From positions 888,464 to 952,463 of the forward strand of contig CAJXSL010000001.1 in the NCBI GenBank assembly GCA_913060875.1: DNA of 64,000 nucleotides. Reading direction: 5' to 3'. Every line of letters begins with the position of its first letter. Position 1 is the stretch's first letter. Origin of the DNA: an uncultured Desulfobacteraceae bacterium (GTDB lineage: Bacteria > Desulfobacterota > Desulfobacteria > Desulfobacterales > UBA5852). The translations under genes were made by a program, and so were the position numbers. Of the stretch, positions 1 through 64,000 are shown piece after piece. The notes under the pieces were generated by a model that saw only the letters and a program-made list of their open reading frames with translations, had not been told where the DNA came from and ran no database searches.

Positions 1-579
1 GGTGCTGTCCGCCAGCAATGCGAGCACGCCGTTGGGGGTCAATGCCTTCAGCCGCTTCAAATCAGTGGTGCGGCCGCCGGCCGGCGTTTCATCCAGCTTG
101 TAATCACCCGTATGCACGACCGCGCCCACCGGGGTGTCGATGACAAGTCCCACGGAAGCGGGAATGGAGTGCGCTACGGCAAAGGGGCTCACCCGGAAGG
201 GGCCCAGATGAATCGTCTGCCGATCGTCGAAACGCTCCAGCGCCACATGGTCCAGACCCGCCTCTTCCAGTTGGCGCCCCACCATGCCCAAGGTCAAATC
301 CGTGCCGTAAACGGGGACATCCACCTGCTTGAGCAGGTAGGAAAGGCCGCCGATGTGATCCAGGTGGCCATGGGTCAGCACGATCCCGCGCAACATGGCC
401 TGGTTCTCGATAATGTAATCGAAGTCGGGCAGCACGAGATCGATTCCGTACAAATCGTTTTCCGGGAACATGATCCCGCAATCGACGATGATCATGTTGC
501 GGCCGTATTCGAGCAAGGTCATGTTCTTGCCGATTTCACCCAGGCCGCCGATGGGAATAATTTTTAAACGTTTACGCAT
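1..579 (-). CDS. rnj: Ribonuclease J, N-terminal part (cut by window edge)
   Basis: The first 193 codons of a metallo-beta-lactamase-fold ribonuclease J; the 3' part lies outside the window. The protein opens with a basic stretch followed by IPIGGLGEIGKNM, which is typical of RNase J. It carries the zinc-binding H-x-H-x-D-H set at H70, H72, D74 and H75 inside THGHLDHIGG. Further on are the family signatures HSIPASVG and VVHTGDYKLD, and the visible part ends in LLADST. RNase J enzymes are cytoplasmic endo/5'-exonucleases that mature and degrade RNA. The usual glutamate of the HGHEDH motif is leucine here, which is unlikely to matter because that residue is not a metal ligand. The start is the first ATG; an AAAGGAG-like sequence lies about 15 bases upstream. 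The family is clear; the remaining domains cannot be seen. Confidence 0.93.
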   Translation of the reverse strand, partial: MRKRLKIIPIGGLGEIGKNMTLLEYGRNMIIVDCGIMFPENDLYGIDLVLPDFDYIIENQAMLRGIVLTHGHLDHIGGLSYLLKQVDVPVYGTDLTLGMVGRQLEEAGLDHVALERFDDRQTIHLGPFRVSPFAVAHSIPASVGLVIDTPVGAVVHTGDYKLDETPAGGRTTDLKRLKALTPNGVLALLADST

Positions 580-926
580 AATTTTTTTGTACTTCTCCTT
601 TGCCGTTCTTGATAACAGCTTGATCCAGGCGAATGACCCCGAACGCCATGCCCCAGCGCCCGCAATTCCCCGGCGGGGGCGGTAAGATCAAAAGATCCAT
701 TTATTACGACAGAAAATCTTATTGATGGTTGCTATGTTTTTTCGAAGGCAGGGTCGATTGGACTCATGTGGTTTAGGCAGGAGTTTTTAGGCCTACGGAA
801 AATCAATAGGGTATATTGCGACAGAATTAGGTTTATGTCAAGTTCCCATGTAAGCAACCTGTACCCATGGCCGCAGGCGTGGCGTGAGAGAATTCAATCT
901 CAGACCAAGCCGGCAAAAAAACAGAT

Positions 927-960
927 GGGACACGGATAAACGCGGATGAACACAGATTTA
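927..960. repeat. Three 10-bp units of a CACGGAT-type repeat, copy 1
   Basis: Bases 931-960 read as three consecutive 10-mers with the core C(A/G)C(A/G)GAT: CACGGATAAA, CGCGGATGAA and CACAGATTTA. Related triplets occur at 1071-1100 and 4360-4389. The function is unknown. It resembles short dispersed intergenic repeats seen in other bacterial genomes. Confidence 0.55.
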
Positions 961-1067
961 ACGGCAAGTTAATTGGGCTTCGCTCCTATGGAAAGATCCC
1001 CAGGCTCAAAGCCTCAAGCTGAAAGGGGCGGCTTTACTAAAATAGCAAAAGAATCAGGAACTCAATT

Positions 1068-1103
1068 GGCCACAGATCGGCACAGGTTGGCACGGATGAA
1101 TCC
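1068..1103. repeat. Three 10-bp units of a CACGGAT-type repeat, copy 2
   Basis: Bases 1071-1100 read as CACAGATCGG, CACAGGTTGG and CACGGATGAA: the same 10-base period as the copy at 931-960, but more degenerate. It lies in noncoding DNA upstream of the first L,D-transpeptidase. Confidence 0.5.
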
Positions 1104-1415
1104 ATCCGACCTTTTCCCCAGGAGTTGCCCACGCGCATGCAAGGCATCAGTAACAAAAAATTATCAGCAGATGATACTAAAAATGCACGCCGTTCGCTGG
1201 CGGAAATTCATTTACAAATGGGGTGGGTGCGCTTATGTTTCTGAAATCTCACACAATCATCAATGCTTTGAAATTACCGGCCGGGGTTGGTATATTTCAT
1301 GCTAAATTGTATCGGTTTGGCGATGCCTCAGAGCCCTGGGGGCTGGCATGGTCCCATTTTGAAACCGCCTGTAAGGGGTGCGTTTTAACCTTTCGCTATC
1401 GAAACTGTAGATTCC

Positions 1416-2729
1416 ATGATCCGTTCCCGAATGATTGACGCGGCTCCCTTTTTCAATCGAGTTTACCTGCCCATCCTGTGCCTTTTGGCCCTGACATTGT
1501 CGGGCTGTGCCAATATGCAGGGATTCCTGGAGAAATCGCTGCCTTTCCCCGTGGCTTCGGCGGATAAAGTCGAAAGCAACGACTTTGTGGTGGTCCGCGA
1601 TGATGATGTCGTCGGCCGGCTGGCGTCGGTACGGCTGGCAAAGGGGGATACGCTGCCGGATATTGCGCGGCACTTCAGCCTGGGCATCAATACCGTCAGT
1701 GCCGCCAATCCGGGGACCGACGTGTGGGTGCCGGAGGCCGGAGACCGTATCCTGCTGCCCATGAGCTTCATCCTGCCCGACGCCCCCCGGAAAGGCATCG
1801 TCATCAACTTGGCCGCGATGCGGCTCTTTCACTTTAAAAAAGAGGTGGACCGGATGGCTGTCTCGACCTATCCGGTCGGTGTCGGCACCGCGGAGCGGCC
1901 TACCCCCATGGGCAAAATGTATATCAGCCGTAAAAAACACCGGCCCACCTGGTACGTACCGGCTTCGATTGCGGCCGATCATCGTAAAAAGGGCGATCCC
2001 CTGCCGCCGAGCGTGCCCCCGGGTCCGCTCAACCCATTGGGCGAGCACGCGCTCTATTTAAGCCGGTCGACCTATTTGATCCACGGTACGAACAAGCCTG
2101 CCAGTATCGGCCTGAGGGCAACGAACGGCTGCATCAGACTCTATCCGGAAGACGTGGAGCGGCTTTTCGCCAAAACGTCGGTGAAAACGCCTGTAAAAAT
2201 CATCAACCAGCCCTATCTTGTCGGCCAGCGTGACGGCATCGTCTATCTGGAAGCGCATCCTCCCTTTGAAAAATCAGGCAAGGCCAATTGGAAGAAGATC
2301 TATGCTCAATTGCAGAAGATCGAGAAAAAATCCGGATGCACGCTGGACTGGAAAAAGATCAAAGATGTGGTGATCGAGGCCCGCGGTTACCCTGTCCCCG
2401 TCTCCCTCAGCCCTGATGGAAGGGAAAAGGCGATGGCGAAACCCATCAAAATCTGGCACCCGCGCACGTTGTACGGTCAACCGGAAGTGCCGGAATTTAC
2501 AATGGACGCATGGTATGTCCTGGCAGCGACGCTGCGTGACAAGATCGACGCGCGTCGGCTGGCTGCCATCATTAACCATCAGGGGCCACCCATTCCAGCC
2601 CGCGTGCTGTCAAAGGACGATCGCCACCGTGTTGTGGCCGGGCCTTTCGATGACAAGGGTGCGGCCAAAGACGCTGCCAAACGCTTGAAGATCGATTTGG
2701 AATTGGATGGCGTGTTGTTTGAAACCTAG
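1416..2729 (+). CDS. LysM / L,D-transpeptidase lipoprotein
   Basis: A 437-residue envelope enzyme. A hydrophobic segment ending in the lipobox LSGC (about residues 28-31) marks it as a lipoprotein. A LysM-like peptidoglycan-binding stretch spans about residues 70-115. A YkuD L,D-transpeptidase domain spans about 120-265, with HGTNKPASIG followed by NGCIRL; the nucleophile is C239. The C-terminal about 90 residues look like a SPOR-type domain. YkuD enzymes make 3-3 cross-links in peptidoglycan or attach proteins to it from the periplasm. The gene is followed after 30 bases by a small alanine-zipper lipoprotein and then by a second YkuD gene. ATG 1416 was chosen; ATG 1431 is possible and would also leave an intact signal peptide. 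It resembles the ErfK/YbiS group, but no closer assignment was attempted. Confidence 0.9.
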   Translation: MIRSRMIDAAPFFNRVYLPILCLLALTLSGCANMQGFLEKSLPFPVASADKVESNDFVVVRDDDVVGRLASVRLAKGDTLPDIARHFSLGINTVSAANPGTDVWVPEAGDRILLPMSFILPDAPRKGIVINLAAMRLFHFKKEVDRMAVSTYPVGVGTAERPTPMGKMYISRKKHRPTWYVPASIAADHRKKGDPLPPSVPPGPLNPLGEHALYLSRSTYLIHGTNKPASIGLRATNGCIRLYPEDVERLFAKTSVKTPVKIINQPYLVGQRDGIVYLEAHPPFEKSGKANWKKIYAQLQKIEKKSGCTLDWKKIKDVVIEARGYPVPVSLSPDGREKAMAKPIKIWHPRTLYGQPEVPEFTMDAWYVLAATLRDKIDARRLAAIINHQGPPIPARVLSKDDRHRVVAGPFDDKGAAKDAAKRLKIDLELDGVLFET

Positions 2730-2759
2730 GTCCCAAACGGAAGGAAAGGAGGGTACGTT

Positions 2760-3083
2760 ATGAAGAAGGCTTTTTTAGTGATTTCTATGGTGCTGGTTTT
2801 GGCGATGTCCATCGGGGGGTGTGCAACGACAGGCGATCTCGAGGAGCTAGAGGCCCGGGAAAAAGCGATGGCCGCGAAAGCGGATCAGGCCGCCATGGAT
2901 GCGGAAGAGGCCAAGACGGCAGCCGACGAGGCCATCATGAAGGCCAATGAAGCCATCGAGCGTGCCGAGGAAGCCGAAAAGAGAGCAGACGAAAGAGAGC
3001 GCATCGCAGCGGAAAAGGAAAAACTGGCAGAGGAAAAAGCCCAGGCTGCGGAAGAAAAGTTTCAGCAGTCCATGAAGAAGTAG
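2760..3083 (+). CDS. Small alanine-zipper (Lpp-like) outer-membrane lipoprotein
   Basis: A 107-residue protein with a signal peptide ending in IGGC at about residues 18-21, so it should be lipidated and exported. The mature part is one long heptad-patterned helix rich in Ala, Glu and Lys, without proline or aromatic residues apart from a Phe near the end, and it finishes in Met-Lys-Lys. This is the design of Braun lipoprotein (Lpp), a coiled-coil trimer whose C-terminal lysine is joined to peptidoglycan by L,D-transpeptidases. Genes for two such enzymes flank it. An AAGGAAAGGAGGG ribosome site precedes the ATG, and a perfect hairpin follows the stop. The lipoprotein and coiled coil are seen directly; covalent attachment to peptidoglycan is inferred. 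Confidence 0.85.
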   Translation: MKKAFLVISMVLVLAMSIGGCATTGDLEELEAREKAMAAKADQAAMDAEEAKTAADEAIMKANEAIERAEEAEKRADERERIAAEKEKLAEEKAQAAEEKFQQSMKK

Positions 3084-3101
3084 ATCCTCGTATATCTTAA
3101 A

Positions 3102-3135
3102 GGAAGTGGCCGGCCTGTGTGGCCCGGCCACTTCC
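3102..3135 (+). terminator. Stem-loop after the Lpp-like gene
   Basis: A perfect 12-bp stem (3102-3113 with 3124-3135) closes a short loop 18 bases after the stop codon. There is no run of T after it, so it may act as an RNA-stability element or a partial terminator. A strong hairpin fits high expression of the small lipoprotein. Confidence 0.6.
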
Positions 3136-3187
3136 TCGTCTGCAGTTGACGGCTTTATTGTTCGGCGCGACGCTGCTCATTAGAAAA

Positions 3188-4189
3188 ATGGTTTTGCGGT
3201 CATTGAACACAGTTACAGCAAGCACAAAGGCGGTTGCGGGTAATTGGGCGGGAGGCGCCGGCGGGCTTTTTCGCCGTATCGTTTTCGGCATCATGCTAAT
3301 GTCGCTTCTCGTCGGCGGATGCAGCCACATCGATGAGGGTGCCCTCTCCCGGGAGGCCAATGACCTTTTCCACCAGGGGCAATACGCCGCTGCCCTGGAT
3401 AACTACGCGCAGATCCTCGCGAATGATTCCGAGGAAGCGGACCGTTTTCTCTTCGAGATGGGGATCACCTATGCCTACCCGAAAAACGAAGATAAAGACT
3501 ATTCGAAAGCGCTTGAATGTTTTCAGCAACTCCTGAAGACATATCCGGATAGTGCCTACCGGCACGACAGTCAGATGATGATCCTTCAGATCCAGAATGT
3601 GATTGTCAAGGACGGCATCATTGCCGAACAGCAGGCCCAGCTCGAGACGTCGCGTCTGGAAATCGAAACCCAAACGGGTGAACTGAAAACCCGGGCGGAT
3701 GAGATTGGCGACCTGCAGGAGAAGCTTGCCGCGCTTGAAGAGAAGGTTTTCAATCTGAGGACGGAACCGGCCGACAAAGTGCTGATTGAAAAGCAGGCCC
3801 GAAGATTGACCTTGTTCACCAGGGGCGAGGTGATCAAAACCTACAAGATTGCCCTGGGCGGCAACCCGGTGGGGCCGAAAGTCATGCAGGGCGACAACAA
3901 GACCCCGGAGGGGACCTACATCATCGATTCGAGAAACGGGAACAGCGGCTTTCACCTGGCCCTTCACATCTCCTATCCCAACGCGGAAGACAGAGAACGC
4001 GCCCGGAACCTGGGGGTTTCTCCGGGCGGGAATATCATGATCCATGGCATCAAAAATGGGTTTTCCGAGATCGGCCCGGCGCACGCCCAATCGGACTGGA
4101 CGGAAGGGTGCATTGCCGTTACCAATCCCGAGATGGAAGAAATCTACAGGTTCGTGCCCAATGGAACGCTAGTCGAGATAATCCCCTAG
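3188..4189 (+). CDS. Lipoprotein with TPR-like, coiled-coil and L,D-transpeptidase domains
   Basis: A 333-residue envelope protein. After a basic N-terminal segment comes a hydrophobic stretch ending in the lipobox VGGC. Then follow a TPR-like helical region (ANDLFHQGQYAAALDNYAQIL and a second repeat), a coiled coil of about 60 residues rich in Glu, Gln and Leu, and a C-terminal YkuD domain with IMIHGIKNG and EGCIAV; the nucleophile is C308. It probably works in the periplasm on peptidoglycan like its neighbour. The open frame extends to a GTG at 3119, but that codon lies in the loop of the upstream hairpin, so ATG 3188 was chosen; the ribosome site is weak. A start even nearer the lipobox (ATG 3293) would leave no basic N-region. 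The domain order is unlike the LysM enzyme at 1416. Confidence 0.85.
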   Translation: MVLRSLNTVTASTKAVAGNWAGGAGGLFRRIVFGIMLMSLLVGGCSHIDEGALSREANDLFHQGQYAAALDNYAQILANDSEEADRFLFEMGITYAYPKNEDKDYSKALECFQQLLKTYPDSAYRHDSQMMILQIQNVIVKDGIIAEQQAQLETSRLEIETQTGELKTRADEIGDLQEKLAALEEKVFNLRTEPADKVLIEKQARRLTLFTRGEVIKTYKIALGGNPVGPKVMQGDNKTPEGTYIIDSRNGNSGFHLALHISYPNAEDRERARNLGVSPGGNIMIHGIKNGFSEIGPAHAQSDWTEGCIAVTNPEMEEIYRFVPNGTLVEIIP

Positions 4190-4267
4190 CCCGAACATTT
4201 CATAACTATTCTCACCCTGCGGGCGCGCCCGCGATGCTCGTTGACCGCGTTATCATGCGCTTGCGGT

Positions 4268-4311
4268 ACGGGCTTACAGCGGCGCCCCTGATTTTCAAGG
4301 CCCGTTTTTTT
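4268..4311 (+). terminator. Candidate rho-independent terminator
   Basis: ACGGGCTT at 4268-4275 can pair with AAGGCCCGT at 4297-4305 (one bulge), followed directly by a run of seven T. It lies 79 bases after the second L,D-transpeptidase stop and fits a terminator for that operon. The loop is long (about 21 bases). Confidence 0.5.
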
Positions 4312-4357
4312 ACTTTACATCAGCTAAAAAGTCCCAATAGGGTTACCTTTCAGTTTT

Positions 4358-4390
4358 GCCACAGATCACCACGGATCCTCCCGGATCACA
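4358..4390. repeat. Three 10-bp units of a CACGGAT-type repeat, copy 3
   Basis: Bases 4360-4389 read as CACAGATCAC, CACGGATCCT and CCCGGATCAC, matching the period and core of the copies at 931 and 1071. The three copies bracket the L,D-transpeptidase/lipoprotein module. Confidence 0.5.
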
Positions 4391-4545
4391 AAAGGTTGTA
4401 TGTTCGGGGAAGCTTACCCCTGAGCCCGGCAGCCTGACCTCTCACCAGACCATTGACTGGCCGACAGAGAACATCCTTTAACCATAGGCTACCCCGGCGG
4501 CTGACCGTGGGCAACGATGGGGTTTCGCTTCCCGGCATTGGTCGG

Positions 4546-4887
4546 TCAGCTGGTTTCCGATTCATGTACCACTTCATCGAAGACCTCGCCCAGATAGTCG
4601 GCGCCCAGCATGAACGATCTGACCATGGGCGGTTTTTTGAGGCTTTGGTTCAGATCGGCCTCGATGCGCTGCCGTTCGCCGGAGCGGAGCCAGGCGTCCC
4701 AGTTGGATTTGCTGGTCCAAACCGAGATCACCAGGATTCTTTTGTGATCCTCCATATCCACCAGGGTCTCTCCGCTCACATACCCCTTTCGCTGCATGGC
4801 CGCGACTCTCAGCGCGTTGATGGCCTTGATATCCTCCAGACTGGGATCTTTTTTGAATTTTCTTTCCAGCAGGATTTTAACCGTCAT
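4546..4887 (-). CDS. Antibiotic biosynthesis monooxygenase (ABM) domain protein
   Basis: A 113-residue single-domain protein with the ABM / dimeric alpha-beta-barrel pattern: MTVKILLERKF, then a helix with INALRVAAMQRKGYVSGETL, then RILVISVWTSKSNWDAWLRS and a final helix before an acidic tail. Members bind small hydrophobic compounds or haem, or act as cofactor-free monooxygenases; many have no known substrate. An AAAGGAGGA ribosome site precedes the ATG. The gene stands alone on the minus strand. The family is fairly clear; the substrate is unknown. Confidence 0.75.
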   Translation of the reverse strand: MTVKILLERKFKKDPSLEDIKAINALRVAAMQRKGYVSGETLVDMEDHKRILVISVWTSKSNWDAWLRSGERQRIEADLNQSLKKPPMVRSFMLGADYLGEVFDEVVHESETS

Positions 4888-5245
4888 GGCATCCTCCTTT
4901 CTTTGGCTGATTCAGCCAATTTTGCAAAGGACAATTGGCGCGTGCTCCATACTTTTTATGAATTGGGCAACGAAACGAATCCAGGCGGCTTGCGTGCGGG
5001 AATGCCGGGGGGAGCTTTGCTGCGAGGGAAGATTGATCAGCTGATATCCGACAGGAAAACAGCGGTGCGACTACGCGATATATTTTATAGGTACAGCATG
5101 TTGCCCCGAAGTCAAATTGGCGTTGACGTTAGCCGAATATTTCATGAAATTTCAGCTGCCTTTTTGGAAATCAGCGCGGGTTACCAACGGTTAACGAAAA
5201 ATCATACCCCGAATAGCGTTTATAGCATCGGTATTCAAAAGAGGA

Positions 5246-5274
5246 GGGGGCGAGACGCCCACTGTCTCGCCCCC
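5246..5274. other. Perfect 11-bp hairpin
   Basis: GGGGGCGAGAC at 5246-5256 pairs perfectly with GTCTCGCCCCC at 5264-5274 across a 7-base loop. It sits just upstream of an AAAGGAG ribosome site and a 23-codon ORF. No T-run follows on the plus strand. Confidence 0.6.
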
Positions 5275-5291
5275 CAGCGAAAGGAGTTGGA

Positions 5292-5363
5292 ATGGAATCC
5301 GTAGACGGCAATCAAGGGATCGTGAACCTTAGCAAGTGGTCAGGGTCGTCGGGCAGCGTGTAG
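5292..5363 (+). CDS. Candidate 23-residue small ORF
   Basis: ATG at 5292 is preceded by AAAGGAG with 5-base spacing and opens a 23-codon frame ending in TAG; the peptide runs from MESVDGNQ to SGSSGSV. It lies between a perfect upstream hairpin and a large hairpin that begins inside the frame (5331). It could be a leader peptide or a chance ORF. No family was recognised. Confidence 0.3.
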   Translation: MESVDGNQGIVNLSKWSGSSGSV

Positions 5364-5392
5364 AATCGATCGACCCCTGATTGCCACTTGCT
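5331..5392. repeat. Long imperfect inverted repeat
   Basis: AGCAAGTGGTCAGGGTCG at 5331-5348 is complementary to 5371-5392 except for one 3-base and one 1-base bulge, closing a 22-base loop. Outside it, AATCAAGGG (5310-5318) and CCCCTGATT (5374-5382) form an alternative pairing. This suggests a structured RNA or the remains of a miniature transposable element. Confidence 0.5.
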
Positions 5393-5545
5393 GCATGAAA
5401 AAGCAATCTCTGTGCCAATAACAATGATAGTTTAATTTTGTTAAAAATACAGTAAGATAGAGAAATGATGGGGTTGGGTTGGCGTCCTGACTGACAAAAA
5501 ATGTCAGTGGTATTGCCGCAGATTGTCAGAAACGGCCCAAAATAA

Positions 5546-5566
5546 GCGGGACCTTGAGGGTCCCGC
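5546..5566. terminator. Short GC-rich hairpin
   Basis: GCGGGACC at 5546-5553 pairs with GGTCCCGC at 5559-5566 around a 5-base loop. It lies downstream of the small minus-strand gene at 5798-6037 and may help end its transcript. There is no strong T-run. Confidence 0.4.
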
Positions 5567-5797
5567 CAGGAAGGGAAAACGTGGTGATAAAGAGGCCTCC
5601 GCGACTTCCTGGTACCATTGTTAACGGCCAGCGAAGTATCACCAAGTAAAACTTAGTGTCACTAAAAAGAATGTCAAGCCTGGCTATGTTATTCCACGAG
5701 GGGCAGCATCGCATAGGAAATTAACAGGGCCGTAACGCCACACCGACAATTCCCTGGGAAAAATGGCATGAAATATTCGGGATTGTCCGATGGGCGA

Positions 5798-6037
5798 TCA
5801 TTGCCAGGTGCGCTTCCCGAATCGGTAAAAACGGCGGGCGTTTTTCGACATGCGGAAGACGTCTTCGGGCTCCATTGCATCCATCCAGGACAGGATGGCT
5901 TCCGTAACCCTGTTATGCTCCGCCGTCCCCGGTGACAGCACACCTTCCGGGTCGATGATCGTGAGGGCCGCTGAAAGCGTCTCGTAGCGTCTGTTTGTGG
6001 ATTGTGCCATGGCCATTGCTTTCGTTTGGGCATCCAC
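5798..6037 (-). CDS. Small hypothetical protein
   Basis: A 79-residue frame that may begin at GTG 6037, or at ATG 6016 or 6010, none with a clear ribosome site. The C-terminal half (WMDAMEPEDVFRMSKNARRFYRFGKR) has normal protein composition and GC-rich third positions, which is why this frame was preferred over the overlapping one at 5689-6033. No domain was recognised. The central part looks helical and the tail is strongly basic. Confidence 0.45.
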   Translation of the reverse strand: MDAQTKAMAMAQSTNRRYETLSAALTIIDPEGVLSPGTAEHNRVTEAILSWMDAMEPEDVFRMSKNARRFYRFGKRTWQ

Positions 6038-6193
6038 AGTCAGAAGGCGGGCTTGAAATCGAAGACCAGTATTGAATCCGTGCGTCCTGTTCCAGGTCGA
6101 GGTGGGTAACCAAGAACCTTAGCACAGGTTGCGCCTGAGGGATACTAAAAAAATCATAAACTAGTCAGGCTGGCCCCATGTATGTCATGATGT

Positions 6194-6841
6194 TTACAAA
6201 TCACCGTATTCATTCAATATCGTTCGAAGATCGGTATGCCGATCGACGTTGAGCTTGCGCCGCAGGGCAACCCGCACGTTTTCCACCGATTTGACCCCCA
6301 TGCCGCGAACGGCGGCGATCTCTTTGCAGGTCAGGCCGTCTTTCACCAGGGCGGCGATTTCTTTCTCCGCCGGGGTGACCTCCGGTGGCAGGGCTTTGCC
6401 TTTATTGAGGGCTTGCTGAAGGGAGGAAACGACACCCCGCAGATGGGCGCTCAGGTGCTCGACCTCGGCGCGCAGCTCCCGTTCGGTGGTGCTGTCGTAC
6501 ATGTAGATGAAAACGCCCCAGGGGGCGCCGGCAGCATCCTGCAGGAGATTGAGCTGGGCTGTCATCCAGACCCGGGAGCCGTCTCGGCGCAGGTAGTGCC
6601 GTACGACGGCGCCGTATCCCTTTTCCATGAATTCAGGGTTGAACAGGGCGACAAACGGCGGCGGGGCGATGTCCCGGATATTGACGCCTTCGAGGGTGTC
6701 GTATCTCAGCAGGCGGGCGGCGCTGGTGTTGGCCATCAGGATGATGCCCGCCATGTCCGTTACCATGATGGCGTGGGACGAATGCTCGGTCAGGGCGTTC
6801 TGGTTGGCGATGGCATTGGGAATCTTGTGCCAGTCGATCAT
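6194..6841 (-). CDS. PAS-LuxR transcriptional regulator
   Basis: A 215-residue regulator. A PAS domain spans about residues 19-130 (HAIMVTDMAGIILMANTSAA through GVFIYMYDSTTERE). A short coiled linker leads into a LuxR/GerE helix-turn-helix at about 150-205 (VTPAEKEIAALVKDGLTCKEIAA, then KSVENVRVALRRKL). It probably senses a ligand or redox state through the PAS domain and binds DNA. There is no receiver domain and no cognate kinase next to it. ATG 6841 has GAGAG about 8 bases upstream; a GTG at 6910 with GGAG closer to it would add 23 residues. It is transcribed away from the LytTR/LytS pair. Confidence 0.85.
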   Translation of the reverse strand: MIDWHKIPNAIANQNALTEHSSHAIMVTDMAGIILMANTSAARLLRYDTLEGVNIRDIAPPPFVALFNPEFMEKGYGAVVRHYLRRDGSRVWMTAQLNLLQDAAGAPWGVFIYMYDSTTERELRAEVEHLSAHLRGVVSSLQQALNKGKALPPEVTPAEKEIAALVKDGLTCKEIAAVRGMGVKSVENVRVALRRKLNVDRHTDLRTILNEYGDL

Positions 6842-7046
6842 GGGGGCTACTCTCTTTTCAGAACGGGTCGTGTCGTTTTGCATCGTATGGGCCAGGATGG
6901 GGGGTATCACAAATCTCCAGGATGAACCAATATTTTTTAATGGGTTCGATGTGGGTTATTGATGGGTTGACGTGGGGCGTGGGCGGCGGTAGGAATTTTT
7001 TTTCGAAAAGCGCGACAGCCGAAAACACCGGGCAGGAAAGGGTGAC

Positions 7047-7820
7047 ATGACCATTCGATGCATGATTGTCGACGACGAGCGGCCTGCAAGGGAGGAGCTG
7101 GCCTACTTGCTGTCGGGTTACGACGATGTGGCCATCGTTGGTCAGTGCGGCTCGGTTTCCGAGGCAGTGGACGCCATCCGGGAAAACAGGCCGGATTGCA
7201 TCTTCCTGGACATCCAGATGCCGGGGCGCAACGGGTTCGATCTGGTTCTGGAGATGAAAGCCCTGGACCAGCCGCCGCTGGTGGTTTTTGTCACGGCTTA
7301 CGACCAGTATGCCGTGGAAGCCTTCGAGAAAAATGCCATCGACTATATCATGAAACCCTTTTCCCGTGCGCGGCTGGAAGCCAGCCTCGACCGGGTCAAA
7401 GAGCTCGTGCACCTGAAAACCGGAGGCCGGCTCCAGGAGGAGCTGCAGCAGTTTATCGGCCGAACCTCTCGCACCCCCTCCATCCGGAAGATATCGGTGG
7501 AGCGTCGGGGACGGATGCGGTTGCTGGATCCGGAAGAGGTCGTTTTCTTCCGGTATGTCGATCGCAAGATAACCGTCCACACCCCCAGGGACACATTTAC
7601 CCTCTGCGGTGTCCATACCCTGGACCAGCTATCTGAAAACCTGGATAGCGGCCAATTTTTCCGGACCCACCGCAACACCATTGTCAATTTGAACCACATC
7701 AAGGAGTTCAGTCCCTGGTTCAATGGAAAGTACAACCTGATGATGGCCGATGAAAACCAGACGGAAGTCGTTTTGACGCGGGAACGGGTCAAGCTCTTCA
7801 AAGATCACCTGGGGATCTGA
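7047..7820 (+). CDS. LytTR-family response regulator (BtsR/YpdB type)
   Basis: A 257-residue regulator with an N-terminal receiver domain (acidic pocket VDDE near residue 9, phospho-acceptor in FLDIQMP at about 55, and MKPF lysine at about 106) and a C-terminal LytTR DNA-binding domain at about 150-255 (ISVERRGRMRLLDPEEVVFFRYVDRK through FFRTHRNTIVNLNHI). The family regulates nearby transport genes in response to a LytS-type kinase. The kinase gene follows with a 2-base gap, and a CstA transporter comes next, the same set as E. coli BtsSR with BtsT. Pyruvate or another carboxylate is the expected signal by analogy. Confidence 0.93.
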   Translation: MTIRCMIVDDERPAREELAYLLSGYDDVAIVGQCGSVSEAVDAIRENRPDCIFLDIQMPGRNGFDLVLEMKALDQPPLVVFVTAYDQYAVEAFEKNAIDYIMKPFSRARLEASLDRVKELVHLKTGGRLQEELQQFIGRTSRTPSIRKISVERRGRMRLLDPEEVVFFRYVDRKITVHTPRDTFTLCGVHTLDQLSENLDSGQFFRTHRNTIVNLNHIKEFSPWFNGKYNLMMADENQTEVVLTRERVKLFKDHLGI

Positions 7821-7822
7821 AC

Positions 7823-9529
7823 GTGCCGGATACCGAGCTGCTGTTAAATCTGGCCAAACACGCCGGCCTCATTGCCGCCGCCGCCTTGATTCTCCTGGCC
7901 ATTTCTCCGGTTCAGCATGCGGCCGCCTACCGGAAATCCCATCTTTACACTGTCTTCCTGATCTTCTTTTTCGGTTTTTTCGGCATCATGGGGACCTACA
8001 GCGGCAACCAGATTTTCGATTCCTTCGCCAATCTGCGGGCCATGTCCATCATCACCGCCGGCCTGTATGCCGGCCCCCTGGTGGGCACCGGCGCGGGGTT
8101 GATGGCCGGGCTGCACCGTCTCTTCATCGATCCCTGGGGGTTCAGCGCCATCCCCTGTGCATTGGCCACCCTGCTGGAAGGGCTGGCGGCCGGACTGCTG
8201 TCCCGGCGGCTGGGACGGTTCAGCCGGGACTGGAAGGTGACCGCCCTTGTGTGTTTCCTGGCCGAAGGTGTCCACATGCTCATGGTGTTGACCATGTGCC
8301 GGCCCTTTGCCGACGCCCTGGCGCTGGTCAAAATCATTGCCCTGCCCATGATGCTGGCCAATCCGGCCGGGGCCGCCCTTTTCATGCACCTGATCAAGGT
8401 CCTGTTCGACCGCAAGGAAGAGCGGGAATCCATCCAGGCCCGGAACGTGCTGGCCATTGCCAACGAAACCGTACGGTATTTCCGGGGGGGGCTCAGCACG
8501 GCCTCCGCCAGCAAAACCGCCCGAATCATATTTGACCGCCTGGCGGTGGCCGCCGTGGCCATCACCGATACCCGCGCCGTGCTGGTGCATGTCGGCACCG
8601 GCGCCGACCATAACCCGGTTGGCCAGGCGATACGTTCCCGGGCAGCCCGGGCGGTCCTGGCCAAAGGCAGTGCCGTTTACCACAAAAATGAAAAAGCGAT
8701 CGGCTGCCGACCACAGGGATGCCCCTTCAATTCGGTCATCGTGGTTCCCCTTCAGAAAAAGCGGCACATCATTGGCACTTTAAGCCTGTATGGCACCAAG
8801 GACATTGCTCTTGACAAGATCCAGTTCAAGATCGCCCAGGGGTTGAGCGCGCTATTTGCGACCCAGTTCGAACTGGGCGATCTCCAGACCAAGGAACAAC
8901 TGCTGGCTCACACCCGGATCCGCCATCTGCAAGCCCAGATCAATCCGCATTTTCTGTTCAATTCGCTGAATACCATCGCCTCCTTCTGTCGCACCGATCC
9001 CCAGAAATCGCGCGACCTGATCCTGGACCTGTCGTCCTACATGCGCAAAAACCTGGATTCCAGCCGGGGGTTCGTATCCCTTTCCGACGAGCTGAAACAG
9101 GTCCGATCCTACCTTGCCATCGAACAGGCGCGCTTCGGCGACCGCGTCCAGGCCTCCATCGATGTAGATCCGGACTGCCTGCAGTGGCCGGTGCCCCCGC
9201 TGATCATCCAGCCCTTGGTGGAAAATTCGGTCAAACACGGCATCCTGGGCCATGAAAACGGGGGGCGGATCCATTTGCGGATCGCGCAGCATGACCAGAT
9301 GTTAGCGGTGGCCATCACCGACGACGGGGCCGGCATGACCCCGGAACAGGTGGCCGCCGTTTTCCGCGTCCCGGAGATGGAATCCCAGGATGCCGGGGTG
9401 GGGCTGGTCAATACCAACCTGCGGCTGGAGCAGATCTACGGTCCGGAACACCGGTTGGCCATCCAGAGCGAACCGGACAAGGGTACTGTCGTCGCCTTCA
9501 GCATCCCCGCCCTGGCGGCGGCTGCCTGA
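7823..9529 (+). CDS. LytS-family sensor histidine kinase (BtsS/YpdA type)
   Basis: A 568-residue membrane kinase. About the first 195 residues form several membrane helices of the 5TMR-LYT sensor type (HAGLIAAAALILLAI, then GIMGTYSGNQ and the Gly-rich AGLYAGPLVGTGAGLMAGLHR). A GAF-like domain follows at about 215-345. The HisKA_7TM/His_kinase segment INPHFLFNSLNTI carries the phospho-accepting H376, and a HATPase domain closes the protein (VENSVKHGI, DDGAGM). It starts at GTG 7823, two bases after the response regulator stop, so translation is probably coupled. It should phosphorylate the adjacent LytTR regulator. Confidence 0.93.
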   Translation: MPDTELLLNLAKHAGLIAAAALILLAISPVQHAAAYRKSHLYTVFLIFFFGFFGIMGTYSGNQIFDSFANLRAMSIITAGLYAGPLVGTGAGLMAGLHRLFIDPWGFSAIPCALATLLEGLAAGLLSRRLGRFSRDWKVTALVCFLAEGVHMLMVLTMCRPFADALALVKIIALPMMLANPAGAALFMHLIKVLFDRKEERESIQARNVLAIANETVRYFRGGLSTASASKTARIIFDRLAVAAVAITDTRAVLVHVGTGADHNPVGQAIRSRAARAVLAKGSAVYHKNEKAIGCRPQGCPFNSVIVVPLQKKRHIIGTLSLYGTKDIALDKIQFKIAQGLSALFATQFELGDLQTKEQLLAHTRIRHLQAQINPHFLFNSLNTIASFCRTDPQKSRDLILDLSSYMRKNLDSSRGFVSLSDELKQVRSYLAIEQARFGDRVQASIDVDPDCLQWPVPPLIIQPLVENSVKHGILGHENGGRIHLRIAQHDQMLAVAITDDGAGMTPEQVAAVFRVPEMESQDAGVGLVNTNLRLEQIYGPEHRLAIQSEPDKGTVVAFSIPALAAAA

Positions 9530-9575
9530 CCCGCCCTTCCTTTTTTCGCCGTATCATTTCAATCCCCCTTCACAG

Positions 9576-9607
9576 ACGGTTCAGACATGGAAAGATACCG
9601 TTCGGAC
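9576..9607. promoter_or_regulatory. Candidate LytTR operator (direct repeat) upstream of cstA
   Basis: Two direct repeats, ACGGTTCAGAC at 9576-9586 and ACCGTTCGGAC at 9597-9607, are spaced 21 bp start to start, two helical turns. LytTR regulators bind such direct repeats on one DNA face; the E. coli BtsR site is reported as two ACC(G/A)CT(C/T)A elements with the same 21-bp period. They lie 170 bases before the transporter gene. Binding by the 7047 regulator is inferred. Confidence 0.55.
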
Positions 9608-9776
9608 CGATAATCTTGCCTTGCCGGAAACATCCCTGGTAGTCCCCGCCGGTAATAATGGGAAGGGGCGTGGCCGCCCGGAATGCAAGGACGGCCAGTG
9701 TGTCAGGGGGGGGCGATGGCGGTTCAGGCCAGGCAACCCTGATGGATCAATGCGGACAACCATAAGGAGAGGGAGA

Positions 9777-11513
9777 ATGGATGCGTTAGCGATTATGGTG
9801 GTGGCCTTTGTGGGCTACATTCTGATGTATCGGCTGTACGGGAAATTCATCGGGCAGAAAATTTTCAACCTGTCCAAGAGCGCCACCGCGCCGTCGGTGG
9901 AACTGGAAGACGGGGTGGATTACGTCCCGACTAAAAAAGAGGTGATCTTCGGTCATCATTTCACCTCCATTGCCGGAACCGGGCCCATCGTGGGACCGGC
10001 CGTCGCCATCATCTGGGGCTGGGTGCCGGCCCTGATCTGGGTGTTTTTCGGCAGTATTTTCATGGGGGCGGTGCACGACTTCGGCGCGCTGATCATCTCC
10101 ATGCGCAACCAGGGCAAATCCATTGCCGACTACACCTCCAAATACGTCAACAGCCGCATCCGCTTTTTCTTCTTCCTGATCGTCTTCCTGGAGTTATGGA
10201 TCGTGATTGCCGTCTTCGGTCTGGTGATTGCCGTGGTGTTTGCCATGTATCCGGCCTCGGTCTTCCCGGTCTGGTGCGAGGTGGCCATTGCCGTCTATCT
10301 GGGCTACGCCATTTACAAAAAAGGTAAGAGCATCATGGCCTGGTCGATTATCGCCGTGGGGGTGATGTACCTCACGGTGTTCATCGGGGTCTATCTGCCC
10401 TTCAAGATGCCCGCGGTGGCCGGCATTCCGCCCACGGGGGTGTGGACCATCATCCTCCTGATCTATGCCTTCATCGCTTCCACCCTGCCGGTGACTACCC
10501 TGCTGCAGCCCCGGGATTTCATCAATTCCCACCAGCTGCTGATCGCCATGGCATTGCTGATACTGGGTGTGATATTTTCGGCCTTGGGCGGCGGTCTTGA
10601 AATCGTGGCCCCGGCGGTCCAGACCACCCCGGCCGAAGCACCGCCCATGTGGCCCTTCCTGTTCATCACCATCGCCTGTGGCGCCATCTCCGGGTTTCAC
10701 TCCCTGGTGTCGTCCGGTACCTCTTCCAAGCAGGTCCGGGCGGAAACCGACTCCCTGTTCGTGGGCTATGGCTCCATGCTCATGGAGGGGGCCCTGGCCA
10801 CCCTGGTGATCATCGCCGTTTCCGCCGGGATCGGCATGGGTTATGTGACCAAATCCGGCGAAACCCTCGTGGGCGTGGCGGCCTGGACCACCCACTATTC
10901 CTCCTGGGCGGCGGCCGCCGGGCTGGGATCCAAGGTTGCCGCTTTCGTCAACGGCTCGGCCAACATGATTGCCGCCACCGGCCTGCCCAACAGCGTGGCG
11001 GTAGTGGTCATGGGGGTCTTCGTGGCCTCCTTTGCCGGCACCACTCTGGACACGGCCACCCGCATCCAGCGCTACATCGTGGCCGAGCTTTTCGGCAGTT
11101 TCGGCCTGCACAAGCTCTCGGGCAAGTATGCGGCCACTTTCATCGCCGTGTTCACGGCCCTGCTCCTGGCCTTTGCCACGGGCGCCGGCGGCAAGGGCGC
11201 CTTGAAACTCTGGCCCCTGTTCGGGGCGGTCAACCAGACCCTGGCCGGCCTGGCCCTGATCATCATCACCGTCTATCTGAAAAACAAGGGCGGCCTGAAA
11301 TGGATGATCGCGGGGCTGCCCGCCCTCCTGATGATGTTCATGACCATTTGGGCCCTGGTGCTGAACCAGACCAAGTTCGGGGCCAGTCACAACCTGCTGC
11401 TCCAGACGGTCAACGGGGTCACCCTGGCGCTGGCCCTGTGGATTACGGTGGAAGGTTTTCTGACCTTTTTAAGGACCAAGGCGGATCCCGCTCTGGCACC
11501 GGAATACTCCTAA
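9777..11513 (+). CDS. cstA: CstA-family carboxylate (pyruvate) transporter
   Basis: A 578-residue multi-pass membrane protein of the carbon-starvation CstA/BtsT family. Signatures include FGHHFTSIAGTGPIVGPAVA near the N-terminus, FMGAVHDFGALIISMRNQGKSI, HSLVSSGTSSKQV and the TTLDTATRIQRYI segment. Known members import pyruvate, some also peptides. The open frame runs upstream to 9390, overlapping the kinase, but a strong AAGGAGAGGG ribosome site fixes ATG 9777. This form is shorter than E. coli CstA (about 700 residues), like other delta-proteobacterial members. It is probably controlled by the LytS/LytTR pair upstream. A hairpin follows the stop, and three small genes continue on the same strand. 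Confidence 0.93.
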   Translation: MDALAIMVVAFVGYILMYRLYGKFIGQKIFNLSKSATAPSVELEDGVDYVPTKKEVIFGHHFTSIAGTGPIVGPAVAIIWGWVPALIWVFFGSIFMGAVHDFGALIISMRNQGKSIADYTSKYVNSRIRFFFFLIVFLELWIVIAVFGLVIAVVFAMYPASVFPVWCEVAIAVYLGYAIYKKGKSIMAWSIIAVGVMYLTVFIGVYLPFKMPAVAGIPPTGVWTIILLIYAFIASTLPVTTLLQPRDFINSHQLLIAMALLILGVIFSALGGGLEIVAPAVQTTPAEAPPMWPFLFITIACGAISGFHSLVSSGTSSKQVRAETDSLFVGYGSMLMEGALATLVIIAVSAGIGMGYVTKSGETLVGVAAWTTHYSSWAAAAGLGSKVAAFVNGSANMIAATGLPNSVAVVVMGVFVASFAGTTLDTATRIQRYIVAELFGSFGLHKLSGKYAATFIAVFTALLLAFATGAGGKGALKLWPLFGAVNQTLAGLALIIITVYLKNKGGLKWMIAGLPALLMMFMTIWALVLNQTKFGASHNLLLQTVNGVTLALALWITVEGFLTFLRTKADPALAPEYS

Positions 11514-11522
11514 CCGCTGTAT

Positions 11523-11549
11523 CGGGCGGGGTTAAGAAGACCCCGCCCG
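11523..11549 (+). terminator. Stem-loop after cstA
   Basis: CGGGCGGGGT at 11523-11532 pairs perfectly with ACCCCGCCCG at 11540-11549 across a 7-base loop, ten bases after the cstA stop. Only TTC follows, so it may attenuate or stabilise the transcript ahead of the small downstream genes rather than stop it fully. Confidence 0.65.
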
Positions 11550-11568
11550 TTCACCTGGGGAGATGGCC

Positions 11569-11997
11569 ATGAACCTGAAGAAACAGTATCTGTCCCTGGT
11601 GCTGCCGGCCGCCGTTCTTTTTCTTGCGGTCGGACTGGCGCGGGAGATGAACTTGCTACGGCCGGGGCAGTTTGCGGCCCCGCCCATCCTGCCGCCGGTG
11701 CTGTTCGTACTCTGTGCCATCACGGCTTTTGCCGGCCCGTTGGCCTGCCGGACCCTTTTTGCCCATGGCGTGCGGGCCCGGCACCAGGTCTCCAGTCAGG
11801 CCTTCCTGTCTTTCCAGCGCCGGCTCCTGTGGATATCGCAGATGACCCCCTATCTGGCTTTGGTGGCGGTCTGCTGCGATTTCCCGCGCTTCCATGCCGC
11901 CGCTATGGTGCTCATGGCCCTGTATGCGACCTACTACTATTTCCCCTCCCGGCGTCGGATCGGCTTTGATCGCCGGATTTTCCGAGTTGCGCCATGA
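11569..11997 (+). CDS. Small integral membrane protein
   Basis: A 142-residue protein with about four hydrophobic segments (near residues 8-25, 37-60, 83-104 and 107-125) and a basic tail. No family was recognised. ATG 11569 sits 8 bases after GGGGAG; the in-frame ATG 11563 would crowd that site. Its end overlaps the next gene by 4 bases, so it is translated together with the helical protein and ArsA-like ATPase downstream. Its function is unknown; the context suggests a membrane partner of the ATPase or the CstA transporter. Confidence 0.7.
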   Translation: MNLKKQYLSLVLPAAVLFLAVGLAREMNLLRPGQFAAPPILPPVLFVLCAITAFAGPLACRTLFAHGVRARHQVSSQAFLSFQRRLLWISQMTPYLALVAVCCDFPRFHAAAMVLMALYATYYYFPSRRRIGFDRRIFRVAP

Positions 11998-12305
11998 CCT
12001 CGTCCCCTGTCACCCTGCGTGAACTGGCGGCCGCCATCCGGCAGCGGGTGGTGGACATCTGGGACGCGGCGGACCAGGTGGCCCGGGACAAGGCCGTCGG
12101 CACCATCGAGGCGGAAGCGGAAGAACTGGCCTATATTTTCGCCTTGCTGGTCCAGGGCAGCTTCATCGGCATGCCCAGCCCGCCGGTACAGATCAGCATG
12201 GACCTTTTGCCCCTGATGGAAAAGGACCTGGCGTTGCTGCTGGAGCGGGTGACCACTGCCAACGAACCGCTTTCGCGGCTTTTTTCGGTATTCGACATTG
12301 CCTGA
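11994..12305 (+). CDS. Small helical hypothetical protein
   Basis: A 103-residue acidic, all-helical protein (ELAAAIRQRVVDIWDAADQVARDK, then EAEELAYIFALLVQGSF and LLPLMEKDLALLLERV). No family was recognised. Its ATG overlaps the preceding stop as ATGA, and the ArsA-like gene starts 10 bases after its own stop, pointing to a coupled three-gene unit. It could be an adaptor of the ATPase. Confidence 0.7.
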   Translation: MTSSPVTLRELAAAIRQRVVDIWDAADQVARDKAVGTIEAEAEELAYIFALLVQGSFIGMPSPPVQISMDLLPLMEKDLALLLERVTTANEPLSRLFSVFDIA

Positions 12306-12315
12306 GGATGTAACG

Positions 12316-13269
12316 ATGGCCGAACTGCAAACCATATTTTTTCTGGGCAAGGGGGGGACGGGCAAATCCACGGCGTCGGCCCTGCTGGCCCTGATGCTCC
12401 AACAGTGCGGCCGCCGGGTGCTGCTGGCCTCCTTTGACGATGCGCACAACCAGGCGGATATCTACGGGCAGCCCCTTGACGACAGCCCCTGCCGGATGAT
12501 GTCCGGCCTCGAAGTGCTGCAACTCGACCGGGAAAAGGAAATCCAGCGCTATCTTGCCCGCACCGCCCGGCAGGTCCGGCAGAGCTTTACCTATCTGACG
12601 GCCTTCAACCTGGATCATTATTTCGACATCCTCAAGTTTTCGCCCGGCATGGAGGAGTACGCTCTGGTCACGGCTTTCATGCGCCTCCAGGAGCGCTGCC
12701 GGGACTACGATTACCTGATCATCGACATGCCGCCCACGGCCCTGAGCCTGCGCTTCTTCAGCCTGCCCGCCCTTTCGTTGACCTGGATCGAGCAGCTGGA
12801 AGAACTGCGCACCGAGATCCACAAACGCAAGGAGATCATTTCCCGGATCAAATTCGCCGGTCGTGAATTCGAGCGGGACAAGGTGCTCACCCGGATCCGA
12901 GGCATCAAGACCGACTACCAGGCGCTCAAGGCCATTTTCGAAGACGAGGGGCGCGCCTGTCTTTTCGCCGTGTTCAATCCGGACCCCCTGTCCATGGCCG
13001 AAACCGGCCGCATCTGCGATCAACTCGATGGCCTCGACATCCGCCTCCAGGGACTGATCGGCAACCACCGTACGCCCGCCGGGGTGCCACCAACCATGCC
13101 CGCCCGTTTGGCCGCCATCCCCGTCCAGACGATTCCCTACGCACCAGATCCCCTGATCGGGATCCCCGCCCTGAAACGCTATATCGACGCACACAACCTG
13201 ACCTTTGCAGGGCTTTTACCACGGGAGTCCGCATGCCTGCCGACAATCCCCCGTGCGGAAGGGTATTGA
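12316..13269 (+). CDS. ArsA/Get3-like P-loop ATPase
   Basis: A 317-residue protein with the deviant Walker A GKGGTGKST at residues 11-19, typical of the ArsA/MinD/SIMIBI class. It also has DDAHNQADIYG (an adenine-loop or switch-like region) and YDYLIIDMPPTALSLRFF as Walker B/switch II, followed by helical parts. ArsA relatives pump arsenite with ArsB or deliver tail-anchored proteins; here neither arsB nor an arsenic regulator is near, and arsenite-binding cysteines are not evident. The ATG at 12316 is preceded by GAGGAT; the TTG at 12298 overlaps the previous gene and was rejected. It is the last gene of the cstA-linked group. The substrate is unknown. Confidence 0.8.
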   Translation: MAELQTIFFLGKGGTGKSTASALLALMLQQCGRRVLLASFDDAHNQADIYGQPLDDSPCRMMSGLEVLQLDREKEIQRYLARTARQVRQSFTYLTAFNLDHYFDILKFSPGMEEYALVTAFMRLQERCRDYDYLIIDMPPTALSLRFFSLPALSLTWIEQLEELRTEIHKRKEIISRIKFAGREFERDKVLTRIRGIKTDYQALKAIFEDEGRACLFAVFNPDPLSMAETGRICDQLDGLDIRLQGLIGNHRTPAGVPPTMPARLAAIPVQTIPYAPDPLIGIPALKRYIDAHNLTFAGLLPRESACLPTIPRAEGY

Positions 13270-13397
13270 ACGGCAAGCTGAGAAAGTGGTTGATTCTCCT
13301 TCGAAGGTGAAGCGGCCGGGTCATATTCCTCTTGCGTTTTGGGCCGCTTTGCGTGAGAAACGGGTGCGAACGTGAATATTGCCTGAAGGAGACAAGA

Positions 13398-13808
13398 ATG
13401 GGGAAAGCCTTTGATCGCCTTGAATATGCGGAATTGCTCAAAGCCGAGCGCCACGACGATGCCATTGCCTATGTGGACCGCTTCCGTAAAAAAGACCCGG
13501 ACGACCCCAGCCTGAAGCGCCGGGCCGCCCTGGCCCGGGGGGGCAAGGGGGAACTTATCCTGACGGCCTGCGACCGTTCCGGGGGGATGCCCTCAAAAGA
13601 ACAAATCGACACCATGTGCGATCTTTTCAAGGAGGCCATCGCGCTCGATCCCTATCTGGCCGACCCCTACTGGGACCTGGCCGTGATTCACATGCGCTTT
13701 CTCAATGCGCCTGATCAGGCCGCTGCTTACCTGGCCGATGCCAAACGGCTGGGGTATAAACACCCCCTTATGAAACGGCTCGAAGCCATGATCGCGGATG
13801 CGGGGTGA
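13398..13808 (+). CDS. TPR-like small protein
   Basis: A 136-residue protein with helical repeat character: YAELLKAERHDDAIAYVDRFRKKDPDDPSLKRRAALARG resembles one TPR unit, and LFKEAIALDPYLADPYWDLAVIHMRFLNAPDQAAAYLADAKRLGY another. No signal peptide is present, so it is probably a cytoplasmic protein-protein adaptor. An AAGGAGACAAGA ribosome site fixes ATG 13398; the frame extends upstream to 13332 without support. The partner is unknown. Confidence 0.75.
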   Translation: MGKAFDRLEYAELLKAERHDDAIAYVDRFRKKDPDDPSLKRRAALARGGKGELILTACDRSGGMPSKEQIDTMCDLFKEAIALDPYLADPYWDLAVIHMRFLNAPDQAAAYLADAKRLGYKHPLMKRLEAMIADAG

Positions 13809-13858
13809 TCCCGTTTGAGATGTCACAAGATTAGATTGAAAGGCGGCTGCACCTGCCG

Positions 13859-14764
13859 ATGAATACCTCCTTCAACCGCGCCGGCCGGGTACAGATGGAT
13901 GCGGCTGTGGCAGGGCCGCTGTTCATGCTGGCCTCGGCGCTGCTCTACACCCTGCTCACCCTCCAGATCAAACTCCTGGGACCGGCCTTTTCAACCTGGG
14001 ATATCGGGTTTTACCGTTTTGCCGGCGGTATTGTCGTGCTCGTGGGGGTCTTCGGGCGCCACCACAACCCGTTTCGGGGGCACAACACGCGCCTTCTCAT
14101 CATCCGGGGCTGCACCGGTTCCATGGCCTTCATCTGCATGATCACGGCCATCCAGCGGCTGCCCATTTCCACGGCCCTGGTGATCTTTTATTCTTTTCCG
14201 GCCTTTTCAGCCGTGTTTTCCTACCTCATCTACGGCGAGCGGGTGGGCCGGCTCGAAATCGCCTGTATCGTGGGGGTGCTGGCCGGGGTGGGGGTGTTGT
14301 TCGACTTCCAGCCCGGAGGGGATCTTTTCGGTCAGGCCATGGCCCTGCTGGCCGGGGCTTTTGCCGGGCTGACCGTGACCCTGATCCGTACCCTGCGGGA
14401 GCATAACGGGCCGGTCATCATCTATCTTTATCTCTGTACCATGGGCTTTTGCGTGACGGCCCCGATGTTCGCCCTGCAACCCACCCTGCCCTCCACACCG
14501 GCGGAATGGGGCATGGTGCTGGGCATCGTTTTTTCCTCGGTGACGGCGCAGTTGCTGATGAATCAGGGCTTTTTTTACTGCCGGGGCTGGGAAGGCGGGG
14601 TCTTCATGTCCAGTGAAGTCGTCTTTACGGCCATCGTGGGCATCGCTTTTTTAGGCGATCCGGCCACCTGGCGCTTCTGGACCGGAGCCATCGCGGTACT
14701 TGCCAGCATCGTGGCCCTGAACCGGCTGAAAGCCAATGCGGTCGTGGTTAAAGCCAACCCCTGA
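13859..14764 (+). CDS. EamA/DMT-family transporter
   Basis: A 301-residue membrane protein with about ten helices arranged as two EamA repeats (residues about 15-145 and 155-290). Motifs include GFYRFAGGIVVLV in the first repeat, IYGERVGRLEIACIVGVLAGV between them, and SSEVVFTAIVGIAFLGDPATWRFWTGAIAVLASIVAL in the second. The drug/metabolite family exports amino acids, nucleotides and other small metabolites; the substrate cannot be read from sequence. It stands alone on the plus strand, 50 bases after the TPR-like gene. Its ATG has only a weak ribosome site. Confidence 0.88.
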   Translation: MNTSFNRAGRVQMDAAVAGPLFMLASALLYTLLTLQIKLLGPAFSTWDIGFYRFAGGIVVLVGVFGRHHNPFRGHNTRLLIIRGCTGSMAFICMITAIQRLPISTALVIFYSFPAFSAVFSYLIYGERVGRLEIACIVGVLAGVGVLFDFQPGGDLFGQAMALLAGAFAGLTVTLIRTLREHNGPVIIYLYLCTMGFCVTAPMFALQPTLPSTPAEWGMVLGIVFSSVTAQLLMNQGFFYCRGWEGGVFMSSEVVFTAIVGIAFLGDPATWRFWTGAIAVLASIVALNRLKANAVVVKANP

Positions 14765-14988
14765 AAAAGAGCATCTTGCTGCAGGTCTTCCAAAATTTTT
14801 CTCATAACCCACTAAGCGCAATTCTGCTTCGATTCCATGTCCTCTGTTTGTGTGCGGACGTGTTAGCGGCCTGATTTCATAGATGGTGTTTCGAATTCGG
14901 GTTTAATGTCTCCGACGGTTGCCAAATGTAAATTATGTGGCATATTAATTATGGGGAATATCTCAATAATTGCCGAGGAGACGTAATC

Positions 14989-15465
14989 ATGAAAATTGCA
15001 GTGAGCAGTAGAGGACAATCCCTGGAAAGTGCCGTGGAACCCCGTTTTGGCCGGGGCGCGGGCTTTATCCTGTTCGATAGCGAAGCCGGTCGGACCGATT
15101 ATCTGGACAACTCGGCCCAGGCGGCGATGAACCTGGGCACCGGCATCAAGGCCGCCCAGATGATTGCGGATGCCGGCGTCGAGGTGCTGATCACCGGTCA
15201 GATGGGCCCCAAGGCAGCCCAGGTTTTAAGCCGGGCCGGCACTAAGGTTTATATGGCTGTCGGCGGGACCGTTCAAGATGTTATCAAGGCTTTGGAGCGC
15301 GGCGATCTTAAGGAAATGGACGCTAACGTGCTCCAGGTCGGTCCAGGAAAAATGGGTGGTCGCGGCATGGGTGGCGGCGGTGGTCGCGGCATGGGCGGCG
15401 GCGGTGGTCGCGGTATGGGCGGCGGCGGTGGCCGTGGTATGGGCGGCGGCGGATTCCAGCGATAG
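14989..15465 (+). CDS. NifX/NifB-type (dinitrogenase cofactor-binding fold) protein with Gly-Met repeat tail
   Basis: A 158-residue protein. The first 115 residues match the MTH1175-like/NifX fold: MKIAVSSRGQSLESAVEPRFGRGAGFILFD, then GTGIKAAQMIADAGVEVLITGQMGPKAAQVL and a final ALERGDL segment. Relatives bind iron-molybdenum cofactor precursors or other metal clusters; many are linked to Mrp-type ATPases. From about residue 120 the sequence becomes four repeats of RGMGGGGG, coded by a 24-bp tandem repeat. There are no cysteines; the methionines could bind metal, but this is speculation. GAGGAG precedes the ATG. No nif or mrp gene is adjacent. Confidence 0.85.
   Translation: MKIAVSSRGQSLESAVEPRFGRGAGFILFDSEAGRTDYLDNSAQAAMNLGTGIKAAQMIADAGVEVLITGQMGPKAAQVLSRAGTKVYMAVGGTVQDVIKALERGDLKEMDANVLQVGPGKMGGRGMGGGGGRGMGGGGGRGMGGGGGRGMGGGGFQR
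15361..15456 (+). repeat. 24-bp tandem repeat, four units
   Basis: Four near-identical 24-bp units begin at 15361, 15385, 15409 and 15433, each coding Arg-Gly-Met followed by five Gly; the last is truncated. Changes between units are mostly synonymous (GGC/GGT, CGC/CGT), so the peptide repeat seems maintained. It is inside the NifX-like gene. Confidence 0.85.
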
Positions 15466-15520
15466 AATGGCCGATGCCGGCCCCATCCGGAACCCGAGCC
15501 GCTTGTGATAGGGTTTCGTC

Positions 15521-16300
15521 ATGCCAACCCTGGAACCCATAACGGATGAAACGCTCGTGCAGGCTGTGGTGCGTTTTCTGGAATGCCCCGATGCCCGCGA
15601 CGGGCTGGCCTGGTTGACGTGCCATCTGCCTGGCACGGCCGAGATTTTTGTGGCTGGCGGGGCCTTGCGCAACATCGTCATGGCGGCGGTTTACGGCCGG
15701 TCGCCCCCCACGCGGGATATCGATTGTTTCATCGGCGGGCTTCCCAAGGCCTTCTCCCTGTCCGATGTTTTTGCCCACCAGTCGGCGGAGCCGACCGATC
15801 TAAATGGCATGCGCTGGCACCCGGTCGGCTCGGATCTGGTTTTCGATCTGTGTCTGCTGCCCGATTTCGTGGTGATCGAAGCCGCCGGTTGGGCGCCAAC
15901 TTTCGACAATCTGCTGGCCGGGATCGATTTTACGATGAATGCCATTGTCTATGACGTCCAACGTCACCGGCTGGTGGAACGGGGGTGCCGGGCCGCGGTC
16001 CGTGAGCGGACGATTGCCTTCAACAGCCGCCTGATCCCGGACAAGGGGTTGATTGCCTACCGGATTTTACTCATGGCCCACAAGACCGGTTTTGCCCTGG
16101 CGCCGCCCGTGTTTGCATTCCTGCGCCAACAGATCCCTCTGGAAACCCTGACCCAGGTGAAGGGCCTGCTGCGGGCCAAGCAGGGCAAAGCCGCCGCCCA
16201 GGCCATCATGGCGGACTACAACCGCCTGTGCCATTGCCCTTCCTATGCGGCCTACCTCGCGAGTCTTCCGCACCCGTCCAACAAATTCCCCTGGAAATAA
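15521..16300 (+). CDS. Nucleotidyltransferase-fold (poly(A) polymerase head-like) protein
   Basis: A 259-residue protein with FVAGGALRNIVMAAVYGRSPPTRDIDCFIGG at about residues 43-73. This is the G-G-x-L-R / D-x-D pattern of class II nucleotidyltransferases such as tRNA CCA-adding enzymes. FTMNAIVYD at about 142-150 and a basic helix follow, matching the second conserved block. It lacks the long RNA-binding C-terminus of true CCA enzymes, so it is likely a relative with another substrate. The ATG at 15521 has no strong ribosome site (GATAGGG upstream). No partner gene is apparent. Confidence 0.75.
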   Translation: MPTLEPITDETLVQAVVRFLECPDARDGLAWLTCHLPGTAEIFVAGGALRNIVMAAVYGRSPPTRDIDCFIGGLPKAFSLSDVFAHQSAEPTDLNGMRWHPVGSDLVFDLCLLPDFVVIEAAGWAPTFDNLLAGIDFTMNAIVYDVQRHRLVERGCRAAVRERTIAFNSRLIPDKGLIAYRILLMAHKTGFALAPPVFAFLRQQIPLETLTQVKGLLRAKQGKAAAQAIMADYNRLCHCPSYAAYLASLPHPSNKFPWK

Positions 16301-16434
16301 ACATTCCACCAAGCGACCGGCGTCTTGGATTTTTGCCAAGCACCCAATATCGAAAAGGTTGCCCATGGCCGGCAACAGGCGGCGGTTCGGGAGATGGCGG
16401 CATACGGGTAAGGGCGGCTTTCGATGCGGTGAGC

Positions 16435-16472
16435 CCCTGTTCGACGCATTGTGGTGCGGGCGTCGAACAGGG
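16435..16472. terminator. Perfect 13-bp hairpin
   Basis: CCCTGTTCGACGC at 16435-16447 pairs with GCGTCGAACAGGG at 16460-16472 across a 12-base loop. It lies 9 bases past the 3' end of the minus-strand membrane protein gene and can serve as its terminator. It may also end transcripts of the plus-strand gene that stops at 16300. Confidence 0.6.
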
Positions 16473-16481
16473 AGACGTTCA

Positions 16482-16685
16482 TCAATTGAGCAACAGCTGG
16501 CAGGTTTTGCTCCTGGGCGCTGCAATCAGGACGCCCACCAGAATGAAAAGCGGAAGGGCCAGGAAGAGCCCCAGAAATGGCAGGATCACATTGGCCACAA
16601 TGGTAAAAAACACTACTATCGGCAGCAGGATCAATCCCAGCGTGCGCAGGGACATTTTTTCGGCAGCACATTTTATCTGGTTCAT
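16482..16685 (-). CDS. Small two-helix membrane protein
   Basis: A 67-residue protein with two adjoining hydrophobic segments (about residues 15-33 and 35-57) between a Lys/Arg-containing N-terminus and a polar tail with one Cys. GAGGAG spaced 6 bases from the ATG is an excellent ribosome site, and a perfect hairpin follows the gene, so it is probably real despite its size. No family was recognised. Confidence 0.7.
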   Translation of the reverse strand: MNQIKCAAEKMSLRTLGLILLPIVVFFTIVANVILPFLGLFLALPLFILVGVLIAAPRSKTCQLLLN

Positions 16686-17005
16686 GACGATCTCCTCATC
16701 CTATAGTGTCAGCGGATCGGCGAGTGCGATCCGCCTTTTTGTTGATAGATTCTTTTACAATGGTCACGAATTGCGCAAATGCAATGGGCATTGATAGAAA
16801 GCTATGTGTGAGGGTATTGGGAGGATAATGGATAGGGGGGCACAATTGGCCTCCCGAATCGGGCGCATCGGTCTGCTGGCGTGTGACGGGGTAATGCATG
16901 GCGCATGGTTGCCTGGCGGCAAAGCGTTGCTACATTAGGTCTGTTTGTTTGGCTAAGCCGCCATCTTGGCTGGAGGATCCCCGCTTTCTTCCCACGGAGG
17001 TACCC

Positions 17006-17677
17006 ATGATGGAAACCCATCGGATTCCCCTTTTCCCCCTGGGCGTGGTGTTGCTGTCGGAGATGCAACTGCCGCTGCACATCTTTGAGGAACGCTACAA
17101 GCAGATGATGGCCGATTGTCTGGCATCAGACCGGTCTTTCGGGCTCGTGCTGTTCGACGGCCAGGCCATCCGGTCCGTGGGTTGCCTGGCTCGGATCACC
17201 GAAGTACTGGAGCAGTACGACGACGGGCGCATGGATATCATGACCCAGGGCGGGGAGCGCTTTGTCATCCGCGAACTGATCGAAGAGAAGGCCTACATGG
17301 AGGCCCGGGTCTTCTTTTTCGACGATGGGGGGGAGGAAAACGGATCCGACCTGGAGGCGCTGATGGCCAGGGCGCTGAACCTGCTCAAGGAAATGGTCGA
17401 TGTGGATCTCGGGTTTGATCCTTCCGATCTTGGCGGTCGCATCGATCCGAAGCAGCTGGCCTATGCCATCGCGGCCCTGGACGGCTTCACGCCCTCTGAA
17501 CGCCAGGTTTTTCTGGAAATGACCTCGCCCTCCGAGCGGCTCAGGAAATGTGTCGAGACCCTCTCGCGCCTCGTGGTTCGCAATCGCCTGACAAGGGAGA
17601 TCCAGCAGCTGATCGGCGGCAATGGACATCCCCCGAAGCGTATCCTGCAGGAGCTTGAAGACCGGAGCGAGGAATGA
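17006..17677 (+). CDS. LON-substrate-binding-domain protein
   Basis: A 223-residue protein matching the Lon protease N-terminal domain without the ATPase or protease parts. It has RIPLFPLGVVLLSEMQLPLHIFEERYKQMM at the N-terminus, GCLARITEVLEQYDDGRMDIMTQGGERF in the middle, and a helical C-terminal bundle. Such stand-alone LON-domain proteins occur widely in bacteria; their role is not settled. ATG 17006 has CGGAGG 5 bases upstream; the frame extends upstream to 16898 without support. It converges with the Usp gene, only 3 bases apart. Confidence 0.88.
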   Translation: MMETHRIPLFPLGVVLLSEMQLPLHIFEERYKQMMADCLASDRSFGLVLFDGQAIRSVGCLARITEVLEQYDDGRMDIMTQGGERFVIRELIEEKAYMEARVFFFDDGGEENGSDLEALMARALNLLKEMVDVDLGFDPSDLGGRIDPKQLAYAIAALDGFTPSERQVFLEMTSPSERLRKCVETLSRLVVRNRLTREIQQLIGGNGHPPKRILQELEDRSEE

Positions 17678-17680
17678 GGA

Positions 17681-18205
17681 TCACATGCCTTCCATGGCGT
17701 CAGGCGCTTCATTGGCGGTTTTTGGCAGGGGCACCACCAGCACCGGCCGATTGGTGCGGCGCAGAACCCGTCGGGCCACACTGCCGACAAAAGTGTGTTC
17801 CAGGGCGCCTTTGCCGTGGGTGCCCATAACGATCAGGTCGCAGGCGGATGCTTCAGCCTCCTTTAGAATTTCTTCGGCCGGAAAGCCCTCGTGGACTTCG
17901 ATTTTTTCAACCCGCTTAACCAGTTCAGGATCATAACGGCACTCCTTTTCGCAAAGGCGGTCGAGCCGTAGGCGGATCTGTTCGATATGGAACTGAACCC
18001 GCTCAGCCCTTTGGGCCTTCATTTCGGAATGTTCGATAACCGAGGAGAGCAGGGCAAAGGTCGTGGGTGAGGGCGCTTCGACCACGTGCAGGATGGTGAG
18101 TCGGGCCTTGTTCTGGCGTGCGATCTTATTGGCGTAGCGCAGGGCGTGGGTGGAATTGGGGGAAAGATCGGTGGCGTAGAGGATGTGCGTGATGTCAGGC
18201 CGCAT
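17681..18205 (-). CDS. Universal stress protein (UspA family)
   Basis: A 174-residue Usp domain. It begins THILYATDLSPNSTHALRYANKIA and ends with the ATP-binding signature LIVMGTHGKGALEHTFVGSVARRVLRRTNRPVLVVP, that is, G-x2-G-x9-G-(S/T). It is slightly longer than the usual 140-150 residues because of a helical insert around residues 60-105. It probably binds ATP and acts in stress response in the cytoplasm. An AGGAGGT site precedes the ATG. Confidence 0.92.
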   Translation of the reverse strand: MRPDITHILYATDLSPNSTHALRYANKIARQNKARLTILHVVEAPSPTTFALLSSVIEHSEMKAQRAERVQFHIEQIRLRLDRLCEKECRYDPELVKRVEKIEVHEGFPAEEILKEAEASACDLIVMGTHGKGALEHTFVGSVARRVLRRTNRPVLVVPLPKTANEAPDAMEGM

Positions 18206-18517
18206 GGCGGACCTCCTGTAAGCGTGCGGTTGTCGATGTGAGACCTACCCCGGATATGGCTCTAAACTTAAGACCCGCTTCACCTAATGGCAACCTTGCC
18301 CCGGCCACCGGCCTGGGGCCCAAAGTCGCGGTTGACAGTGGAAACGCGATACCGTAGCCTGCTCCGGCAACACCTTTTTCCCCCTCCGATCACCTCGCGT
18401 TCGTTTAACGCTTGCCTCTGGTGCGGATAGACGCAGCAGGGGCTATAAGGTTAAGGTGTTTCCGTTTGAATCTGGCATGCAACCCGAATACAGCCACGGC
18501 ATAGAGGACACGAACCA
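18206..18517. other. Intergenic region between usp and the GGDEF-EAL gene
   Basis: A 312-bp divergent promoter region. TTGACA at 18332-18337 is the best -35 match for the plus-strand gene, but the -10 element 17 bp later is poor. No c-di-GMP riboswitch signature was seen. Confidence 0.35.
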
Positions 18518-20287
18518 ATGAACCCGGACGATTCCCTGAACCAAGAAATATCACACGAACTGTCCCTGTACAAAATGCTGGTCAACGCCTCCCAGGATTC
18601 CATCACCCTCATCGATCGCAATTACACCTACCGGATTGTGACCGATGCCTATTTGACCGCGCGCCAGTTGGATAAAGCGAAAATCGTCAACCACACGGTC
18701 GAAGAAATATGGGGAAAAGACACATTCGAAAGCGTCATCAAGGAAAAGCTGGACGAGTGCTTCAGGGGCAAAACGGTATCCCATCGGGCTTCATACGCGT
18801 TTAAACAAGATGAGGAAAACTATATCGAGACCACCTATACGCCTTGCTTCACCTCGGGCTCGGAAGTGTCCTATGCGGCGGTGATATCGCGCAACATAAC
18901 AGAGCTTAAAAAAAGCCAGGAGAAAATCGCCTTTCTGGCTTATTATGACTCCCTGACCAATCTCCCCAGCCGGCCGTTGTTTCTGGATCTTCTCAATCGG
19001 GAAATCAAAAGCGCCGAGCGAACCGGCAAATCCGTGGCGGTGTTTTTTTTCGATCTGGATGAATTTAAAAAGATCAACGACACCTTCGGTCATTCCGCCG
19101 GTGATAATCTGTTGGTGGCCGTGGGTAAGCGGCTTAAACAATATCTCCGGCAGGGCGACATCATCGGGCGGGTCAACGAGGTGCTGAGCCTGGAGCAGAA
19201 AGACAACCAGGAGTATCTCGCCCGTATTGGCGGAGATGAATTTACCTTCATCATTCCGGATATTGCCGACAAACGCATCACGACGGGCATCGCGGAAAGA
19301 ATCCTGAGCCTTTTTATCGAACCCTTCCAGGTTGCCGGCCGGGAGATTTTCATCTCCACCAGCATCGGCATTGCCTTTTATCCCGATGACGGCCGGGACG
19401 TCGAAACCCTGCTGAAAAATGCCGATACGGCCATGTACAAAGCCAAAGAAGTAGGGAAGAACACTTTCCGTTATTATGCTTCGGACATGAACAAAAAAGC
19501 CAAAGAACGCATGAAGCTCGAGAACAAACTGCGGTATGCCATCAAAAACCGGAGCTTTCAATTGCATTACCAGCCGCAATACCATATCGGCAAGGGACAC
19601 CTGGCCGGCATCGAGGCCCTGATACGCTGGGAAGACCCGGAGATGGGGTTTATACCGCCTTACAAGCTGATCCAGCTTGCGGAAGAAACCGGCATGATCG
19701 TCGATATCGGCGACTGGGCCATCCACGCCGCCTGCCGCCAGGGTAAAGAATGGCATGATCGCGGTTTTGACAACCTCTGCCTGGGGGTCAACCTGTCGGT
19801 GCGTCAGTTTTTTGATCTCCAACTGGTGGAAAAAATCAAATCGGTCCTGGAAACCACGCGCTTCGATCCCCGTTGCCTGGAGCTCGAAATCACCGAAACG
19901 GCGATGATGCACGATACCGACCGCGCCATGGTGATCATGCAGGCCATCAAGGCGATGGGTGTCAAAGTGGCGTTGGATGATTTCGGGACAGGCTATTCTT
20001 CGCTGATCCATTTGAAACTGTTCCATATCGACAAGCTCAAGATCGATCAGGTTTTCATCCGCAACGCCGATTTGGCCGGGCGGGACGGTGCGATTATATC
20101 CTCGATCATTGATATGTGTCACAAACTGGGGATCATGGCCGTGGCCGAAGGGGTGGAAACCGAGGAAAGTTTGAAATTTTTAAAGGAGAGAAAGTGCCAC
20201 CTGGCCCAAGGGTATTTTTTGAGTTCCCCCCTGCCGGCGCAGGATATCGATGCCCTGCTGGCAAAAGGATTTTCAGGACATGGCTAA
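18518..20287 (+). CDS. PAS-GGDEF-EAL cyclic-di-GMP enzyme
   Basis: A 589-residue cytoplasmic protein. A PAS domain lies at about residues 15-135, a GGDEF domain at about 145-320 with an intact GGDEF at 238-242, and an EAL domain at about 330-580 with E366 in EALIRW, then ELEITETAMM, DDFGTGYSSLIHLK and KIDQVFI. Both synthesis and breakdown of cyclic di-GMP are possible, since all catalytic motifs look complete. The inhibitory-site candidate RxxD (R211-D214) is separated from GGDEF by 23 residues instead of the usual 5, through an insertion rich in Glu, Gln and Asn. The start has no strong ribosome site. The gene is monocistronic. Confidence 0.93.
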   Translation: MNPDDSLNQEISHELSLYKMLVNASQDSITLIDRNYTYRIVTDAYLTARQLDKAKIVNHTVEEIWGKDTFESVIKEKLDECFRGKTVSHRASYAFKQDEENYIETTYTPCFTSGSEVSYAAVISRNITELKKSQEKIAFLAYYDSLTNLPSRPLFLDLLNREIKSAERTGKSVAVFFFDLDEFKKINDTFGHSAGDNLLVAVGKRLKQYLRQGDIIGRVNEVLSLEQKDNQEYLARIGGDEFTFIIPDIADKRITTGIAERILSLFIEPFQVAGREIFISTSIGIAFYPDDGRDVETLLKNADTAMYKAKEVGKNTFRYYASDMNKKAKERMKLENKLRYAIKNRSFQLHYQPQYHIGKGHLAGIEALIRWEDPEMGFIPPYKLIQLAEETGMIVDIGDWAIHAACRQGKEWHDRGFDNLCLGVNLSVRQFFDLQLVEKIKSVLETTRFDPRCLELEITETAMMHDTDRAMVIMQAIKAMGVKVALDDFGTGYSSLIHLKLFHIDKLKIDQVFIRNADLAGRDGAIISSIIDMCHKLGIMAVAEGVETEESLKFLKERKCHLAQGYFLSSPLPAQDIDALLAKGFSGHG

Positions 20288-20363
20288 ACCGGGCGGTTCC
20301 GGGAGAGGCCGGTGGCCCCTCCCGAAACGTCCCGACCCGCCCTGTCCATGTGGCTGGGCGGCG

Positions 20364-20660
20364 TTATGGATTGGCAGGGCGGATCGAAGTGATGTTCAGC
20401 TGTGTTTTACCGTTGTGTTCCCAAAAGGTCCCTTTGATTTGGATCGGTTGCCGGGGCATGTTCACCAGCGCGGCCGCCGCCTCGTTGATCACGAGATCAT
20501 AGGCCTGGTCGTTTTCATCCACAAACTGGTTGGCCTGGTTCAGGGCACCTTTGAGAAGTACTTCCGTTTCCTTGACCGGCTGGTCACCGGCACATAACAT
20601 GGCCGGAAAAAGCAAAACCGCCATCACTAACACCAACCCCATCGCAACCTTTCTGTTCAT
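20364..20660 (-). CDS. Small exported hypothetical protein
   Basis: A 98-residue protein with a clear signal peptide (MNRKVAMGLVLVMAVLLFPAML then CAG); the cysteine after a hydrophobic core could even be a lipobox-like site, but the context MLCAG is unusual. The mature part has a helix (KETEVLLKGALNQANQFVDENDQAYDLVINEAAAALV) and then beta-type sequence (IQIKGTFWEHNGKTQLNITSI). GAGGAG upstream supports ATG 20660; the frame extends to 20714 without support. No family was recognised; it resembles small periplasmic proteins of Desulfobacterota. Confidence 0.7.
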   Translation of the reverse strand: MNRKVAMGLVLVMAVLLFPAMLCAGDQPVKETEVLLKGALNQANQFVDENDQAYDLVINEAAAALVNMPRQPIQIKGTFWEHNGKTQLNITSIRPANP

Positions 20661-20942
20661 CCATTTTCTCCTCGCTTGGGTTCGGATGACCATGCCGCTT
20701 TGCTGAAGATCCATACAATTATCGTACCAGGTGATGGCCCTGGGGAATGTTTATCCGCTGGCGAAGTGGGGTCTGGTGCCAAATGCACGGTAACCGTTAG
20801 GGTCTGAGGGACAGGAAGAGCCCGTCGGTCAGGTTGCTGCAGCGACAGAATTTGATAAGGGCTGTTTTTGAGAAGCAGAAGTAAACCGCGTGTGTAGGCG
20901 ATCGCCTTCACTCCGGTGTGTCGTAAAGTGCACGATGCCGTC

Positions 20943-22292
20943 TCACAGGGTTTCGGCGGTCGGATCCGCCGGAGCTTCGCCGGCGAGATGCTTTGCCAGG
21001 CGTTTTCCCAGCGCCATCAGCGTAAAGGACGGCGGCAGGCCCCAGGCCCGGGGCATGACCGAACAATCGCAGACATAGAGATGGTTAAAGCGTGTTTGCA
21101 GGTCGCGGTCCACGATATGGCCGATTTTGGCCGTGCCGCCCGGGTGGGCGGCCAGATACCAGCTCCGGTGGATATGGCGTGCCCCGGCGTGGACCAGGAT
21201 TTCCCGGGCCTGGGCATCGCCCTTGCGGATTTTGGCTTTGTCGCTTGCGGTCAGCCGTTTGCGGATGCCGCCCCGGTCGGAGAGCCAGCCGCCCAGGCTG
21301 TCCCTGGTTTTGACCATGATGGCAAGGGTCTGCCGATGCCGGTGGAGCTGATCCAGGCGGCCCACCTGGGTGTTCAGCACCGCATGGAGGGCCCACGGGA
21401 CGGTCATGTCCGTGATGACGTAACCGTCCTCTTCCCGGTGCATGCCGGCTGCCATGGGGATCTCGCGCCCACCCCGAATACCGTCGACAGCGCCCATGAC
21501 AACGATCAGCGGGTCGAAGAAAAAGTCACGGCCCGCTTCCGGGATACCGCTGTTCCTGAGAATAAGGGGAGTTCCGATGCCGCCGGCGGCGACCACCACC
21601 GTGGTGGCGTAGGCCTGGTGGCGTGCACCCTTGTGCCGATAGGTTACCCCGACGGCCCGGCCGTTTTCGATGAGCACCTGTTCCACGCGGGCACCGCTGA
21701 TCAGGCGGGCGCCCCTGTGCCGGGCTTCGTCCACGAAATGGCGGCCGCTCAACTTGGCGCCCTCGGGGCAGCCGTAGTTGCAGCGGTGACAGTCGGGCCG
21801 GCACTTGGCCTGGTCGATGAATTTGGGCAGTTTGTGCCAGTCGTAACCCAGGTCCCGGGCACTCTGCATGATGCGTGTGGCCATGGGGCCCATGAGGCTG
21901 TCCGCCAGGGGGGCCAGGGGCCGTTCCGCCCGGATTTCGGCAATGGCGGGTCGCAGATCGATGCCTTGGGCATCGAAAGTCTCAAGCGGAGGATCGAAGG
22001 CCGTGGCATAGTAAAACACCGAGCTGCCGCCGGTTGTGATCCCCCTGACCATTGCGCATAAATCTCCGGTGACCAGAAGACTTTTGCCCGGAACGGCCGC
22101 CGCTCCGGCAAACTGCGGCAGAGTGCCCCTGATGGACCGGTCCGCGCCCCACTCCAGCATGAGCACGTCTTTCTTCCGCCGGGTCAACTCCCGGGCCACC
22201 GTGGCGCCACCCGGGCCGGTTCCCACCACAATGACGTCGGCTTCCCGGGCTGAATTCACCTGGGGCGGGTTTTGAGGGGGGATGGAGGTCAT
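20943..22292 (-). CDS. GMC-family FAD oxidoreductase
   Basis: A 449-residue flavoprotein. Near the N-terminus is the Rossmann motif VIVVGTGPGGATVARELTRR, then RGITTGGSSVFYYATAF, the second FAD-contact region of GMC oxidoreductases. The C-terminus has YLAAHPGGTAKIG and LYVCDCSVMPRAWGLPPSFTLMALGKRLAKHL, matching the GMC_oxred_C signature. These enzymes oxidise alcohols or aldehydes. It is shorter than choline dehydrogenase (about 550 residues) and carries a four-cysteine cluster C164-x3-C168-x2-C171-x3-C175 that could bind iron-sulfur or zinc. ATG 22292 is preceded by AGGAAG; ATG 22319 would add 9 residues. Substrate unknown. Confidence 0.85.
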   Translation of the reverse strand: MTSIPPQNPPQVNSAREADVIVVGTGPGGATVARELTRRKKDVLMLEWGADRSIRGTLPQFAGAAAVPGKSLLVTGDLCAMVRGITTGGSSVFYYATAFDPPLETFDAQGIDLRPAIAEIRAERPLAPLADSLMGPMATRIMQSARDLGYDWHKLPKFIDQAKCRPDCHRCNYGCPEGAKLSGRHFVDEARHRGARLISGARVEQVLIENGRAVGVTYRHKGARHQAYATTVVVAAGGIGTPLILRNSGIPEAGRDFFFDPLIVVMGAVDGIRGGREIPMAAGMHREEDGYVITDMTVPWALHAVLNTQVGRLDQLHRHRQTLAIMVKTRDSLGGWLSDRGGIRKRLTASDKAKIRKGDAQAREILVHAGARHIHRSWYLAAHPGGTAKIGHIVDRDLQTRFNHLYVCDCSVMPRAWGLPPSFTLMALGKRLAKHLAGEAPADPTAETL

Positions 22293-22565
22293 GGCAGGTC
22301 TTCCTGGCCAAGGGGTCATCGGTCATGATCGACACTAAAAGAGGGGGGGCTTTCTGTCAATGTTGTTTTCTACAGCACCACCGCGGTCCGGGCAGCGTTT
22401 TTCCCGCGTAAGACCCCAGGCCCCCAGGCAAAATAGGGACAATGATCAGGGGTAGGGCCAAACCATGTGAGCCTGCCCTGATGGCGAAATCTTTTATCAC
22501 AGGGCGATATGTGGTAATGAGTTTATGATTAAAAATACATTGACCCGCCCTTAAAGGAGATCAAC

Positions 22566-23414
22566 ATGGCTACTCAATTTCACATCGTCTATCTCTCCCC
22601 CAACGGTTCCACCGGTAAAGTTGCCAAGGCATTCGCCGAACAGTTTTCCGGCGCTGACGCTTCCGTGACCCTTTGGGACCTTGCCGCGGAAACGGAGATC
22701 CAATCTCTTTTTCAGCAGCTTAAAACCGACGGGAAGGTTTGCCTGCTGATGGGTTCCCCGGTTTACCGTGATATGGCGATTCCGCCGGTCATGGCCCTCA
22801 TCGACAAGCTGCCGCCTATTGAGGGGGGCTGGGCGGTGCCCTTTGTGACCTATGGAAAGGCCTGCAGCGGTGTCGCCCTGTGGCAGATGGCCGGGGCCCT
22901 GCAGGCCAAGGGGTATCAGATTGCCGGCGCCGCCAAGGTCGTGGCCCTGCATTCGATGATGTGGACAGCTGAGCAGCCGGAAGGCGAGGGGCACCCGGAC
23001 GCTGCCGACCTGGAGCAGGTGCGCCAACTGGCAGCCCATCTGGTGCGCTCCCTGGATGCCGACACTTGTAAACCCCTTCCGCTGGAAACCCTGGATTACC
23101 AACCTGCGGAACGGGCCCAGGAATTCAAGGCCAAGATCGACAAGCCCTGGGCGATCGTTCCCAAGACCGTGGATGGGGATGCCTGCACCGAATGCGGGAC
23201 CTGTGCGGCGGAATGCCCGGTCGGGGCCATTCAGCTGAATCCCCTGCCGGAATTCGGCGCTACCTGCTTCGACTGCTTCACCTGTATCCGCACCTGTCCG
23301 GAGACGGCCATCAGTCCTGCGATGCCGCTGGAAAAAATTGCCGTGAAGATCCGTGAGCGCGTGCAAACCATCAACGAACAGCCCCTGACCGAAATTTTTT
23401 CCGCCGGTATTTGA
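22566..23414 (+). CDS. EFR1-type flavodoxin/ferredoxin fusion protein
   Basis: A 282-residue electron-transfer protein. The N-terminal about 165 residues form a flavodoxin-like fold (FHIVYLSPNGSTGKVAKAF as the FMN phosphate loop, LLMGSPVYRDMAIPP and PFVTYGKACSGVALWQMA). Two [4Fe-4S] motifs follow: C207-x2-C210-x2-C213-x3-CP and C234-x2-C237-x2-C240-x3-CP. EFR1 family proteins pass electrons between an FMN and clusters in anaerobes. An AAAGGAG ribosome site precedes the ATG. It stands divergent from the GMC oxidoreductase across about 270 bp, so the two might share a redox role, but that is only a guess. Confidence 0.9.
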   Translation: MATQFHIVYLSPNGSTGKVAKAFAEQFSGADASVTLWDLAAETEIQSLFQQLKTDGKVCLLMGSPVYRDMAIPPVMALIDKLPPIEGGWAVPFVTYGKACSGVALWQMAGALQAKGYQIAGAAKVVALHSMMWTAEQPEGEGHPDAADLEQVRQLAAHLVRSLDADTCKPLPLETLDYQPAERAQEFKAKIDKPWAIVPKTVDGDACTECGTCAAECPVGAIQLNPLPEFGATCFDCFTCIRTCPETAISPAMPLEKIAVKIRERVQTINEQPLTEIFSAGI

Positions 23415-23678
23415 GCAGGCGCTGCCTGCCGGCAACGTTATCCGAATGGGTTGGGCAGGGCGGCCTGTGTGAGGCTGGGGGGCTCATCTTATTGCCTGGC
23501 CGTCTCGCCCGCCTGACCGTTATCCTCTTGGGATGATACGCCCAAGGGGGGCACTCTGAAGCCGGCCATTGACACCCTTGTGCCTCGTCGGCTATCACAG
23601 CAGTCACTTTCTGCCATCCTGAAAAGGCGCGTCTGCCTTGATGCCACTTTTCGACAGGGCGTTACCTGAGGAGCCGAT

Positions 23679-25019
23679 ATGGCCGTCAATCCATCCAAGC
23701 GGGATCGTATTCCCAAGGGCCAACTGAGCTATGAGGAATTGCTGGAGTTCGTGGACGCCTTTCCGGCCCTCCTATGGCGGATCGACCTGGTCAACAACAA
23801 GATCGAATACCTCAACAGTTATCGTATCGAACCCCTGGGAACACGCTGCGGCCTGCTGCTGCAAAACAAGGCCTTCCGGCGCCAGCACGTGGTCGAAGAG
23901 GATGTTTACCTGCTGGATGATTTCATGGAGGCCGTACGCAGCGAAGAGACGGCGGCCACCATTTTTCGGCTGAAAGGGGGGGAGAGCCCCCGCTGGATCA
24001 AGGTTACCGGCGTGCTGGATCCCAAAAATCCGCGTTCCTTTATCGGCTACATGCTGGATGCCTCCAGCACGGCCGGCATTGTCCAGTCCATCTTCGAGAA
24101 CGATGCCGAGATCGAAGCCATGATCGAGTTGGTGGACAACCCGGCCCTCCTGGTGGATCCCCGGAATCGAACGGTCATGGCCTACAATGCCGCCGCCCGT
24201 GAAACCTTCCTGTACAAGCCCGGGGAATTCCCCCGGCTCAAGTTCACGGATCTTTGCCACCAGAGCATTGACCACCACCTGGACCATCTTTTTGAAGAGC
24301 TGGTTTTCGAGAAACAGTGGGATGGACGGCTGATTTTTCAGCGCCGGGACCGGTCTGTTTTTGCCGCCAGCGCCCGCATGCGTCTTTTCTACTGCAAGGG
24401 GCGGCGGGTTATCCGGGTGGCGATCCATGATATGACGGTGGAAGACGACATTCTCCGCAACATTGCGGGTGCCGGTCCGCCTCCGTCAGACCCGGCCACC
24501 CCCTTTCGCCAGCAGGCCAAAGAACTCATGACCAAGGTCGCCAAGGTCAAAGACATTCACCGGGTTCTGCAGATTCTTTTGGAAAATCAGCCGGACCCCG
24601 AATCGTTCGACGCCATTATTTATTCGGATATCTATGCCCGGAAGAATAAAGTCGTGGTCTACACGGCCGGCAAAGCCTTCCGGCCGCTGCCCCAGGGGGA
24701 AGTGTACGCCTACGAGGGCACCATCGCGGAAAACATCGACCGCTTCAAGCTAGAGCACCTGATCGTGGACGATACCTTTGCAAGTATCAAGGCCATCGAC
24801 TGGGCCTTGTTCATCCCCCACGGCATTCGCTCCTATTTTGCCAAACCATTTTACGAGCGCAACACCATCCGCAGCGTTCTGATTCTGTGCTCCGTCAACA
24901 GCGGTCATTTCTCCTCCCGGAAGCTGGAAGAATACGCCGTATATTACGACCCTTTCCTGCGTGGCATGAAAAACTGGCGCAAGGAAATCCGCCAGCGTAA
25001 GAAGGGCCGTTCCGGTTAG
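23679..25019 (+). CDS. PAS/GAF-like sensory protein without output domain
   Basis: A 446-residue cytoplasmic protein. Two PAS-like regions lie at about residues 18-130 (ALLWRIDLVNNKIEYLNSYRIEP through RWIKVTGVLDPKNPRSFIGYMLDAS) and 145-265 (LVDNPALLVDPRNRTVMAYNAAARE through RRVIRVAIHDMTVEDDILRNI). A GAF-like C-terminal domain at about 285-430 ends in a basic tail. No kinase, GGDEF or DNA-binding output is visible. The spacing to the preceding EFR1 gene (264 bases) suggests separate transcription. The role is sensory by inference; the ligand is unknown. Confidence 0.7.
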   Translation: MAVNPSKRDRIPKGQLSYEELLEFVDAFPALLWRIDLVNNKIEYLNSYRIEPLGTRCGLLLQNKAFRRQHVVEEDVYLLDDFMEAVRSEETAATIFRLKGGESPRWIKVTGVLDPKNPRSFIGYMLDASSTAGIVQSIFENDAEIEAMIELVDNPALLVDPRNRTVMAYNAAARETFLYKPGEFPRLKFTDLCHQSIDHHLDHLFEELVFEKQWDGRLIFQRRDRSVFAASARMRLFYCKGRRVIRVAIHDMTVEDDILRNIAGAGPPPSDPATPFRQQAKELMTKVAKVKDIHRVLQILLENQPDPESFDAIIYSDIYARKNKVVVYTAGKAFRPLPQGEVYAYEGTIAENIDRFKLEHLIVDDTFASIKAIDWALFIPHGIRSYFAKPFYERNTIRSVLILCSVNSGHFSSRKLEEYAVYYDPFLRGMKNWRKEIRQRKKGRSG

Positions 25020-25173
25020 CTTGGTATAGGCCTTAGAATATACCCCGCCTGATGGCACGTGCTGCCGCTGACTTCTCTTGTTTATCCTGCTGTCATAAAA
25101 ATTCAAATCTCATGTTTCCGCCCCGGAAGACAGACCCGGTTGCTTCGGATAATGGCCAATCGTTTATTCAAAA

Positions 25174-25188
25174 ATTGGTTAAACCAAA
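25174..25188. promoter_or_regulatory. PdhR/LldR-like GntR box 1
   Basis: ATTGGTTAAACCAAA matches the ATTGGTNNNACCAAT consensus of FadR-subfamily GntR regulators such as PdhR and LldR at all but the last base. It lies about 135 bp before the start of the GntR gene and upstream of the TTGACA at 25221. Confidence 0.7.
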
Positions 25189-25220
25189 ACTAAAGAAAAT
25201 TGGGATAAAAATAATTTTAC

Positions 25221-25249
25221 TTGACAAAAACAAACCAAATGTCTCAATA
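25221..25249 (+). promoter_or_regulatory. Candidate promoter of the GntR operon
   Basis: A perfect TTGACA at 25221-25226 is followed after 17 bp by TCAATA (or CAATAA one base on), in the most AT-rich part of the region. It falls between the two GntR boxes, a good layout for autorepression. The -10 match is weak. Confidence 0.45.
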
Positions 25250-25276
25250 AGCGTTATTAATGTGCATATAGTCATA

Positions 25277-25291
25277 ATTGGTTCAACCAAA
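25277..25291. promoter_or_regulatory. PdhR/LldR-like GntR box 2
   Basis: ATTGGTTCAACCAAA, a second copy of the box at 25174, 103 bp away, lying between the candidate promoter and the ribosome site of the GntR gene. Two boxes around one promoter suggest cooperative or looping repression by the encoded regulator. Confidence 0.72.
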
Positions 25292-25310
25292 ATTTAGCAG
25301 GAGGTCGTTT

Positions 25311-26042
25311 TTGTCTTCAAAAATGGAACGACGCATTGAGAACGACCTGTTGATCCTGATACGGGAAACCCCCTTTGATTTGGGCGATCGCCTGCCGGCC
25401 GAACGGGAGCTGGCCCGCCGGTTCAAAACCAGTCGTCACACCTTGCGCAGTGCCCTGCGCCGCCTTGAAGCCGTCGGCATTCTCGAGATTCGGGCGGGCA
25501 GCGGCTGCTACGTCATCTCCACTGATAATCTGTCTCCCCGGGAGCAGGTTGGCGGGCGCCTCGATGCGGCCGAATCGCCGGAGGGGCACCTGGAAGCCCG
25601 CTATGTCCTGGAGCCGGAAATCGCCGGATTGGCAGCCGCTAAGGCCAAAGCCGAAGATATCGGCGATCTGGAAAACGGCTTGATGCGTATCAGCCGGGCC
25701 ATGATGACCGGCGGCAGAGAGGCCATCGCGGCGGAGCATCGGCAATTTCAAAACCGGATCGCGGCCTGTACCCGCAACACTCAGTTGGAGCAAGTGGGAC
25801 GGCAGCTGGCTGACCAGCGTCGGGTTTTCTGCCGGACGTTTGGGTGCATGGATAAATCCGCCCAAGAGGTTCTCTTCAGTGCCTGCGTGGCCATCGTGAA
25901 CGCCATCAAGAAGGGGGATGCCGCCCTGGCCCGTTCCCGTATGCGCGAATTCGTCCGGCAGGACGCCCGCCTGATGGCGATGAGGGGCCATATCACGCTT
26001 CCGGAAATCATCCGGCAGGAACTGGGGGATATGACGTTTTAG
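25311..26042 (+). CDS. FadR-subfamily GntR transcriptional regulator
   Basis: A 243-residue regulator. A winged-helix domain at about residues 5-75 (LGDRLPAERELARRFKTSRHTLRSALRRLEAVGILEIRAGSGCYV, the GntR signature) is followed by a helical FCD effector domain (LEARYVLEPEIAGLAAAKA, EHRQFQNRIAACTRNTQLEQV, and AIVNAIKKGDAALARSRMREFV). Metal-ligand histidines of the FCD domain are only partly preserved. Translation probably begins at TTG 25311, five bases after AGGAGGT; the first in-frame ATG (25323) is too far from that site. It opens an operon of six genes to 31694 and is likely autoregulated through the two boxes upstream. Effectors of the subfamily are small organic acids. Confidence 0.9.
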   Translation: MSSKMERRIENDLLILIRETPFDLGDRLPAERELARRFKTSRHTLRSALRRLEAVGILEIRAGSGCYVISTDNLSPREQVGGRLDAAESPEGHLEARYVLEPEIAGLAAAKAKAEDIGDLENGLMRISRAMMTGGREAIAAEHRQFQNRIAACTRNTQLEQVGRQLADQRRVFCRTFGCMDKSAQEVLFSACVAIVNAIKKGDAALARSRMREFVRQDARLMAMRGHITLPEIIRQELGDMTF

Positions 26043-26054
26043 AAGGAGGTTGCC

Positions 26055-26294
26055 ATGAACCGCCAGACCTTTTTGCGAACGCTTGCCGCTCGATGTCTTC
26101 GGCTATGCAACCCCGTCCCGTCGCTCTGGGCCACGATTCTGGAGCCCTGCAGTCAAGAAGCGCCTTCGTCCATCGATGATCTATATCAGGAGGCCATGCG
26201 CCTGGGTATCGACCCGGCCCGCATGGATACCCGCCAACTCAGATCATTCGTCCTTGAGCAGCGGGAAAAAGCTGCCTGTGAAACGGAAACATAA
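26055..26294 (+). CDS. Small hypothetical protein in the GntR operon
   Basis: A 79-residue protein with AAGGAGG well placed before its ATG, 12 bases after the GntR gene. The first 35 residues are basic and contain three cysteines (ARCLRLCNPVPSLWATILEPC), the rest is helical (SIDDLYQEAMRLGIDPARMDTRQLRSFVLEQREKA) with a short acidic end. No signal peptide, membrane helix or known domain is evident. It could be an adaptor for the membrane protein that follows 78 bases later. Confidence 0.65.
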   Translation: MNRQTFLRTLAARCLRLCNPVPSLWATILEPCSQEAPSSIDDLYQEAMRLGIDPARMDTRQLRSFVLEQREKAACETET

Positions 26295-26372
26295 CGCGAA
26301 AGGAGGGGATCAATACCGCAGGAAAAGCCGGTTGAGTGGATCGTTTGGCATCATACCCCAAGGAGGACTGCA

Positions 26373-27785
26373 ATGGAGACTCACAGCGTCAACTATCTTG
26401 AAGGGCGCCGATTGGTGAAGCGCTGGAACGGTCCGGTTCCGGCCATCGTCAGTCTGGTCCTGACCCTCGCCGTTTTTTATGCCACCTGGTGGATTTTTCA
26501 GGACCCCCGGGGCCTCATGCGCATGTACACCCCCTATGTGGGCTACATGTACACCCGCTGGTGGCTGATCGTATTGATCTGGATGGTCTATCTCTTCAAC
26601 TACTGGCCCTTCAAGCGTGAATGGGTCGAACGCACCCACCCGGTGGTCAAGGGTGTTGTGCTGACCGCCATTTCCGTGGCGGTGCTATTGATTCTGATCA
26701 AGGGCTTTTTTGAAGGCATCCTGGGCAATTTCGGTCTGGCCTACTTCAATCCCGAGCGTCTTACGGCCCTTCCCTCGGTAACCAATTTCTTTGCCATCGA
26801 GTATGCGGCCCTGGCGTGCCTGATGTTCGCGGCCATCGCCTCCTGGCTGAGCCCCGCCTGGGTGGTGGCCTGCGAAGAGGTGCCCTGGCAGGATCTGCCC
26901 CAGCCCGCCAAAGGGATCAGTATCCTGGTGATCACTTTTTTCCTGAGCACCATTGTCTATTTTATCACCATGCATTCCCATATGGCGATTTTATACCACC
27001 CCTGGCAGGAATTCACGGCCATTACCCCGCCCTACTGGGAGAAATTCGCCAATACGGTTTCCGGCAACTTCCATGTCTCCTGGATCATGTGCTGCACCGT
27101 GACGGTCTGGCTCGTGGAAACCATCTGGGAGCGCTTCCCTTTCAGCATGATAGAGCGCAACTGGCTGCGGCGCCTGGTGGCCTTTTTCGGCATCATCGCC
27201 ATTGCCTTTGCCATGCACTTTTTTCTCTACTTTGTCCAGGAACTAACCTGGGGTGAGGCCATCCGGGGTACCCGGCGGGCTTTTGCTCCCGACTGGCGCT
27301 GGCTCCACGTGGGCGAGATGGCGGTTTTCTTCTTGGTTCCGGCCTTGTTCATCACCTTCTACTGTGAGAACTGGCCGCGTAAGTACAGCCTGCCCGCCAA
27401 CGTGCTCATCCGCACGACGGTTACGGCGGTGGCTGCTGTGTTGCTTTACATCTTCTACTACAAAACCTCTCATCTGTTCCTGGGCACCCAGAAGGGCTTT
27501 TCGCATCCGCAGCAGTTTCCCATGATTCCGACCATCTGGCTGATCAACATCTGGCTGGTGCACCACTGGTTCATGGACAACTGGCCGGCCTGGAAGATGG
27601 CGCCCAAGACCACCGCGGAGATCGAGGAAGATCATGCCCAGGCTTTGGAAAAAGCCCGGAGCATCCGCTGGACGCCCTCCCTGGGATGGGGGCTGGGTGC
27701 CGGCGCGGCCTTTGGCGTGTTGGCCTACTTCGTTTCGGTGAACGTGCTGCCGTATTTCTATAACGCCATCGACATCATCAAGTAG
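26373..27785 (+). CDS. Multi-pass membrane protein of unknown family
   Basis: A 470-residue integral membrane protein with about ten to twelve hydrophobic helices, very rich in Trp, Tyr, Phe and His. Conserved-looking features include GYMYTRWWLIVLIWMVYLFNYWPFKREW, MHSHMAILYHPWQEF, FLYFVQELTWGEAIRGTRRAFAPDWRW and WLVHHWFMDNWPAWKM; several histidines lie in or near helices, as in haem or metal sites. I could not assign a family. A good AAGGAGG site precedes the ATG. The next gene encodes a Tat-exported hydrolase 41 bases on, so the two probably act together at the membrane, for example in transport or redox handling of the hydrolase product. Confidence 0.75.
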   Translation: METHSVNYLEGRRLVKRWNGPVPAIVSLVLTLAVFYATWWIFQDPRGLMRMYTPYVGYMYTRWWLIVLIWMVYLFNYWPFKREWVERTHPVVKGVVLTAISVAVLLILIKGFFEGILGNFGLAYFNPERLTALPSVTNFFAIEYAALACLMFAAIASWLSPAWVVACEEVPWQDLPQPAKGISILVITFFLSTIVYFITMHSHMAILYHPWQEFTAITPPYWEKFANTVSGNFHVSWIMCCTVTVWLVETIWERFPFSMIERNWLRRLVAFFGIIAIAFAMHFFLYFVQELTWGEAIRGTRRAFAPDWRWLHVGEMAVFFLVPALFITFYCENWPRKYSLPANVLIRTTVTAVAAVLLYIFYYKTSHLFLGTQKGFSHPQQFPMIPTIWLINIWLVHHWFMDNWPAWKMAPKTTAEIEEDHAQALEKARSIRWTPSLGWGLGAGAAFGVLAYFVSVNVLPYFYNAIDIIK

Positions 27786-27826
27786 CGCCCCGGCGGCAGA
27801 CCCTGCGGGGAACAAGGAGGAAACCA

Positions 27827-29008
27827 ATGTCCGATAATGCAAAACAAAAAACCATGAGCCGCCGCGATTTTTTCAAGGGGGCTTCCATTGGTGTTATGGG
27901 GGGCGTGCTTGGTGCCATGGGGCTTTATTCCTACTCGCCCATGCGCAAGCAGATGTTTCCCCACGTGGAACGCAAAATGGCCGATATCGGTGTGTGCCGG
28001 AAAGTCAAGGTGACCAACATCTCCGAAACGTCCTGGTTCAACAATGCCGATCTGGTGGGAGACATCAAAGGGGCCGGCGGTCTTCTCGTCGACCAGTACA
28101 GTTACAACTGGCCGCCCTTCGGCGATGGCTCGGGCCTGGGAAAGGGCTCCTATGAAAAAGGCATCGCCAAGATCAAGCATCTGTTGCCCGACCGGCTCGA
28201 CGAAGCCTGGGCGCTGCAGGAATCCATGTCCGTCCACCCGGAAAACGCCGGCGGCTATGCCGCCCTGATCGAGGTCACCGATCTGGACGGAAAAGAACAT
28301 AAGTACCTGCTTGACTCGGGCTGGTCCTACAAATGGACCGACGAGTGCTTCCGACGGGAAGGCATCGATCGCATGCTGCAGAACGGTGAGATCGAAGGGC
28401 TCTTCATCTCCCATGAGCATTTCGATCATTACTGGGGGCTTCCGGTTACGGTCAAGTATGCGCCCGAGATTCCGCTCTACATCCCGGAAGGATTTTACCC
28501 CGAGGGCATGCAGTACATCAAGGATTCCGGCCATAAGGGCCCGGTGACGGTGGTCAAACCGGGTCTCAAACCCATTGTCCCGGGGATGGCCAGCTATGTC
28601 TTCGCCATTCCGATTATCTGCCGGGTTTACGGCGAGCAGTCTTTGTATTTCAACGTCAAGGACAAGGGGTTGGTGAGCGTGACCGGCTGCTGCCACCAGA
28701 GCATCATCCAATTCGCCGAAACCGCCTACAGGGAGATTAAGTACGAGAACGATCGGTTCCATGGGATCTACGGCGGGTTGCATATCTCGCCCTTCGACGA
28801 CTGGGATCCGAAGTACGACGACCTGGTTATTTCCCTTGGCAAGTACGGCTTCGAGAAAATCGGGTGCAACCACTGCACCGGGGTGCTGTGCGCCAAGAAA
28901 TTCATCCAGGCAGGCTATCCTGTCGTTCAGGGAACGGCGCGTTTTCGTTCCAAGGATCCGGCCTACCTGGGCAACGGCGACACCATCGCATTCGGGATGG
29001 ACGTGTGA
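27827..29008 (+). CDS. Tat-exported metallo-beta-lactamase-fold hydrolase
   Basis: A 393-residue protein with a twin-arginine signal (MSRRDFFKGASIGVMGGVLGAMG), so it is exported folded with its metals. The metal motif H196-x-H198-x-D200-H201 (SHEHFDHYWG) is followed by VTGCCHQSIIQ, GIYGGLHISPF and IGCNHCTG. These match the group named after dihydropterin-ribofuranosyl-aminobenzene-phosphate synthase of methanogens, where GCSH and HCTG blocks recur. The substrate here is unknown and the periplasmic location argues against pterin synthesis. Two iron, zinc or manganese ions are expected. It is coupled to the membrane protein upstream; an AAGGAGG ribosome site precedes the ATG. Confidence 0.88.
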   Translation: MSDNAKQKTMSRRDFFKGASIGVMGGVLGAMGLYSYSPMRKQMFPHVERKMADIGVCRKVKVTNISETSWFNNADLVGDIKGAGGLLVDQYSYNWPPFGDGSGLGKGSYEKGIAKIKHLLPDRLDEAWALQESMSVHPENAGGYAALIEVTDLDGKEHKYLLDSGWSYKWTDECFRREGIDRMLQNGEIEGLFISHEHFDHYWGLPVTVKYAPEIPLYIPEGFYPEGMQYIKDSGHKGPVTVVKPGLKPIVPGMASYVFAIPIICRVYGEQSLYFNVKDKGLVSVTGCCHQSIIQFAETAYREIKYENDRFHGIYGGLHISPFDDWDPKYDDLVISLGKYGFEKIGCNHCTGVLCAKKFIQAGYPVVQGTARFRSKDPAYLGNGDTIAFGMDV

Positions 29009-29014
29009 GCCCGG

Positions 29015-29040
29015 CGGCGGCAGGCGCGGGTCTGCCGCCG
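29015..29040 (+). terminator. Intercistronic hairpin
   Basis: CGGCGGCAG at 29015-29023 pairs with CTGCCGCCG at 29032-29040 around an 8-base loop, just after the hydrolase stop. Without a T-run it is more likely a stabilising or attenuating element within the operon. Confidence 0.5.
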
Positions 29041-29104
29041 CTGAGGTACCAGTTGGATTTGACCTGCAACGGGGTTTGCCCCACAGTCAAAGAGGTCTCT
29101 CGCC

Positions 29105-29788
29105 ATGAAAAAATTTGCCTGGATAATCATTTTACTCTCGGCACCGCTGTGGTACGGCTTCGATACGGTGAAGGTTATTCCCGAAATGAAAGAATGCCTG
29201 GCCGCCCATGACTCCCAGGACCACTATCGTCAGGTGCTGGAACAGTACTGCGATTCCGGCCTGATCCGACAGGCCATGGGGCTTCTGGTGATCCGGAACC
29301 CCTACGTCGTGCATTCCGAAGCCGACGGCGACCGGATCTGCTATACGGTGGAGGGGGAGACGATCGGCACGTCCAGTGAAATTCCTTCCGATACGGTCCA
29401 GACGTATCGGGCCTGCTGGCAGGACGGCCGAATCGTTGCCCTGGAATTTTTCGGCGCCAAGTCGGCGAAGCCGGCCGTGGTCAGTGACGCGATGCAGGAG
29501 TGCATGGCCGCCCATGACACACCCGATCACTACCAGGAGGTTTTGAAAAAATACTGCGACTCGGACATGATCCGCAAGGCCATGGCCCTGTTGGTCATCA
29601 AGTCTCCGCGGGTTGTACACACGGCGGCCGACGGTGCGTGCACCTGTTATACCGTCGAAGGGGTTACCGTGGGGACATCGGATGAGTTCCCGGCGGACGC
29701 CACTCAGGTTTACCGGGTCTGGTGGTGCAACGACCGCATCAAAGCGTTGACGTTTCTTGGTCCCAAAGGGGCCATGGAGTCCTATTGA
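29105..29788 (+). CDS. Exported protein made of two tandem repeats
   Basis: A 227-residue protein with a hydrophobic N-terminal segment (residues about 3-18) that should export or anchor it. Residues about 27-117 and 129-219 are two copies of one domain: EMKECLAAHD/AMQECMAAHD, HYRQVLEQYCDSGLIRQAM/HYQEVLKKYCDSDMIRKAM, and VVHSEADG.RICYTVEG/VVHTAADGACTCYTVEG. Each copy keeps three matching cysteines, suggesting disulfides. No known family was recognised. It lies between the Tat-exported hydrolase and the COG0523 GTPase, probably in the same transcript. It may be a periplasmic binding or partner protein of the hydrolase. Confidence 0.7.
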   Translation: MKKFAWIIILLSAPLWYGFDTVKVIPEMKECLAAHDSQDHYRQVLEQYCDSGLIRQAMGLLVIRNPYVVHSEADGDRICYTVEGETIGTSSEIPSDTVQTYRACWQDGRIVALEFFGAKSAKPAVVSDAMQECMAAHDTPDHYQEVLKKYCDSDMIRKAMALLVIKSPRVVHTAADGACTCYTVEGVTVGTSDEFPADATQVYRVWWCNDRIKALTFLGPKGAMESY

Positions 29789-29816
29789 ACCAACGTCGCT
29801 GTGAAGGCGGGTTGCC

Positions 29817-31694
29817 ATGAACCTGATGGATCTCTATCCCGGAAACCTGGGCGACATGGGATCGGCGCGCATGGCCTTGGAGAGTATGCGGCTCTTCCTG
29901 GTCCGTACCAATATGGTGTCAGGCCAGCGCTTTGCCCTGGGATGGCGGGGGGTGGCGCAGACCGGCGGTGACGGGTGGACAGCCAAAATCCGGGGCTATC
30001 CGGGCGTTTTCGGTTTCCGGTACCATGAGGCTCTCGAAAAGGAAGCCTGGCGGGGCGGTGTATTCCGCCTGGCCTACTTCCCATCCCCCGAGGAAGGGCT
30101 TCTGGAAAATGTGTCCCTGGCCGCGGCTGCCGTGGCCCACCAGGACGATTACCATGCGGTGATTCGCGATTTCACCGCCTATCCGGATGTGACCGACCTG
30201 TTCGCCATCGGCCGGGTGGATCTTCTGGTTCACCCGGCCAGCGGGGCGCTCACCATTGGTTTGCGGGCACCCACCCGGGATAGGATTCTGGCCCGGCACG
30301 GCATTCAGGTGCCCATCGACGGCCAGATGATCGATCTTGTCAGACCCGGGGAAGCCGACCGGGACTTTCCCTCCTTCCGGGTCGCTTACGCCTTTTTCGA
30401 AACCCTGGCAGCCTCGGTGACCTTCAACTGGCAGGCGCCGCCCTGCCTCCTGGCGGAAACGGATCGCCCCGGGTTCGAGCAGATTTACGACCGGACCGGC
30501 AGCATTGAACGGCGACCGGCCGCAGAGGTCCGGGAATGCTCTCTATGGCTGGGATACGGCGTCCCTGCGGGGGCGGACCCCGAAGACTGGCCCCCGGTCG
30601 CTGGGCGGGACGAGGAAACCATGACCCGCGAGGCCGGTGCGGCTTCTTCGCGCTACCCCGACGCTTTGTGGCGGGTGGCCCATCGCACCAAAGATATCAA
30701 GAGTATCGATAAACAAGCCCTGGGCATCGACGAACGGCCATCGCTGATCGTGCTGACGGGATTCCTCGGGTCCGGTAAAACAAGTTTTTTGCGCAACTTC
30801 ATCGAATACCAGGTTCGGATGAATCGGTTCGTGGCGGTTATTCAGAACGAAATCGGTGCCGTGGGGCTCGACGGCAAACTGATGGCCGATGACGTGGCCG
30901 TGACCGAGATGGATGAAGGCTGTGTGTGCTGCTCCCTGATCGGTAATCTCAAGACCGCCGTGAATCGTATCCTGGCCGATTTCCAGCCGGATGCCATCGT
31001 CCTGGAAACCACGGGATTGGCGAATCCTTTCAACCTCCTGGACGATCTGGGAGAGTTGGATGAGCAGGTGCGCTTCGACTCGGTGACCACCGTGATCGAC
31101 GCGGCCGACGGGATGACGACCCTGGACCGGCATGCAGTGGCAGAAGATCAGATCCGGGCAGCCGATATCCTGCTGATCAACAAGATCGACCTGGTGGATG
31201 AAGACACCCTGGACGGACTGAAAAATCGCCTGGCCATCCTAAATCCCCGGGCCGCCCTGCTGACCGCTAGCCAGGGGGACATCCCCCCGGGGCTTCTCTA
31301 CGGGACCGATCCCATGGAGGAAACGATCCACACCACCGAATGCGCCCGAAATAAACCGGCCGGACCCCGACCGACCCATGACCGGGACGGTATCCGGAGC
31401 CTGAAAATCGAATTCGAAGCCCCGTTGGAGCGCCAGCATTTCCTGGACATCATCATGAAGCGCATCCCGCCCACCATCATTCGCATCAAAGGTGTTATCG
31501 ATTTCGTCGACAACCCGGCCCCGATTGTCTTCCAGTACGTGGGTGGCCGCTACGACCTGTCGGCATTTGACAATTCACGGGTCAAAGAACGATTCCTGGT
31601 TTTCATAGGCACCGACCTGGACCCCGACGGCCTCCAGGCCCTGACAGGGGGCAAGATCGATCACCATCCCCACCATGCGAACGCTCTCGCCTGA
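29817..31694 (+). CDS. COG0523 (CobW/ZNG1-type) GTPase with novel N-terminal domain
   Basis: A 625-residue protein. Residues about 1-295 are an unrecognised globular domain. The G3E GTPase part follows: Walker A GFLGSGKT at 315-322, the metal-binding GCVCC with C369, C371 and C372, ETTGLANP, and the NKID base-recognition motif. A CobW_C domain closes the protein (about 515-610) and ends in HHPHH. COG0523 proteins are metallochaperones or metal-insertion GTPases that deliver zinc, cobalt, iron or manganese to target enzymes. Typical members have 320-400 residues, so the N-terminal 300 residues are an addition. It is the last gene of the GntR operon; a natural client is the metal-dependent hydrolase upstream, although that enzyme is exported. 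Confidence 0.88.
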   Translation: MNLMDLYPGNLGDMGSARMALESMRLFLVRTNMVSGQRFALGWRGVAQTGGDGWTAKIRGYPGVFGFRYHEALEKEAWRGGVFRLAYFPSPEEGLLENVSLAAAAVAHQDDYHAVIRDFTAYPDVTDLFAIGRVDLLVHPASGALTIGLRAPTRDRILARHGIQVPIDGQMIDLVRPGEADRDFPSFRVAYAFFETLAASVTFNWQAPPCLLAETDRPGFEQIYDRTGSIERRPAAEVRECSLWLGYGVPAGADPEDWPPVAGRDEETMTREAGAASSRYPDALWRVAHRTKDIKSIDKQALGIDERPSLIVLTGFLGSGKTSFLRNFIEYQVRMNRFVAVIQNEIGAVGLDGKLMADDVAVTEMDEGCVCCSLIGNLKTAVNRILADFQPDAIVLETTGLANPFNLLDDLGELDEQVRFDSVTTVIDAADGMTTLDRHAVAEDQIRAADILLINKIDLVDEDTLDGLKNRLAILNPRAALLTASQGDIPPGLLYGTDPMEETIHTTECARNKPAGPRPTHDRDGIRSLKIEFEAPLERQHFLDIIMKRIPPTIIRIKGVIDFVDNPAPIVFQYVGGRYDLSAFDNSRVKERFLVFIGTDLDPDGLQALTGGKIDHHPHHANALA

Positions 31695-31968
31695 GATGGA
31701 TGCCCGCCCGGCAAATACCCTGCCCACTATGTCCTCTTTTACCCATGCGATTGGGTAAACCATCTCTCAATGCCTGGGGTTTCCTTCCGTAATTTTTTTT
31801 GAAGATTAAAAAACGCTAATAAAACAAGCGGATATGAATTTTAGGGAGGCCGTCTGGATTGGCGCGTTTTTTGATAGGGTTGTAATGGTATGACCCGGGC
31901 GGATGCCTCGATCTGCCGGTGAGACTTCCTGTTCCCATATCATGACCGCGTATTCGGAATCGATTGAG

Positions 31969-33717
31969 ATGATGAAAAGACAAATGGGTTTGTTGCTATT
32001 GCTGGCAACCCTTGCGATCCTGTTTTTACCGGCCGGCGTGACAAGCGGCGAATGGCGCCTGGAGACGGCCCGCCAGCTGGAACAGCGATTACAGCCCTTC
32101 ATGGTTGCCGAGAGCCTGGCCTGTCCTGACCAGGGTTTTGACTTGCAGACCAACCTGATCCGTTTTTACCGGCTGCGCCAATTCGAACCGGCCTGGGTGG
32201 ATCGCTATGGCCTTTTGCCGGAAGGCGCCATGGCCCTGGCCATGCTCAAGCAGGCCGGGCGCCAGGGATTGTTCGATACCGACTATCACAGTCCCTGGCT
32301 GAACGATTTGCTGGACGGCATGATCACGCGCCCGGTGATCATTGGGGCGGCCTTCGATGGCAAACAAGTCCAGCTGGATCTGACCATTACCGGAATGGTG
32401 CTGCGGTATGCCTATCATCATTCCCGGGGACATACCGAACCCCGCATGATCGGCAGGGAAGGGCCGGGTGAGCTAAATCCGACCAGCGATTTGGCCGTGG
32501 CCTTGGTGGAAGCGCTGGGCAGGGGCCGACTGGAAGCCTTTTTCGAACAACTGGAGCCACGGCACAAAGCCTACCGCGCCTTGCGCCATAGCTTGCCCCG
32601 CTACCAGCGGATCCAAGCGGCCGGGGGGTGGGGCGTCATCGACGAAGGACATGCCCTGACCAAGGGGGACTGTGGCCCGCGGGTGGCGCAGTTAAGGCAC
32701 CGGCTGATTTTATCCGGTGATATCCGGATGACGTCCGAAGGCACAGCGGACTGCTTCGGCGGTAATCTTGCCGCAGCCGTGTCCAGTTTTCAACAGCGCC
32801 ACGGGTTGTCGGCCGACGGCGTGGCCGGTCCCCGCACCCTGGCAGCGCTGAACATCCCGGTGGCCCAGCGCATCCGTCAGATCCAGCTCAGTTTGGAGCG
32901 GTGGCGCTGGCTGCCTCACGATCTGGGATCGCGCTATGTGCTGGTCAACATTCCCGCTTTCCAGATGCAGGTGGTGGAAGAGGGCCGGGTGATCAAAACC
33001 ATGCGCACCATAGTGGGGCAACAAGACCGGCCGACACCGGCCCTTGCCAGTGTAATGACCTATCTCGAAATCAACCCCTACTGGCATGTTCCCGCCAAAA
33101 TTGCCCGGGAGGATTTACTTCCCAAAATCCAGGCCAATCCATCCTACCTGACGCGCCAGAAAATTCGCGTTTTTGAAAGTTGGGCGGAAAGCGCCCGAGA
33201 ACTCGACCCGAGGGCCATCGACTGGTCGTCTCTGAGCGCGGACTATTTCCCGTTTCGGCTGCGCCAGGAGCCCGCCGGCCGCAATGCCCTGGGGCGCGTC
33301 AAGTTCATGTTCCCCAATGAAGTTAGCGTCTATATTCACGACACGCCGTCCAAAGGGCTTTTCCGTAAACCCTCCCGGCCCTTTTCTTCCGGCTGCGTTA
33401 GGGTGGAGGAACCCCTGGCGCTGGTGAGCCTCCTTTTAAACCGCCAGGGCTGGGACCAGGAACGCCTGGCGGCGGCGGTGGCGTCCAACGAAAGGCAAAT
33501 CGTCATCCTCGACGAACCGGTGCCTGTGTACCTGGTTTACATGACGGCCTGGGCGGCGGCCCCCGGCGAGATCCATTTTCAGGAGGATATTTACGGGCAC
33601 GACCAGACACTTGCCGGCAGCCTGGCCCGCCGTTCCGTTCTCCCAAAGGCCTGCCGCCAGACCCTGGGGCTTCCCACCTATCTGGGCGGCGCTTTCGGGA
33701 AAGATCAGGCGCTATAG
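31969..33717 (+). CDS. YcbB/LdtD-type L,D-transpeptidase
   Basis: A 582-residue periplasmic enzyme with a signal peptide (MKRQMGLLLLLATLAILFLPAGVTSG). A scaffold domain occupies about residues 30-225. A peptidoglycan-binding domain lies at about 235-290 (GDCGPRVAQLRHRL then FQQRHGLSADGVAGPRTLAALN), and the YkuD domain follows at about 315-500 with YIHDTPSKGLFRKPSRPFSSGCVRVEEP, nucleophile C476. The order and length match E. coli LdtD (YcbB), which makes 3-3 cross-links. The paired ATGs at 31969 and 31972 follow TTGAG; ATG 31942 and the frame start at 31903 are less likely because they would place polar residues before the signal. It is the third L,D-transpeptidase of the window. Confidence 0.9.
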   Translation: MMKRQMGLLLLLATLAILFLPAGVTSGEWRLETARQLEQRLQPFMVAESLACPDQGFDLQTNLIRFYRLRQFEPAWVDRYGLLPEGAMALAMLKQAGRQGLFDTDYHSPWLNDLLDGMITRPVIIGAAFDGKQVQLDLTITGMVLRYAYHHSRGHTEPRMIGREGPGELNPTSDLAVALVEALGRGRLEAFFEQLEPRHKAYRALRHSLPRYQRIQAAGGWGVIDEGHALTKGDCGPRVAQLRHRLILSGDIRMTSEGTADCFGGNLAAAVSSFQQRHGLSADGVAGPRTLAALNIPVAQRIRQIQLSLERWRWLPHDLGSRYVLVNIPAFQMQVVEEGRVIKTMRTIVGQQDRPTPALASVMTYLEINPYWHVPAKIAREDLLPKIQANPSYLTRQKIRVFESWAESARELDPRAIDWSSLSADYFPFRLRQEPAGRNALGRVKFMFPNEVSVYIHDTPSKGLFRKPSRPFSSGCVRVEEPLALVSLLLNRQGWDQERLAAAVASNERQIVILDEPVPVYLVYMTAWAAAPGEIHFQEDIYGHDQTLAGSLARRSVLPKACRQTLGLPTYLGGAFGKDQAL

Positions 33718-33776
33718 GCCGTTCACCTTCTCAATTCCCGGTATCGCAATACCCTGGTGTCAACAGCCAGGGGCGG

Positions 33777-34361
33777 TCAGGTTTCGACTTCCATCTCTTT
33801 GGGCGGTACCGGAATAATTCGGAGCAATTTGCGTTTGATGAATTTTTTGCTGGGCTGGAAACCGGCTTTACGGTGCAGATCGATGGAGGGCCTCCAATCC
33901 GCATACATGCCGGAGATAAGCCGTGTGTACCCCATATTCCGCAGGTGCTGCATCAGACACCCCAAGAGGTAGGACCCCACCCCGCTGCGACGGAACTCCG
34001 GTCGCACGAAAATGTAGACCAGATAGGCAACGCCGGCGGGCAGATGCAGGGTGCGCCAGATGGCCAGGCGATAGTCCTGGAAAGCGACCCAGGCAAATGC
34101 GCCGATCCGGCCGTCCCGTTCCAGCAGGAGACACCGATCGCCATGTCTGAGGGAGCGGGTCATGACATCGATTTCTTTGGCAAAGCCCTCCAATGCCGCA
34201 ATTTCCATAATGTCGGCCTTTCCGGCCCAGCGACGGCTGAATTCGATGGCGGGGGGGTGGCAGGTAATGGGGGCTTGTAGATCGCGAGCGAACTCCACCC
34301 AGCTTTCGGCCGTGTCGTCGCTGGAAGTCAGACGCTCGATGATACGGTCCAGGGCAGTCAT
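33777..34361 (-). CDS. GNAT-family N-acetyltransferase
   Basis: A 194-residue protein with the GNAT core: RIGAFAWVAFQDYRLAIW as beta strands, then VYIFVRPEFRRSGVGSYLLGCLMQHLRNMGYTRLISGMYADWRPSIDLHRKAGFQ, in which RRSGVG is the acetyl-CoA pyrophosphate loop and the last part the C-terminal signature. About the first 60 residues are extra and helical. It acetylates an unknown amine. ATG 34361 has AAGGAG 12 bases upstream; the open frame reaches 34442. It converges with the L,D-transpeptidase gene. Confidence 0.82.
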   Translation of the reverse strand: MTALDRIIERLTSSDDTAESWVEFARDLQAPITCHPPAIEFSRRWAGKADIMEIAALEGFAKEIDVMTRSLRHGDRCLLLERDGRIGAFAWVAFQDYRLAIWRTLHLPAGVAYLVYIFVRPEFRRSGVGSYLLGCLMQHLRNMGYTRLISGMYADWRPSIDLHRKAGFQPSKKFIKRKLLRIIPVPPKEMEVET

Positions 34362-34581
34362 GGTGCCGGCATTCTCCTTGCCCGGCCGGTTGATGCGGTA
34401 CCGGCGGGAATTCAAAGGGCACCCACTGGAGAACCACAGCATTCACGACAGGCAACGGGCTCCCGGAAGCGCCCCTTATTCTACACTCAATATAAGCACT
34501 CCGGGGCCGTCCATCCATTTTTTTTTCTGCGGCGACTGTCCCGATATCCTGGTTTTGTCTGCCAAGGTGGGCTTTTGCGCC

Positions 34582-34818
34582 TTACATCCCTCCCACCGCC
34601 GGGGCCAGTCCGATACGGTCGCCCGCAGCCAGAACGGTGTCGAAGGTCGCCATCCGTCGGTTCACTAGTGCAATTTTGACATCCCGCCGGGGGATGCCGG
34701 CCTGGTCGATCAAATCTCCCAATGTCTGGCCTTCAACGAGATCATAGGGCGTGCTGTCGCGGTAATCGCAAGTATTCTGACGGGCCAGGCTGGAAAAACA
34801 AACGAGGTTGACTTTCAT
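34582..34818 (-). CDS. MoaD/ThiS-type ubiquitin-fold sulfur carrier
   Basis: A 78-residue protein with a beta-grasp pattern (MKVNLVCFSSLARQN, then YDLVEGQTLGDLIDQAGIPRRDVKIALVNRRMATFDTVLAAGDRIGLAPAVGGM). The L-x-P-x-V-G-G end is that of MoaD-like sulfur carriers for molybdopterin or tungstopterin cofactor synthesis. The usual terminal Gly-Gly is followed here by one Met, which would have to be removed, or the protein does not act as a thiocarboxylate. AGGAGG precedes ATG 34818. No other moa gene is adjacent. Confidence 0.82.
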   Translation of the reverse strand: MKVNLVCFSSLARQNTCDYRDSTPYDLVEGQTLGDLIDQAGIPRRDVKIALVNRRMATFDTVLAAGDRIGLAPAVGGM

Positions 34819-35147
34819 TTGGACCTCCTGATTTGTTAGATTGGTTGTATGGCTCAAAGAATAGTGCCCGTGCGAACGGCGGCAACCGTGGTTTTTTATG
34901 GGACTATCGAGTGCTAAAACCCATCATTGTACATACGGACCCGTGTACGTTGCCGTTTGATCGGTCATGGCGGGCCATGTGGTGCGATTGGAAAGTCGCC
35001 AGAGACGAGGATTGCACGACAGGCCGGGAGGATCCTTCGGATCTGCGAAAGTATGATTATTGTTGAGTCTGGTTGTCCATCATTGCGGATGGCGCTACGA
35101 AGGTTTTGCCATTCCGTTTGTAGACGCACGGAGGGTGGAGGCGGATT
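34819..35147. other. Intergenic region, 329 bp
   Basis: Divergent spacer between the MoaD-like gene and the Kef-type antiporter gene. No gene, clear promoter or inverted repeat was seen. Confidence 0.4.
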
Positions 35148-36821
35148 ATGGATATGTGGCTCCTGATTACGGAAATCGTTCTGCTGCTGGGGCTGGCCTT
35201 TGTGCTGGGGGCCCTGGCGCAGCGCTTCAGGCAGAGTGCTATCGTGGGATACTTGTTGGCCGGCGCTGTTTTGGGACCCGTGATGTTCAACAAGGAGGCT
35301 GTTCAGCAGGTGGCGGAACTGGGGGTCGCTCTCCTGCTGTTCTCCATTGGCCTGGAGTTTTCCTTCAGTCGCCTCAGGCGCATGGGCGCGCGTGCTTTTA
35401 TGCTGGGGGTTCTGCAGATTCTGGTGACCCTGGGTGTCTTTACGCTGGTTTTTGCTACGCGGGGGGCTCTTCCCCAGGCCCTCGGCCTGGGGGCCATCGT
35501 CGCCCTGAGTTCCACGGCCATCGTTTTGCGGGTGTTGGTGGACCGCACTGAAATCGACTCCCTCCATGGCCGCAATGCCCTGGCGATTCTGCTGACCCAG
35601 GACGCCGCTGTGGTGCCGCTCGTCCTGCTGGTCACCATTTTGGGACATGGCGGCAATATCCAGGGCGTTAGCCTGCACATTATCCGTACCCTGTCAGCGG
35701 CCGGCGGTCTGGCGGCGGTGTTCTATGGACTTTTTTATGTTGTTATTCCCAAGGCGCTGATGTCCCGCGGGATTTTTGCCAATCGCGAACTGGTCGTCCT
35801 GCTGGCCATCGCCATCGGGTTGGGATCGGCCTGGGCGGCCCATGCCATAGGCCTTTCGCCTGCCCTGGGGGCCTTTATCGCCGGCATGCTGCTGGCGGAA
35901 TCCCCCTTCGCAACTCAGATCCGGTCCGACATCGTCTCCCTGCGGACGTTGTTTGTCACGCTGTTTTTCACCTCCATCGGCATGCTGGCCGATCCGGGGT
36001 GGTTTCTGGCCAACTGGATCCAGGCCCTTTTTTGGCTGGCGGCGGTAGTGATTCTTAAAGCGACGATTATCTTCGGTATCGGTACCCTGCTTCGCATCCG
36101 GCCGATGCCGGCCCTGGCAACAGGGGTCGCCCTGGCACAGATCGGGGAGTTTTCGTTTGTACTGGCCACTGAAGCTCACCGGGGTGGCATCATTGCCGCG
36201 GACGATTTTGATCTGATCGTTACGGTGACCATCCTGTCAATGTTTCTGGCCCCCTACATGGTCACCTACGCCCTGCCGCTGGCTGCCCGCGTCCTGTCTG
36301 TTTTCGGTAAGCGTCGGGAACCGCCGGGACCGGAGGCGGCTTCCGAACCGGTGTCGTCCCTTTGTATCCGGACTTTTATTATCGGTTTCGGACCCGCCGG
36401 CCAGCAGGTGGCCGACCAGCTTCTGGAAAACGGCGTGTCGCCGACGGTAATCGAGCTGAATCCGGAAAGTGCTGCCATTGCCCGCCGGAAAGACCTGCCC
36501 GTCCACATGGTCGACGCCACCAGCGCCGACGCCATCTCCCATGTTGGCATCACCGGAACGTGCCTGGCGATCGTTACGGTCCCCGATCCCCGGTCCTCCC
36601 AGGCAATCATTCGCAATATCCGGTTGTTCGCGCCCCAAACGACGATCATCGCCCGCAGCCGTTATCACATTGCCTCGGACAGCCTGAAAGCCGCCGGAGC
36701 CTCTCTGGTGGTGGATGAAGAGAACACCATCGGGGATGAACTGGCCCGGGAAACGGTCGAATCCCTGCGGAATGCCAGGCGCGAGGCTTTAGGGTGCGCC
36801 CTGGCCGGCGAGCAGCCCTGA
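35148..36821 (+). CDS. Kef/RosB-type cation:proton antiporter with TrkA-N domain
   Basis: A 557-residue membrane protein. Residues about 5-385 form the 12-helix Na+/H+ exchanger (CPA2) domain, with FSIGLEFSFSRLRRMG, ALSSTAIVLRVLVDR, NALAILLTQDAAVVPLVLL and GLSPALGAFIAGMLLAESPF. A cytoplasmic TrkA-N Rossmann domain at about 405-525 (TFIIGFGPAGQQVADQLLENGVSPTVIELN) binds NAD(H) or nucleotides. There is no TrkA-C domain. It probably exports potassium or exchanges sodium or potassium for protons, gated by the cytosolic domain. ATG 35148 follows GGTGGAGGCGG; the alternative ATG 35154 is two codons on. Confidence 0.92.
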   Translation: MDMWLLITEIVLLLGLAFVLGALAQRFRQSAIVGYLLAGAVLGPVMFNKEAVQQVAELGVALLLFSIGLEFSFSRLRRMGARAFMLGVLQILVTLGVFTLVFATRGALPQALGLGAIVALSSTAIVLRVLVDRTEIDSLHGRNALAILLTQDAAVVPLVLLVTILGHGGNIQGVSLHIIRTLSAAGGLAAVFYGLFYVVIPKALMSRGIFANRELVVLLAIAIGLGSAWAAHAIGLSPALGAFIAGMLLAESPFATQIRSDIVSLRTLFVTLFFTSIGMLADPGWFLANWIQALFWLAAVVILKATIIFGIGTLLRIRPMPALATGVALAQIGEFSFVLATEAHRGGIIAADDFDLIVTVTILSMFLAPYMVTYALPLAARVLSVFGKRREPPGPEAASEPVSSLCIRTFIIGFGPAGQQVADQLLENGVSPTVIELNPESAAIARRKDLPVHMVDATSADAISHVGITGTCLAIVTVPDPRSSQAIIRNIRLFAPQTTIIARSRYHIASDSLKAAGASLVVDEENTIGDELARETVESLRNARREALGCALAGEQP

Positions 36822-36943
36822 CACGGTCGGGTTTCGATTATGCCGCCATCGATTGCTTTCCGCCCCAGGGGGGCTTAGCATTGGGATATGCACTCCACCT
36901 CTGGTGGAGAACCTGGAGAGGTTTTAATGATAAGGAGTATGAC

Positions 36944-37501
36944 ATGACCATTGATCTCAACGCGGTTCAGGACCAGAAAGTGCAGCTTTCGGACGGCAGC
37001 CGTATCCGTCTCGGGCAGTTGTGGGAGCACCAGACCCTTGTTCTGGTGTTCCTGCGTCATTACGGATGACCCTTCTGTCGCGACCAAGTGGCGCAGTTGC
37101 GCCGCCAGGCCGATGCTTTCAAGGAAGCCGGTGCCCGGGTTGTACTGGTGGGGCTCGGAACCTTGGAAGCGACAAAGGCGTTTCAATCCCGTTTTGACGT
37201 CCCGTTCACCATGATCGCCGATCCGCAGAAGCAATTGTTCAACGCCTTCCAACTCAAGCAGGCCGGCCCCAAAGACCTCCTGTCCCTCGGCATGGCCGCA
37301 AAGGGCTTGTCCGCCATGTTCCGAGGACATCACCTGGGTATCCCCAAAGGGGACGTTCGCCAACTTCCCGGTGTTTTCATTATCGATACGGGCGGCCGGA
37401 TTTGTTTCCGCCATTACGCCCGCAATCCTGCCGATCACCCGTCCGCCGAGGATCTGCTGGTCCGTGTCCGGACGACGTTAAGCCCGCACGCGTCGGCCTG
37501 A
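36944..37501 (+). CDS. Peroxiredoxin-like selenoprotein (UGA read as selenocysteine)
   Basis: A 185-residue thioredoxin-fold protein of the AhpC-TSA/Prx-like group if the in-frame TGA at 37067-37069 is read as selenocysteine (residue 42). The sequence is VLVFLRHYG-U-PFCRDQVAQLRRQ; relatives have CxxC at this place, so U42-x2-C45 is the redox pair. The reading frame continues unbroken for 143 more codons with family-typical ARVVLVGLGTLEATKAFQ, FTMIADPQKQLFNAF and LPGVFIIDTGGRICFRHYARNPADHP. A hairpin suited to a bacterial SECIS lies just downstream. AAGGAG is seven bases before ATG 36944. It should reduce peroxides or disulfides in the cytoplasm. The alternative, a nonsense pseudogene, is much less likely. 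Confidence 0.88.
37067..37103 (+). promoter_or_regulatory. Sec UGA codon and candidate bacterial SECIS element
   Basis: After the UGA at 37067-37069, GGCGC (37090-37094) pairs with GCGCC (37099-37103) around an AGTT loop. The apical loop lies about 25 bases after the UGA and contains a G, as expected for SelB-recognised bacterial SECIS hairpins. A lower stem is possible but less clear. Confidence 0.65.
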
Positions 37502-37636
37502 CCGATACGCAGCCCGTTCAGCATCGATCTGCCTTCAGGCGTTTGGCGGCGATACGAAGGCCACCTGTCCGGTGGAAAAATTGACGTATTTCGGTGGACG
37601 ATGGCGGCTTGCCCGGCAGTGGAGATGGGCTCTGTT

Positions 37637-39172
37637 TTAGGCCACCTGCCGCGTGGGGGATTCGACCGCCCGACGCAGGTGGTCGAGGGAATAGGGCAGC
37701 AGAAGCTCGTAAAGATCGATATAGGCCGCGGCAGCCTCCTGATGGGCCTCGCCCTCCATGGCCGCCGCCATGATGCGGTGCAGCTGACGACTCCGGACGG
37801 CGTCGGGCTGATGGTAGAAGGTCATGGCCTGATCGATGGCCCAGTTCAAGCCGTCGGCATCGAATGTTTCAAAGAGGAAACCGTTGCCGCGGTCGTTCGG
37901 CACATCCAGGGGGGAGACGGAATCCTTGATGCCGCCGGTGGCATGGCCCACCGGCAGAGCGCCGTAACGGTGGCCGATCTTGCAGGGCATGCCGCAAGGT
38001 TCGTACTGGACGGGCATGAGCACGAAGTCGGCGGCGGCGAACGCCAAGCGCTGACGGCCGGCATCGAAACCCCATATGGTGACGCGGTCGTCGGCCGCGT
38101 GCTGATGCACCAGTTTGCGGAAATGGGCGTGCAGGTCGCCGTCGGCGATAAAGACCAGTTGCAGGCCTTCGTGGGCATAACGGGCCAGAAGATCGGGCAG
38201 GATGGCTGCCATCAGCCAGCAGCCCCGGCGCCCGCCGCCCAGGCGTGTCGGCCAGAAGAAAAGGGGTGCCCGGGAGTCCATGCGCAGACTGAGAAGCTCC
38301 TGCAGGCGAAGCTTGTTGAAGGCTTTGCCGGAGGCATGGCTGTGGGCGTCGTAGCAGCGAATCAACGAGCTGTCCGTTCGGGGGTTGAAATGGGGGGGCG
38401 GCACCTGCGCAATAGCGGTCAGGCAGCCGTCACGATGTTTGTGGTGCAGTTCTCTCTTGAGGCTCGGGGCAATGAAATCGCATGCCTCATCCATGATTTG
38501 TGCCAGAAAGGTATGGCTGACCGTGTTGACCAGCCCGGCGGCATAGACACCGCTGGCCAGCAGGTCGGCCGGATTGGTATTCCGGGTGTCCTCGTAGCTG
38601 CCGGGCAGGTTGGCATAATAGCAGTGCTGCCAGAAGGCCGCGGCGTCGATGCCGCGTTCCTCGATTGCCACCAGGGGCAACTGGACGGTGTTCAGATTGT
38701 AGAGGGTAAACAGACAGGGGATACCCAGTGCGCGCGCCAGGGGTGGAATCAGGCCCGTCATCCAGTCGTGGCAATGGATCAGGTCCGGCCGCACGGCCGG
38801 CAGGACCTGGTGCATGACTTCCCGCTGGAAGGCCAGGGCAATCTTGATATTCTCCAGGCTTTTGTCCACCAGCAGCTGCTGCGGATAATAAAACGCCCGA
38901 TCCTTGACCAGGTGAATTTGCCGGTCGCTACGGGGGTAAGCGATATTATCCGGCAGATAGACGCACTCGCGGCGGAATATATTGCGATAGTGGGGCATGG
39001 CCACGTGGACATCGGCGCCTGCGGCTCCGAGTTGCTGCACCAGGTTGGCACAAACGTCTCCCAACCCTCCGGCCCGCGCGGCAATCATCCGCATTTCCGA
39101 CACCGTCGGGTCGGGCAGGGCCGAAACCTCGTGGGTCACGATCAGGATGCGTGGATTCGGGGCGGGTGCCAT
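37637..39172 (-). CDS. glgA: Glycogen/starch synthase-type glycosyltransferase (GT5)
   Basis: A 511-residue GT-B enzyme. The N-terminal domain (about 1-255) carries MIAARAGGLGDVCANL (glycine loop for ADP-glucose), DLIHCHDWMTGLIP and NPADLLASGVYAAGLVNTVSHTF. The C-terminal domain has FFWPTRLGGGRRG, ADFVLMPVQYEPCGMPCKIGHRYGALPVGHATGGIKDSV, the E-x7-E-like catalytic region, and a helical tail. Known synthases have Lys-x-Gly-Gly-Leu where this one has Arg-Ala-Gly-Gly-Leu, and most have EPCGLxQ where EPCGMPC occurs. It probably elongates alpha-1,4-glucan. The ATG at 39172 lacks a strong ribosome site. No other glycogen gene is adjacent. Confidence 0.85.
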   Translation of the reverse strand: MAPAPNPRILIVTHEVSALPDPTVSEMRMIAARAGGLGDVCANLVQQLGAAGADVHVAMPHYRNIFRRECVYLPDNIAYPRSDRQIHLVKDRAFYYPQQLLVDKSLENIKIALAFQREVMHQVLPAVRPDLIHCHDWMTGLIPPLARALGIPCLFTLYNLNTVQLPLVAIEERGIDAAAFWQHCYYANLPGSYEDTRNTNPADLLASGVYAAGLVNTVSHTFLAQIMDEACDFIAPSLKRELHHKHRDGCLTAIAQVPPPHFNPRTDSSLIRCYDAHSHASGKAFNKLRLQELLSLRMDSRAPLFFWPTRLGGGRRGCWLMAAILPDLLARYAHEGLQLVFIADGDLHAHFRKLVHQHAADDRVTIWGFDAGRQRLAFAAADFVLMPVQYEPCGMPCKIGHRYGALPVGHATGGIKDSVSPLDVPNDRGNGFLFETFDADGLNWAIDQAMTFYHQPDAVRSRQLHRIMAAAMEGEAHQEAAAAYIDLYELLLPYSLDHLRRAVESPTRQVA

Positions 39173-39288
39173 AGCGCGGTTTCCGGTTGTGTCGTGTCAT
39201 GGCATGTGTGGTGCCAAGGCCTCCAAACGGTGTCAAAACCGAGTGAGAATGCTGCCGGGGGCCGAAAGATGCCATTTATGGACGGACA

Positions 39289-39825
39289 CTAGTTAACGGC
39301 AAGTGCAGGTTTTTTGATGTTCTGGTTGCGACGCGGCAATGCCGGGCCATGGGGGGCATATCCTCCCGGCTGACGCAAACCGTCGCGGGTGAAGGCGGAC
39401 ACCGGGACGGTCTTCTGTGCGGGCATATCGGTGCGAAAGGCATCGGGCAGACCGAGGGCCGTGACCACATTGCTGAGGGCCTTGATGTCAAAAGGCTTGA
39501 ACAACCAGTCGTCGATTTCCCGGCAATCGCTATAATCCGCGGCCTGGCTGATGCCGCCGCCGGTCATGATGACCACCCTGGTGCGGGGATGCGCCTGCTT
39601 GATCCGGCAGGCCAATTCATAGCCGTTGGCCAGGGGGAGGTGAAAATCGGACACCATCAGGTCGTAGCGTTGTTTCCCGATGAGATCCAGCGCTGTGGCG
39701 CTGTTACAGGCCGCGCTCACCGGATAGCCAAAGCGTGAAAAAATGGCGGTTACGGCCCGCAGCACTTCGGCATTGTTCGCCACCACCAGAACACGGCAAT
39801 CGTTTGGATAGGGAATCATTGTCAT
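39289..39825 (-). CDS. Receiver-domain protein with altered acidic pocket
   Basis: A 178-residue protein: a receiver domain (about 8-125) and a basic, proline-rich tail of about 50 residues with no known output. The phospho-acceptor is kept (YDLMVSDFHLPLANGYELACRI), as are the T in VVIMTGGG and the K in LFKPFD. The paired acidic residues that normally follow the first strand (VDDD/E) are Asn-Asn (VLVVANNAEVLRAV). Such change usually weakens Mg2+ binding and phosphorylation. GGAGGG precedes ATG 39825; the open frame starts at 39903. It stands alone upstream of the glgA-like gene on the same strand. Confidence 0.75.
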   Translation of the reverse strand: MTMIPYPNDCRVLVVANNAEVLRAVTAIFSRFGYPVSAACNSATALDLIGKQRYDLMVSDFHLPLANGYELACRIKQAHPRTRVVIMTGGGISQAADYSDCREIDDWLFKPFDIKALSNVVTALGLPDAFRTDMPAQKTVPVSAFTRDGLRQPGGYAPHGPALPRRNQNIKKPALAVN

Positions 39826-40151
39826 GGCCCTCCATGATGCTGCCTGTGATTGATAGCCAATGGCCGGAACATCTGAGGCGAAATCGAGAGCCGCTGGAAA
39901 CATCGAACGTGGTCGTTGAGGGGCTGGGAGGGTTAACGGTACTTTGGCTGCGGAGAAGTCGTTTTACTGCAAAGATATTTAAATTTAAATATGCTTAGGC
40001 CATTTGTCAAAATGGTTGTCTTCTCCGCTGTGTTTTATTTTCATAACCGTCTTGAAATTCGAGGGAAATTGCTTCGGGCGCGCAAGCTTCAACCCACCAC
40101 CGGCCATATCGGCAGGCCGGCGCAAGGGCTTCCAGCGCAACAGTCCCTAAT

Positions 40152-40835
40152 TTATTCAATGGCAGGCGGCCCGGTCTTGAAAAGCGGAATGGACGACGGG
40201 CAGAGCGCGTTCATGCGGGGCAGGTCTTTCTCCGCACAGTAGCCTTTGGTCATGTAGCCGGCGGCCAGGCCTGCGGCCGTGATGACCTGGATGTGGGTGT
40301 GATAGAACCAGTTGCCGTTTTCATGGAAGTCACCGATTTCGGCAAAGGTATCGCCGGCGGAAAAGGGCGCACCCGTTTCCGGCAGCCGGCTTTTGCAGAG
40401 ATGGCCGTAAAAGCTGTAGAAGGTCTCGAAATGGGGGCCGGCGTGTTTCAGGAGCACATGGCCGCCATAATTGCCCTCGCCGGCTTCATAACCGGTGGCC
40501 TCTACCACCGCGTCCAGGGGGGCGTGCAGGGGGGTGCCCAGAGGGACGATCACGTCAAGACCGAGATGAATAAAGCGTGCTTCGGCCACCATCTGGGGAC
40601 AGTCGGCCAACAGGGTGTCCCGGCGTTCGAGATAGGGGGCCACGCCCCAGCTGTGATGACCGCGGGCCATCGCGTTGTCCAGAACCGCCTGGAAGCCCTT
40701 CTGGTCACGGGGGGACAGGCCGGCCAGCAGCGGGCTGGCCGGCGACAGGTCCGCCACGTAGGGATCGCCTTCCAGGCCGTCGAATACCGGGCAATGCCGG
40801 ACGGCAGGGCTGTAGAGCAGGAACGGGTAGTACAT
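40152..40835 (-). CDS. M23-like (LytM-fold) metallopeptidase-type protein
   Basis: A 227-residue protein without a signal peptide. ARFIHLGLDVIVPLGTPLHAPLDAVVEATGYEAGEGNYGGHVLLKH resembles the M23 H-x-G-x-D metal motif and core, and YSFYGHL and HTHIQVI provide the second and third histidine sites. M23 enzymes cut peptidoglycan or bacteriocins. Without a signal it may instead act on a small molecule in the cytoplasm, as do M23-like proteins near aminotransferase genes. GAGGAG precedes ATG 40835; the upstream frame extends into KamA and is not used. It follows the KamA gene by 41 bases on the same strand, hence probably the same operon. Confidence 0.75.
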   Translation of the reverse strand: MYYPFLLYSPAVRHCPVFDGLEGDPYVADLSPASPLLAGLSPRDQKGFQAVLDNAMARGHHSWGVAPYLERRDTLLADCPQMVAEARFIHLGLDVIVPLGTPLHAPLDAVVEATGYEAGEGNYGGHVLLKHAGPHFETFYSFYGHLCKSRLPETGAPFSAGDTFAEIGDFHENGNWFYHTHIQVITAAGLAAGYMTKGYCAEKDLPRMNALCPSSIPLFKTGPPAIE

Positions 40836-40876
40836 CGTGATCTCCTCAGGACGGGTTTTCCCCTGAATCATCGCTT

Positions 40877-43342
40877 TCAGGACAGGGCAAAGGCGGTCGT
40901 TTTTCGCAGGCCGGTAACCGGCAGGACCGGATGGCCGTCCTCGGAAATGACCGTCTCCGCCGGCCACTCGAATTCAGGATCCATTTCCCGATAGTATTCC
41001 AGTGTGTAAGGGTCAAGCTTTATCGTCAGATCCCGGCCTTCCCCCGTGATGGCGGACGACAGCCCGAAGTCGACGTCCCCCAGGGCGGTTTGAATGATGT
41101 AGCGGGGGATTTCCCGTCCGCTGCCCTCGCGGCGCACCCGGGTGGCGATGTCCACCACATCGTAGAGATCCACCGGATTTTCGGCATTCCAGGAGGCTTG
41201 CAGGGGCAGGCCGGCCAGGTAGAGGTGGTGAAATTCGATGCCGGCCTGGCGATAGGCATAGGCCAGCGCATGGATGATCTCCGCCGTATCGTTGATGCCC
41301 CCCAGCAGGGGGGTGTTGCCGTAGACGGTGATGCCGCGGTTGTTGAGCAACCGCACGACGCGGGTGTGGGCGGGCCCTATGGCTTCGGCCTCGAGAAACT
41401 GGGTTTCGATTTCGAGGCGCAGGGGATTGACGATGCTCAAGCGGTTCAGGTTGCCCAGACGGTCGATGGCCGCCGGTGTGTAAGCCTCGGGATGCTCGGC
41501 GAACTTCAAACTGCGCAGCCGGACGGCATTGACGTGCGGGATGCCCCGGAGCGCATCGATGATGGGGGTGATCCGGGAAAGGGCGTCCACGGCATCTTCC
41601 GGCGAGGCGATGACCACATCGGTGATACGTTCGTCTTTGCGGATATAAGCCAGATCCTCGACCGGGGTGTCGGCTTCGACGGCCACCCGGGTGGCGTGGA
41701 GGCGTTTGATCGTGGTGCTGCCGGTGGACACGATGGACGATTGGATCTGCTGGTCTTCCGGAACCATTTCTCGGAAGGCATCGCGATCCTGGCGGCTGAG
41801 CGCCCGGCGGCCGCCATCGCTTCGTGGGGGGCGGGATCCCAGGAAGAGGGCCTCGTCGCCCATTTGGGCCATGTACTGGATATCGATGGTTCCTTCGGCA
41901 TTGACCCGGATATTCGGGAGTTTGTCGGCCAGGGGCGCGAAGGATTTGAAGTAGTCGGGGGTATAGGGGCTTCGAATCCAAACGAACGCGTCGTTGTCGG
42001 CCACGGGTTCGACCGCCCAGCCGCTGGTGTGCCAGTCCATCTTGCCGATGGGCGTGGCCGTACAGATGCGCGGAATGACACGGTCGGAGAGATGCGCCCG
42101 GAGGTAGCGGCCCGCGGCCAGTCCCCGTGCGATGGGCGACCAGTAGACGCTGTTGCCGTGAATGGGGCTGCAGGGAATGTAGATATAGTGCAGCTCGGCT
42201 CCGGCGCCTCGCAGCCGGCTGAAAAGCTGCACCAGTTCGGGCCCGGTGTCGTTGCAGTCGTTTAAAAAGGGCGTCTGGACATAGACGGCAATCCCGTTTT
42301 TGACCAGTTCGGTGATGATGGCCAGACTCTGGGGGGAGATTTCGTCGGGGTGGATGAAGTGGGTGGCCACCTCCATGCGTTTGCCGCGCTCCTGGAGTTC
42401 CAGGTTCTTGCGTTTGAGATAGGACAAATAGGCCCCGTCGTCAGCCAGAAACAAAGGCGGATAATAGGCGATGGAGCGGGTGGCCAGGCGCAGGGTCTGG
42501 ACATGCTCGATTTCCATGAGGCCGTCGATGGCGGCGGCCATGTTGGCGCGATTCATGAAAGGATCGCCCCCGGTGATGACAATTTCCTTGATGGCAGGGG
42601 ATTGGCGGACATGCTCGACGGCTTTTTTCACCTCGGCCACCGTGGGGTTGGCCTCGTTGCGGGATTCCTTGTGCTTGCGAAAACAGAACCGGCAGTAGAC
42701 GGGGCAGCTCATGTTCAGGAGAAAAATGACGCGGTTGGCGTACATCTGCTCCAGGAGCCCCTGGTGGAACTGGCCGATCCAGGTGTTGGTGTGTCCCGCG
42801 GTATCGAGTTCCTGGACAAAGGGCAGGTACTGGTAGGCCACGTTGCCGGACACCCGCATCTGACGGATGGTGTGCATGCTCAGCCGGACCGGATAGGTGT
42901 CGATAACCTGCTGCATGTCGGCCCGATCGGCATTCGGAACGCGGAGGTTGGCGAGTTTTTCGAGTTGATCGACCGTCTTGACGGATACGAATTTGTCGCC
43001 CGGCAGCACGATTTCGAGGATGGCCATGAGCAGTTGGTGGGGCATGGCGATACCGTTGACGGCAATGGCGGTGGTGCCGTCGGCTTTCCCAAGCATAGCG
43101 AGCAGCTCCGTAAAAAAACCTTCGGGCTTGCCGGCATATCCGCAGGCTTCGAGCAGCCGCGCAAGCCTGGACCGGGCGCTCCCGTCTCCGATCATGGTGT
43201 AGAACGACTCGCCCACAATGGTTTTTTCACCAAAGTGGTCCAGGAAGTCCGTCAGTGCATTTACCAGGTCGGAAAGGGGGACCTGGTTTTCTTCCCCGGA
43301 ATTTTCGAAAATGATGTTGATGCTCGCCTCGTCCGGCCGCAT
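40877..43342 (-). CDS. Double-length KamA-family radical SAM aminomutase
   Basis: An 821-residue protein. Residues about 130-480 form a lysine 2,3-aminomutase-like radical-SAM domain with C213-x3-C217-x2-C220 (NMSCPVYCRFCFRKH), ITGGDPFMNRAN, and TPIGKMDW where the PLP lysine (K434) is expected; the usual GGGGK loop is replaced. Residues about 520-780 repeat the same barrel without cluster cysteines: VVIASPEDAVDALSRITPIIDALRGIPHVNAVRLRSLKF and GITVYGNTPLLGGINDTAEIIHAL match GDPFMNR...HVQTLRLATRS and GIAVYVQTPFLNDCNDTGPELVQL. Canonical KamA enzymes have about 420 residues. GAGGAGGGGG precedes ATG 43342; ATG 43384 is possible but has no ribosome site. Substrate lysine or another amino acid is likely, because an AblB acetyltransferase lies in the divergent set. 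Confidence 0.88.
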   Translation of the reverse strand: MRPDEASINIIFENSGEENQVPLSDLVNALTDFLDHFGEKTIVGESFYTMIGDGSARSRLARLLEACGYAGKPEGFFTELLAMLGKADGTTAIAVNGIAMPHQLLMAILEIVLPGDKFVSVKTVDQLEKLANLRVPNADRADMQQVIDTYPVRLSMHTIRQMRVSGNVAYQYLPFVQELDTAGHTNTWIGQFHQGLLEQMYANRVIFLLNMSCPVYCRFCFRKHKESRNEANPTVAEVKKAVEHVRQSPAIKEIVITGGDPFMNRANMAAAIDGLMEIEHVQTLRLATRSIAYYPPLFLADDGAYLSYLKRKNLELQERGKRMEVATHFIHPDEISPQSLAIITELVKNGIAVYVQTPFLNDCNDTGPELVQLFSRLRGAGAELHYIYIPCSPIHGNSVYWSPIARGLAAGRYLRAHLSDRVIPRICTATPIGKMDWHTSGWAVEPVADNDAFVWIRSPYTPDYFKSFAPLADKLPNIRVNAEGTIDIQYMAQMGDEALFLGSRPPRSDGGRRALSRQDRDAFREMVPEDQQIQSSIVSTGSTTIKRLHATRVAVEADTPVEDLAYIRKDERITDVVIASPEDAVDALSRITPIIDALRGIPHVNAVRLRSLKFAEHPEAYTPAAIDRLGNLNRLSIVNPLRLEIETQFLEAEAIGPAHTRVVRLLNNRGITVYGNTPLLGGINDTAEIIHALAYAYRQAGIEFHHLYLAGLPLQASWNAENPVDLYDVVDIATRVRREGSGREIPRYIIQTALGDVDFGLSSAITGEGRDLTIKLDPYTLEYYREMDPEFEWPAETVISEDGHPVLPVTGLRKTTAFALS

Positions 43343-43405
43343 TGCCCCCTCCTCGATTGCTGAATGAGAATTAGCGATTGACATTTGATTCGGGATCCGT
43401 CATAT

Positions 43406-43442
43406 AATACTATTATAGTAATTGTTTTTCTATAATAGTATT
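43406..43442. promoter_or_regulatory. Palindromic operator between kamA and iclR
   Basis: AATACTATTATAG (43406-43418) and CTATAATAGTATT (43430-43442) form a perfect 13-bp inverted repeat with an 11-base spacer. It is centred in the 123-bp gap between the divergent KamA and IclR genes and is far more AT-rich than its surroundings. IclR-type regulators bind palindromes in such divergent promoters, so it is probably the site through which the IclR protein controls both sides. Confidence 0.6.
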
Positions 43443-43465
43443 CTAATAATTCATCCCCGAGCACC

Positions 43466-44254
43466 ATGTCAAAAGGAAAATACTATTTTTCGAAGTCCCT
43501 GGAAAAAGGGCTGAAAATACTTGCCCTTTTCAACAGGGACAACCCTGTCCTGACCCAGAGGGCAATCGCCAATGCCCTCTCCCTGAATTCGACATCGACC
43601 TACCGTTACATCAATACCCTGGTGGAGTTGGGGTTTCTGGAGAAAGACAGCCAGACCAAAGCCGTCCGTCCCGGGGTGCAAAGCCTCGTTTTCTCTACCA
43701 ATCTGATGCGGGCGACCGATCATCGGCGCCTTATCAAAGGGATCATCGATCCCATCCACAAGGAACACAACATCAGTATCGAGGTGGTCTTTGCCGTCGA
43801 TGATTCCCTGGTGCGCTTCTACAACAAGGAGGCCGCGGAAACCCTTACCTACAGCCTGCCGGATTCGTCCCGGAACTGTCTTCACAATACCGCCCTCGGA
43901 AAAGCCTATCTCGCGGCCCTGCCCGATGATCTGCGGCAAGCCAAAGTCGACGGCATGACCCTTACGGGCAAGACGGATAAAACCCTCCGAAACAAAAAAA
44001 AGCTGATGGCCGAACTGCGAACCGCCAGGTCACGCGGCTACGCCATGTCCGTGGAAGAATATCTGCCCGGTCTGATCGCTATCGGTGCCGCCCTGGTGGA
44101 TCCCATGAGCGGCGAGCCGGTCGGTGCGGTATCGTTTGATTTTTCGGTGCTTCAAAATACGGCCGACGACATCCAGGCACGCTATGCGGAGATCATCGTC
44201 GCCACGGCGGCGGCCCTTTCCGAGGTGTTGCCGCCGGACCGGCATGGTCGTTAA
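43466..44254 (+). CDS. IclR-family transcriptional regulator
   Basis: A 262-residue regulator with an N-terminal winged helix (about 8-72: SLEKGLKILALFNRDNPVLTQRAIANALSLNSTSTYRYINTLVELGFLEKD) and a C-terminal IclR effector domain (about 95-255: SIEVVFAVDDSLVRFYNKEAAETLT, NCLHNTALGKAYLAALPDD, RSRGYAMSVEEYLPGLIAIGAALVDPMSGEPVGAVSFD). The C-terminal domain binds small metabolites. It is divergent from the KamA gene across a palindromic site and lies directly upstream of an amino acid ABC transporter. It should regulate this locus; whether as activator or repressor cannot be told. Confidence 0.92.
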   Translation: MSKGKYYFSKSLEKGLKILALFNRDNPVLTQRAIANALSLNSTSTYRYINTLVELGFLEKDSQTKAVRPGVQSLVFSTNLMRATDHRRLIKGIIDPIHKEHNISIEVVFAVDDSLVRFYNKEAAETLTYSLPDSSRNCLHNTALGKAYLAALPDDLRQAKVDGMTLTGKTDKTLRNKKKLMAELRTARSRGYAMSVEEYLPGLIAIGAALVDPMSGEPVGAVSFDFSVLQNTADDIQARYAEIIVATAAALSEVLPPDRHGR

Positions 44255-44336
44255 ATCCGGTCGGGGACAGGCCGCCGATCCGGTGACGGCTTGCCCCCTT
44301 CGTATCAACCTGTAAACCAATAGGAGGAGAATTGTC

Positions 44337-45104
44337 ATGCGCAGAGCAACCGTATGGATCGTGGTGATTCTATTCATGAGTTTGTCCGCGGGGATGGTCA
44401 TCGCCGACGACCTGGCCAAGGTGAAGGGCGCGGGCGAAATCAAAATGGCCATGAGCGGTCAGTATCCACCGTTCAACTTCGTGAACGACCAGAACCAGTT
44501 GACCGGGTTCGACGTGGAGATCGGCCAGGCTGTCGCCAAGCGTATCGGCATCAAGGGCGTGCCGTTGTCCACGGCGTGGGATGGCATCATTGCCGGCCTG
44601 CTGGCCAACAAGTACGAATTGATTTGCGGCAGCATGGCCATTACCGAGGAGCGTCTCAAGTCCATTGATTTCTCAGACCCTTACTATCGTTCCGGTGCCC
44701 AACTTTTCGTTAAGAAAGGGTCGGCCGTTAAATCGGTTGCCGATCTCACCGGCAAAAAAGTGGGGGTCACCTTGGGCACGACCTACGAGAAATGGGTGCG
44801 CGAAAACATCTCCGGCGCCGACGTGCGGACCTACAAAGGCGTTCCGGACATGATTTTGGAAGTGAACTATGGTCGTATCGACGGCTTTATTACGGACAAA
44901 ATTGTCGGCGCCTTGGCCATCAAACAGAAGGGGACGCCCATCGCCCTGGCAGGCGATCTGCTCTATGAGGAGAAAATGGGCATTGCCCTGCGGCAGAACA
45001 ATCCTGAACTCAAAGGCGCTATCAACGATGCCCTTGCCGCCATGAAGGACGACGGCACCTACAAGGCCATCTCCATGAAGTGGCTGGGGATCGACGTCCG
45101 TTAG
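44337..45104 (+). CDS. Amino acid ABC transporter, periplasmic binding protein
   Basis: A 255-residue solute-binding protein (SBP family 3) with a signal peptide (MRRATVWIVVILFMSLSAGMVIA). Typical motifs are MAMSGQYPPFNFVNDQNQLTGFDVEIGQAVAKRIG, WDGIIAGLLANKYELICGSMAITEERLKSIDFSDPYYRSGAQLFV, TGKKVGVTLGTTYEKWV and MKWLGIDV at the end. It delivers a polar amino acid to the permease and ATPase encoded downstream. GGAGGAG lies before its ATG. The ligand might be lysine or a beta-amino acid, given the aminomutase, but sequence does not decide this. Confidence 0.92.
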   Translation: MRRATVWIVVILFMSLSAGMVIADDLAKVKGAGEIKMAMSGQYPPFNFVNDQNQLTGFDVEIGQAVAKRIGIKGVPLSTAWDGIIAGLLANKYELICGSMAITEERLKSIDFSDPYYRSGAQLFVKKGSAVKSVADLTGKKVGVTLGTTYEKWVRENISGADVRTYKGVPDMILEVNYGRIDGFITDKIVGALAIKQKGTPIALAGDLLYEEKMGIALRQNNPELKGAINDALAAMKDDGTYKAISMKWLGIDVR

Positions 45105-45128
45105 GCCGATACATGCCGGTATGTGTGT

Positions 45129-45148
45129 GCGGCACCTGCGGGTGCCGC
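45129..45148 (+). terminator. Intercistronic hairpin after the binding-protein gene
   Basis: GCGGCACC (45129-45136) pairs with GGTGCCGC (45141-45148) around a TGCG loop, 25 bases after the stop. Hairpins here commonly protect the binding-protein message so that it is made in excess over the permease. A 200-bp gap follows before the permease gene. Confidence 0.55.
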
Positions 45149-45312
45149 GGCACGGCGTCGCCCCGGCCCTCGCGGTGGGCTTAAACGGTCATTGTGCCGA
45201 TCGGGAATCGCAGGCTGCAAGAGGGCTAAGAAGGATCTGGGGACGACCGGGCAAAAAATGAGGCACGTCTGTGCCATCTGAATGGTGCCCGGCCATTCAA
45301 AGGATGATCACC

Positions 45313-45969
45313 ATGTTGGACTGGAATATTATCTTTCATTATTTCCCGTTTCTGGCCAAGGGGGCGCTGCTTACCCTGGAGATTTCGATTCTATCGCTCA
45401 TTTTGGGGCTCATCTTCGGGTTGTCGGCGGCCCTGAGCAAGCTCAGCCGCAACTTCCTCCTGCGCAACGTCGCTGTTTTCTACATCTGGCTGATCCGCTC
45501 AACCCCCCTTTTGGTCCAGCTCTTCATTATCTACTTCGGCCTGCCGCAGTTGGGTATCGACCTGGGGCCCTATATCTCGGGGGTCCTGGGACTGGGGCTC
45601 AACGTGGGCGCCTACAATGCGGAGACCATCCGCGGCGGCATTCAGTCCGTCCCCGCCGGCCAGCATGAGGCCGCGCGCTCCCTGGGGATGAGCAGCGCTC
45701 TGGCCATGCGGCGGATTATTCTCCCCCAGGCGTTGCGCATCATCATTCCCCCTTTAGGGAACAACTTTATCATTCTCATCAAAGACACCTCATTGGTCTC
45801 CACCATTACGCTGGTGGAGTTGACCCTGACGGCCCAACGGTTTATCGGCTCCACCTACAAACCCTTCGAGATGTATGTGATGGCCGCCTTTTTGTATGCC
45901 GTGCTGACGACCACGGCCAGTTTTCTTTTGGGCAAGGTAGAAGCGCGAACCAGCAAAGGAACCCGCTGA
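45313..45969 (+). CDS. Amino acid ABC transporter, permease
   Basis: A 218-residue membrane protein of the HisMQ family with about five helices. The EAA loop that contacts the ATPase is [32 protein letters not shown], and the N-terminal [19 protein letters not shown] is typical. [11 protein letters not shown] occurs in the periplasmic loop. Start ATG 45313 has AAGGATGA at good spacing; ATG 45304 and the frame start at 45271 are weaker. The gene ends two bases before the ATPase gene, so translation is probably coupled. It forms a homodimer channel, since only one permease is present. Confidence 0.92.
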
Positions 45970-45971
45970 TC

Positions 45972-46754
45972 ATGTCAACCGAAAAGCATCAATCCGAAAC
46001 CGTTCCCATGATCCGCATCGAAAAACTCCACAAGAGCTTTGGGGATTTATCCGTCTTGAAGGGTGTCGATATCGAGGTGCCGCGTCAGCAGGTGCTGGTG
46101 ATCATCGGGCCCAGCGGATCGGGCAAAAGCACGCTGCTGCGCTGCGTCAACCATCTGGAAACCCCTACCTCCGGAAAAATCTTTCTGGAAGATAAATTGA
46201 TCAATGATACCACCCACAGCCGAAAAGCGTTTGAAAAGCACCTGAACCAGATTCGCTGCATGCTGGGGATGGTTTTTCAGCAGTTTAACCTGTTTCCGCA
46301 TATGACCGTTATCGAGAACGTGATGGAAGCGCCCGTTCACGTACTCAAACAGGAAAAAGACCAGGTGCGCTCCCGGGCCGAGGCCTTACTCGACAAGGTG
46401 GGCCTTCGCGACAAGGCGGATGCGTATCCATCCATGCTCTCCGGCGGGCAGCAGCAGCGCGTGGCCATCGCCCGGGCGCTGGCCATGGAGCCCAAGGCCA
46501 TGCTGTTCGATGAAGTGACGTCGGCCCTCGACCCCGAACTGGTGGGTGACGTGCTCCGGGTGATGGCGGATCTGGCCCGGGAAGGCATGACCATGCTCGT
46601 GGTGACCCATGAAATGGGGTTTGCCGAACAGGTTGGAGACCGGGTCATTTTCATGGCGGACGGGGTCGTGGTGGAAGATACCTCGCCCCAGGCCATCTTT
46701 TCGAATCCCACGGAAGCGCGCACGCGTCAATTTCTATCGGATATCTTGAAATAA
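45972..46754 (+). CDS. Amino acid ABC transporter, ATPase
   Basis: A 260-residue ABC ATPase of the GlnQ/HisP group: Walker [26 protein letters not shown] as the Q-loop region, signature [17 protein letters not shown], Walker [20 protein letters not shown] and switch histidine in [19 protein letters not shown]. It powers import by the permease and binding protein encoded just upstream. The ATG at 45972 sits after AAAGGA. Confidence 0.95.
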
Positions 46755-46912
46755 ACGGTTCATGCCTGTTATGACCGGAACCATGGCGGCATCGTTCGCT
46801 ATCGTGCAGGGGGATTTTCTGCGCCAGCCGCTTGTTATCCAGTCCTTGCGCGCACCGTCATCAATTCATTCCGGATGACCCCCCGCCTCTATATTGGGAA
46901 CCTGTTGTGAAG

Positions 46913-48535
46913 ATGGATAATTTGAATCCTGATCTGATCCTTTTCAATGGCCGCCTGGCGGTCCCCTCCACTGACTCGTCCGCTCAAACGGCTCTTGCGG
47001 TGGGACGGGGACGCATTCTAACCATGGGCGCAAACCAGGACATCATCCCTTTGGCCGGCCCGGCCACCGAACGCATCGATCTCGACGGCCGCCTGGTTGT
47101 GCCGGGGTTTATCGACACCCACATCCATTTTTATGAATGGTCGCTCAAACGCCGGGATTTGAAGCTGGACGACGTAACCGGTCCCGATGAATTGCTGGCC
47201 CGGGTTCGTGAGGCGGCCGCAGCGTGTCCGCCGGGCCAATGGATCATGGGCGGGGGGTGGAACGAGGCGGATTGGTCCGTGCCGCAGATGCCTACCCGGG
47301 AGGCGCTGGACCGGGCGGCACCCGATCATCCGGTACTTCTCTGGCGTTGCGACCTCCATCTGGCGGCCGCCAATTCCTGCGCGCTTCAACGGGCCGGGAT
47401 CGATAGCCGCACACCGGACCCGCCCGAGGGGCGGATCGCACGTGACGCTAAGGGCGAATCCACCGGGATCCTGCGGGAACTGGCCATCAACCTTGTGCGG
47501 CAGGTCGTGGCACCGCCGGATGCGAATCGGGTGGCGGAGGCTTTTATCGATGGGGCCTGCGCCCTTCACCGCCGGGGGGTGACGGGTATTCACGACGTCC
47601 GCCTGATGAGGGATAAAGACGGGGCCCGGGCCTTTCGGGCGTTCCAGCAGCTTGACCGGGACGACCGCCTCGATTTGCGCTGCTGGGTGACCCTGCCGGG
47701 CGACCGCCTGGACGATATCATCGACTTGGGCCTGCGCACGGGGTTCGGCAATGATCGGCTGCGCATCGGTCATGTCAAATTTTTTTCCGACGGTGGTGTG
47801 GGCGCCCGCACGGCCTGGATGATCGCGCCTTTTCGGGATGCGGAGTGCGGCATGCCCATGATGGACATGGCCGCGCTGGCAGCAGACGTCGCCAAAGCGG
47901 AAGACGCCGGTCTGGCGGTGATGATCCACGCCGTCGGGGATCGCGCCAACCGAGAGCTGATCTGCATTTTCGAAGATCTGGCAGCCCGCAGGGCCCGCCT
48001 CGGCCGGCCGGCCCTGCCCATTCCGCATCGCATCGAACACGTTCAAATGATTCGGCCGGAGGATGCTGAAAGGCTGCGGCGTCTCGATCTGGCGCTGAAC
48101 GTGACCCCGTCCAATATGTTGCTGGATATGAACCTCATCGATAAGGCCGTGGGGGCCCGGGGAAGCTGGGCCTATGCCTTTCGCCGCTTGATGGACACCG
48201 GGTCTCCGGTCATGTTCAGTTCCGACTGCCCGGTGTGCGATCCGGCCCCTCTGCTGGGCATGCATGCCGCCGTCACGCGCCGGCGCACTGACGGAAGCCC
48301 CGAGGAAGGCTGGTATCCGGAATCCCGGGTGACGGTGCAGGAAGCTCTGGACGCTTACACCATTGTCCCCGCCGCGGTTCACCGAGTCGACGATTGTGGT
48401 GTCATCGCTCCCGGCAAACGGGCGGACCTGGCCGTGTTGAGTGCGGACATCCTGGCCCAACCCTCCCCCTGGCTGCCCGACGTAAGCGTGGACATGACCG
48501 TGTTTGATGGTCGTATCGTGCATCGGGATTTCTAA
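46913..48535 (+). CDS. YtcJ-type amidohydrolase
   Basis: A 540-residue metal-dependent hydrolase of the amidohydrolase superfamily. Early is GFIDTHIHFYEW with the H-x-H metal pair, then IGHVKFFSDGGVGARTAWM, VMIHAVGDRANRELICIFED, IPHRIEHVQMIRPED and SSDCPVCDPAPLLGM, matching the YtcJ / LAF3 group, many of which have unknown substrates; some cleave N-substituted amides. ATG 46913 was chosen because the upstream frame to 46832 lacks a ribosome site. It lies 158 bases after the ABC ATPase and before the AblB-type gene, so it may remove an acyl group from an imported amino acid derivative. Confidence 0.88.
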   Translation: MDNLNPDLILFNGRLAVPSTDSSAQTALAVGRGRILTMGANQDIIPLAGPATERIDLDGRLVVPGFIDTHIHFYEWSLKRRDLKLDDVTGPDELLARVREAAAACPPGQWIMGGGWNEADWSVPQMPTREALDRAAPDHPVLLWRCDLHLAAANSCALQRAGIDSRTPDPPEGRIARDAKGESTGILRELAINLVRQVVAPPDANRVAEAFIDGACALHRRGVTGIHDVRLMRDKDGARAFRAFQQLDRDDRLDLRCWVTLPGDRLDDIIDLGLRTGFGNDRLRIGHVKFFSDGGVGARTAWMIAPFRDAECGMPMMDMAALAADVAKAEDAGLAVMIHAVGDRANRELICIFEDLAARRARLGRPALPIPHRIEHVQMIRPEDAERLRRLDLALNVTPSNMLLDMNLIDKAVGARGSWAYAFRRLMDTGSPVMFSSDCPVCDPAPLLGMHAAVTRRRTDGSPEEGWYPESRVTVQEALDAYTIVPAAVHRVDDCGVIAPGKRADLAVLSADILAQPSPWLPDVSVDMTVFDGRIVHRDF

Positions 48536-48656
48536 AGGTCAAAACCATAAAGATGTCACCATGAAGATCATGGATGACATGAAGAGAATCGTTTGCTGCC
48601 ATGAGGCAAACCATCACGACCGCCAACCCTTCCTCAAATGATGTAATGACGGTGTA

Positions 48657-49508
48657 ATGTCCGTGGATACCATCGAAAGCCTGCATGGGGCGCTCATTCA
48701 ACACGGCCCCCACAGCGACCGTATCTATCTGATGCAGTTGAACACGGCGGACATCCCCGGCCTGTTGGCGGGTCTCGACGCCCTTGCCCGCCGGAAGGGC
48801 TACGGGAAGATATTCGCCAAAATACCGGCCAAGGTGCGGCCGCTCTTCAACGCCGCCGGCTATGTCGAGGAAGCCATGGTCCCGGGCTTTTTCAACGGTC
48901 GTACCGATGGGTATTTCATGGCCAAATACGCCGTGGCCGAAAGACAGGTGGTATCCCCCGCGGACGAACGCCTGAAAGATTATTTCGCCCGAAGGAAAGA
49001 TCGGGGTTGCCCTGCCGGTCGAACACGCCCGGAGGACGCCAAGGCGGTTGCCTGCGGGCCTTCGGACGCCGGAGAAATGAGTGTGTTTTACCGTCAGTCG
49101 TTTCGATCCTATCCGTTTCCGATCCATCGACCGGATTATTTAACCCGCATGATGGCTCAAGGGGTGCGCTATTTTTGCATTCGTTTCGCTGGTCGCATCG
49201 CCGCGATGGCCGCGGTGGAGATCGATTCCGGCGCCGAAAATGTCGAAATGACGGATTTCGCAACCCGTTCGGATATTCGCGGCCGTGGCCTGGCCGGAAT
49301 GTTGCTGGGTTACATGGACCGCCAGATGCGCGCCGCAGGCCTCTGTACCGCCTATACCATTGCCCGCGCGACTTCCCCGGGGATGAACGCTGTTTTCCAG
49401 CGCAACGGATACCGCTACGCCGGTTTCCTTAACAACAACACCCAGATCGGTGGCGCCATCGAGAGCATGGTCGTATGGTACAAACGGCTGGACCATGATG
49501 CGACCTGA
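48657..49508 (+). CDS. ablB: Beta-lysine N-acetyltransferase (AblB type)
   Basis: A 283-residue GNAT protein. The N-terminal half has the AblB-specific sequence RIYLMQLNTADIPGLLAGLDALARRKGYGKIFAKIPAKVRPLFNAAGYVEEAMVPGFFNGRTDGYFMAKY. The C-terminal half has the GNAT core EMTDFATRSDIRGRGLAGMLLGYMDRQM and the final AVFQRNGYRYAGFLNNNTQIGG. AblB acetylates beta-lysine at N6 to give the compatible solute N-acetyl-beta-lysine; its usual partner is the lysine 2,3-aminomutase AblA. A KamA-type gene lies 5.3 kb away on the divergent arm of the same locus. Its ATG has no strong ribosome site. The family is recognised by overall pattern; activity is inferred. Confidence 0.85.
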   Translation: MSVDTIESLHGALIQHGPHSDRIYLMQLNTADIPGLLAGLDALARRKGYGKIFAKIPAKVRPLFNAAGYVEEAMVPGFFNGRTDGYFMAKYAVAERQVVSPADERLKDYFARRKDRGCPAGRTRPEDAKAVACGPSDAGEMSVFYRQSFRSYPFPIHRPDYLTRMMAQGVRYFCIRFAGRIAAMAAVEIDSGAENVEMTDFATRSDIRGRGLAGMLLGYMDRQMRAAGLCTAYTIARATSPGMNAVFQRNGYRYAGFLNNNTQIGGAIESMVVWYKRLDHDAT

Positions 49509-49671
49509 GCCCCGCACCATTACCGACGGACGTCCTATCGGAACGCCGGGGCAGACGTTCCCGGATCAATGCCCGTCTTTCCCAGACGGGCGAAGCGCTA
49601 AATCGGCATTATATTGACTTTAGGACGGATTGACCCGCCCGCCGTAAGTATTCAACCGGGGAGGTTTTCCC

Positions 49672-52600
49672 ATGAAGATCTGCGTCAAATGTGGCCAGAT
49701 CGTGGCCGAAGAGGTCAGCACCTGTCCGGCCTGCGGTGCCGAGGTGGGCGCCGGGCGGGCGGCCATCGATGACTACCGCATTCTCGAGGTGCTGCACGAG
49801 GGCTACTCCAGCATCCTGTGCAAAGCCCGGAAGGATGGTGCGGAAGCCCCGGTGTTGATCCGTATCTTCACACCGCCCGCGGGGGTTGACGCCGCCCTGG
49901 CGGATCGCCTCAAACGGGAACTCGAGGAACTCCAGACCCTCCCGGAAAACTATTTCGTGCGCCATCTGGCTATCCGGCAGTCCTCCGAAGGACTGTGGTA
50001 CCGGATCAGCGAGTGGGTGGAGGCCCTGAACTGGGGCACCATGCTGGCCACCGGTCGTCTGGGGGACCCGCGCACCTGCCTCCATTTGTTCTACCGGATT
50101 GCATCGATCCTGGACGGCCTGCACCGTACCGGCCACATCATCCCCCACCTGATTCTGGACGATATCCTTGTTTACGAAGACGAGGCCGGTGCCCTCAAAG
50201 TCATGATCGACTACAAACTCTCACGTTTCCTGGATCCGCAGCTGGACCGGCCCGGCCCCATGCTGGCCCGCCTGTTGGACATGCACCCGGATATCGTCAA
50301 CCGGCGTCCCCTCGATCATCGCAGCGATATCTGGTCCCTGGGCAAAGCCTTTGTCGAGATTCTCAGTGCCGATCCCGATGAGACCGATTTCCAGGAGCAG
50401 GTGGACCGCCTGCCGGTGCCGTCCGAGGTTCGGACCCTGATCCGGCTGATGCTCAGCGACAATCCCGATCTGCGGCCGCGCTCCATGGCCGAAGTCGTTG
50501 CCGTTCTCGGAAAGGTGAGCGACCAGGCCATCCAGGATGCCGCGGATCGCCAGAAGGAAGCCGTCGGCAGCATGACGCGGACCCTGCTGCGGCGTGTCAA
50601 TATACGACTGGCCCTTGTGGCGGCCGTGCTGATGGCCGTGGGCGGAGTGGTTTATTACAACGTGGGTATCATGCGGCAGAACAGCGAGTCGGCCCTGATG
50701 ACCTATGCCAATCAGTATGCCGGTTCGGTGGCCTTCGTGGTGGTGGACTACGGGCTGCGGCAGGGGGATCGGACCCTCTATCGCAACCGGTCCGAGGGGA
50801 CCGCTTTTCTGGCCGACCGAGAGGGCTATCTGCTTACCAACCGGCACGTGGCCTGCCCCTGGCTGGAAGACGCACGGCTGATGGTCCTTATCGGGCTCTT
50901 GCGCCAGCGGCCTGAGAAACTGGTGTTTGACTACCGCATCTATCTGTGGTTCGAAGGCCAGCGTGCTTTCAGCCATGTGCCGGCCCTGTCCGACAGTGAA
51001 GAATTGGAAGATGTTTACCTGACCGAATCGGCCTTCAGTTCCCGGGGACCGCGCCGGGTGTGGATTGCCGGCGTGGCGCCGGCACCGGTACAAACCCGCG
51101 AGCGGGTGCGTTCACCGCTGAGGGACGATTTTGCGGTCCTCAGGATCGAAACGGTGCCTCCGGGTGTGCAACCGCTGCCCCTGGCCGAGAACTTCCGATC
51201 GGTGGCGATCCCCAAGTTGACCCCCCTGATTACCCTGGGATTTCCTTTGGGCAGTAAAACCCAGGCCGCGACGGTCAATGTAAGTGTTACCCGTGGACAC
51301 GTGCGCCGCGCGTTTGAGACCTTGTTTCAGGTGGATGCCTCTTTGCATCCCGGCAACAGCGGCGGGCCTTTCATCGACGCTCATGGCCGGGTGGTGGGCC
51401 TGGCAACGGTCGTGGCGGTCCGCTGGGCCCGGACCCCGGTGCCGGTGGCCACTCCCCTGCCCGATATCGGTCTGGTCCTGCCGATCAGCAAAGCCGCCGC
51501 TTTCGTGGAAGAATTGAAAGCCGGGGCGATTAAATGGAATGGTGAAATCGATGTGGCTCTGGAGCAGCGCTTGCAACGGATCACGGCCCTGGCCCGCGGG
51601 CGCAAATGGCAGGCCGCAAGGGAATTGGCCGACCTGGAACTCGGTTCCGGGCGGATGCCTCCCTTGGTCATGGCAACGGCCATGATGCACCTGTGTGCCG
51701 GTGATCATGCGGGCGGCCGGCGCCTGTTCGACCAGGTGATGTCCATCGATCCGGAGAACAACCTGGCCCGCCTGATGGGGCTGGTGATCGACTGGCTCGA
51801 TGGACGAGAGGGAAGCAACCCTTACCGGACGACACTGGCGGCGCTGGATTGGCGTTCCGCCGATGAGTTCCTGGGGTATCTGGCGCGCATCCTGAACGGT
51901 GAGATCGACGCACGGCAGGCGTTGAACGGCGGCTACACCGCCACTGAAAAAAGCTGGTTGCATCTTGTGGCCGGGCTGGCGACCGAACGCAACGGCCAGA
52001 GTGATGCGGCCCGTGCCTTGTTGGAAAAAGCGGTCCTGCTGGCCGATAATGACGACTGGAGCCTATACCTGGCCCTGTCCCAGCTGGACCGGATCCAGCG
52101 GCGACGTCTGGTGCAAAATGCCGATCCGGCCATGCATCGGGATTACCGGCGGAAGGTCGACGCATTCGATCGCCGCCTGGCAGAGGCCATGGCGGCAGGG
52201 GAAAAGCGGCATACCCGCATTGCTTCCATCCGGGCGGCCCTGCAGCGGGGCGAGACTGATCTGGAAACCCAACGGTCGTTGTTGGAACATCTCCGGAAGG
52301 CGGACAGGAATAACAGTGAACTTCTCATCTCCCAGGCCTATTATGCGGCCATGGACGAAGACTGGGGCGCCGCCCTGGATTTTGCCCGGCAGTTCCTTGA
52401 TCGACCAGGACGGACCAGTGCCGGTAAGTTGAGTATCGGACTGCTGGAACCCGAGATAATGCATCGCAAGGGATGGACGGATCGGGCCCGTGGCCGTTTG
52501 GAGGTCTATCACCAGACGACGGCCGATCCCTGGTACCACAGCCTAAGCGGTTGTCTGCTGAATCCTGAACTCCAGGATCACGTGACGGCCAAGGCCGACG

Positions 52601-52779
52601 AAAATCCGCTCAATCTGCTGACCGGCCACACGGCCCTGGGGCTCTGGGCTGAAGGTAACGGCGATACACCCGGCGCCATCAAGCATTACCGGGAAGCCCT
52701 GGACTCCTACATGGACCACCGCATCGAGTACGATTTCGCCATGGCGCGGATGAAACGGCTGCGGCAGGAAGGGGAATAA
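49672..52779 (+). CDS. Zn-ribbon / pseudokinase / trypsin-like protease / helical-repeat membrane protein
   Basis: A 1035-residue composite protein. A zinc ribbon with C4, C7, C18 and C21 comes first. A kinase-like domain follows at about 35-285 but looks inactive: the VAIK lysine is Arg (VLIRIF), the HRDLKxxN loop is HLILDDI and DFG is absent (IDYKLSRF), although the DHRSDIWSLGKAF structural motif is kept. One membrane helix lies at about 312-332. Beyond it a trypsin-type serine protease has H392 (LLTNRHVA), D485 or D486 (DDFAVL) and S563 (HPGNSGGPF), in HtrA style but without a PDZ domain. From about 630 to the end are helical repeats of TPR type. The orientation puts the pseudokinase in the cytoplasm and the protease outside. 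A GGGGAGG site precedes the ATG. Confidence 0.85.
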   Translation: MKICVKCGQIVAEEVSTCPACGAEVGAGRAAIDDYRILEVLHEGYSSILCKARKDGAEAPVLIRIFTPPAGVDAALADRLKRELEELQTLPENYFVRHLAIRQSSEGLWYRISEWVEALNWGTMLATGRLGDPRTCLHLFYRIASILDGLHRTGHIIPHLILDDILVYEDEAGALKVMIDYKLSRFLDPQLDRPGPMLARLLDMHPDIVNRRPLDHRSDIWSLGKAFVEILSADPDETDFQEQVDRLPVPSEVRTLIRLMLSDNPDLRPRSMAEVVAVLGKVSDQAIQDAADRQKEAVGSMTRTLLRRVNIRLALVAAVLMAVGGVVYYNVGIMRQNSESALMTYANQYAGSVAFVVVDYGLRQGDRTLYRNRSEGTAFLADREGYLLTNRHVACPWLEDARLMVLIGLLRQRPEKLVFDYRIYLWFEGQRAFSHVPALSDSEELEDVYLTESAFSSRGPRRVWIAGVAPAPVQTRERVRSPLRDDFAVLRIETVPPGVQPLPLAENFRSVAIPKLTPLITLGFPLGSKTQAATVNVSVTRGHVRRAFETLFQVDASLHPGNSGGPFIDAHGRVVGLATVVAVRWARTPVPVATPLPDIGLVLPISKAAAFVEELKAGAIKWNGEIDVALEQRLQRITALARGRKWQAARELADLELGSGRMPPLVMATAMMHLCAGDHAGGRRLFDQVMSIDPENNLARLMGLVIDWLDGREGSNPYRTTLAALDWRSADEFLGYLARILNGEIDARQALNGGYTATEKSWLHLVAGLATERNGQSDAARALLEKAVLLADNDDWSLYLALSQLDRIQRRRLVQNADPAMHRDYRRKVDAFDRRLAEAMAAGEKRHTRIASIRAALQRGETDLETQRSLLEHLRKADRNNSELLISQAYYAAMDEDWGAALDFARQFLDRPGRTSAGKLSIGLLEPEIMHRKGWTDRARGRLEVYHQTTADPWYHSLSGCLLNPELQDHVTAKADENPLNLLTGHTALGLWAEGNGDTPGAIKHYREALDSYMDHRIEYDFAMARMKRLRQEGE

Positions 52780-52934
52780 GGTTTTTACCGGCAGCCCGGA
52801 ACGTTTTCGGTTTACGACGGATAGCCGAAGCATTAAGCTTCAGTCTCATCCATTAATGTAGGCCAACGGATTTTTCGTGAGGTGCCGCCATCACGCCCTC
52901 AAATTCCCTTTTACAGGATAGAGACCGTACAGAG

Positions 52935-53681
52935 TTGACGGATACCCACGCCCACATCTGTTCGGAGGCCTTCGATACAGACCGGGAGGCGGTGCTGGCC
53001 CGGGCGTCGCAAGCGGGCATCCGGTCCATCGTGGCCGTGGGGGAGGATTTGGCGGATGCGGAAAAAAACATGGCGCTTGCCGGGCGGTTTCCCATCCTCA
53101 AACCGGCTGCCGGGCTTTACCCGACCCACCTGGACATGGCCGCCTTCGAGGCCATGGCGGCGTTTATCCGTGCCCAGCGTTCGTCCCTGGTTGCCATCGG
53201 TGAAGTGGGGCTCGACTTCTGGATGGTGAAAACGGAAGAAGATCGGGCCCTGCAGCGGGAAATTTTCACCCGTTTCATTGCGTTGTCGGTCGAACTGGAT
53301 CTACCCTTGAATGTCCACTCGCGGTCGGCCGGCCGTCACGCAGCGGAATTGCTGATTCGCAACGGTGCCCGGCGTGTGCAGCTGCATGCCTTTGACGGCA
53401 AGATAACGGCGGCGCGCCCGGCTTTGGAAGCCGGCTATTTTTTTTCGATACCGCCCTCCATCGTGCGCTCCCGCCAGAAGCAGAAGCTCGTGCGTCACCT
53501 GCCGCTGGAGTGCCTCCTGGTGGAAACCGACAGCCCGGTGCTGGGGCCGGATCCGGGGGTACGCAACGAACCGGTCAACCTGGGGACATCGATCCGGGCC
53601 ATTGCGGAGATCAAAGGGGTTCCGGAAGAACAGGTTGTCGCAGCGGTGACGGCCAATACCCGGCGCTTGTATGGTTTTTGA
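52935..53681 (+). CDS. TatD-family metal-dependent hydrolase
   Basis: A 248-residue TIM-barrel protein. MTDTHAHICSEAFDTDR gives the H-x-H site, AIGEVGLDFWM the Glu ligand, LPLNVHSRSAGRHAAELL and QLHAFDG the further His ligands, and LLVETDSPVLGP the final Asp. TatD proteins are 3'-5' deoxyribonucleases; the family also includes relatives of unknown substrate. Translation probably begins at the TTG at 52935, because the next ATG is far inside the conserved barrel. It lies 155 bases after the pseudokinase-protease gene on the same strand. Confidence 0.88.
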   Translation: MTDTHAHICSEAFDTDREAVLARASQAGIRSIVAVGEDLADAEKNMALAGRFPILKPAAGLYPTHLDMAAFEAMAAFIRAQRSSLVAIGEVGLDFWMVKTEEDRALQREIFTRFIALSVELDLPLNVHSRSAGRHAAELLIRNGARRVQLHAFDGKITAARPALEAGYFFSIPPSIVRSRQKQKLVRHLPLECLLVETDSPVLGPDPGVRNEPVNLGTSIRAIAEIKGVPEEQVVAAVTANTRRLYGF

Positions 53682-53693
53682 TGTGCTTACCCC

Positions 53694-54755
53694 TCATGGC
53701 AAAGTATATTTTCCGATCCGATCATTGTGCAGGCTGCCCAGGTAAAGGTGCCCATCGTATTCTACAACGGAAGTTATTTCCCGGAGGTGTTGGCCGGTAG
53801 GATCATGCAGGCTCCGGGTGATGCGGCCCTTTTCGTCCAGGGCCAGCACAAGGCCGTAGGGTTTGGGCTTGGGCCACATGGCTTTGGGCAGTTTGGATAG
53901 CTGTGTTTTGAGAAAAGGATGGGGATGGAGTTTGTCCACCGTGGGGTTGCGAACGGTGAAAAGGGCCAGCCAGAAGGTTCCCCGGCGGTTGCTCGAAATG
54001 TTGTCGGGGAACCCCGGCAGATTGTCGATAAGGATTTCACGGGTCCCCGCCCGGGGGCCTTTCAGCCAGTAGCGCACGATCCGGTAACGGTAGGTCTCGT
54101 TGATAAGGACAAAGTCTTCTTTTGGGGACAGGGCCACACCGTTGGCGAAATAAAGGTCTTTCAGGAGAACTTTCGTCGAGCCGGTGGCCGGATCGTAACG
54201 CAAGAAGCGGCCGTGGGGCTTGGATTCCAGGAGGTCATAGAGATACTCTTTTTGTACGAACCGCGAGCTGGCATCCGTGAAATAGATCGTCCCGTCGCCG
54301 GCGATGTCCAGCGCATCGGTGAACCGGAAGGGGAGACCTTCCGCCTCGGTGCTCAGGACGGTTATCCGGCCCCGGGGATCGATAGCCAGGAGGCCCTTGT
54401 CGGCATCACAGACGATGAGGTTGCGATGCCGGTCAAATTGCATGCCCAAAGGGCGGCCGCCGGTTTGGGCAAATATCTCCAGCACGCCGTCCGGACCGAT
54501 ACGCATGATCTTGCCATCCTGCGTTCCGCCATAAACCCGGCCCTGGGAATCCAGGGCCACCTCCTCCGGGCCGTCGATTTTCCCCTCTGCCAGAAGGTCG
54601 GCTTTCTGCAATAGTACGTTGGGTGCCAGCACGCCGGTTAACGTTGGTGGAGCGGGCGGGGAGTAGGCCGCCGGGACAATAGGGGCTGATTGAACGAGAA
54701 AACCGATAAGGAATGCGACTGGGATGGTCATTAAACCGCCGATGACTTTCTTCAT
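53694..54755 (-). CDS. Exported SMP-30/strictosidine-synthase-like beta-propeller protein
   Basis: A 353-residue protein with a signal peptide or anchor (MKKVIGGLMTIPVAFLIGFLVQSAPIVPA) and a six-bladed propeller of the SGL/strictosidine synthase type: GPEEVALDSQGRVYGGTQDGKIMRI, RPLGMQFDRHRNLIVCDADKGLLAI, FTDALDIAGDGTIYFTDASSRF, FANGVALSPKEDFVLINETYRYRIVRYW and PGFPDNISSNRRGTFWLALF. Members are calcium-dependent lactonases or arylesterases; some have lost activity. The gene converges with the TatD gene, 12 bases apart. Substrate unknown. Confidence 0.88.
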   Translation of the reverse strand: MKKVIGGLMTIPVAFLIGFLVQSAPIVPAAYSPPAPPTLTGVLAPNVLLQKADLLAEGKIDGPEEVALDSQGRVYGGTQDGKIMRIGPDGVLEIFAQTGGRPLGMQFDRHRNLIVCDADKGLLAIDPRGRITVLSTEAEGLPFRFTDALDIAGDGTIYFTDASSRFVQKEYLYDLLESKPHGRFLRYDPATGSTKVLLKDLYFANGVALSPKEDFVLINETYRYRIVRYWLKGPRAGTREILIDNLPGFPDNISSNRRGTFWLALFTVRNPTVDKLHPHPFLKTQLSKLPKAMWPKPKPYGLVLALDEKGRITRSLHDPTGQHLREITSVVEYDGHLYLGSLHNDRIGKYTLP

Positions 54756-55070
54756 GGGGTGTTTATCCTTCCGGGGATCGTTTTGTTGGCTGTCATGGGT
54801 CTACAGGCCTGTCTTTTTTACAACGCAGGCGGGCACATGTCCATACGCAGGCCATTCTGCTGGTTGGCGTTGTGAAACTTCTGTCCGTTCCACCGCCTTC
54901 CAGAGGCTTTTCAGGGTAGGCGTTCGCGCCATGGCCTGAGCATTGACAAACGAAGCGCTTCCGATCATCTTGGCAACAAGCCAACAGGCTTTTCGGGGCG
55001 ACTATGGTGAAACGACCCCGGCAGCGGTTTATTGGGGCAAACCAAAACCGAAAAAATAAAGGAGATGGAT
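54756..55070. other. Intergenic region, 315 bp
   Basis: Divergent spacer between the SMP-30-like gene and the small charged exported protein. TTGACA at 54943-54948 is a candidate -35 for the plus strand, with a poor -10 match (CATCTT) 17 bp later. No gene was seen. Confidence 0.35.
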
Positions 55071-55349
55071 ATGGCAAGAATTATCGCTATTCTGGTTGTC
55101 GTTTGTTTCGTTTGTGCACCCATGTCATCCTTTGCCGCGAAAGGCGGCAAGAAGGGACCGGCCGACAAGGCCTACGAAAAAGCCGACGACAACGCCAAGT
55201 TCAAGCGGGACGACTCGTCGGAAGACATCGACGAGACGCCCAAAAAGAAACGCAAGCGCATTGAGGCCGAGGAAGGCGAGGATAAAGGCCAGGGGCAAAA
55301 GAAACAAAAGAAAGAGAATAAGCGCAAGGAAGGCGCACAGGACGATTGA
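55071..55349 (+). CDS. Small exported, highly charged protein
   Basis: A 92-residue protein with a signal peptide (MARIIAILVVVCFVCAPMSSFA) and a mature part almost wholly of Lys, Glu, Asp and Arg, with no hydrophobic core, so it is probably disordered in the periplasm. AAAGGAG lies six bases before ATG 55071; the nearer ATG 55065 would abut that site. No family was recognised. Low-complexity charged proteins of this kind can bind ions or envelope polymers. Confidence 0.65.
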   Translation: MARIIAILVVVCFVCAPMSSFAAKGGKKGPADKAYEKADDNAKFKRDDSSEDIDETPKKKRKRIEAEEGEDKGQGQKKQKKENKRKEGAQDD

Positions 55350-55440
55350 GGCAACAGGGCGGTGCAACCCTGCTGATGTTCGGCACGCGGAATCTTAAAC
55401 GTTTTCCGATGCACTTTTTCTAACGAAGGAGGTCGCATTC

Positions 55441-56559
55441 ATGTACCCGCATCTGTTTTCAGAAGCAACGGTCGGTGGATTGACCCTGCAAAATCGTTTG
55501 ACCATGGCGCCGCTCTATCTTGGCTACGCCGCTGAGGGGGGCGGTGTCAGCGACATGCTGCTGGAACACTACCGCCTCATGGCCCGCAGCGGTGTGGCGC
55601 TGGTGGTGGTGGAAAATGCCACCGTGGATTTCTTCCAGGGCAGCGGATCGAAGCGTACCTTGCGCGTTGATTCGGATGGGAACCTGGACGGGCTCGGGGC
55701 CCTGGCAGGTGCCATTAAGGAAGAAGGGGCGCTGGCCTGTTTGCAGATCAACCATGCCGGACGTTTTGCCCTGGCGGCAGCGGAACCGCTGGCGCCCTCG
55801 GCGGTGGAGACCTTCGGCCGGGTTCCCCGGGCAATGGCGGAAGACGATATCCGGGTGGCCATCGACCAGTTCGCCGGGGCGGCGCGGCGGGCGAAAAAGG
55901 CCGGATTCGATATGGTGGAGCTGCATGGCGGCACCGGATACCTGCTGGCCCAGTTCGTTTCGCCCCGGACCAACAAGCGAACGGATGCCTACGGCGGGGC
56001 GTTGTCAAACCGCCGGCGTTTTCCCTTGGCGGTGCTGGCGGCGGTCAAAGACGCCGTGGGGGACTTGCCCGTGGGCTACCGTTTCCTGGCCGACGAATGG
56101 CTGCCGGACGGGCTGCAACTGGATGAATCACAGGCGTTTGCCGCTGATTTGGCCAAGGCCGGTGTCGCTTACATCTCCGTGATGGGGGGGACCTACGAAT
56201 CCTTTGCTTTGCCGGATATACAGAAGAAATCCCGGCAGCCGGGCTACATGCTGGACCTGGCGGCGGCTATCCGGTCCGCCGTGGATGTGCCGGTAATTGC
56301 CGCCGGCCGACTGGGCCATGCCGATGTGGCCGAAGCGGCCCTGACCGCCGGGCAAACCGACCTGATCGGTCTGGCCCGGGGGCTCTGGTCAGACCCCGAG
56401 TGGCCCCGGAAAGTCCGTGAAGGACGCGAGACCGATATCATCATCTGCGATCCGAATTGTGGGGAAGCCTGCATGCAGATGGTCATGCAGGGCCGGCCCG
56501 CCTTTTGCGTAGCCTGGCCCCCGGAGAAGATGAAAGCCTGGAAAGCCAAATTTCAGTGA
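55441..56559 (+). CDS. NADH:flavin oxidoreductase / Old Yellow Enzyme family
   Basis: A 372-residue FMN TIM-barrel protein: LTLQNRLTMAPLYLGYAAEGG at the start, INHAGRFAL, GFDMVELHGGTGYLLAQFVSPRTNKRTDAYGG as the catalytic His-Gly-Gly region, and VIAAGRLGHADVAEAAL with IGLARGLWSDPEWP near the end. The C-terminal tail has C336-x3-C340-x3-C344-x11-C356, close to the [4Fe-4S] motif of enoate and dienoyl-CoA reductases (C-x2-C-x2/3-C-x11/12-C), but no NAD(P)H domain follows. It may reduce a C=C bond with electrons from a ferredoxin-type donor. GAAGGAGG precedes the ATG. It converges with the dehydrogenase gene that follows. Confidence 0.9.
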   Translation: MYPHLFSEATVGGLTLQNRLTMAPLYLGYAAEGGGVSDMLLEHYRLMARSGVALVVVENATVDFFQGSGSKRTLRVDSDGNLDGLGALAGAIKEEGALACLQINHAGRFALAAAEPLAPSAVETFGRVPRAMAEDDIRVAIDQFAGAARRAKKAGFDMVELHGGTGYLLAQFVSPRTNKRTDAYGGALSNRRRFPLAVLAAVKDAVGDLPVGYRFLADEWLPDGLQLDESQAFAADLAKAGVAYISVMGGTYESFALPDIQKKSRQPGYMLDLAAAIRSAVDVPVIAAGRLGHADVAEAALTAGQTDLIGLARGLWSDPEWPRKVREGRETDIIICDPNCGEACMQMVMQGRPAFCVAWPPEKMKAWKAKFQ

Positions 56560-56592
56560 AGAACGCGCAGCGAAAATCTCCTCTCATGGGGA

Positions 56593-57582
56593 TTAAACCG
56601 TCACGACAATTTTGCCCTTCTGCCGGTTGGACTCCATGTAACGGTGGGCGTCGGCAATCGCATCCAGGGAGAATGTGCGATCCACCACCGGCCTTAAGGC
56701 CCCGGTTTGGAGGCCGTCGTAGACGAACTGTTTGCCGGCCGCCAGCATGGCGGGATTTTGAACGATCTCAAACAGCACATAGCCCCGCACGTTCAATCCC
56801 TTACCCAGGGCATCGAAAAGGGGATAGGGCGTGGCTTCCATGGACAGGGCGCCGTATTCGAATATCGTAGCACCCGGGGCGGCGGCCCGGGCCAGCTTTT
56901 CCAGGAAGGGGCCGGCCACCGGGTCAAAGATAATGTGGGCCCCCTGGCCGGACGTTACCGCCTTCGTTTTTTCAGCCAGATCCTCCTCATCGGTCACAAC
57001 AACGTGATCGGCTCCGGCATCCAATAGATAAGACTTCTTGCCCGGACCCCGGGTGGTTGCAATTGCCATTGCGCCGATCGATTTGGTGATCTGAATGGCG
57101 GCCAGGCCGACACTGCTGCTGGCCGCCGTAATCAGAACGGCCTGTTCTTTGTGCATCTTGCCGAGGGCCACCAGAGCGCCATAGGCCGTCAGGTACGGCA
57201 TCCAGATGGCTGCGGCCTCAACGGCGGAGAGGTTGTCGGGGTAGGGGGCCGCGGCAAAGGCCGGCACGACGGCGCTCTCGCCGTAGACCCCATATTGGCC
57301 CATGGAAAACGACGGTATGGTGCTGACCCGGTCGCCGACGCTGATATTTTCGACGCCGGGCCCCACGGCGTCCACTATCCCGGCGGCTTCGTAGCCGATG
57401 CGGGACGGCAACTCCGGGGCTTCCAGATACAATCCTTGCCGGTAGAGGACCTCGGCGCGGTTGAGGCCGATGGCCTCCACGTTCAGGCGTACTTCCCCCG
57501 CATCAGGTTCCCTTCCAGGCCTTTCTTCCAGTTTGAGAACATCGGCATCTCCGGTTTCGTGAAAACGAACAATTCTGGGCAT
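56593..57582 (-). CDS. Quinone oxidoreductase-like (zeta-crystallin) MDR dehydrogenase
   Basis: A 329-residue medium-chain dehydrogenase: VEAIGLNRAEVLYRQGLY, PSRIGYEAAGIVDAVGPGVENISVGDRV, AAAIWMPYLTAYGAL, VLITAASSSVGLAAIQITKSIGA as the NADPH-binding Rossmann loop, and EAHRYMESN-like DAHRYMESNRQKGKIVV at the end. The group lacks catalytic zinc and reduces quinones or alpha,beta-unsaturated carbonyls. GGAGTGA precedes the ATG. It is divergent from the ALDH7-type gene over a shared 329-bp region, which hints at a common substrate pathway. Confidence 0.92.
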   Translation of the reverse strand: MPRIVRFHETGDADVLKLEERPGREPDAGEVRLNVEAIGLNRAEVLYRQGLYLEAPELPSRIGYEAAGIVDAVGPGVENISVGDRVSTIPSFSMGQYGVYGESAVVPAFAAAPYPDNLSAVEAAAIWMPYLTAYGALVALGKMHKEQAVLITAASSSVGLAAIQITKSIGAMAIATTRGPGKKSYLLDAGADHVVVTDEEDLAEKTKAVTSGQGAHIIFDPVAGPFLEKLARAAAPGATIFEYGALSMEATPYPLFDALGKGLNVRGYVLFEIVQNPAMLAAGKQFVYDGLQTGALRPVVDRTFSLDAIADAHRYMESNRQKGKIVVTV

Positions 57583-57911
57583 AGATCACTCCTTTGGACG
57601 GGTTCAGCAATAATTTTCGAATGGTATTACCTTAGATATCAATTTGGGATTATCAAGCGAATGTTTTGCGATGGCTTTCACATCTGTTTCCGGGGAAGGG
57701 CTCCTGGCATGTTGTGGATAAAAGGAATTGAGCAATAGCATACAGCGGCGGGCTTGATTCCCGGCGGGCATCTGCCTGTTTTAAAAGACCATGGCGATGG
57801 CATCATCGGCTTTTGATTGATATCATAACGGACATATTATAGAGTGTGCCAAGCGGCTATTTTATCGGCATGGCATATGTTGGGCGGAAGCGATCATCAA
57901 AGGAGATCATC
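57583..57911. other. Divergent promoter region, 329 bp
   Basis: Spacer between the MDR dehydrogenase and the ALDH7-type gene, more AT-rich than both genes. It contains a candidate promoter at 57813-57840. No gene was seen. Confidence 0.45.
57813..57840 (+). promoter_or_regulatory. Candidate promoter of the ALDH7-type gene
   Basis: TTGATT at 57813-57818 and TATTAT at 57835-57840 with a 16-bp spacer, about 70 bases before the start codon. The match is good at the -10 element and moderate at the -35 element. Confidence 0.5.
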
Positions 57912-59438
57912 ATGGAATCGATACTGGCCAAACTCGGACTTGAAGCTAGCAACAAGGGCGCTACCACCGGTGGATCCTCCGGCTGGCTGACCACCGGCGG
58001 GGAGATGCTGAGCACTGTTTCACCCATCGACGGTGAGCTCATCGCCCGGATTCAGCAGGCTACGGACGACGATTACGAGGCGGTGGTGGCCACGGCCCGG
58101 GAAGCCTTTGAAAAATGGCGGTGCATGCCGGCCCCCCAGCGGGGAGAGGTGGTACGCCAGATCGGCCTGCGCCTGCGGGAGCATAAACAAGCGTTGGGGG
58201 CCCTGATCACCCTGGAGGCCGGCAAAATAACGGCGGAAGGGGAGGGTGAGGTGCAGGAGATGATCGACATCGCCGATTTTGCGGTGGGATTGTCACGGCA
58301 GTTGTACGGCCTGACCATGCACAGCGAACGGCCCCAGCATCGCATGTACGAACAATGGCATCCCCTGGGGGCGGTGGGCGTCATCACGGCCTTTAATTTT
58401 CCGGCGGCGGTCTGGTCCTGGAACGCCTTGATTGCGGCGGTTTGCGGGGATGTGGTGATCTGGAAACCCAGTTCCAAAACAGCGCTGACCGCCATTGCGA
58501 TTCACAACATCATTGCGCCGGTTCTGGATCAGCACGGGCTGCGGGGTGTCTTCAACCTGGTGATCGGAAGCGGCACCCAAGTGGGTGAAGCCATGATCAA
58601 CGATCCCCGTCTGCCGCTGATCAGCGCCACGGGGAGCACCCGCATGGGGCGCCATGTGGGCACCACCGTTGCCAAGCGTCTGGGGCGCAGCCTGCTGGAG
58701 CTGGGCGGCAACAATGCCATTATCGTCTGCGAGGACGCTGATCTCGATCTGGCGTTGCGGGCCACGGTATTCGGGGCGGTGGGGACGGCCGGACAACGCT
58801 GCACCAGCACCCGGCGCATCATCGTGCATGCCGCGATCCGGGAGCGCTTTGTTCAGGCCCTGACGCGCGCCTACGCCCAGGTGCGGGTGGGGGACCCCCG
58901 CCGGAACGAAACCCTCATGGGCCCTCTCATCGACGCCTCTGCCGTGGACCAGATGATGACCGCCCTGGACCAGGCAAGATCCCAGGGCGCCGAAGTGCTC
59001 TTCGGCGGCGAACGGATGACGCCGGTGCCCGGGGGATTCTATGCGGCGCCTACCCTGGTGGCGGCTGAAAATCACTTTCCCGTCGTCCAGACCGAAACCT
59101 TTGCCCCGATCCTTTACATCCTTGAATATGAAAACTTCGAAGATGCCCTGCGGATGCACAATGACGTGCCCCAGGGCCTCAGTTCCGCCATTTTCACCAA
59201 GTCCCTGCCGTATTCCGAGGCCTTTCTGGCGGCCACCGGGTCGGACTGCGGCATCGCCAATGTCAATATCGGTACGTCCGGTGCCGAAATCGGTGGCGCT
59301 TTCGGGGGCGAAAAAGAGACGGGGGGCGGCCGCGAATCCGGCTCCGATGCCTGGCGGGCCTATATGCGGCGCCAGACCAACACCATCAACTGGGGGGCTT
59401 CGCTGCCCCTGGCCCAGGGGATCACGTTTGACCTTTAA
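57912..59438 (+). CDS. ALDH7-type (aminoadipate semialdehyde) dehydrogenase
   Basis: A 508-residue aldehyde dehydrogenase closest in pattern to ALDH7/antiquitin. It has VSPIDGELIARIQQATDDDYEAVV, PLGAVGVITAFNFPAAVWSWNALIAAVCGDVVIWKPSSKT, ELGGNNAIIVCEDADLDLAL with the general-base Glu, GTAGQRCTSTRR with the nucleophilic Cys, and SGAEIGGAFGGEKETGGGRESGSDAWRAYMRRQTNTINW, the ALDH7 C-terminal signature. ALDH7 enzymes oxidise alpha-aminoadipic semialdehyde in lysine breakdown. A link to the lysine-related locus at 40-49 kb is possible but not shown by position. AAAGGAG fixes ATG 57912. Its end overlaps the next gene's end on the opposite strand. Confidence 0.9.
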   Translation: MESILAKLGLEASNKGATTGGSSGWLTTGGEMLSTVSPIDGELIARIQQATDDDYEAVVATAREAFEKWRCMPAPQRGEVVRQIGLRLREHKQALGALITLEAGKITAEGEGEVQEMIDIADFAVGLSRQLYGLTMHSERPQHRMYEQWHPLGAVGVITAFNFPAAVWSWNALIAAVCGDVVIWKPSSKTALTAIAIHNIIAPVLDQHGLRGVFNLVIGSGTQVGEAMINDPRLPLISATGSTRMGRHVGTTVAKRLGRSLLELGGNNAIIVCEDADLDLALRATVFGAVGTAGQRCTSTRRIIVHAAIRERFVQALTRAYAQVRVGDPRRNETLMGPLIDASAVDQMMTALDQARSQGAEVLFGGERMTPVPGGFYAAPTLVAAENHFPVVQTETFAPILYILEYENFEDALRMHNDVPQGLSSAIFTKSLPYSEAFLAATGSDCGIANVNIGTSGAEIGGAFGGEKETGGGRESGSDAWRAYMRRQTNTINWGASLPLAQGITFDL

Positions 59439-60270
59439 TTTTAGCTGAGCCCTCCACCTCGGGTGGAGGGCCCGGAGAGGTCCTGCCGAATTCCAGCAAC
59501 AGCAGATAGAGCGTGGCTGCCAGGTACCCCAGAACCGTTCCCCATCCAATCCCGCATGTGACGTAGCTCGCCGCCACCACCAGGGTATACACCAGCAGGG
59601 CCCCCAGCCCCCGGGGTACGTTTTTGATGATGGTGCGAACATGGGCCGGCTGGTAGCTGAACTGGATAATGGCCAGCAGGGGCAGCATGGTGATGGGAAA
59701 GGCTGAAAAAAGGCCGGCCCACCGCGGCCCCACCAGCCGGGCGGCGCCGGTGATGGCCAGGATGACTACCGCGGCAAAAGCGGCCCGTAGCAGGGTAACT
59801 CCCGGTCCCAGACGGATGGTTTGGCGAATGGCGGTATCCGGGATCCTGCGGAAAAGGCGGCCGGCCAGTAGCATACTTCCCGCGGCAATCACAGGCGCGC
59901 TCACCCATGTCATGGGAATTCGGGACAACACCCAGGCGGTCAGGGCGTAGGCGGCCAGTGCCGGCAGAATGGCCAGGATGATGGCTGTCGGTCGCCGGCG
60001 GCCTTCGGCCAGGTTGAGCCCGGCGAGGTACCCGCCGACGAAGGCCACGGTGGCGGCCAGGCCGGCGGCGGTGAAAACGGCGCTGCGGGCGGCAAAAGAG
60101 GGCCCGAGTTCCAGGCCGATGAAAAAGAGACTGATGGCCGCCCCCAGGGGGTAGCCGGAAGCGATGCCGGCCATCCGTGGCCCGGACCATTCGGCGATAA
60201 GACTGAGGATGACCACCATCAGGATGGATACCAGGATTTTGATGGCGGCCAAAAGCCCCGCGCTGATCAT
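59422..60270 (-). CDS. Integral membrane protein, two-repeat type
   Basis: A 282-residue protein with about eight to nine hydrophobic helices in two similar halves: WSGPRMAGIASGYPLGAAISLFFIGLELG in the first and LVGPRWAGLFSAFPITMLPLLAIIQFS in the second share the GPR.AG....P pattern. No named family was recognised; it resembles small transporters or GlpM-like proteins. It lies just upstream of the DctM stop side on the same strand, 10 bases after that gene, so it is the last gene of the TRAP operon. It may add a permease or accessory function. Confidence 0.78.
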   Translation of the reverse strand: MISAGLLAAIKILVSILMVVILSLIAEWSGPRMAGIASGYPLGAAISLFFIGLELGPSFAARSAVFTAAGLAATVAFVGGYLAGLNLAEGRRRPTAIILAILPALAAYALTAWVLSRIPMTWVSAPVIAAGSMLLAGRLFRRIPDTAIRQTIRLGPGVTLLRAAFAAVVILAITGAARLVGPRWAGLFSAFPITMLPLLAIIQFSYQPAHVRTIIKNVPRGLGALLVYTLVVAASYVTCGIGWGTVLGYLAATLYLLLLEFGRTSPGPPPEVEGSAKIKGQT

Positions 60271-60280
60271 GGTGTATTCC

Positions 60281-61570
60281 TCACGGAGTGTAGAGCCCGG
60301 CCTTGATAGGCAGGTAGAGGGACAGGATCGGCAGCAGAGACAGGATGATGAGCACGATCACATCCATAATAACATAGGGAATGGCCTCCTTGGCCACGGC
60401 GTCCACGTCGCTGCCGATCAGGTTGGCTGCCGTGAAAAGATTGACACCCACCGGAGGCGTGGCCTGCCCAACGGCCAGGGCCGAAATAAAGATGACGCCA
60501 TACCATACCGGATCGATGCCGAAGGCTTCCAGAACCGGTATCAGGATGGGCATCAGCAAGTAGGAGATGCTGATGGCGTCCAGCACCATGCCCAGGGCGA
60601 GCAGCATGAGGTCGATCAGGATGATCATGATCACGGCATTGGGGGAAATACTCACGATCAGGTTGGCAGCCTTGTCGATGACGCCGATGACCGAAGCCGT
60701 CCAGGTGAAGATGCCGGCAAAGACCACGATGAACATGATGACCGAACTGGTAACGGCCGCATCCACGAGCATGTCGATCATGTCGCGCCAGTTGATGGAG
60801 TGGTAGATGAAAACGGCAACGAAGAGGCTGTAGAAGACCGCTACAACGGCGGCTTCGGTGGGGGTGAAGATGCCCGAGTAGATGCCGCCCAGGATAACCA
60901 CCGGTGCCAGCAGGGCCCATACGGATTTTTTGAACGCCTGCCATAATTCAGCCGGGCTGCCCCGGTGTCCTGAACCCCGGTAACCCCGCCTGCGGGAGAC
61001 GAGATAGGCCACCAGCACCGTGCCGGCGCCGGTCAGCAGGCCGGGGATGATGCCGGCCACGAAAAGCGCGCTCACGGACACGCTGGTGATGTTGCCGTAA
61101 ATAATAAACGCGATGCTGGGGGGGATGATGATGGACAGGTCGGATGCATTGGCAATGGTGGCGCCGGCAAAACTTTTACTGTAGCCGTGTTTGATCATGG
61201 GGGCCAGCAGGATCATGCCTACGGCGGCCGTGGTGGCGGGGCCGGAGCCGGAAAGGGACCCCCAGAAAATGCAGGTCATAACTGCCACCATGGCAAGCCC
61301 GCCGGTGGCTTTGCCTACCAGCAGCTCAAAGAAGCGGGCAATGGTGGCCGCCAGGCCGGCCCGGTCCAGGATGACGCCGGCCAGTACGAAAAAGGGAATC
61401 GCCAGGAGGGGAAAGGATGCGATCCCCGAGGCGAAATTGACCCCCAGCATTTCGATGCCCAGGTCAAACTGGTAGATGGTGACCACACCGGCCACGCCCA
61501 ATGCGGTGCCGATGGGCACCCCGAGTACCATGAGGGCCAGAAAGACTGAACTGATGAGGAGAACTTCCAT
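60281..61570 (-). CDS. dctM: TRAP transporter, large permease (DctM)
   Basis: A 429-residue membrane protein with about twelve helices: LMVLGVPIGTALGVAGVVTIYQFDLG, ASGIASFPLLAIPFFVLAGVILDRAGLAATIARFFELLVGKATGGLAMVAVMTCIFWGSLSGSGPATTAAVG, and YPVGVN-like ATPPVGVNLFTAANLIG near the end, all typical of DctM. It carries the sodium-driven transport path for the ligand bound by DctP. Its start overlaps the DctQ stop (shared base 61570). It lies in the DctPQM order common to these operons. Confidence 0.94.
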   Translation of the reverse strand: MEVLLISSVFLALMVLGVPIGTALGVAGVVTIYQFDLGIEMLGVNFASGIASFPLLAIPFFVLAGVILDRAGLAATIARFFELLVGKATGGLAMVAVMTCIFWGSLSGSGPATTAAVGMILLAPMIKHGYSKSFAGATIANASDLSIIIPPSIAFIIYGNITSVSVSALFVAGIIPGLLTGAGTVLVAYLVSRRRGYRGSGHRGSPAELWQAFKKSVWALLAPVVILGGIYSGIFTPTEAAVVAVFYSLFVAVFIYHSINWRDMIDMLVDAAVTSSVIMFIVVFAGIFTWTASVIGVIDKAANLIVSISPNAVIMIILIDLMLLALGMVLDAISISYLLMPILIPVLEAFGIDPVWYGVIFISALAVGQATPPVGVNLFTAANLIGSDVDAVAKEAIPYVIMDVIVLIILSLLPILSLYLPIKAGLYTP

Positions 61571-62049
61571 CAGGTTTCCTCCCCCAGGGCGGCCAGCCGG
61601 GTCCGGGCACCCCGATAGATGCCCCGGAAGACAAATACGGCCAGGATCGGCACTCCGGCATAATAGATCCAGACCGGGATGCCCAGGGCGGCGCTGGTGG
61701 CACGGAACAGGGTGAGCTCATCGTAGATGGCCTGGATCATGTAGACACAGACCAGCACGAAAAGCCCGGCGCCCAGTAGGGCGCTGAGGACCACCAGAAA
61801 CCTGCGCATCTTCAGGGGAAAGAGATTGTAGAAGGTCACCATGCCCAGCTGGGCCCCGCGCTCGAAAGCGATCCCTGTGCCCACCACCGTCATCCACACG
61901 AAAAGATTGATGGTGATTTCCTCGGTGGCGCCGATGGAAAAGTGAAAAAAATAGCGGCTCAGGACATTGACGAAGGCAATGAACGCCATGGTCAGGAGCA
62001 GCAGGGCGGCGATCCAATGATCAACACGAATGGGTGTGGGTGACTTCAC
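61570..62049 (-). CDS. dctQ: TRAP transporter, small permease (DctQ)
   Basis: A 159-residue four-helix membrane protein: FIAFVNVLSRYFFHFSIGATEEITINLFVWMTVVGTGIAFERGAQLGMVTFYNLFP and the final GIPVWIYYAGVPILAVFVFRGIYRG match DctQ. It forms the accessory half of the permease with DctM, whose start overlaps its stop. It follows DctP after about 100 bases that hold a perfect hairpin. Confidence 0.93.
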   Translation of the reverse strand: MKSPTPIRVDHWIAALLLLTMAFIAFVNVLSRYFFHFSIGATEEITINLFVWMTVVGTGIAFERGAQLGMVTFYNLFPLKMRRFLVVLSALLGAGLFVLVCVYMIQAIYDELTLFRATSAALGIPVWIYYAGVPILAVFVFRGIYRGARTRLAALGEET

Positions 62050-62100
62050 GAATAGCGACTCCGTTGTTTAACGATGCGGTTCAGGCGCAACCCATATGCA

Positions 62101-62130
62101 ACCGGGGCAGTCGGTAAAGGCTGCCCCGGT
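62101..62130 (-). terminator. Intercistronic hairpin between dctP and dctQ
   Basis: ACCGGGGCAG (62101-62110) pairs perfectly with CTGCCCCGGT (62121-62130) across a 10-base loop. It lies 25 bases past the dctP stop on the minus strand. It probably lowers read-through into dctQM or stabilises the dctP message, keeping the binding protein in excess. Confidence 0.65.
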
Positions 62131-62154
62131 AAAACGCATTGTGGTTTGGGTGGG

Positions 62155-63237
62155 TTATTGGGCCATGTCGGCCCGGGCTTTCTCCACGAGGTCCGTACCG
62201 AGTTCCTGGGTCCATTTGTCCAAAACAGGGGCCGTGGCATCGGCAAAGGCCTTTACCTGGGCGTCATTCAGGAATGATACGGTCATGCCCTTGGATTCCA
62301 TGAATTTGACCGGATCCGGCACTTCCATGGTGTAGTTGAATTCGTTTTTAAGGACATCGAGGGACTTGTCCCCATCCAGGCCGGCCCGGCAGAGGGCAAC
62401 CTCAAATCTGCCGGATTCCCGGGCGGCGTCCTGGATGGCCTGCTGGATATCAGCAGGGAAGGCCTTCCACTGCTTCTGGTTCCAGTAGATGATGAGGGGG
62501 TCCACCAGATAGTTCCACATGGTGACATGTTGGTGGTACTGGTGGATTTGGACCGGGATCAACACCCCCACCGGGTTTTCCTGGCCGTCCACGACCCCCT
62601 GCTGGAAAGCGGTCTGGGCGTCGCCCCAGTTCATGTTGACCGGATCGGCGCCGAGCTGGCGGAAAGTGTCCATAAAGAGGGGATTGCCGACGACACGGAT
62701 GCGCAACCCCTCGAGGTCGGCCGGCGAGGTGATGGCACGCTTGCTGTTGGTGATTTGCCGGAAACCATTTTCAGCCCAGGCCAGGGGTTTTAATCCCACT
62801 TTTCCCATGGCAGTGAAAACCGTTTGGCCGGACTGGCCGGCCTTCATTTTGTCAAGATTATCAAAAGTGTTGATGAAAAAGGGCAGGTGGAAGACATTGG
62901 CTTCCGGGATGACCGGTGAAATGTTGATGGTGGATTCATAGGCACAGTCGATGACGCCTTTGGCCACCATCTGGGCGGATTTGAGCTGGGCGCCTTTCAA
63001 GAGGGCGCTGCCGAAATAAGGCTTGATATTGATGCGGCCGTCCGTTTTCTCCCGGGCCAGGTCGGCAAATTTGTTGGCCCCGATGCCCCAGTAAAAAGAA
63101 GGGCCGACATTGACCTGAAGTTTGTATTCTTTCTTGAAATTCGCGGCTTGCACGGCTGGAACGCAATAGACCGCCAGCATAATGCCGGCGATGGCCAGAA
63201 CAATGCCTTGCAACAGGGGTTTTCTGATCGGCGCCAT
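62155..63237 (-). CDS. dctP: TRAP transporter, periplasmic binding protein (DctP)
   Basis: A 360-residue solute-binding protein with a signal peptide (LLQGIVLAIAGIMLAVYCVPAVQA). DctP features are KLQVNVGPSFYWGIGANKFADLAREKTDGRINIKPYFGSALLKGAQ, GLKPLAWAENGFRQITNSKRAITSPADLEGLRIRVVGNPLFMDTFRQLGADPVNMNWGDAQTAFQQGVVDGQENP, where the arginine of GLRIRV normally holds the ligand carboxylate, and YLVDPLIIYWNQKQW. It binds an organic acid and hands it to DctQM. GGAGGAG precedes the ATG. Confidence 0.94.
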   Translation of the reverse strand: MAPIRKPLLQGIVLAIAGIMLAVYCVPAVQAANFKKEYKLQVNVGPSFYWGIGANKFADLAREKTDGRINIKPYFGSALLKGAQLKSAQMVAKGVIDCAYESTINISPVIPEANVFHLPFFINTFDNLDKMKAGQSGQTVFTAMGKVGLKPLAWAENGFRQITNSKRAITSPADLEGLRIRVVGNPLFMDTFRQLGADPVNMNWGDAQTAFQQGVVDGQENPVGVLIPVQIHQYHQHVTMWNYLVDPLIIYWNQKQWKAFPADIQQAIQDAARESGRFEVALCRAGLDGDKSLDVLKNEFNYTMEVPDPVKFMESKGMTVSFLNDAQVKAFADATAPVLDKWTQELGTDLVEKARADMAQ

Positions 63238-63558
63238 CTTCTCCTCCTTGCTTTGGGGTTACCTGCCGATTTGCCGGCCCAAGGCCGATCGCGGCGGCGG
63301 ATGATCGGTAAGGGAATTCAAGCCCATCCCCTCGAAACGAATCTATACTTATCAACTGCGGCCCCGGCCCCGTCAAGTCGAAAATAGCAAACGCAACATA
63401 GCAGATGAATGCAGCGAGTGGCGCTGGTATCCCTTCATGCACTGCTGCGATACGGATTGGGATATGGGCCAGGATACAATTGCCTTGACGCCTTTGACCT
63501 CTATGGCTAGAATCGCAACAGAGGTCAAACCGGTATGATTTGTGTTTGGGAACTGTTC
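63238..63558. other. Intergenic region, 321 bp
   Basis: Region upstream of dctP on the minus strand. No gene or strong promoter was seen. Confidence 0.4.
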
Positions 63559-63704
63559 ATGGGATCTAAACTGGATATCGAACGGGAAGAATCGGCCATG
63601 TTCGAATTTTTCGAGCGCTCGAAGAAAAGGCTTTCAGCAAAGTCATGACTTCCCATCGCCTGGATCAGGCCCTGGCCTGGCTGGACGCGCTGGATAACAC
63701 CTAA
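63559..63704 (+). pseudogene. Possible frameshifted small gene
   Basis: An ATG-started frame (MGSKLDIEREESAMFEFFERS) ends at a TGA at 63646, while the next frame runs on as EEKAFSKVMTSHRLDQALAWLDALDNT to a TAA at 63702-63704. Joined, they would give a small acidic helical protein of about 49 residues; an A-rich run near 63623 is a likely slip site. It may be a decayed gene, a sequencing error or chance. Confidence 0.3.
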
Positions 63705-63720
63705 CAAAATATCTCAGATC

Positions 63721-63843
63721 GTGAAATACCCTTCCCGTCGCACGTTCAAGGATTATTTCAAACGCCTGCCCTGGTGGGTGATTCCCCTGATCCTAATATT
63801 GCTTTTCGGGCGCTTTGTCCTCATCTTCTTCTGGCACTACTGA
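63721..63843 (+). CDS. 40-residue single-helix membrane protein
   Basis: A GTG-started frame gives a basic N-terminus (MKYPSRRTFKDYFKRLPWW) and one membrane helix (VIPLILILLFGRFVLIFFW), ending in HY. It is a common layout for small bacterial membrane proteins. There is no clear ribosome site. It follows the frameshifted stretch at 63559. Confidence 0.45.
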   Translation: MKYPSRRTFKDYFKRLPWWVIPLILILLFGRFVLIFFWHY

Positions 63844-64000
63844 TGGCTTAACAGGATCGCCAGCTACCGTAGTTTCGGGTGCGGTGCCATACTAACCCGG
63901 ATATTCCACGCGTTCGCGATGTTCATCAAAATAAATTGGCCTTAAAATTGTCATGAAATGTTCGGGCTAAGCCTGACCGGCGACAAGCTGGGGTTGAATG
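63844..64000. other. Window end, no gene seen
   Basis: No frame, hairpin or promoter could be supported in the last 157 bases. Confidence 0.4.

Follow-up and report, generated by a model that had tools for sequence, protein, structure and literature searches.

A reading frame in the genome of an uncultured Desulfobacteraceae bacterium is interrupted by a TGA triplet, which raises the question of whether this triplet terminates translation or specifies selenocysteine (Sec). The frame is located in a stretch of 64,000 nucleotides, which was analyzed as a whole and is referred to as the window. The initial annotation had proposed a UGA-encoded Sec in a peroxiredoxin-like protein, with the frame open on both sides of the TGA at 37067, the family motif CxxC converted to UxxC, and a hairpin with a loop G about 25 bases downstream. 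Each of these points was upheld by the analyses reported below. When TGA is translated as Sec, 36944-37498 codes for a protein of 185 aa with a single internal TGA, followed by the terminal stop codon TGA at 37499-37501. The active-site string is FLRHYG-U-PFC, which belongs to the motif class UxxC. The features of the locus are compiled in Table 1.

Table 1. Coordinates of the putative selenoprotein gene, its predicted signals, and the selD genes of the same genome
Feature	Coordinates	Strand	Remarks
Predicted selenoprotein gene, peroxiredoxin-like/SelL-related redox protein, 185 aa	36944..37501	+	Stop codon TGA included; conservation among homologs extends both 5' and 3' of the internal TGA
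Shine-Dalgarno-like AAGGAG	36932..36937	+	6 nt 5' of ATG 36944; from sequence reading
TGA codon 42, predicted Sec, residue 1 of UPFC	37067..37069	+	TGA at the aligned residue in all 30 top matches within the order; Cys in distant homologs
Cys45 codon, second redox residue of UxxC	37076..37078	+	Cys in 21/22 close relatives, Ala in 1; Ala/Ser in some remoter Sec homologs
bSECIS apical hairpin, 7-bp stem, loop AGUU (37095-37098)	37088..37105	+	Covariation: 4/7 pairs changed on both sides; CAG-TTG invariant
selD (L048 / L049)	G000:C7:188817-189743 / G000:C15:54858-55781		In-frame TGA; active-loop motifs, both genes: GAGUASK, CGUAAK

Homologs carry selenocysteine or cysteine at residue 42

A six-frame search of 291 genomes from the same order returned matches in 127 of them. 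The best 30 matches in the order (the gene itself and 29 homologs) represent the genus and family of this bacterium as well as many other families, with sequence identities of 30-66%. Each has exactly one TGA, which is always aligned to Sec42. The motif is UPFC in 21 and UPFA in one of the 22 close sequences, and UMFA (four), UVFC (three), or UVFS (one) in the eight remoter ones. In the UPFA sequence (L039), which belongs to the close clade, the resolving Cys is gone, while both TGA and SECIS core remain.

Homologs from the same order that lack an in-frame stop have Cys at the position of residue 42 in all 12 cases examined. An alignment-based scan of named genomes, for which Cys codons were back-translated so that Cys homologs alone were expected, returned such homologs as anticipated: 109 Cys-type relatives, 80 of which were kept, from Armatimonadota, Bacteroidota, Chloroflexota, Actinomycetota, and other groups. 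The alignment to Cys-containing homologs, which had been suggested as a check of the initial annotation, thus shows Cys or Sec at residue 42. A scan of genome contigs with the single protein as query gave no match, and the homologs in plasmid records all have less than 60% sequence identity. In a phylogenetic tree, the labels for Sec and for Cys cluster strongly, with two changes each (the tree and the Cys search represent different samples).

Downstream of the TGA, substitutions relative to L019 occur mostly at third codon positions (33/18/75 at positions 1/2/3). Because of this third-position excess, we consider this part of the frame to be under purifying selection at the protein level. Comparison of the sequences confirms the assignment of 36944-37501 as a selenoprotein gene with Sec42; that Sec is inserted at this TGA in the cell, we infer.

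The hairpin downstream of the TGA

In the predicted hairpin GUGGCGC-AGUU-GCGCCGC, the second loop position is G and the third is U, and 25 nt separate the UGA from the loop. Published limits for bacterial SECIS elements (bSECIS) are a spacing of 16-37 nt, a loop of 3-9 nt with a G in the first two positions, a stem of 4-16 bp, and an MFE of at most -7.5 kcal/mol (PMC13188914). With its spacing and its loop G, the hairpin is within these limits. In the single sequence, it is not beyond chance and alone is weak evidence: the fold has z = -1.5, equally good folds were obtained for 16 of 200 shuffles, and a stem of at least 7 bp at an allowed distance occurs for about 8% of the TGA triplets in the window. 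A search against Rfam returned no match in the window.

The hairpin rises above chance because the TGA is invariant in the best 30 matches, the stem covaries, and Cys homologs mostly lack a hairpin. When 22 relatives are aligned, the seven stem pairs are formed in 92.2% of the cells, and four of the pairs are changed on both sides. C-G is replaced by U-A in seven sequences and G-C by C-G in two, along with two additional single cases. The score for covariation, 0.361, exceeds both the mean of 0.238 for shuffled alignments (none of 500 reached 0.361) and the maximum of 0.108 for slid partners. A stem of at least 5 bp at the allowed distance is found in 29 of 30 Sec homologs versus 23 of 80 Cys homologs, where the Mann-Whitney p-value for stem length ignores the relatedness of the sequences.

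Alternatively, the conservation of the hairpin might reflect a constraint on the amino acids (VAQLR) and not an RNA signal. The peptide around the hairpin is indeed conserved, and the Cys homolog L063, which has nearly the same peptide (FGCPFCREQVAQLR), likewise uses CAG-TTG. Its sequence GTG-GCC-CAG-TTG-CGG-ATG, however, breaks the stem at GCC-CAG-TTG-CGG. In addition, the loop-flanking codons CAG-TTG (37094-37099) are fixed in 22 of 22 sequences, even though TTG accounts for only 87 of the 406 Leu codons in these genes. The C-G to U-A swap across the stem goes along with a change from Ala/Thr to Val/Met on one side and from Arg to His/Gln on the other. As amino acids are altered on both sides of the stem, the protein was changed to keep the stem, although the C-G to U-A cases belong to one clade and may represent a single event. 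We thus consider a pure amino acid constraint very unlikely and retain the interpretation of the hairpin as a predicted bSECIS element.

The remoter UVF and UMF clades (L040-L047, with the motifs UMFA, UVFC, and UVFS) have other hairpins, which are nearer to the UGA; several of these sequences have GUCAGCA-GGU-UGCUGA. The position and core of the SECIS element therefore differ between subfamilies.

Protein family and fold

The full-length product scores 166.2 bits against the NCBIfam model NF040769 ("SelL-related redox protein"), for which the curated cut-off is 120. It also matches AhpC-TSA_2 (PF13911; 67.2 bits, cut-off 27) and AhpC-TSA (PF00578; 67.1 bits, well over the cut-off). The match to PF13911 together with (C/U)xxC at the active site assigns the protein to PRXL2/AhpC-TSA_2. 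The protein does not have the PxxxTxxC/U motif of typical peroxiredoxins, as VFLRHYGUPFC has no Thr three residues before the Sec. Nor does it have the UxxU of SelL, the motif UPFC having one Sec only.

The AlphaFold2 model has a pLDDT of 87.4 and a pTM of 0.85. The top structural (VIA) match is the human prostamide/PGF synthase (PGFS; 9usa), with Z 21.4 and an rmsd of 2.0 over 160 aligned residues; PrxQ/Bcp peroxiredoxins are next in the ranking (Z 19-20). Foldseek was also run. PGFS is the first hit in a profile search against the PDB as well (E 3.8e-21), with its Cys44-x-x-Cys47 aligned to Sec42-x-x-Cys45. According to the model, the first central strand is followed by the first long helix, and Sec42 would be located at the N-terminal end of this helix, the place of the redox Cys in the PRXL2/prostamide-F-synthase and peroxiredoxin families.

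The fold also bears on the possibility that the UGA is a genuine stop codon. A short peptide would then end at codon 41, and a second protein of 137 aa would start from GTG 37088. Such a GTG-started frame exists (37088-37501), but the protein encoded by it would be without the initial strands and without the active site of a fold that matches PGFS over its whole length (residues 4-180). Furthermore, both halves are conserved in homologs, and homologs with Cys in place of the TGA have one continuous frame. Termination at codon 41 is therefore highly improbable, even more so than the amino acid constraint discussed above.

Selenocysteine machinery and other putative selenoproteins

The initial annotation had predicted that selA, selB, selC, and selD are encoded elsewhere in the genome, and all four were found. 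Neither of the results named as refuting that annotation (a genome without selB/selC, or homologs without Cys or Sec at residue 42) was thus obtained. The genome (5.88 Mb, 99.7% complete) has a selC gene above the cut-off (75.6 bits), which ARAGORN also identifies as tRNA-Sec with anticodon TCA, a full-length selB (355.6 bits), and selA (616.4 bits). There are two selD genes, both above the cut-off, each with one in-frame TGA in the N-terminal active loop (see Table 1). Three FdhA-like regions have one TGA each inside an otherwise open frame, and one TGA inside an otherwise open frame is also found in several HdrA-like regions. The presence of selA, selB, selC, and selD and the in-frame TGAs in selD, FdhA-like, and HdrA-like genes indicate that the organism is a Sec user with several putative selenoproteins.

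One region (G000:C4:242811-248681) has HdrA-like regions and an FdhA-like gene within about 6 kb, several of them with one in-frame TGA. This is a probable selenoprotein cluster.

A pseudogene or a sequencing error, in which a Cys codon (TGC or TGT, one base apart from TGA and thus compatible with a misreading as long as the sequence is read alone) had been mutated or misread so that the gene appears broken, is refuted, as independent genomes share this TGA without exception (it is found in each of the 30 best matches, which cover many families and genera within the order and sequence identities down to 30%), is contradicted by the purifying selection that persists 3' of the TGA and by the decoding of UGA elsewhere in the genome (selD, FdhA-like genes), and has hardly any probability left.

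Predicted decoding, chemistry, and role

We consider it nearly certain that the gene codes for a cytosolic-type selenoprotein with a peroxiredoxin fold, in which hairpin-bound SelB and Sec-tRNA(Sec) would insert Sec at UGA42. When a ribosome arrives at the UGA of codon 42, SelB with its Sec-tRNA(Sec) would be bound to the hairpin 25 nt downstream, and Sec would be inserted in place of termination. Sequence comparison backs this reading: the frame is coding, the UGA is invariant, the hairpin covaries, and selA, selB, selC, and selD are present.

By analogy to the PRXL2 and peroxiredoxin families, Sec42 and Cys45 likely form a two-residue redox couple, and the protein is likely a Sec-based peroxidase or thiol-disulfide reductase. 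The selenolate of Sec42 would attack a peroxide or disulfide, Cys45 would resolve the intermediate by forming a Sec42-Cys45 selenenylsulfide, and this would be reduced by a thioredoxin-like partner. The most likely physiological role is peroxide defence in a Sec-using bacterium. Not all members of the family have a Sec-Cys couple, as the UxxA and UxxS homologs show; the second Cys can thus be lost in this family, and resolution may proceed differently. For the UxxA and UxxS relatives, a cycle that uses one Sec and an external thiol is possible.

Comparison to known selenoproteins

The initial annotation had expected that standard annotation would split the gene. This applies to a gene caller that respects the stop and thus truncates the gene, but not to the curated model NF040769, the cut-off of which is passed by the full-length product and which is matched by all 28 aligned homologs. 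Because this model exists and the full-length product passes it, an annotation pipeline that supports Sec may call the gene correctly. As the family is already modelled and the bacterium has many such proteins, we consider the gene a sound but ordinary example of a predicted selenoprotein. Its analysis corrects the annotation where a caller of the stop-respecting kind would shorten the gene, and the Sec-rich selenoproteome of the order gains a well-supported member whose SECIS element covaries.

Human PGFS (9us9, 9usa), of the PRXL2 family, is the best PDB match both by profile and by structure, and its Cys44/Cys47 correspond to Sec42/Cys45. Sequence identity, however, is only 21-25%, and a prostaglandin substrate is not implied. 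FAM213A and PGFS belong to one family (PRXL2). The Sec of bird SELU (FAM213A) corresponds to a Cys in mammals (PMC4466519). A difference from PRXL2/SELENOU is that the bacterial SECIS element sits inside the coding region. SelL proper has UxxU and holds a diselenide (PMC2397514), whereas the protein described here has UPFC with a single Sec.

The selenoprotein inventory from a study on Olavius symbionts contains a peroxiredoxin-like selenoprotein (cd02970) with the motif UxxS (PMC13188914). By description, this is similar in being peroxiredoxin-like, of AhpC/TSA type, with Sec at the first motif position, but the gene analyzed here has UxxC (UPFC); the remote homolog L046 has UxxS. UxxC proteins described as Prx-like thiol:disulfide oxidoreductases or as Redoxin-family proteins are also known from such inventories (PMC13188914; PMC1794560). 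With the Prx-like thiol:disulfide oxidoreductase selenoproteins of Deltaproteobacteria (PF00578), the gene has UxxC and AhpC-TSA in common, again by description (PMC1794560; PMC13188914). The table in PMC13188914 lists cd02970 as UxxS only, without NF040769, PF13911, or UPFC under its own name, so that the UPFC form is at most an unlisted subfamily. For SelL-related redox proteins, a model already exists at NCBI. That the UPFC clade represents a separately unlisted Sec subfamily, with its own nearly fixed SECIS core (GCAGUUGC) which differs from those of UMFA/UVFC in position and loop, and that it is the bacterial Sec counterpart of vertebrate SELENOU, is conceivable but rather doubtful. The side-by-side occurrence of UxxC, UxxA, and UxxS provides a natural set for studying if redox enzymes of the PRXL2 type require their second Cys.

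Gene neighborhood and additional TGA-containing frames

The upstream antiporter, the downstream glycogen-synthase-like gene, and a response regulator were not found beside homologs within about 1.5 kb. As there is no conserved neighbor, the context gives no functional hint. The glycogen/starch-synthase-like protein is encoded on the reverse strand (37637-39172 in the window) and scores below the cut-offs of all GlgA models (e.g., 221.7 vs. 328 bits).

The window also contains other TGA-interrupted frames with a Cys near the TGA. Among the weaker matches in the order (E > ~1e-10), many are of the thioredoxin fold, 70-290 codons long, and also have one TGA, so that this order may have additional thioredoxin-like families that use Sec.
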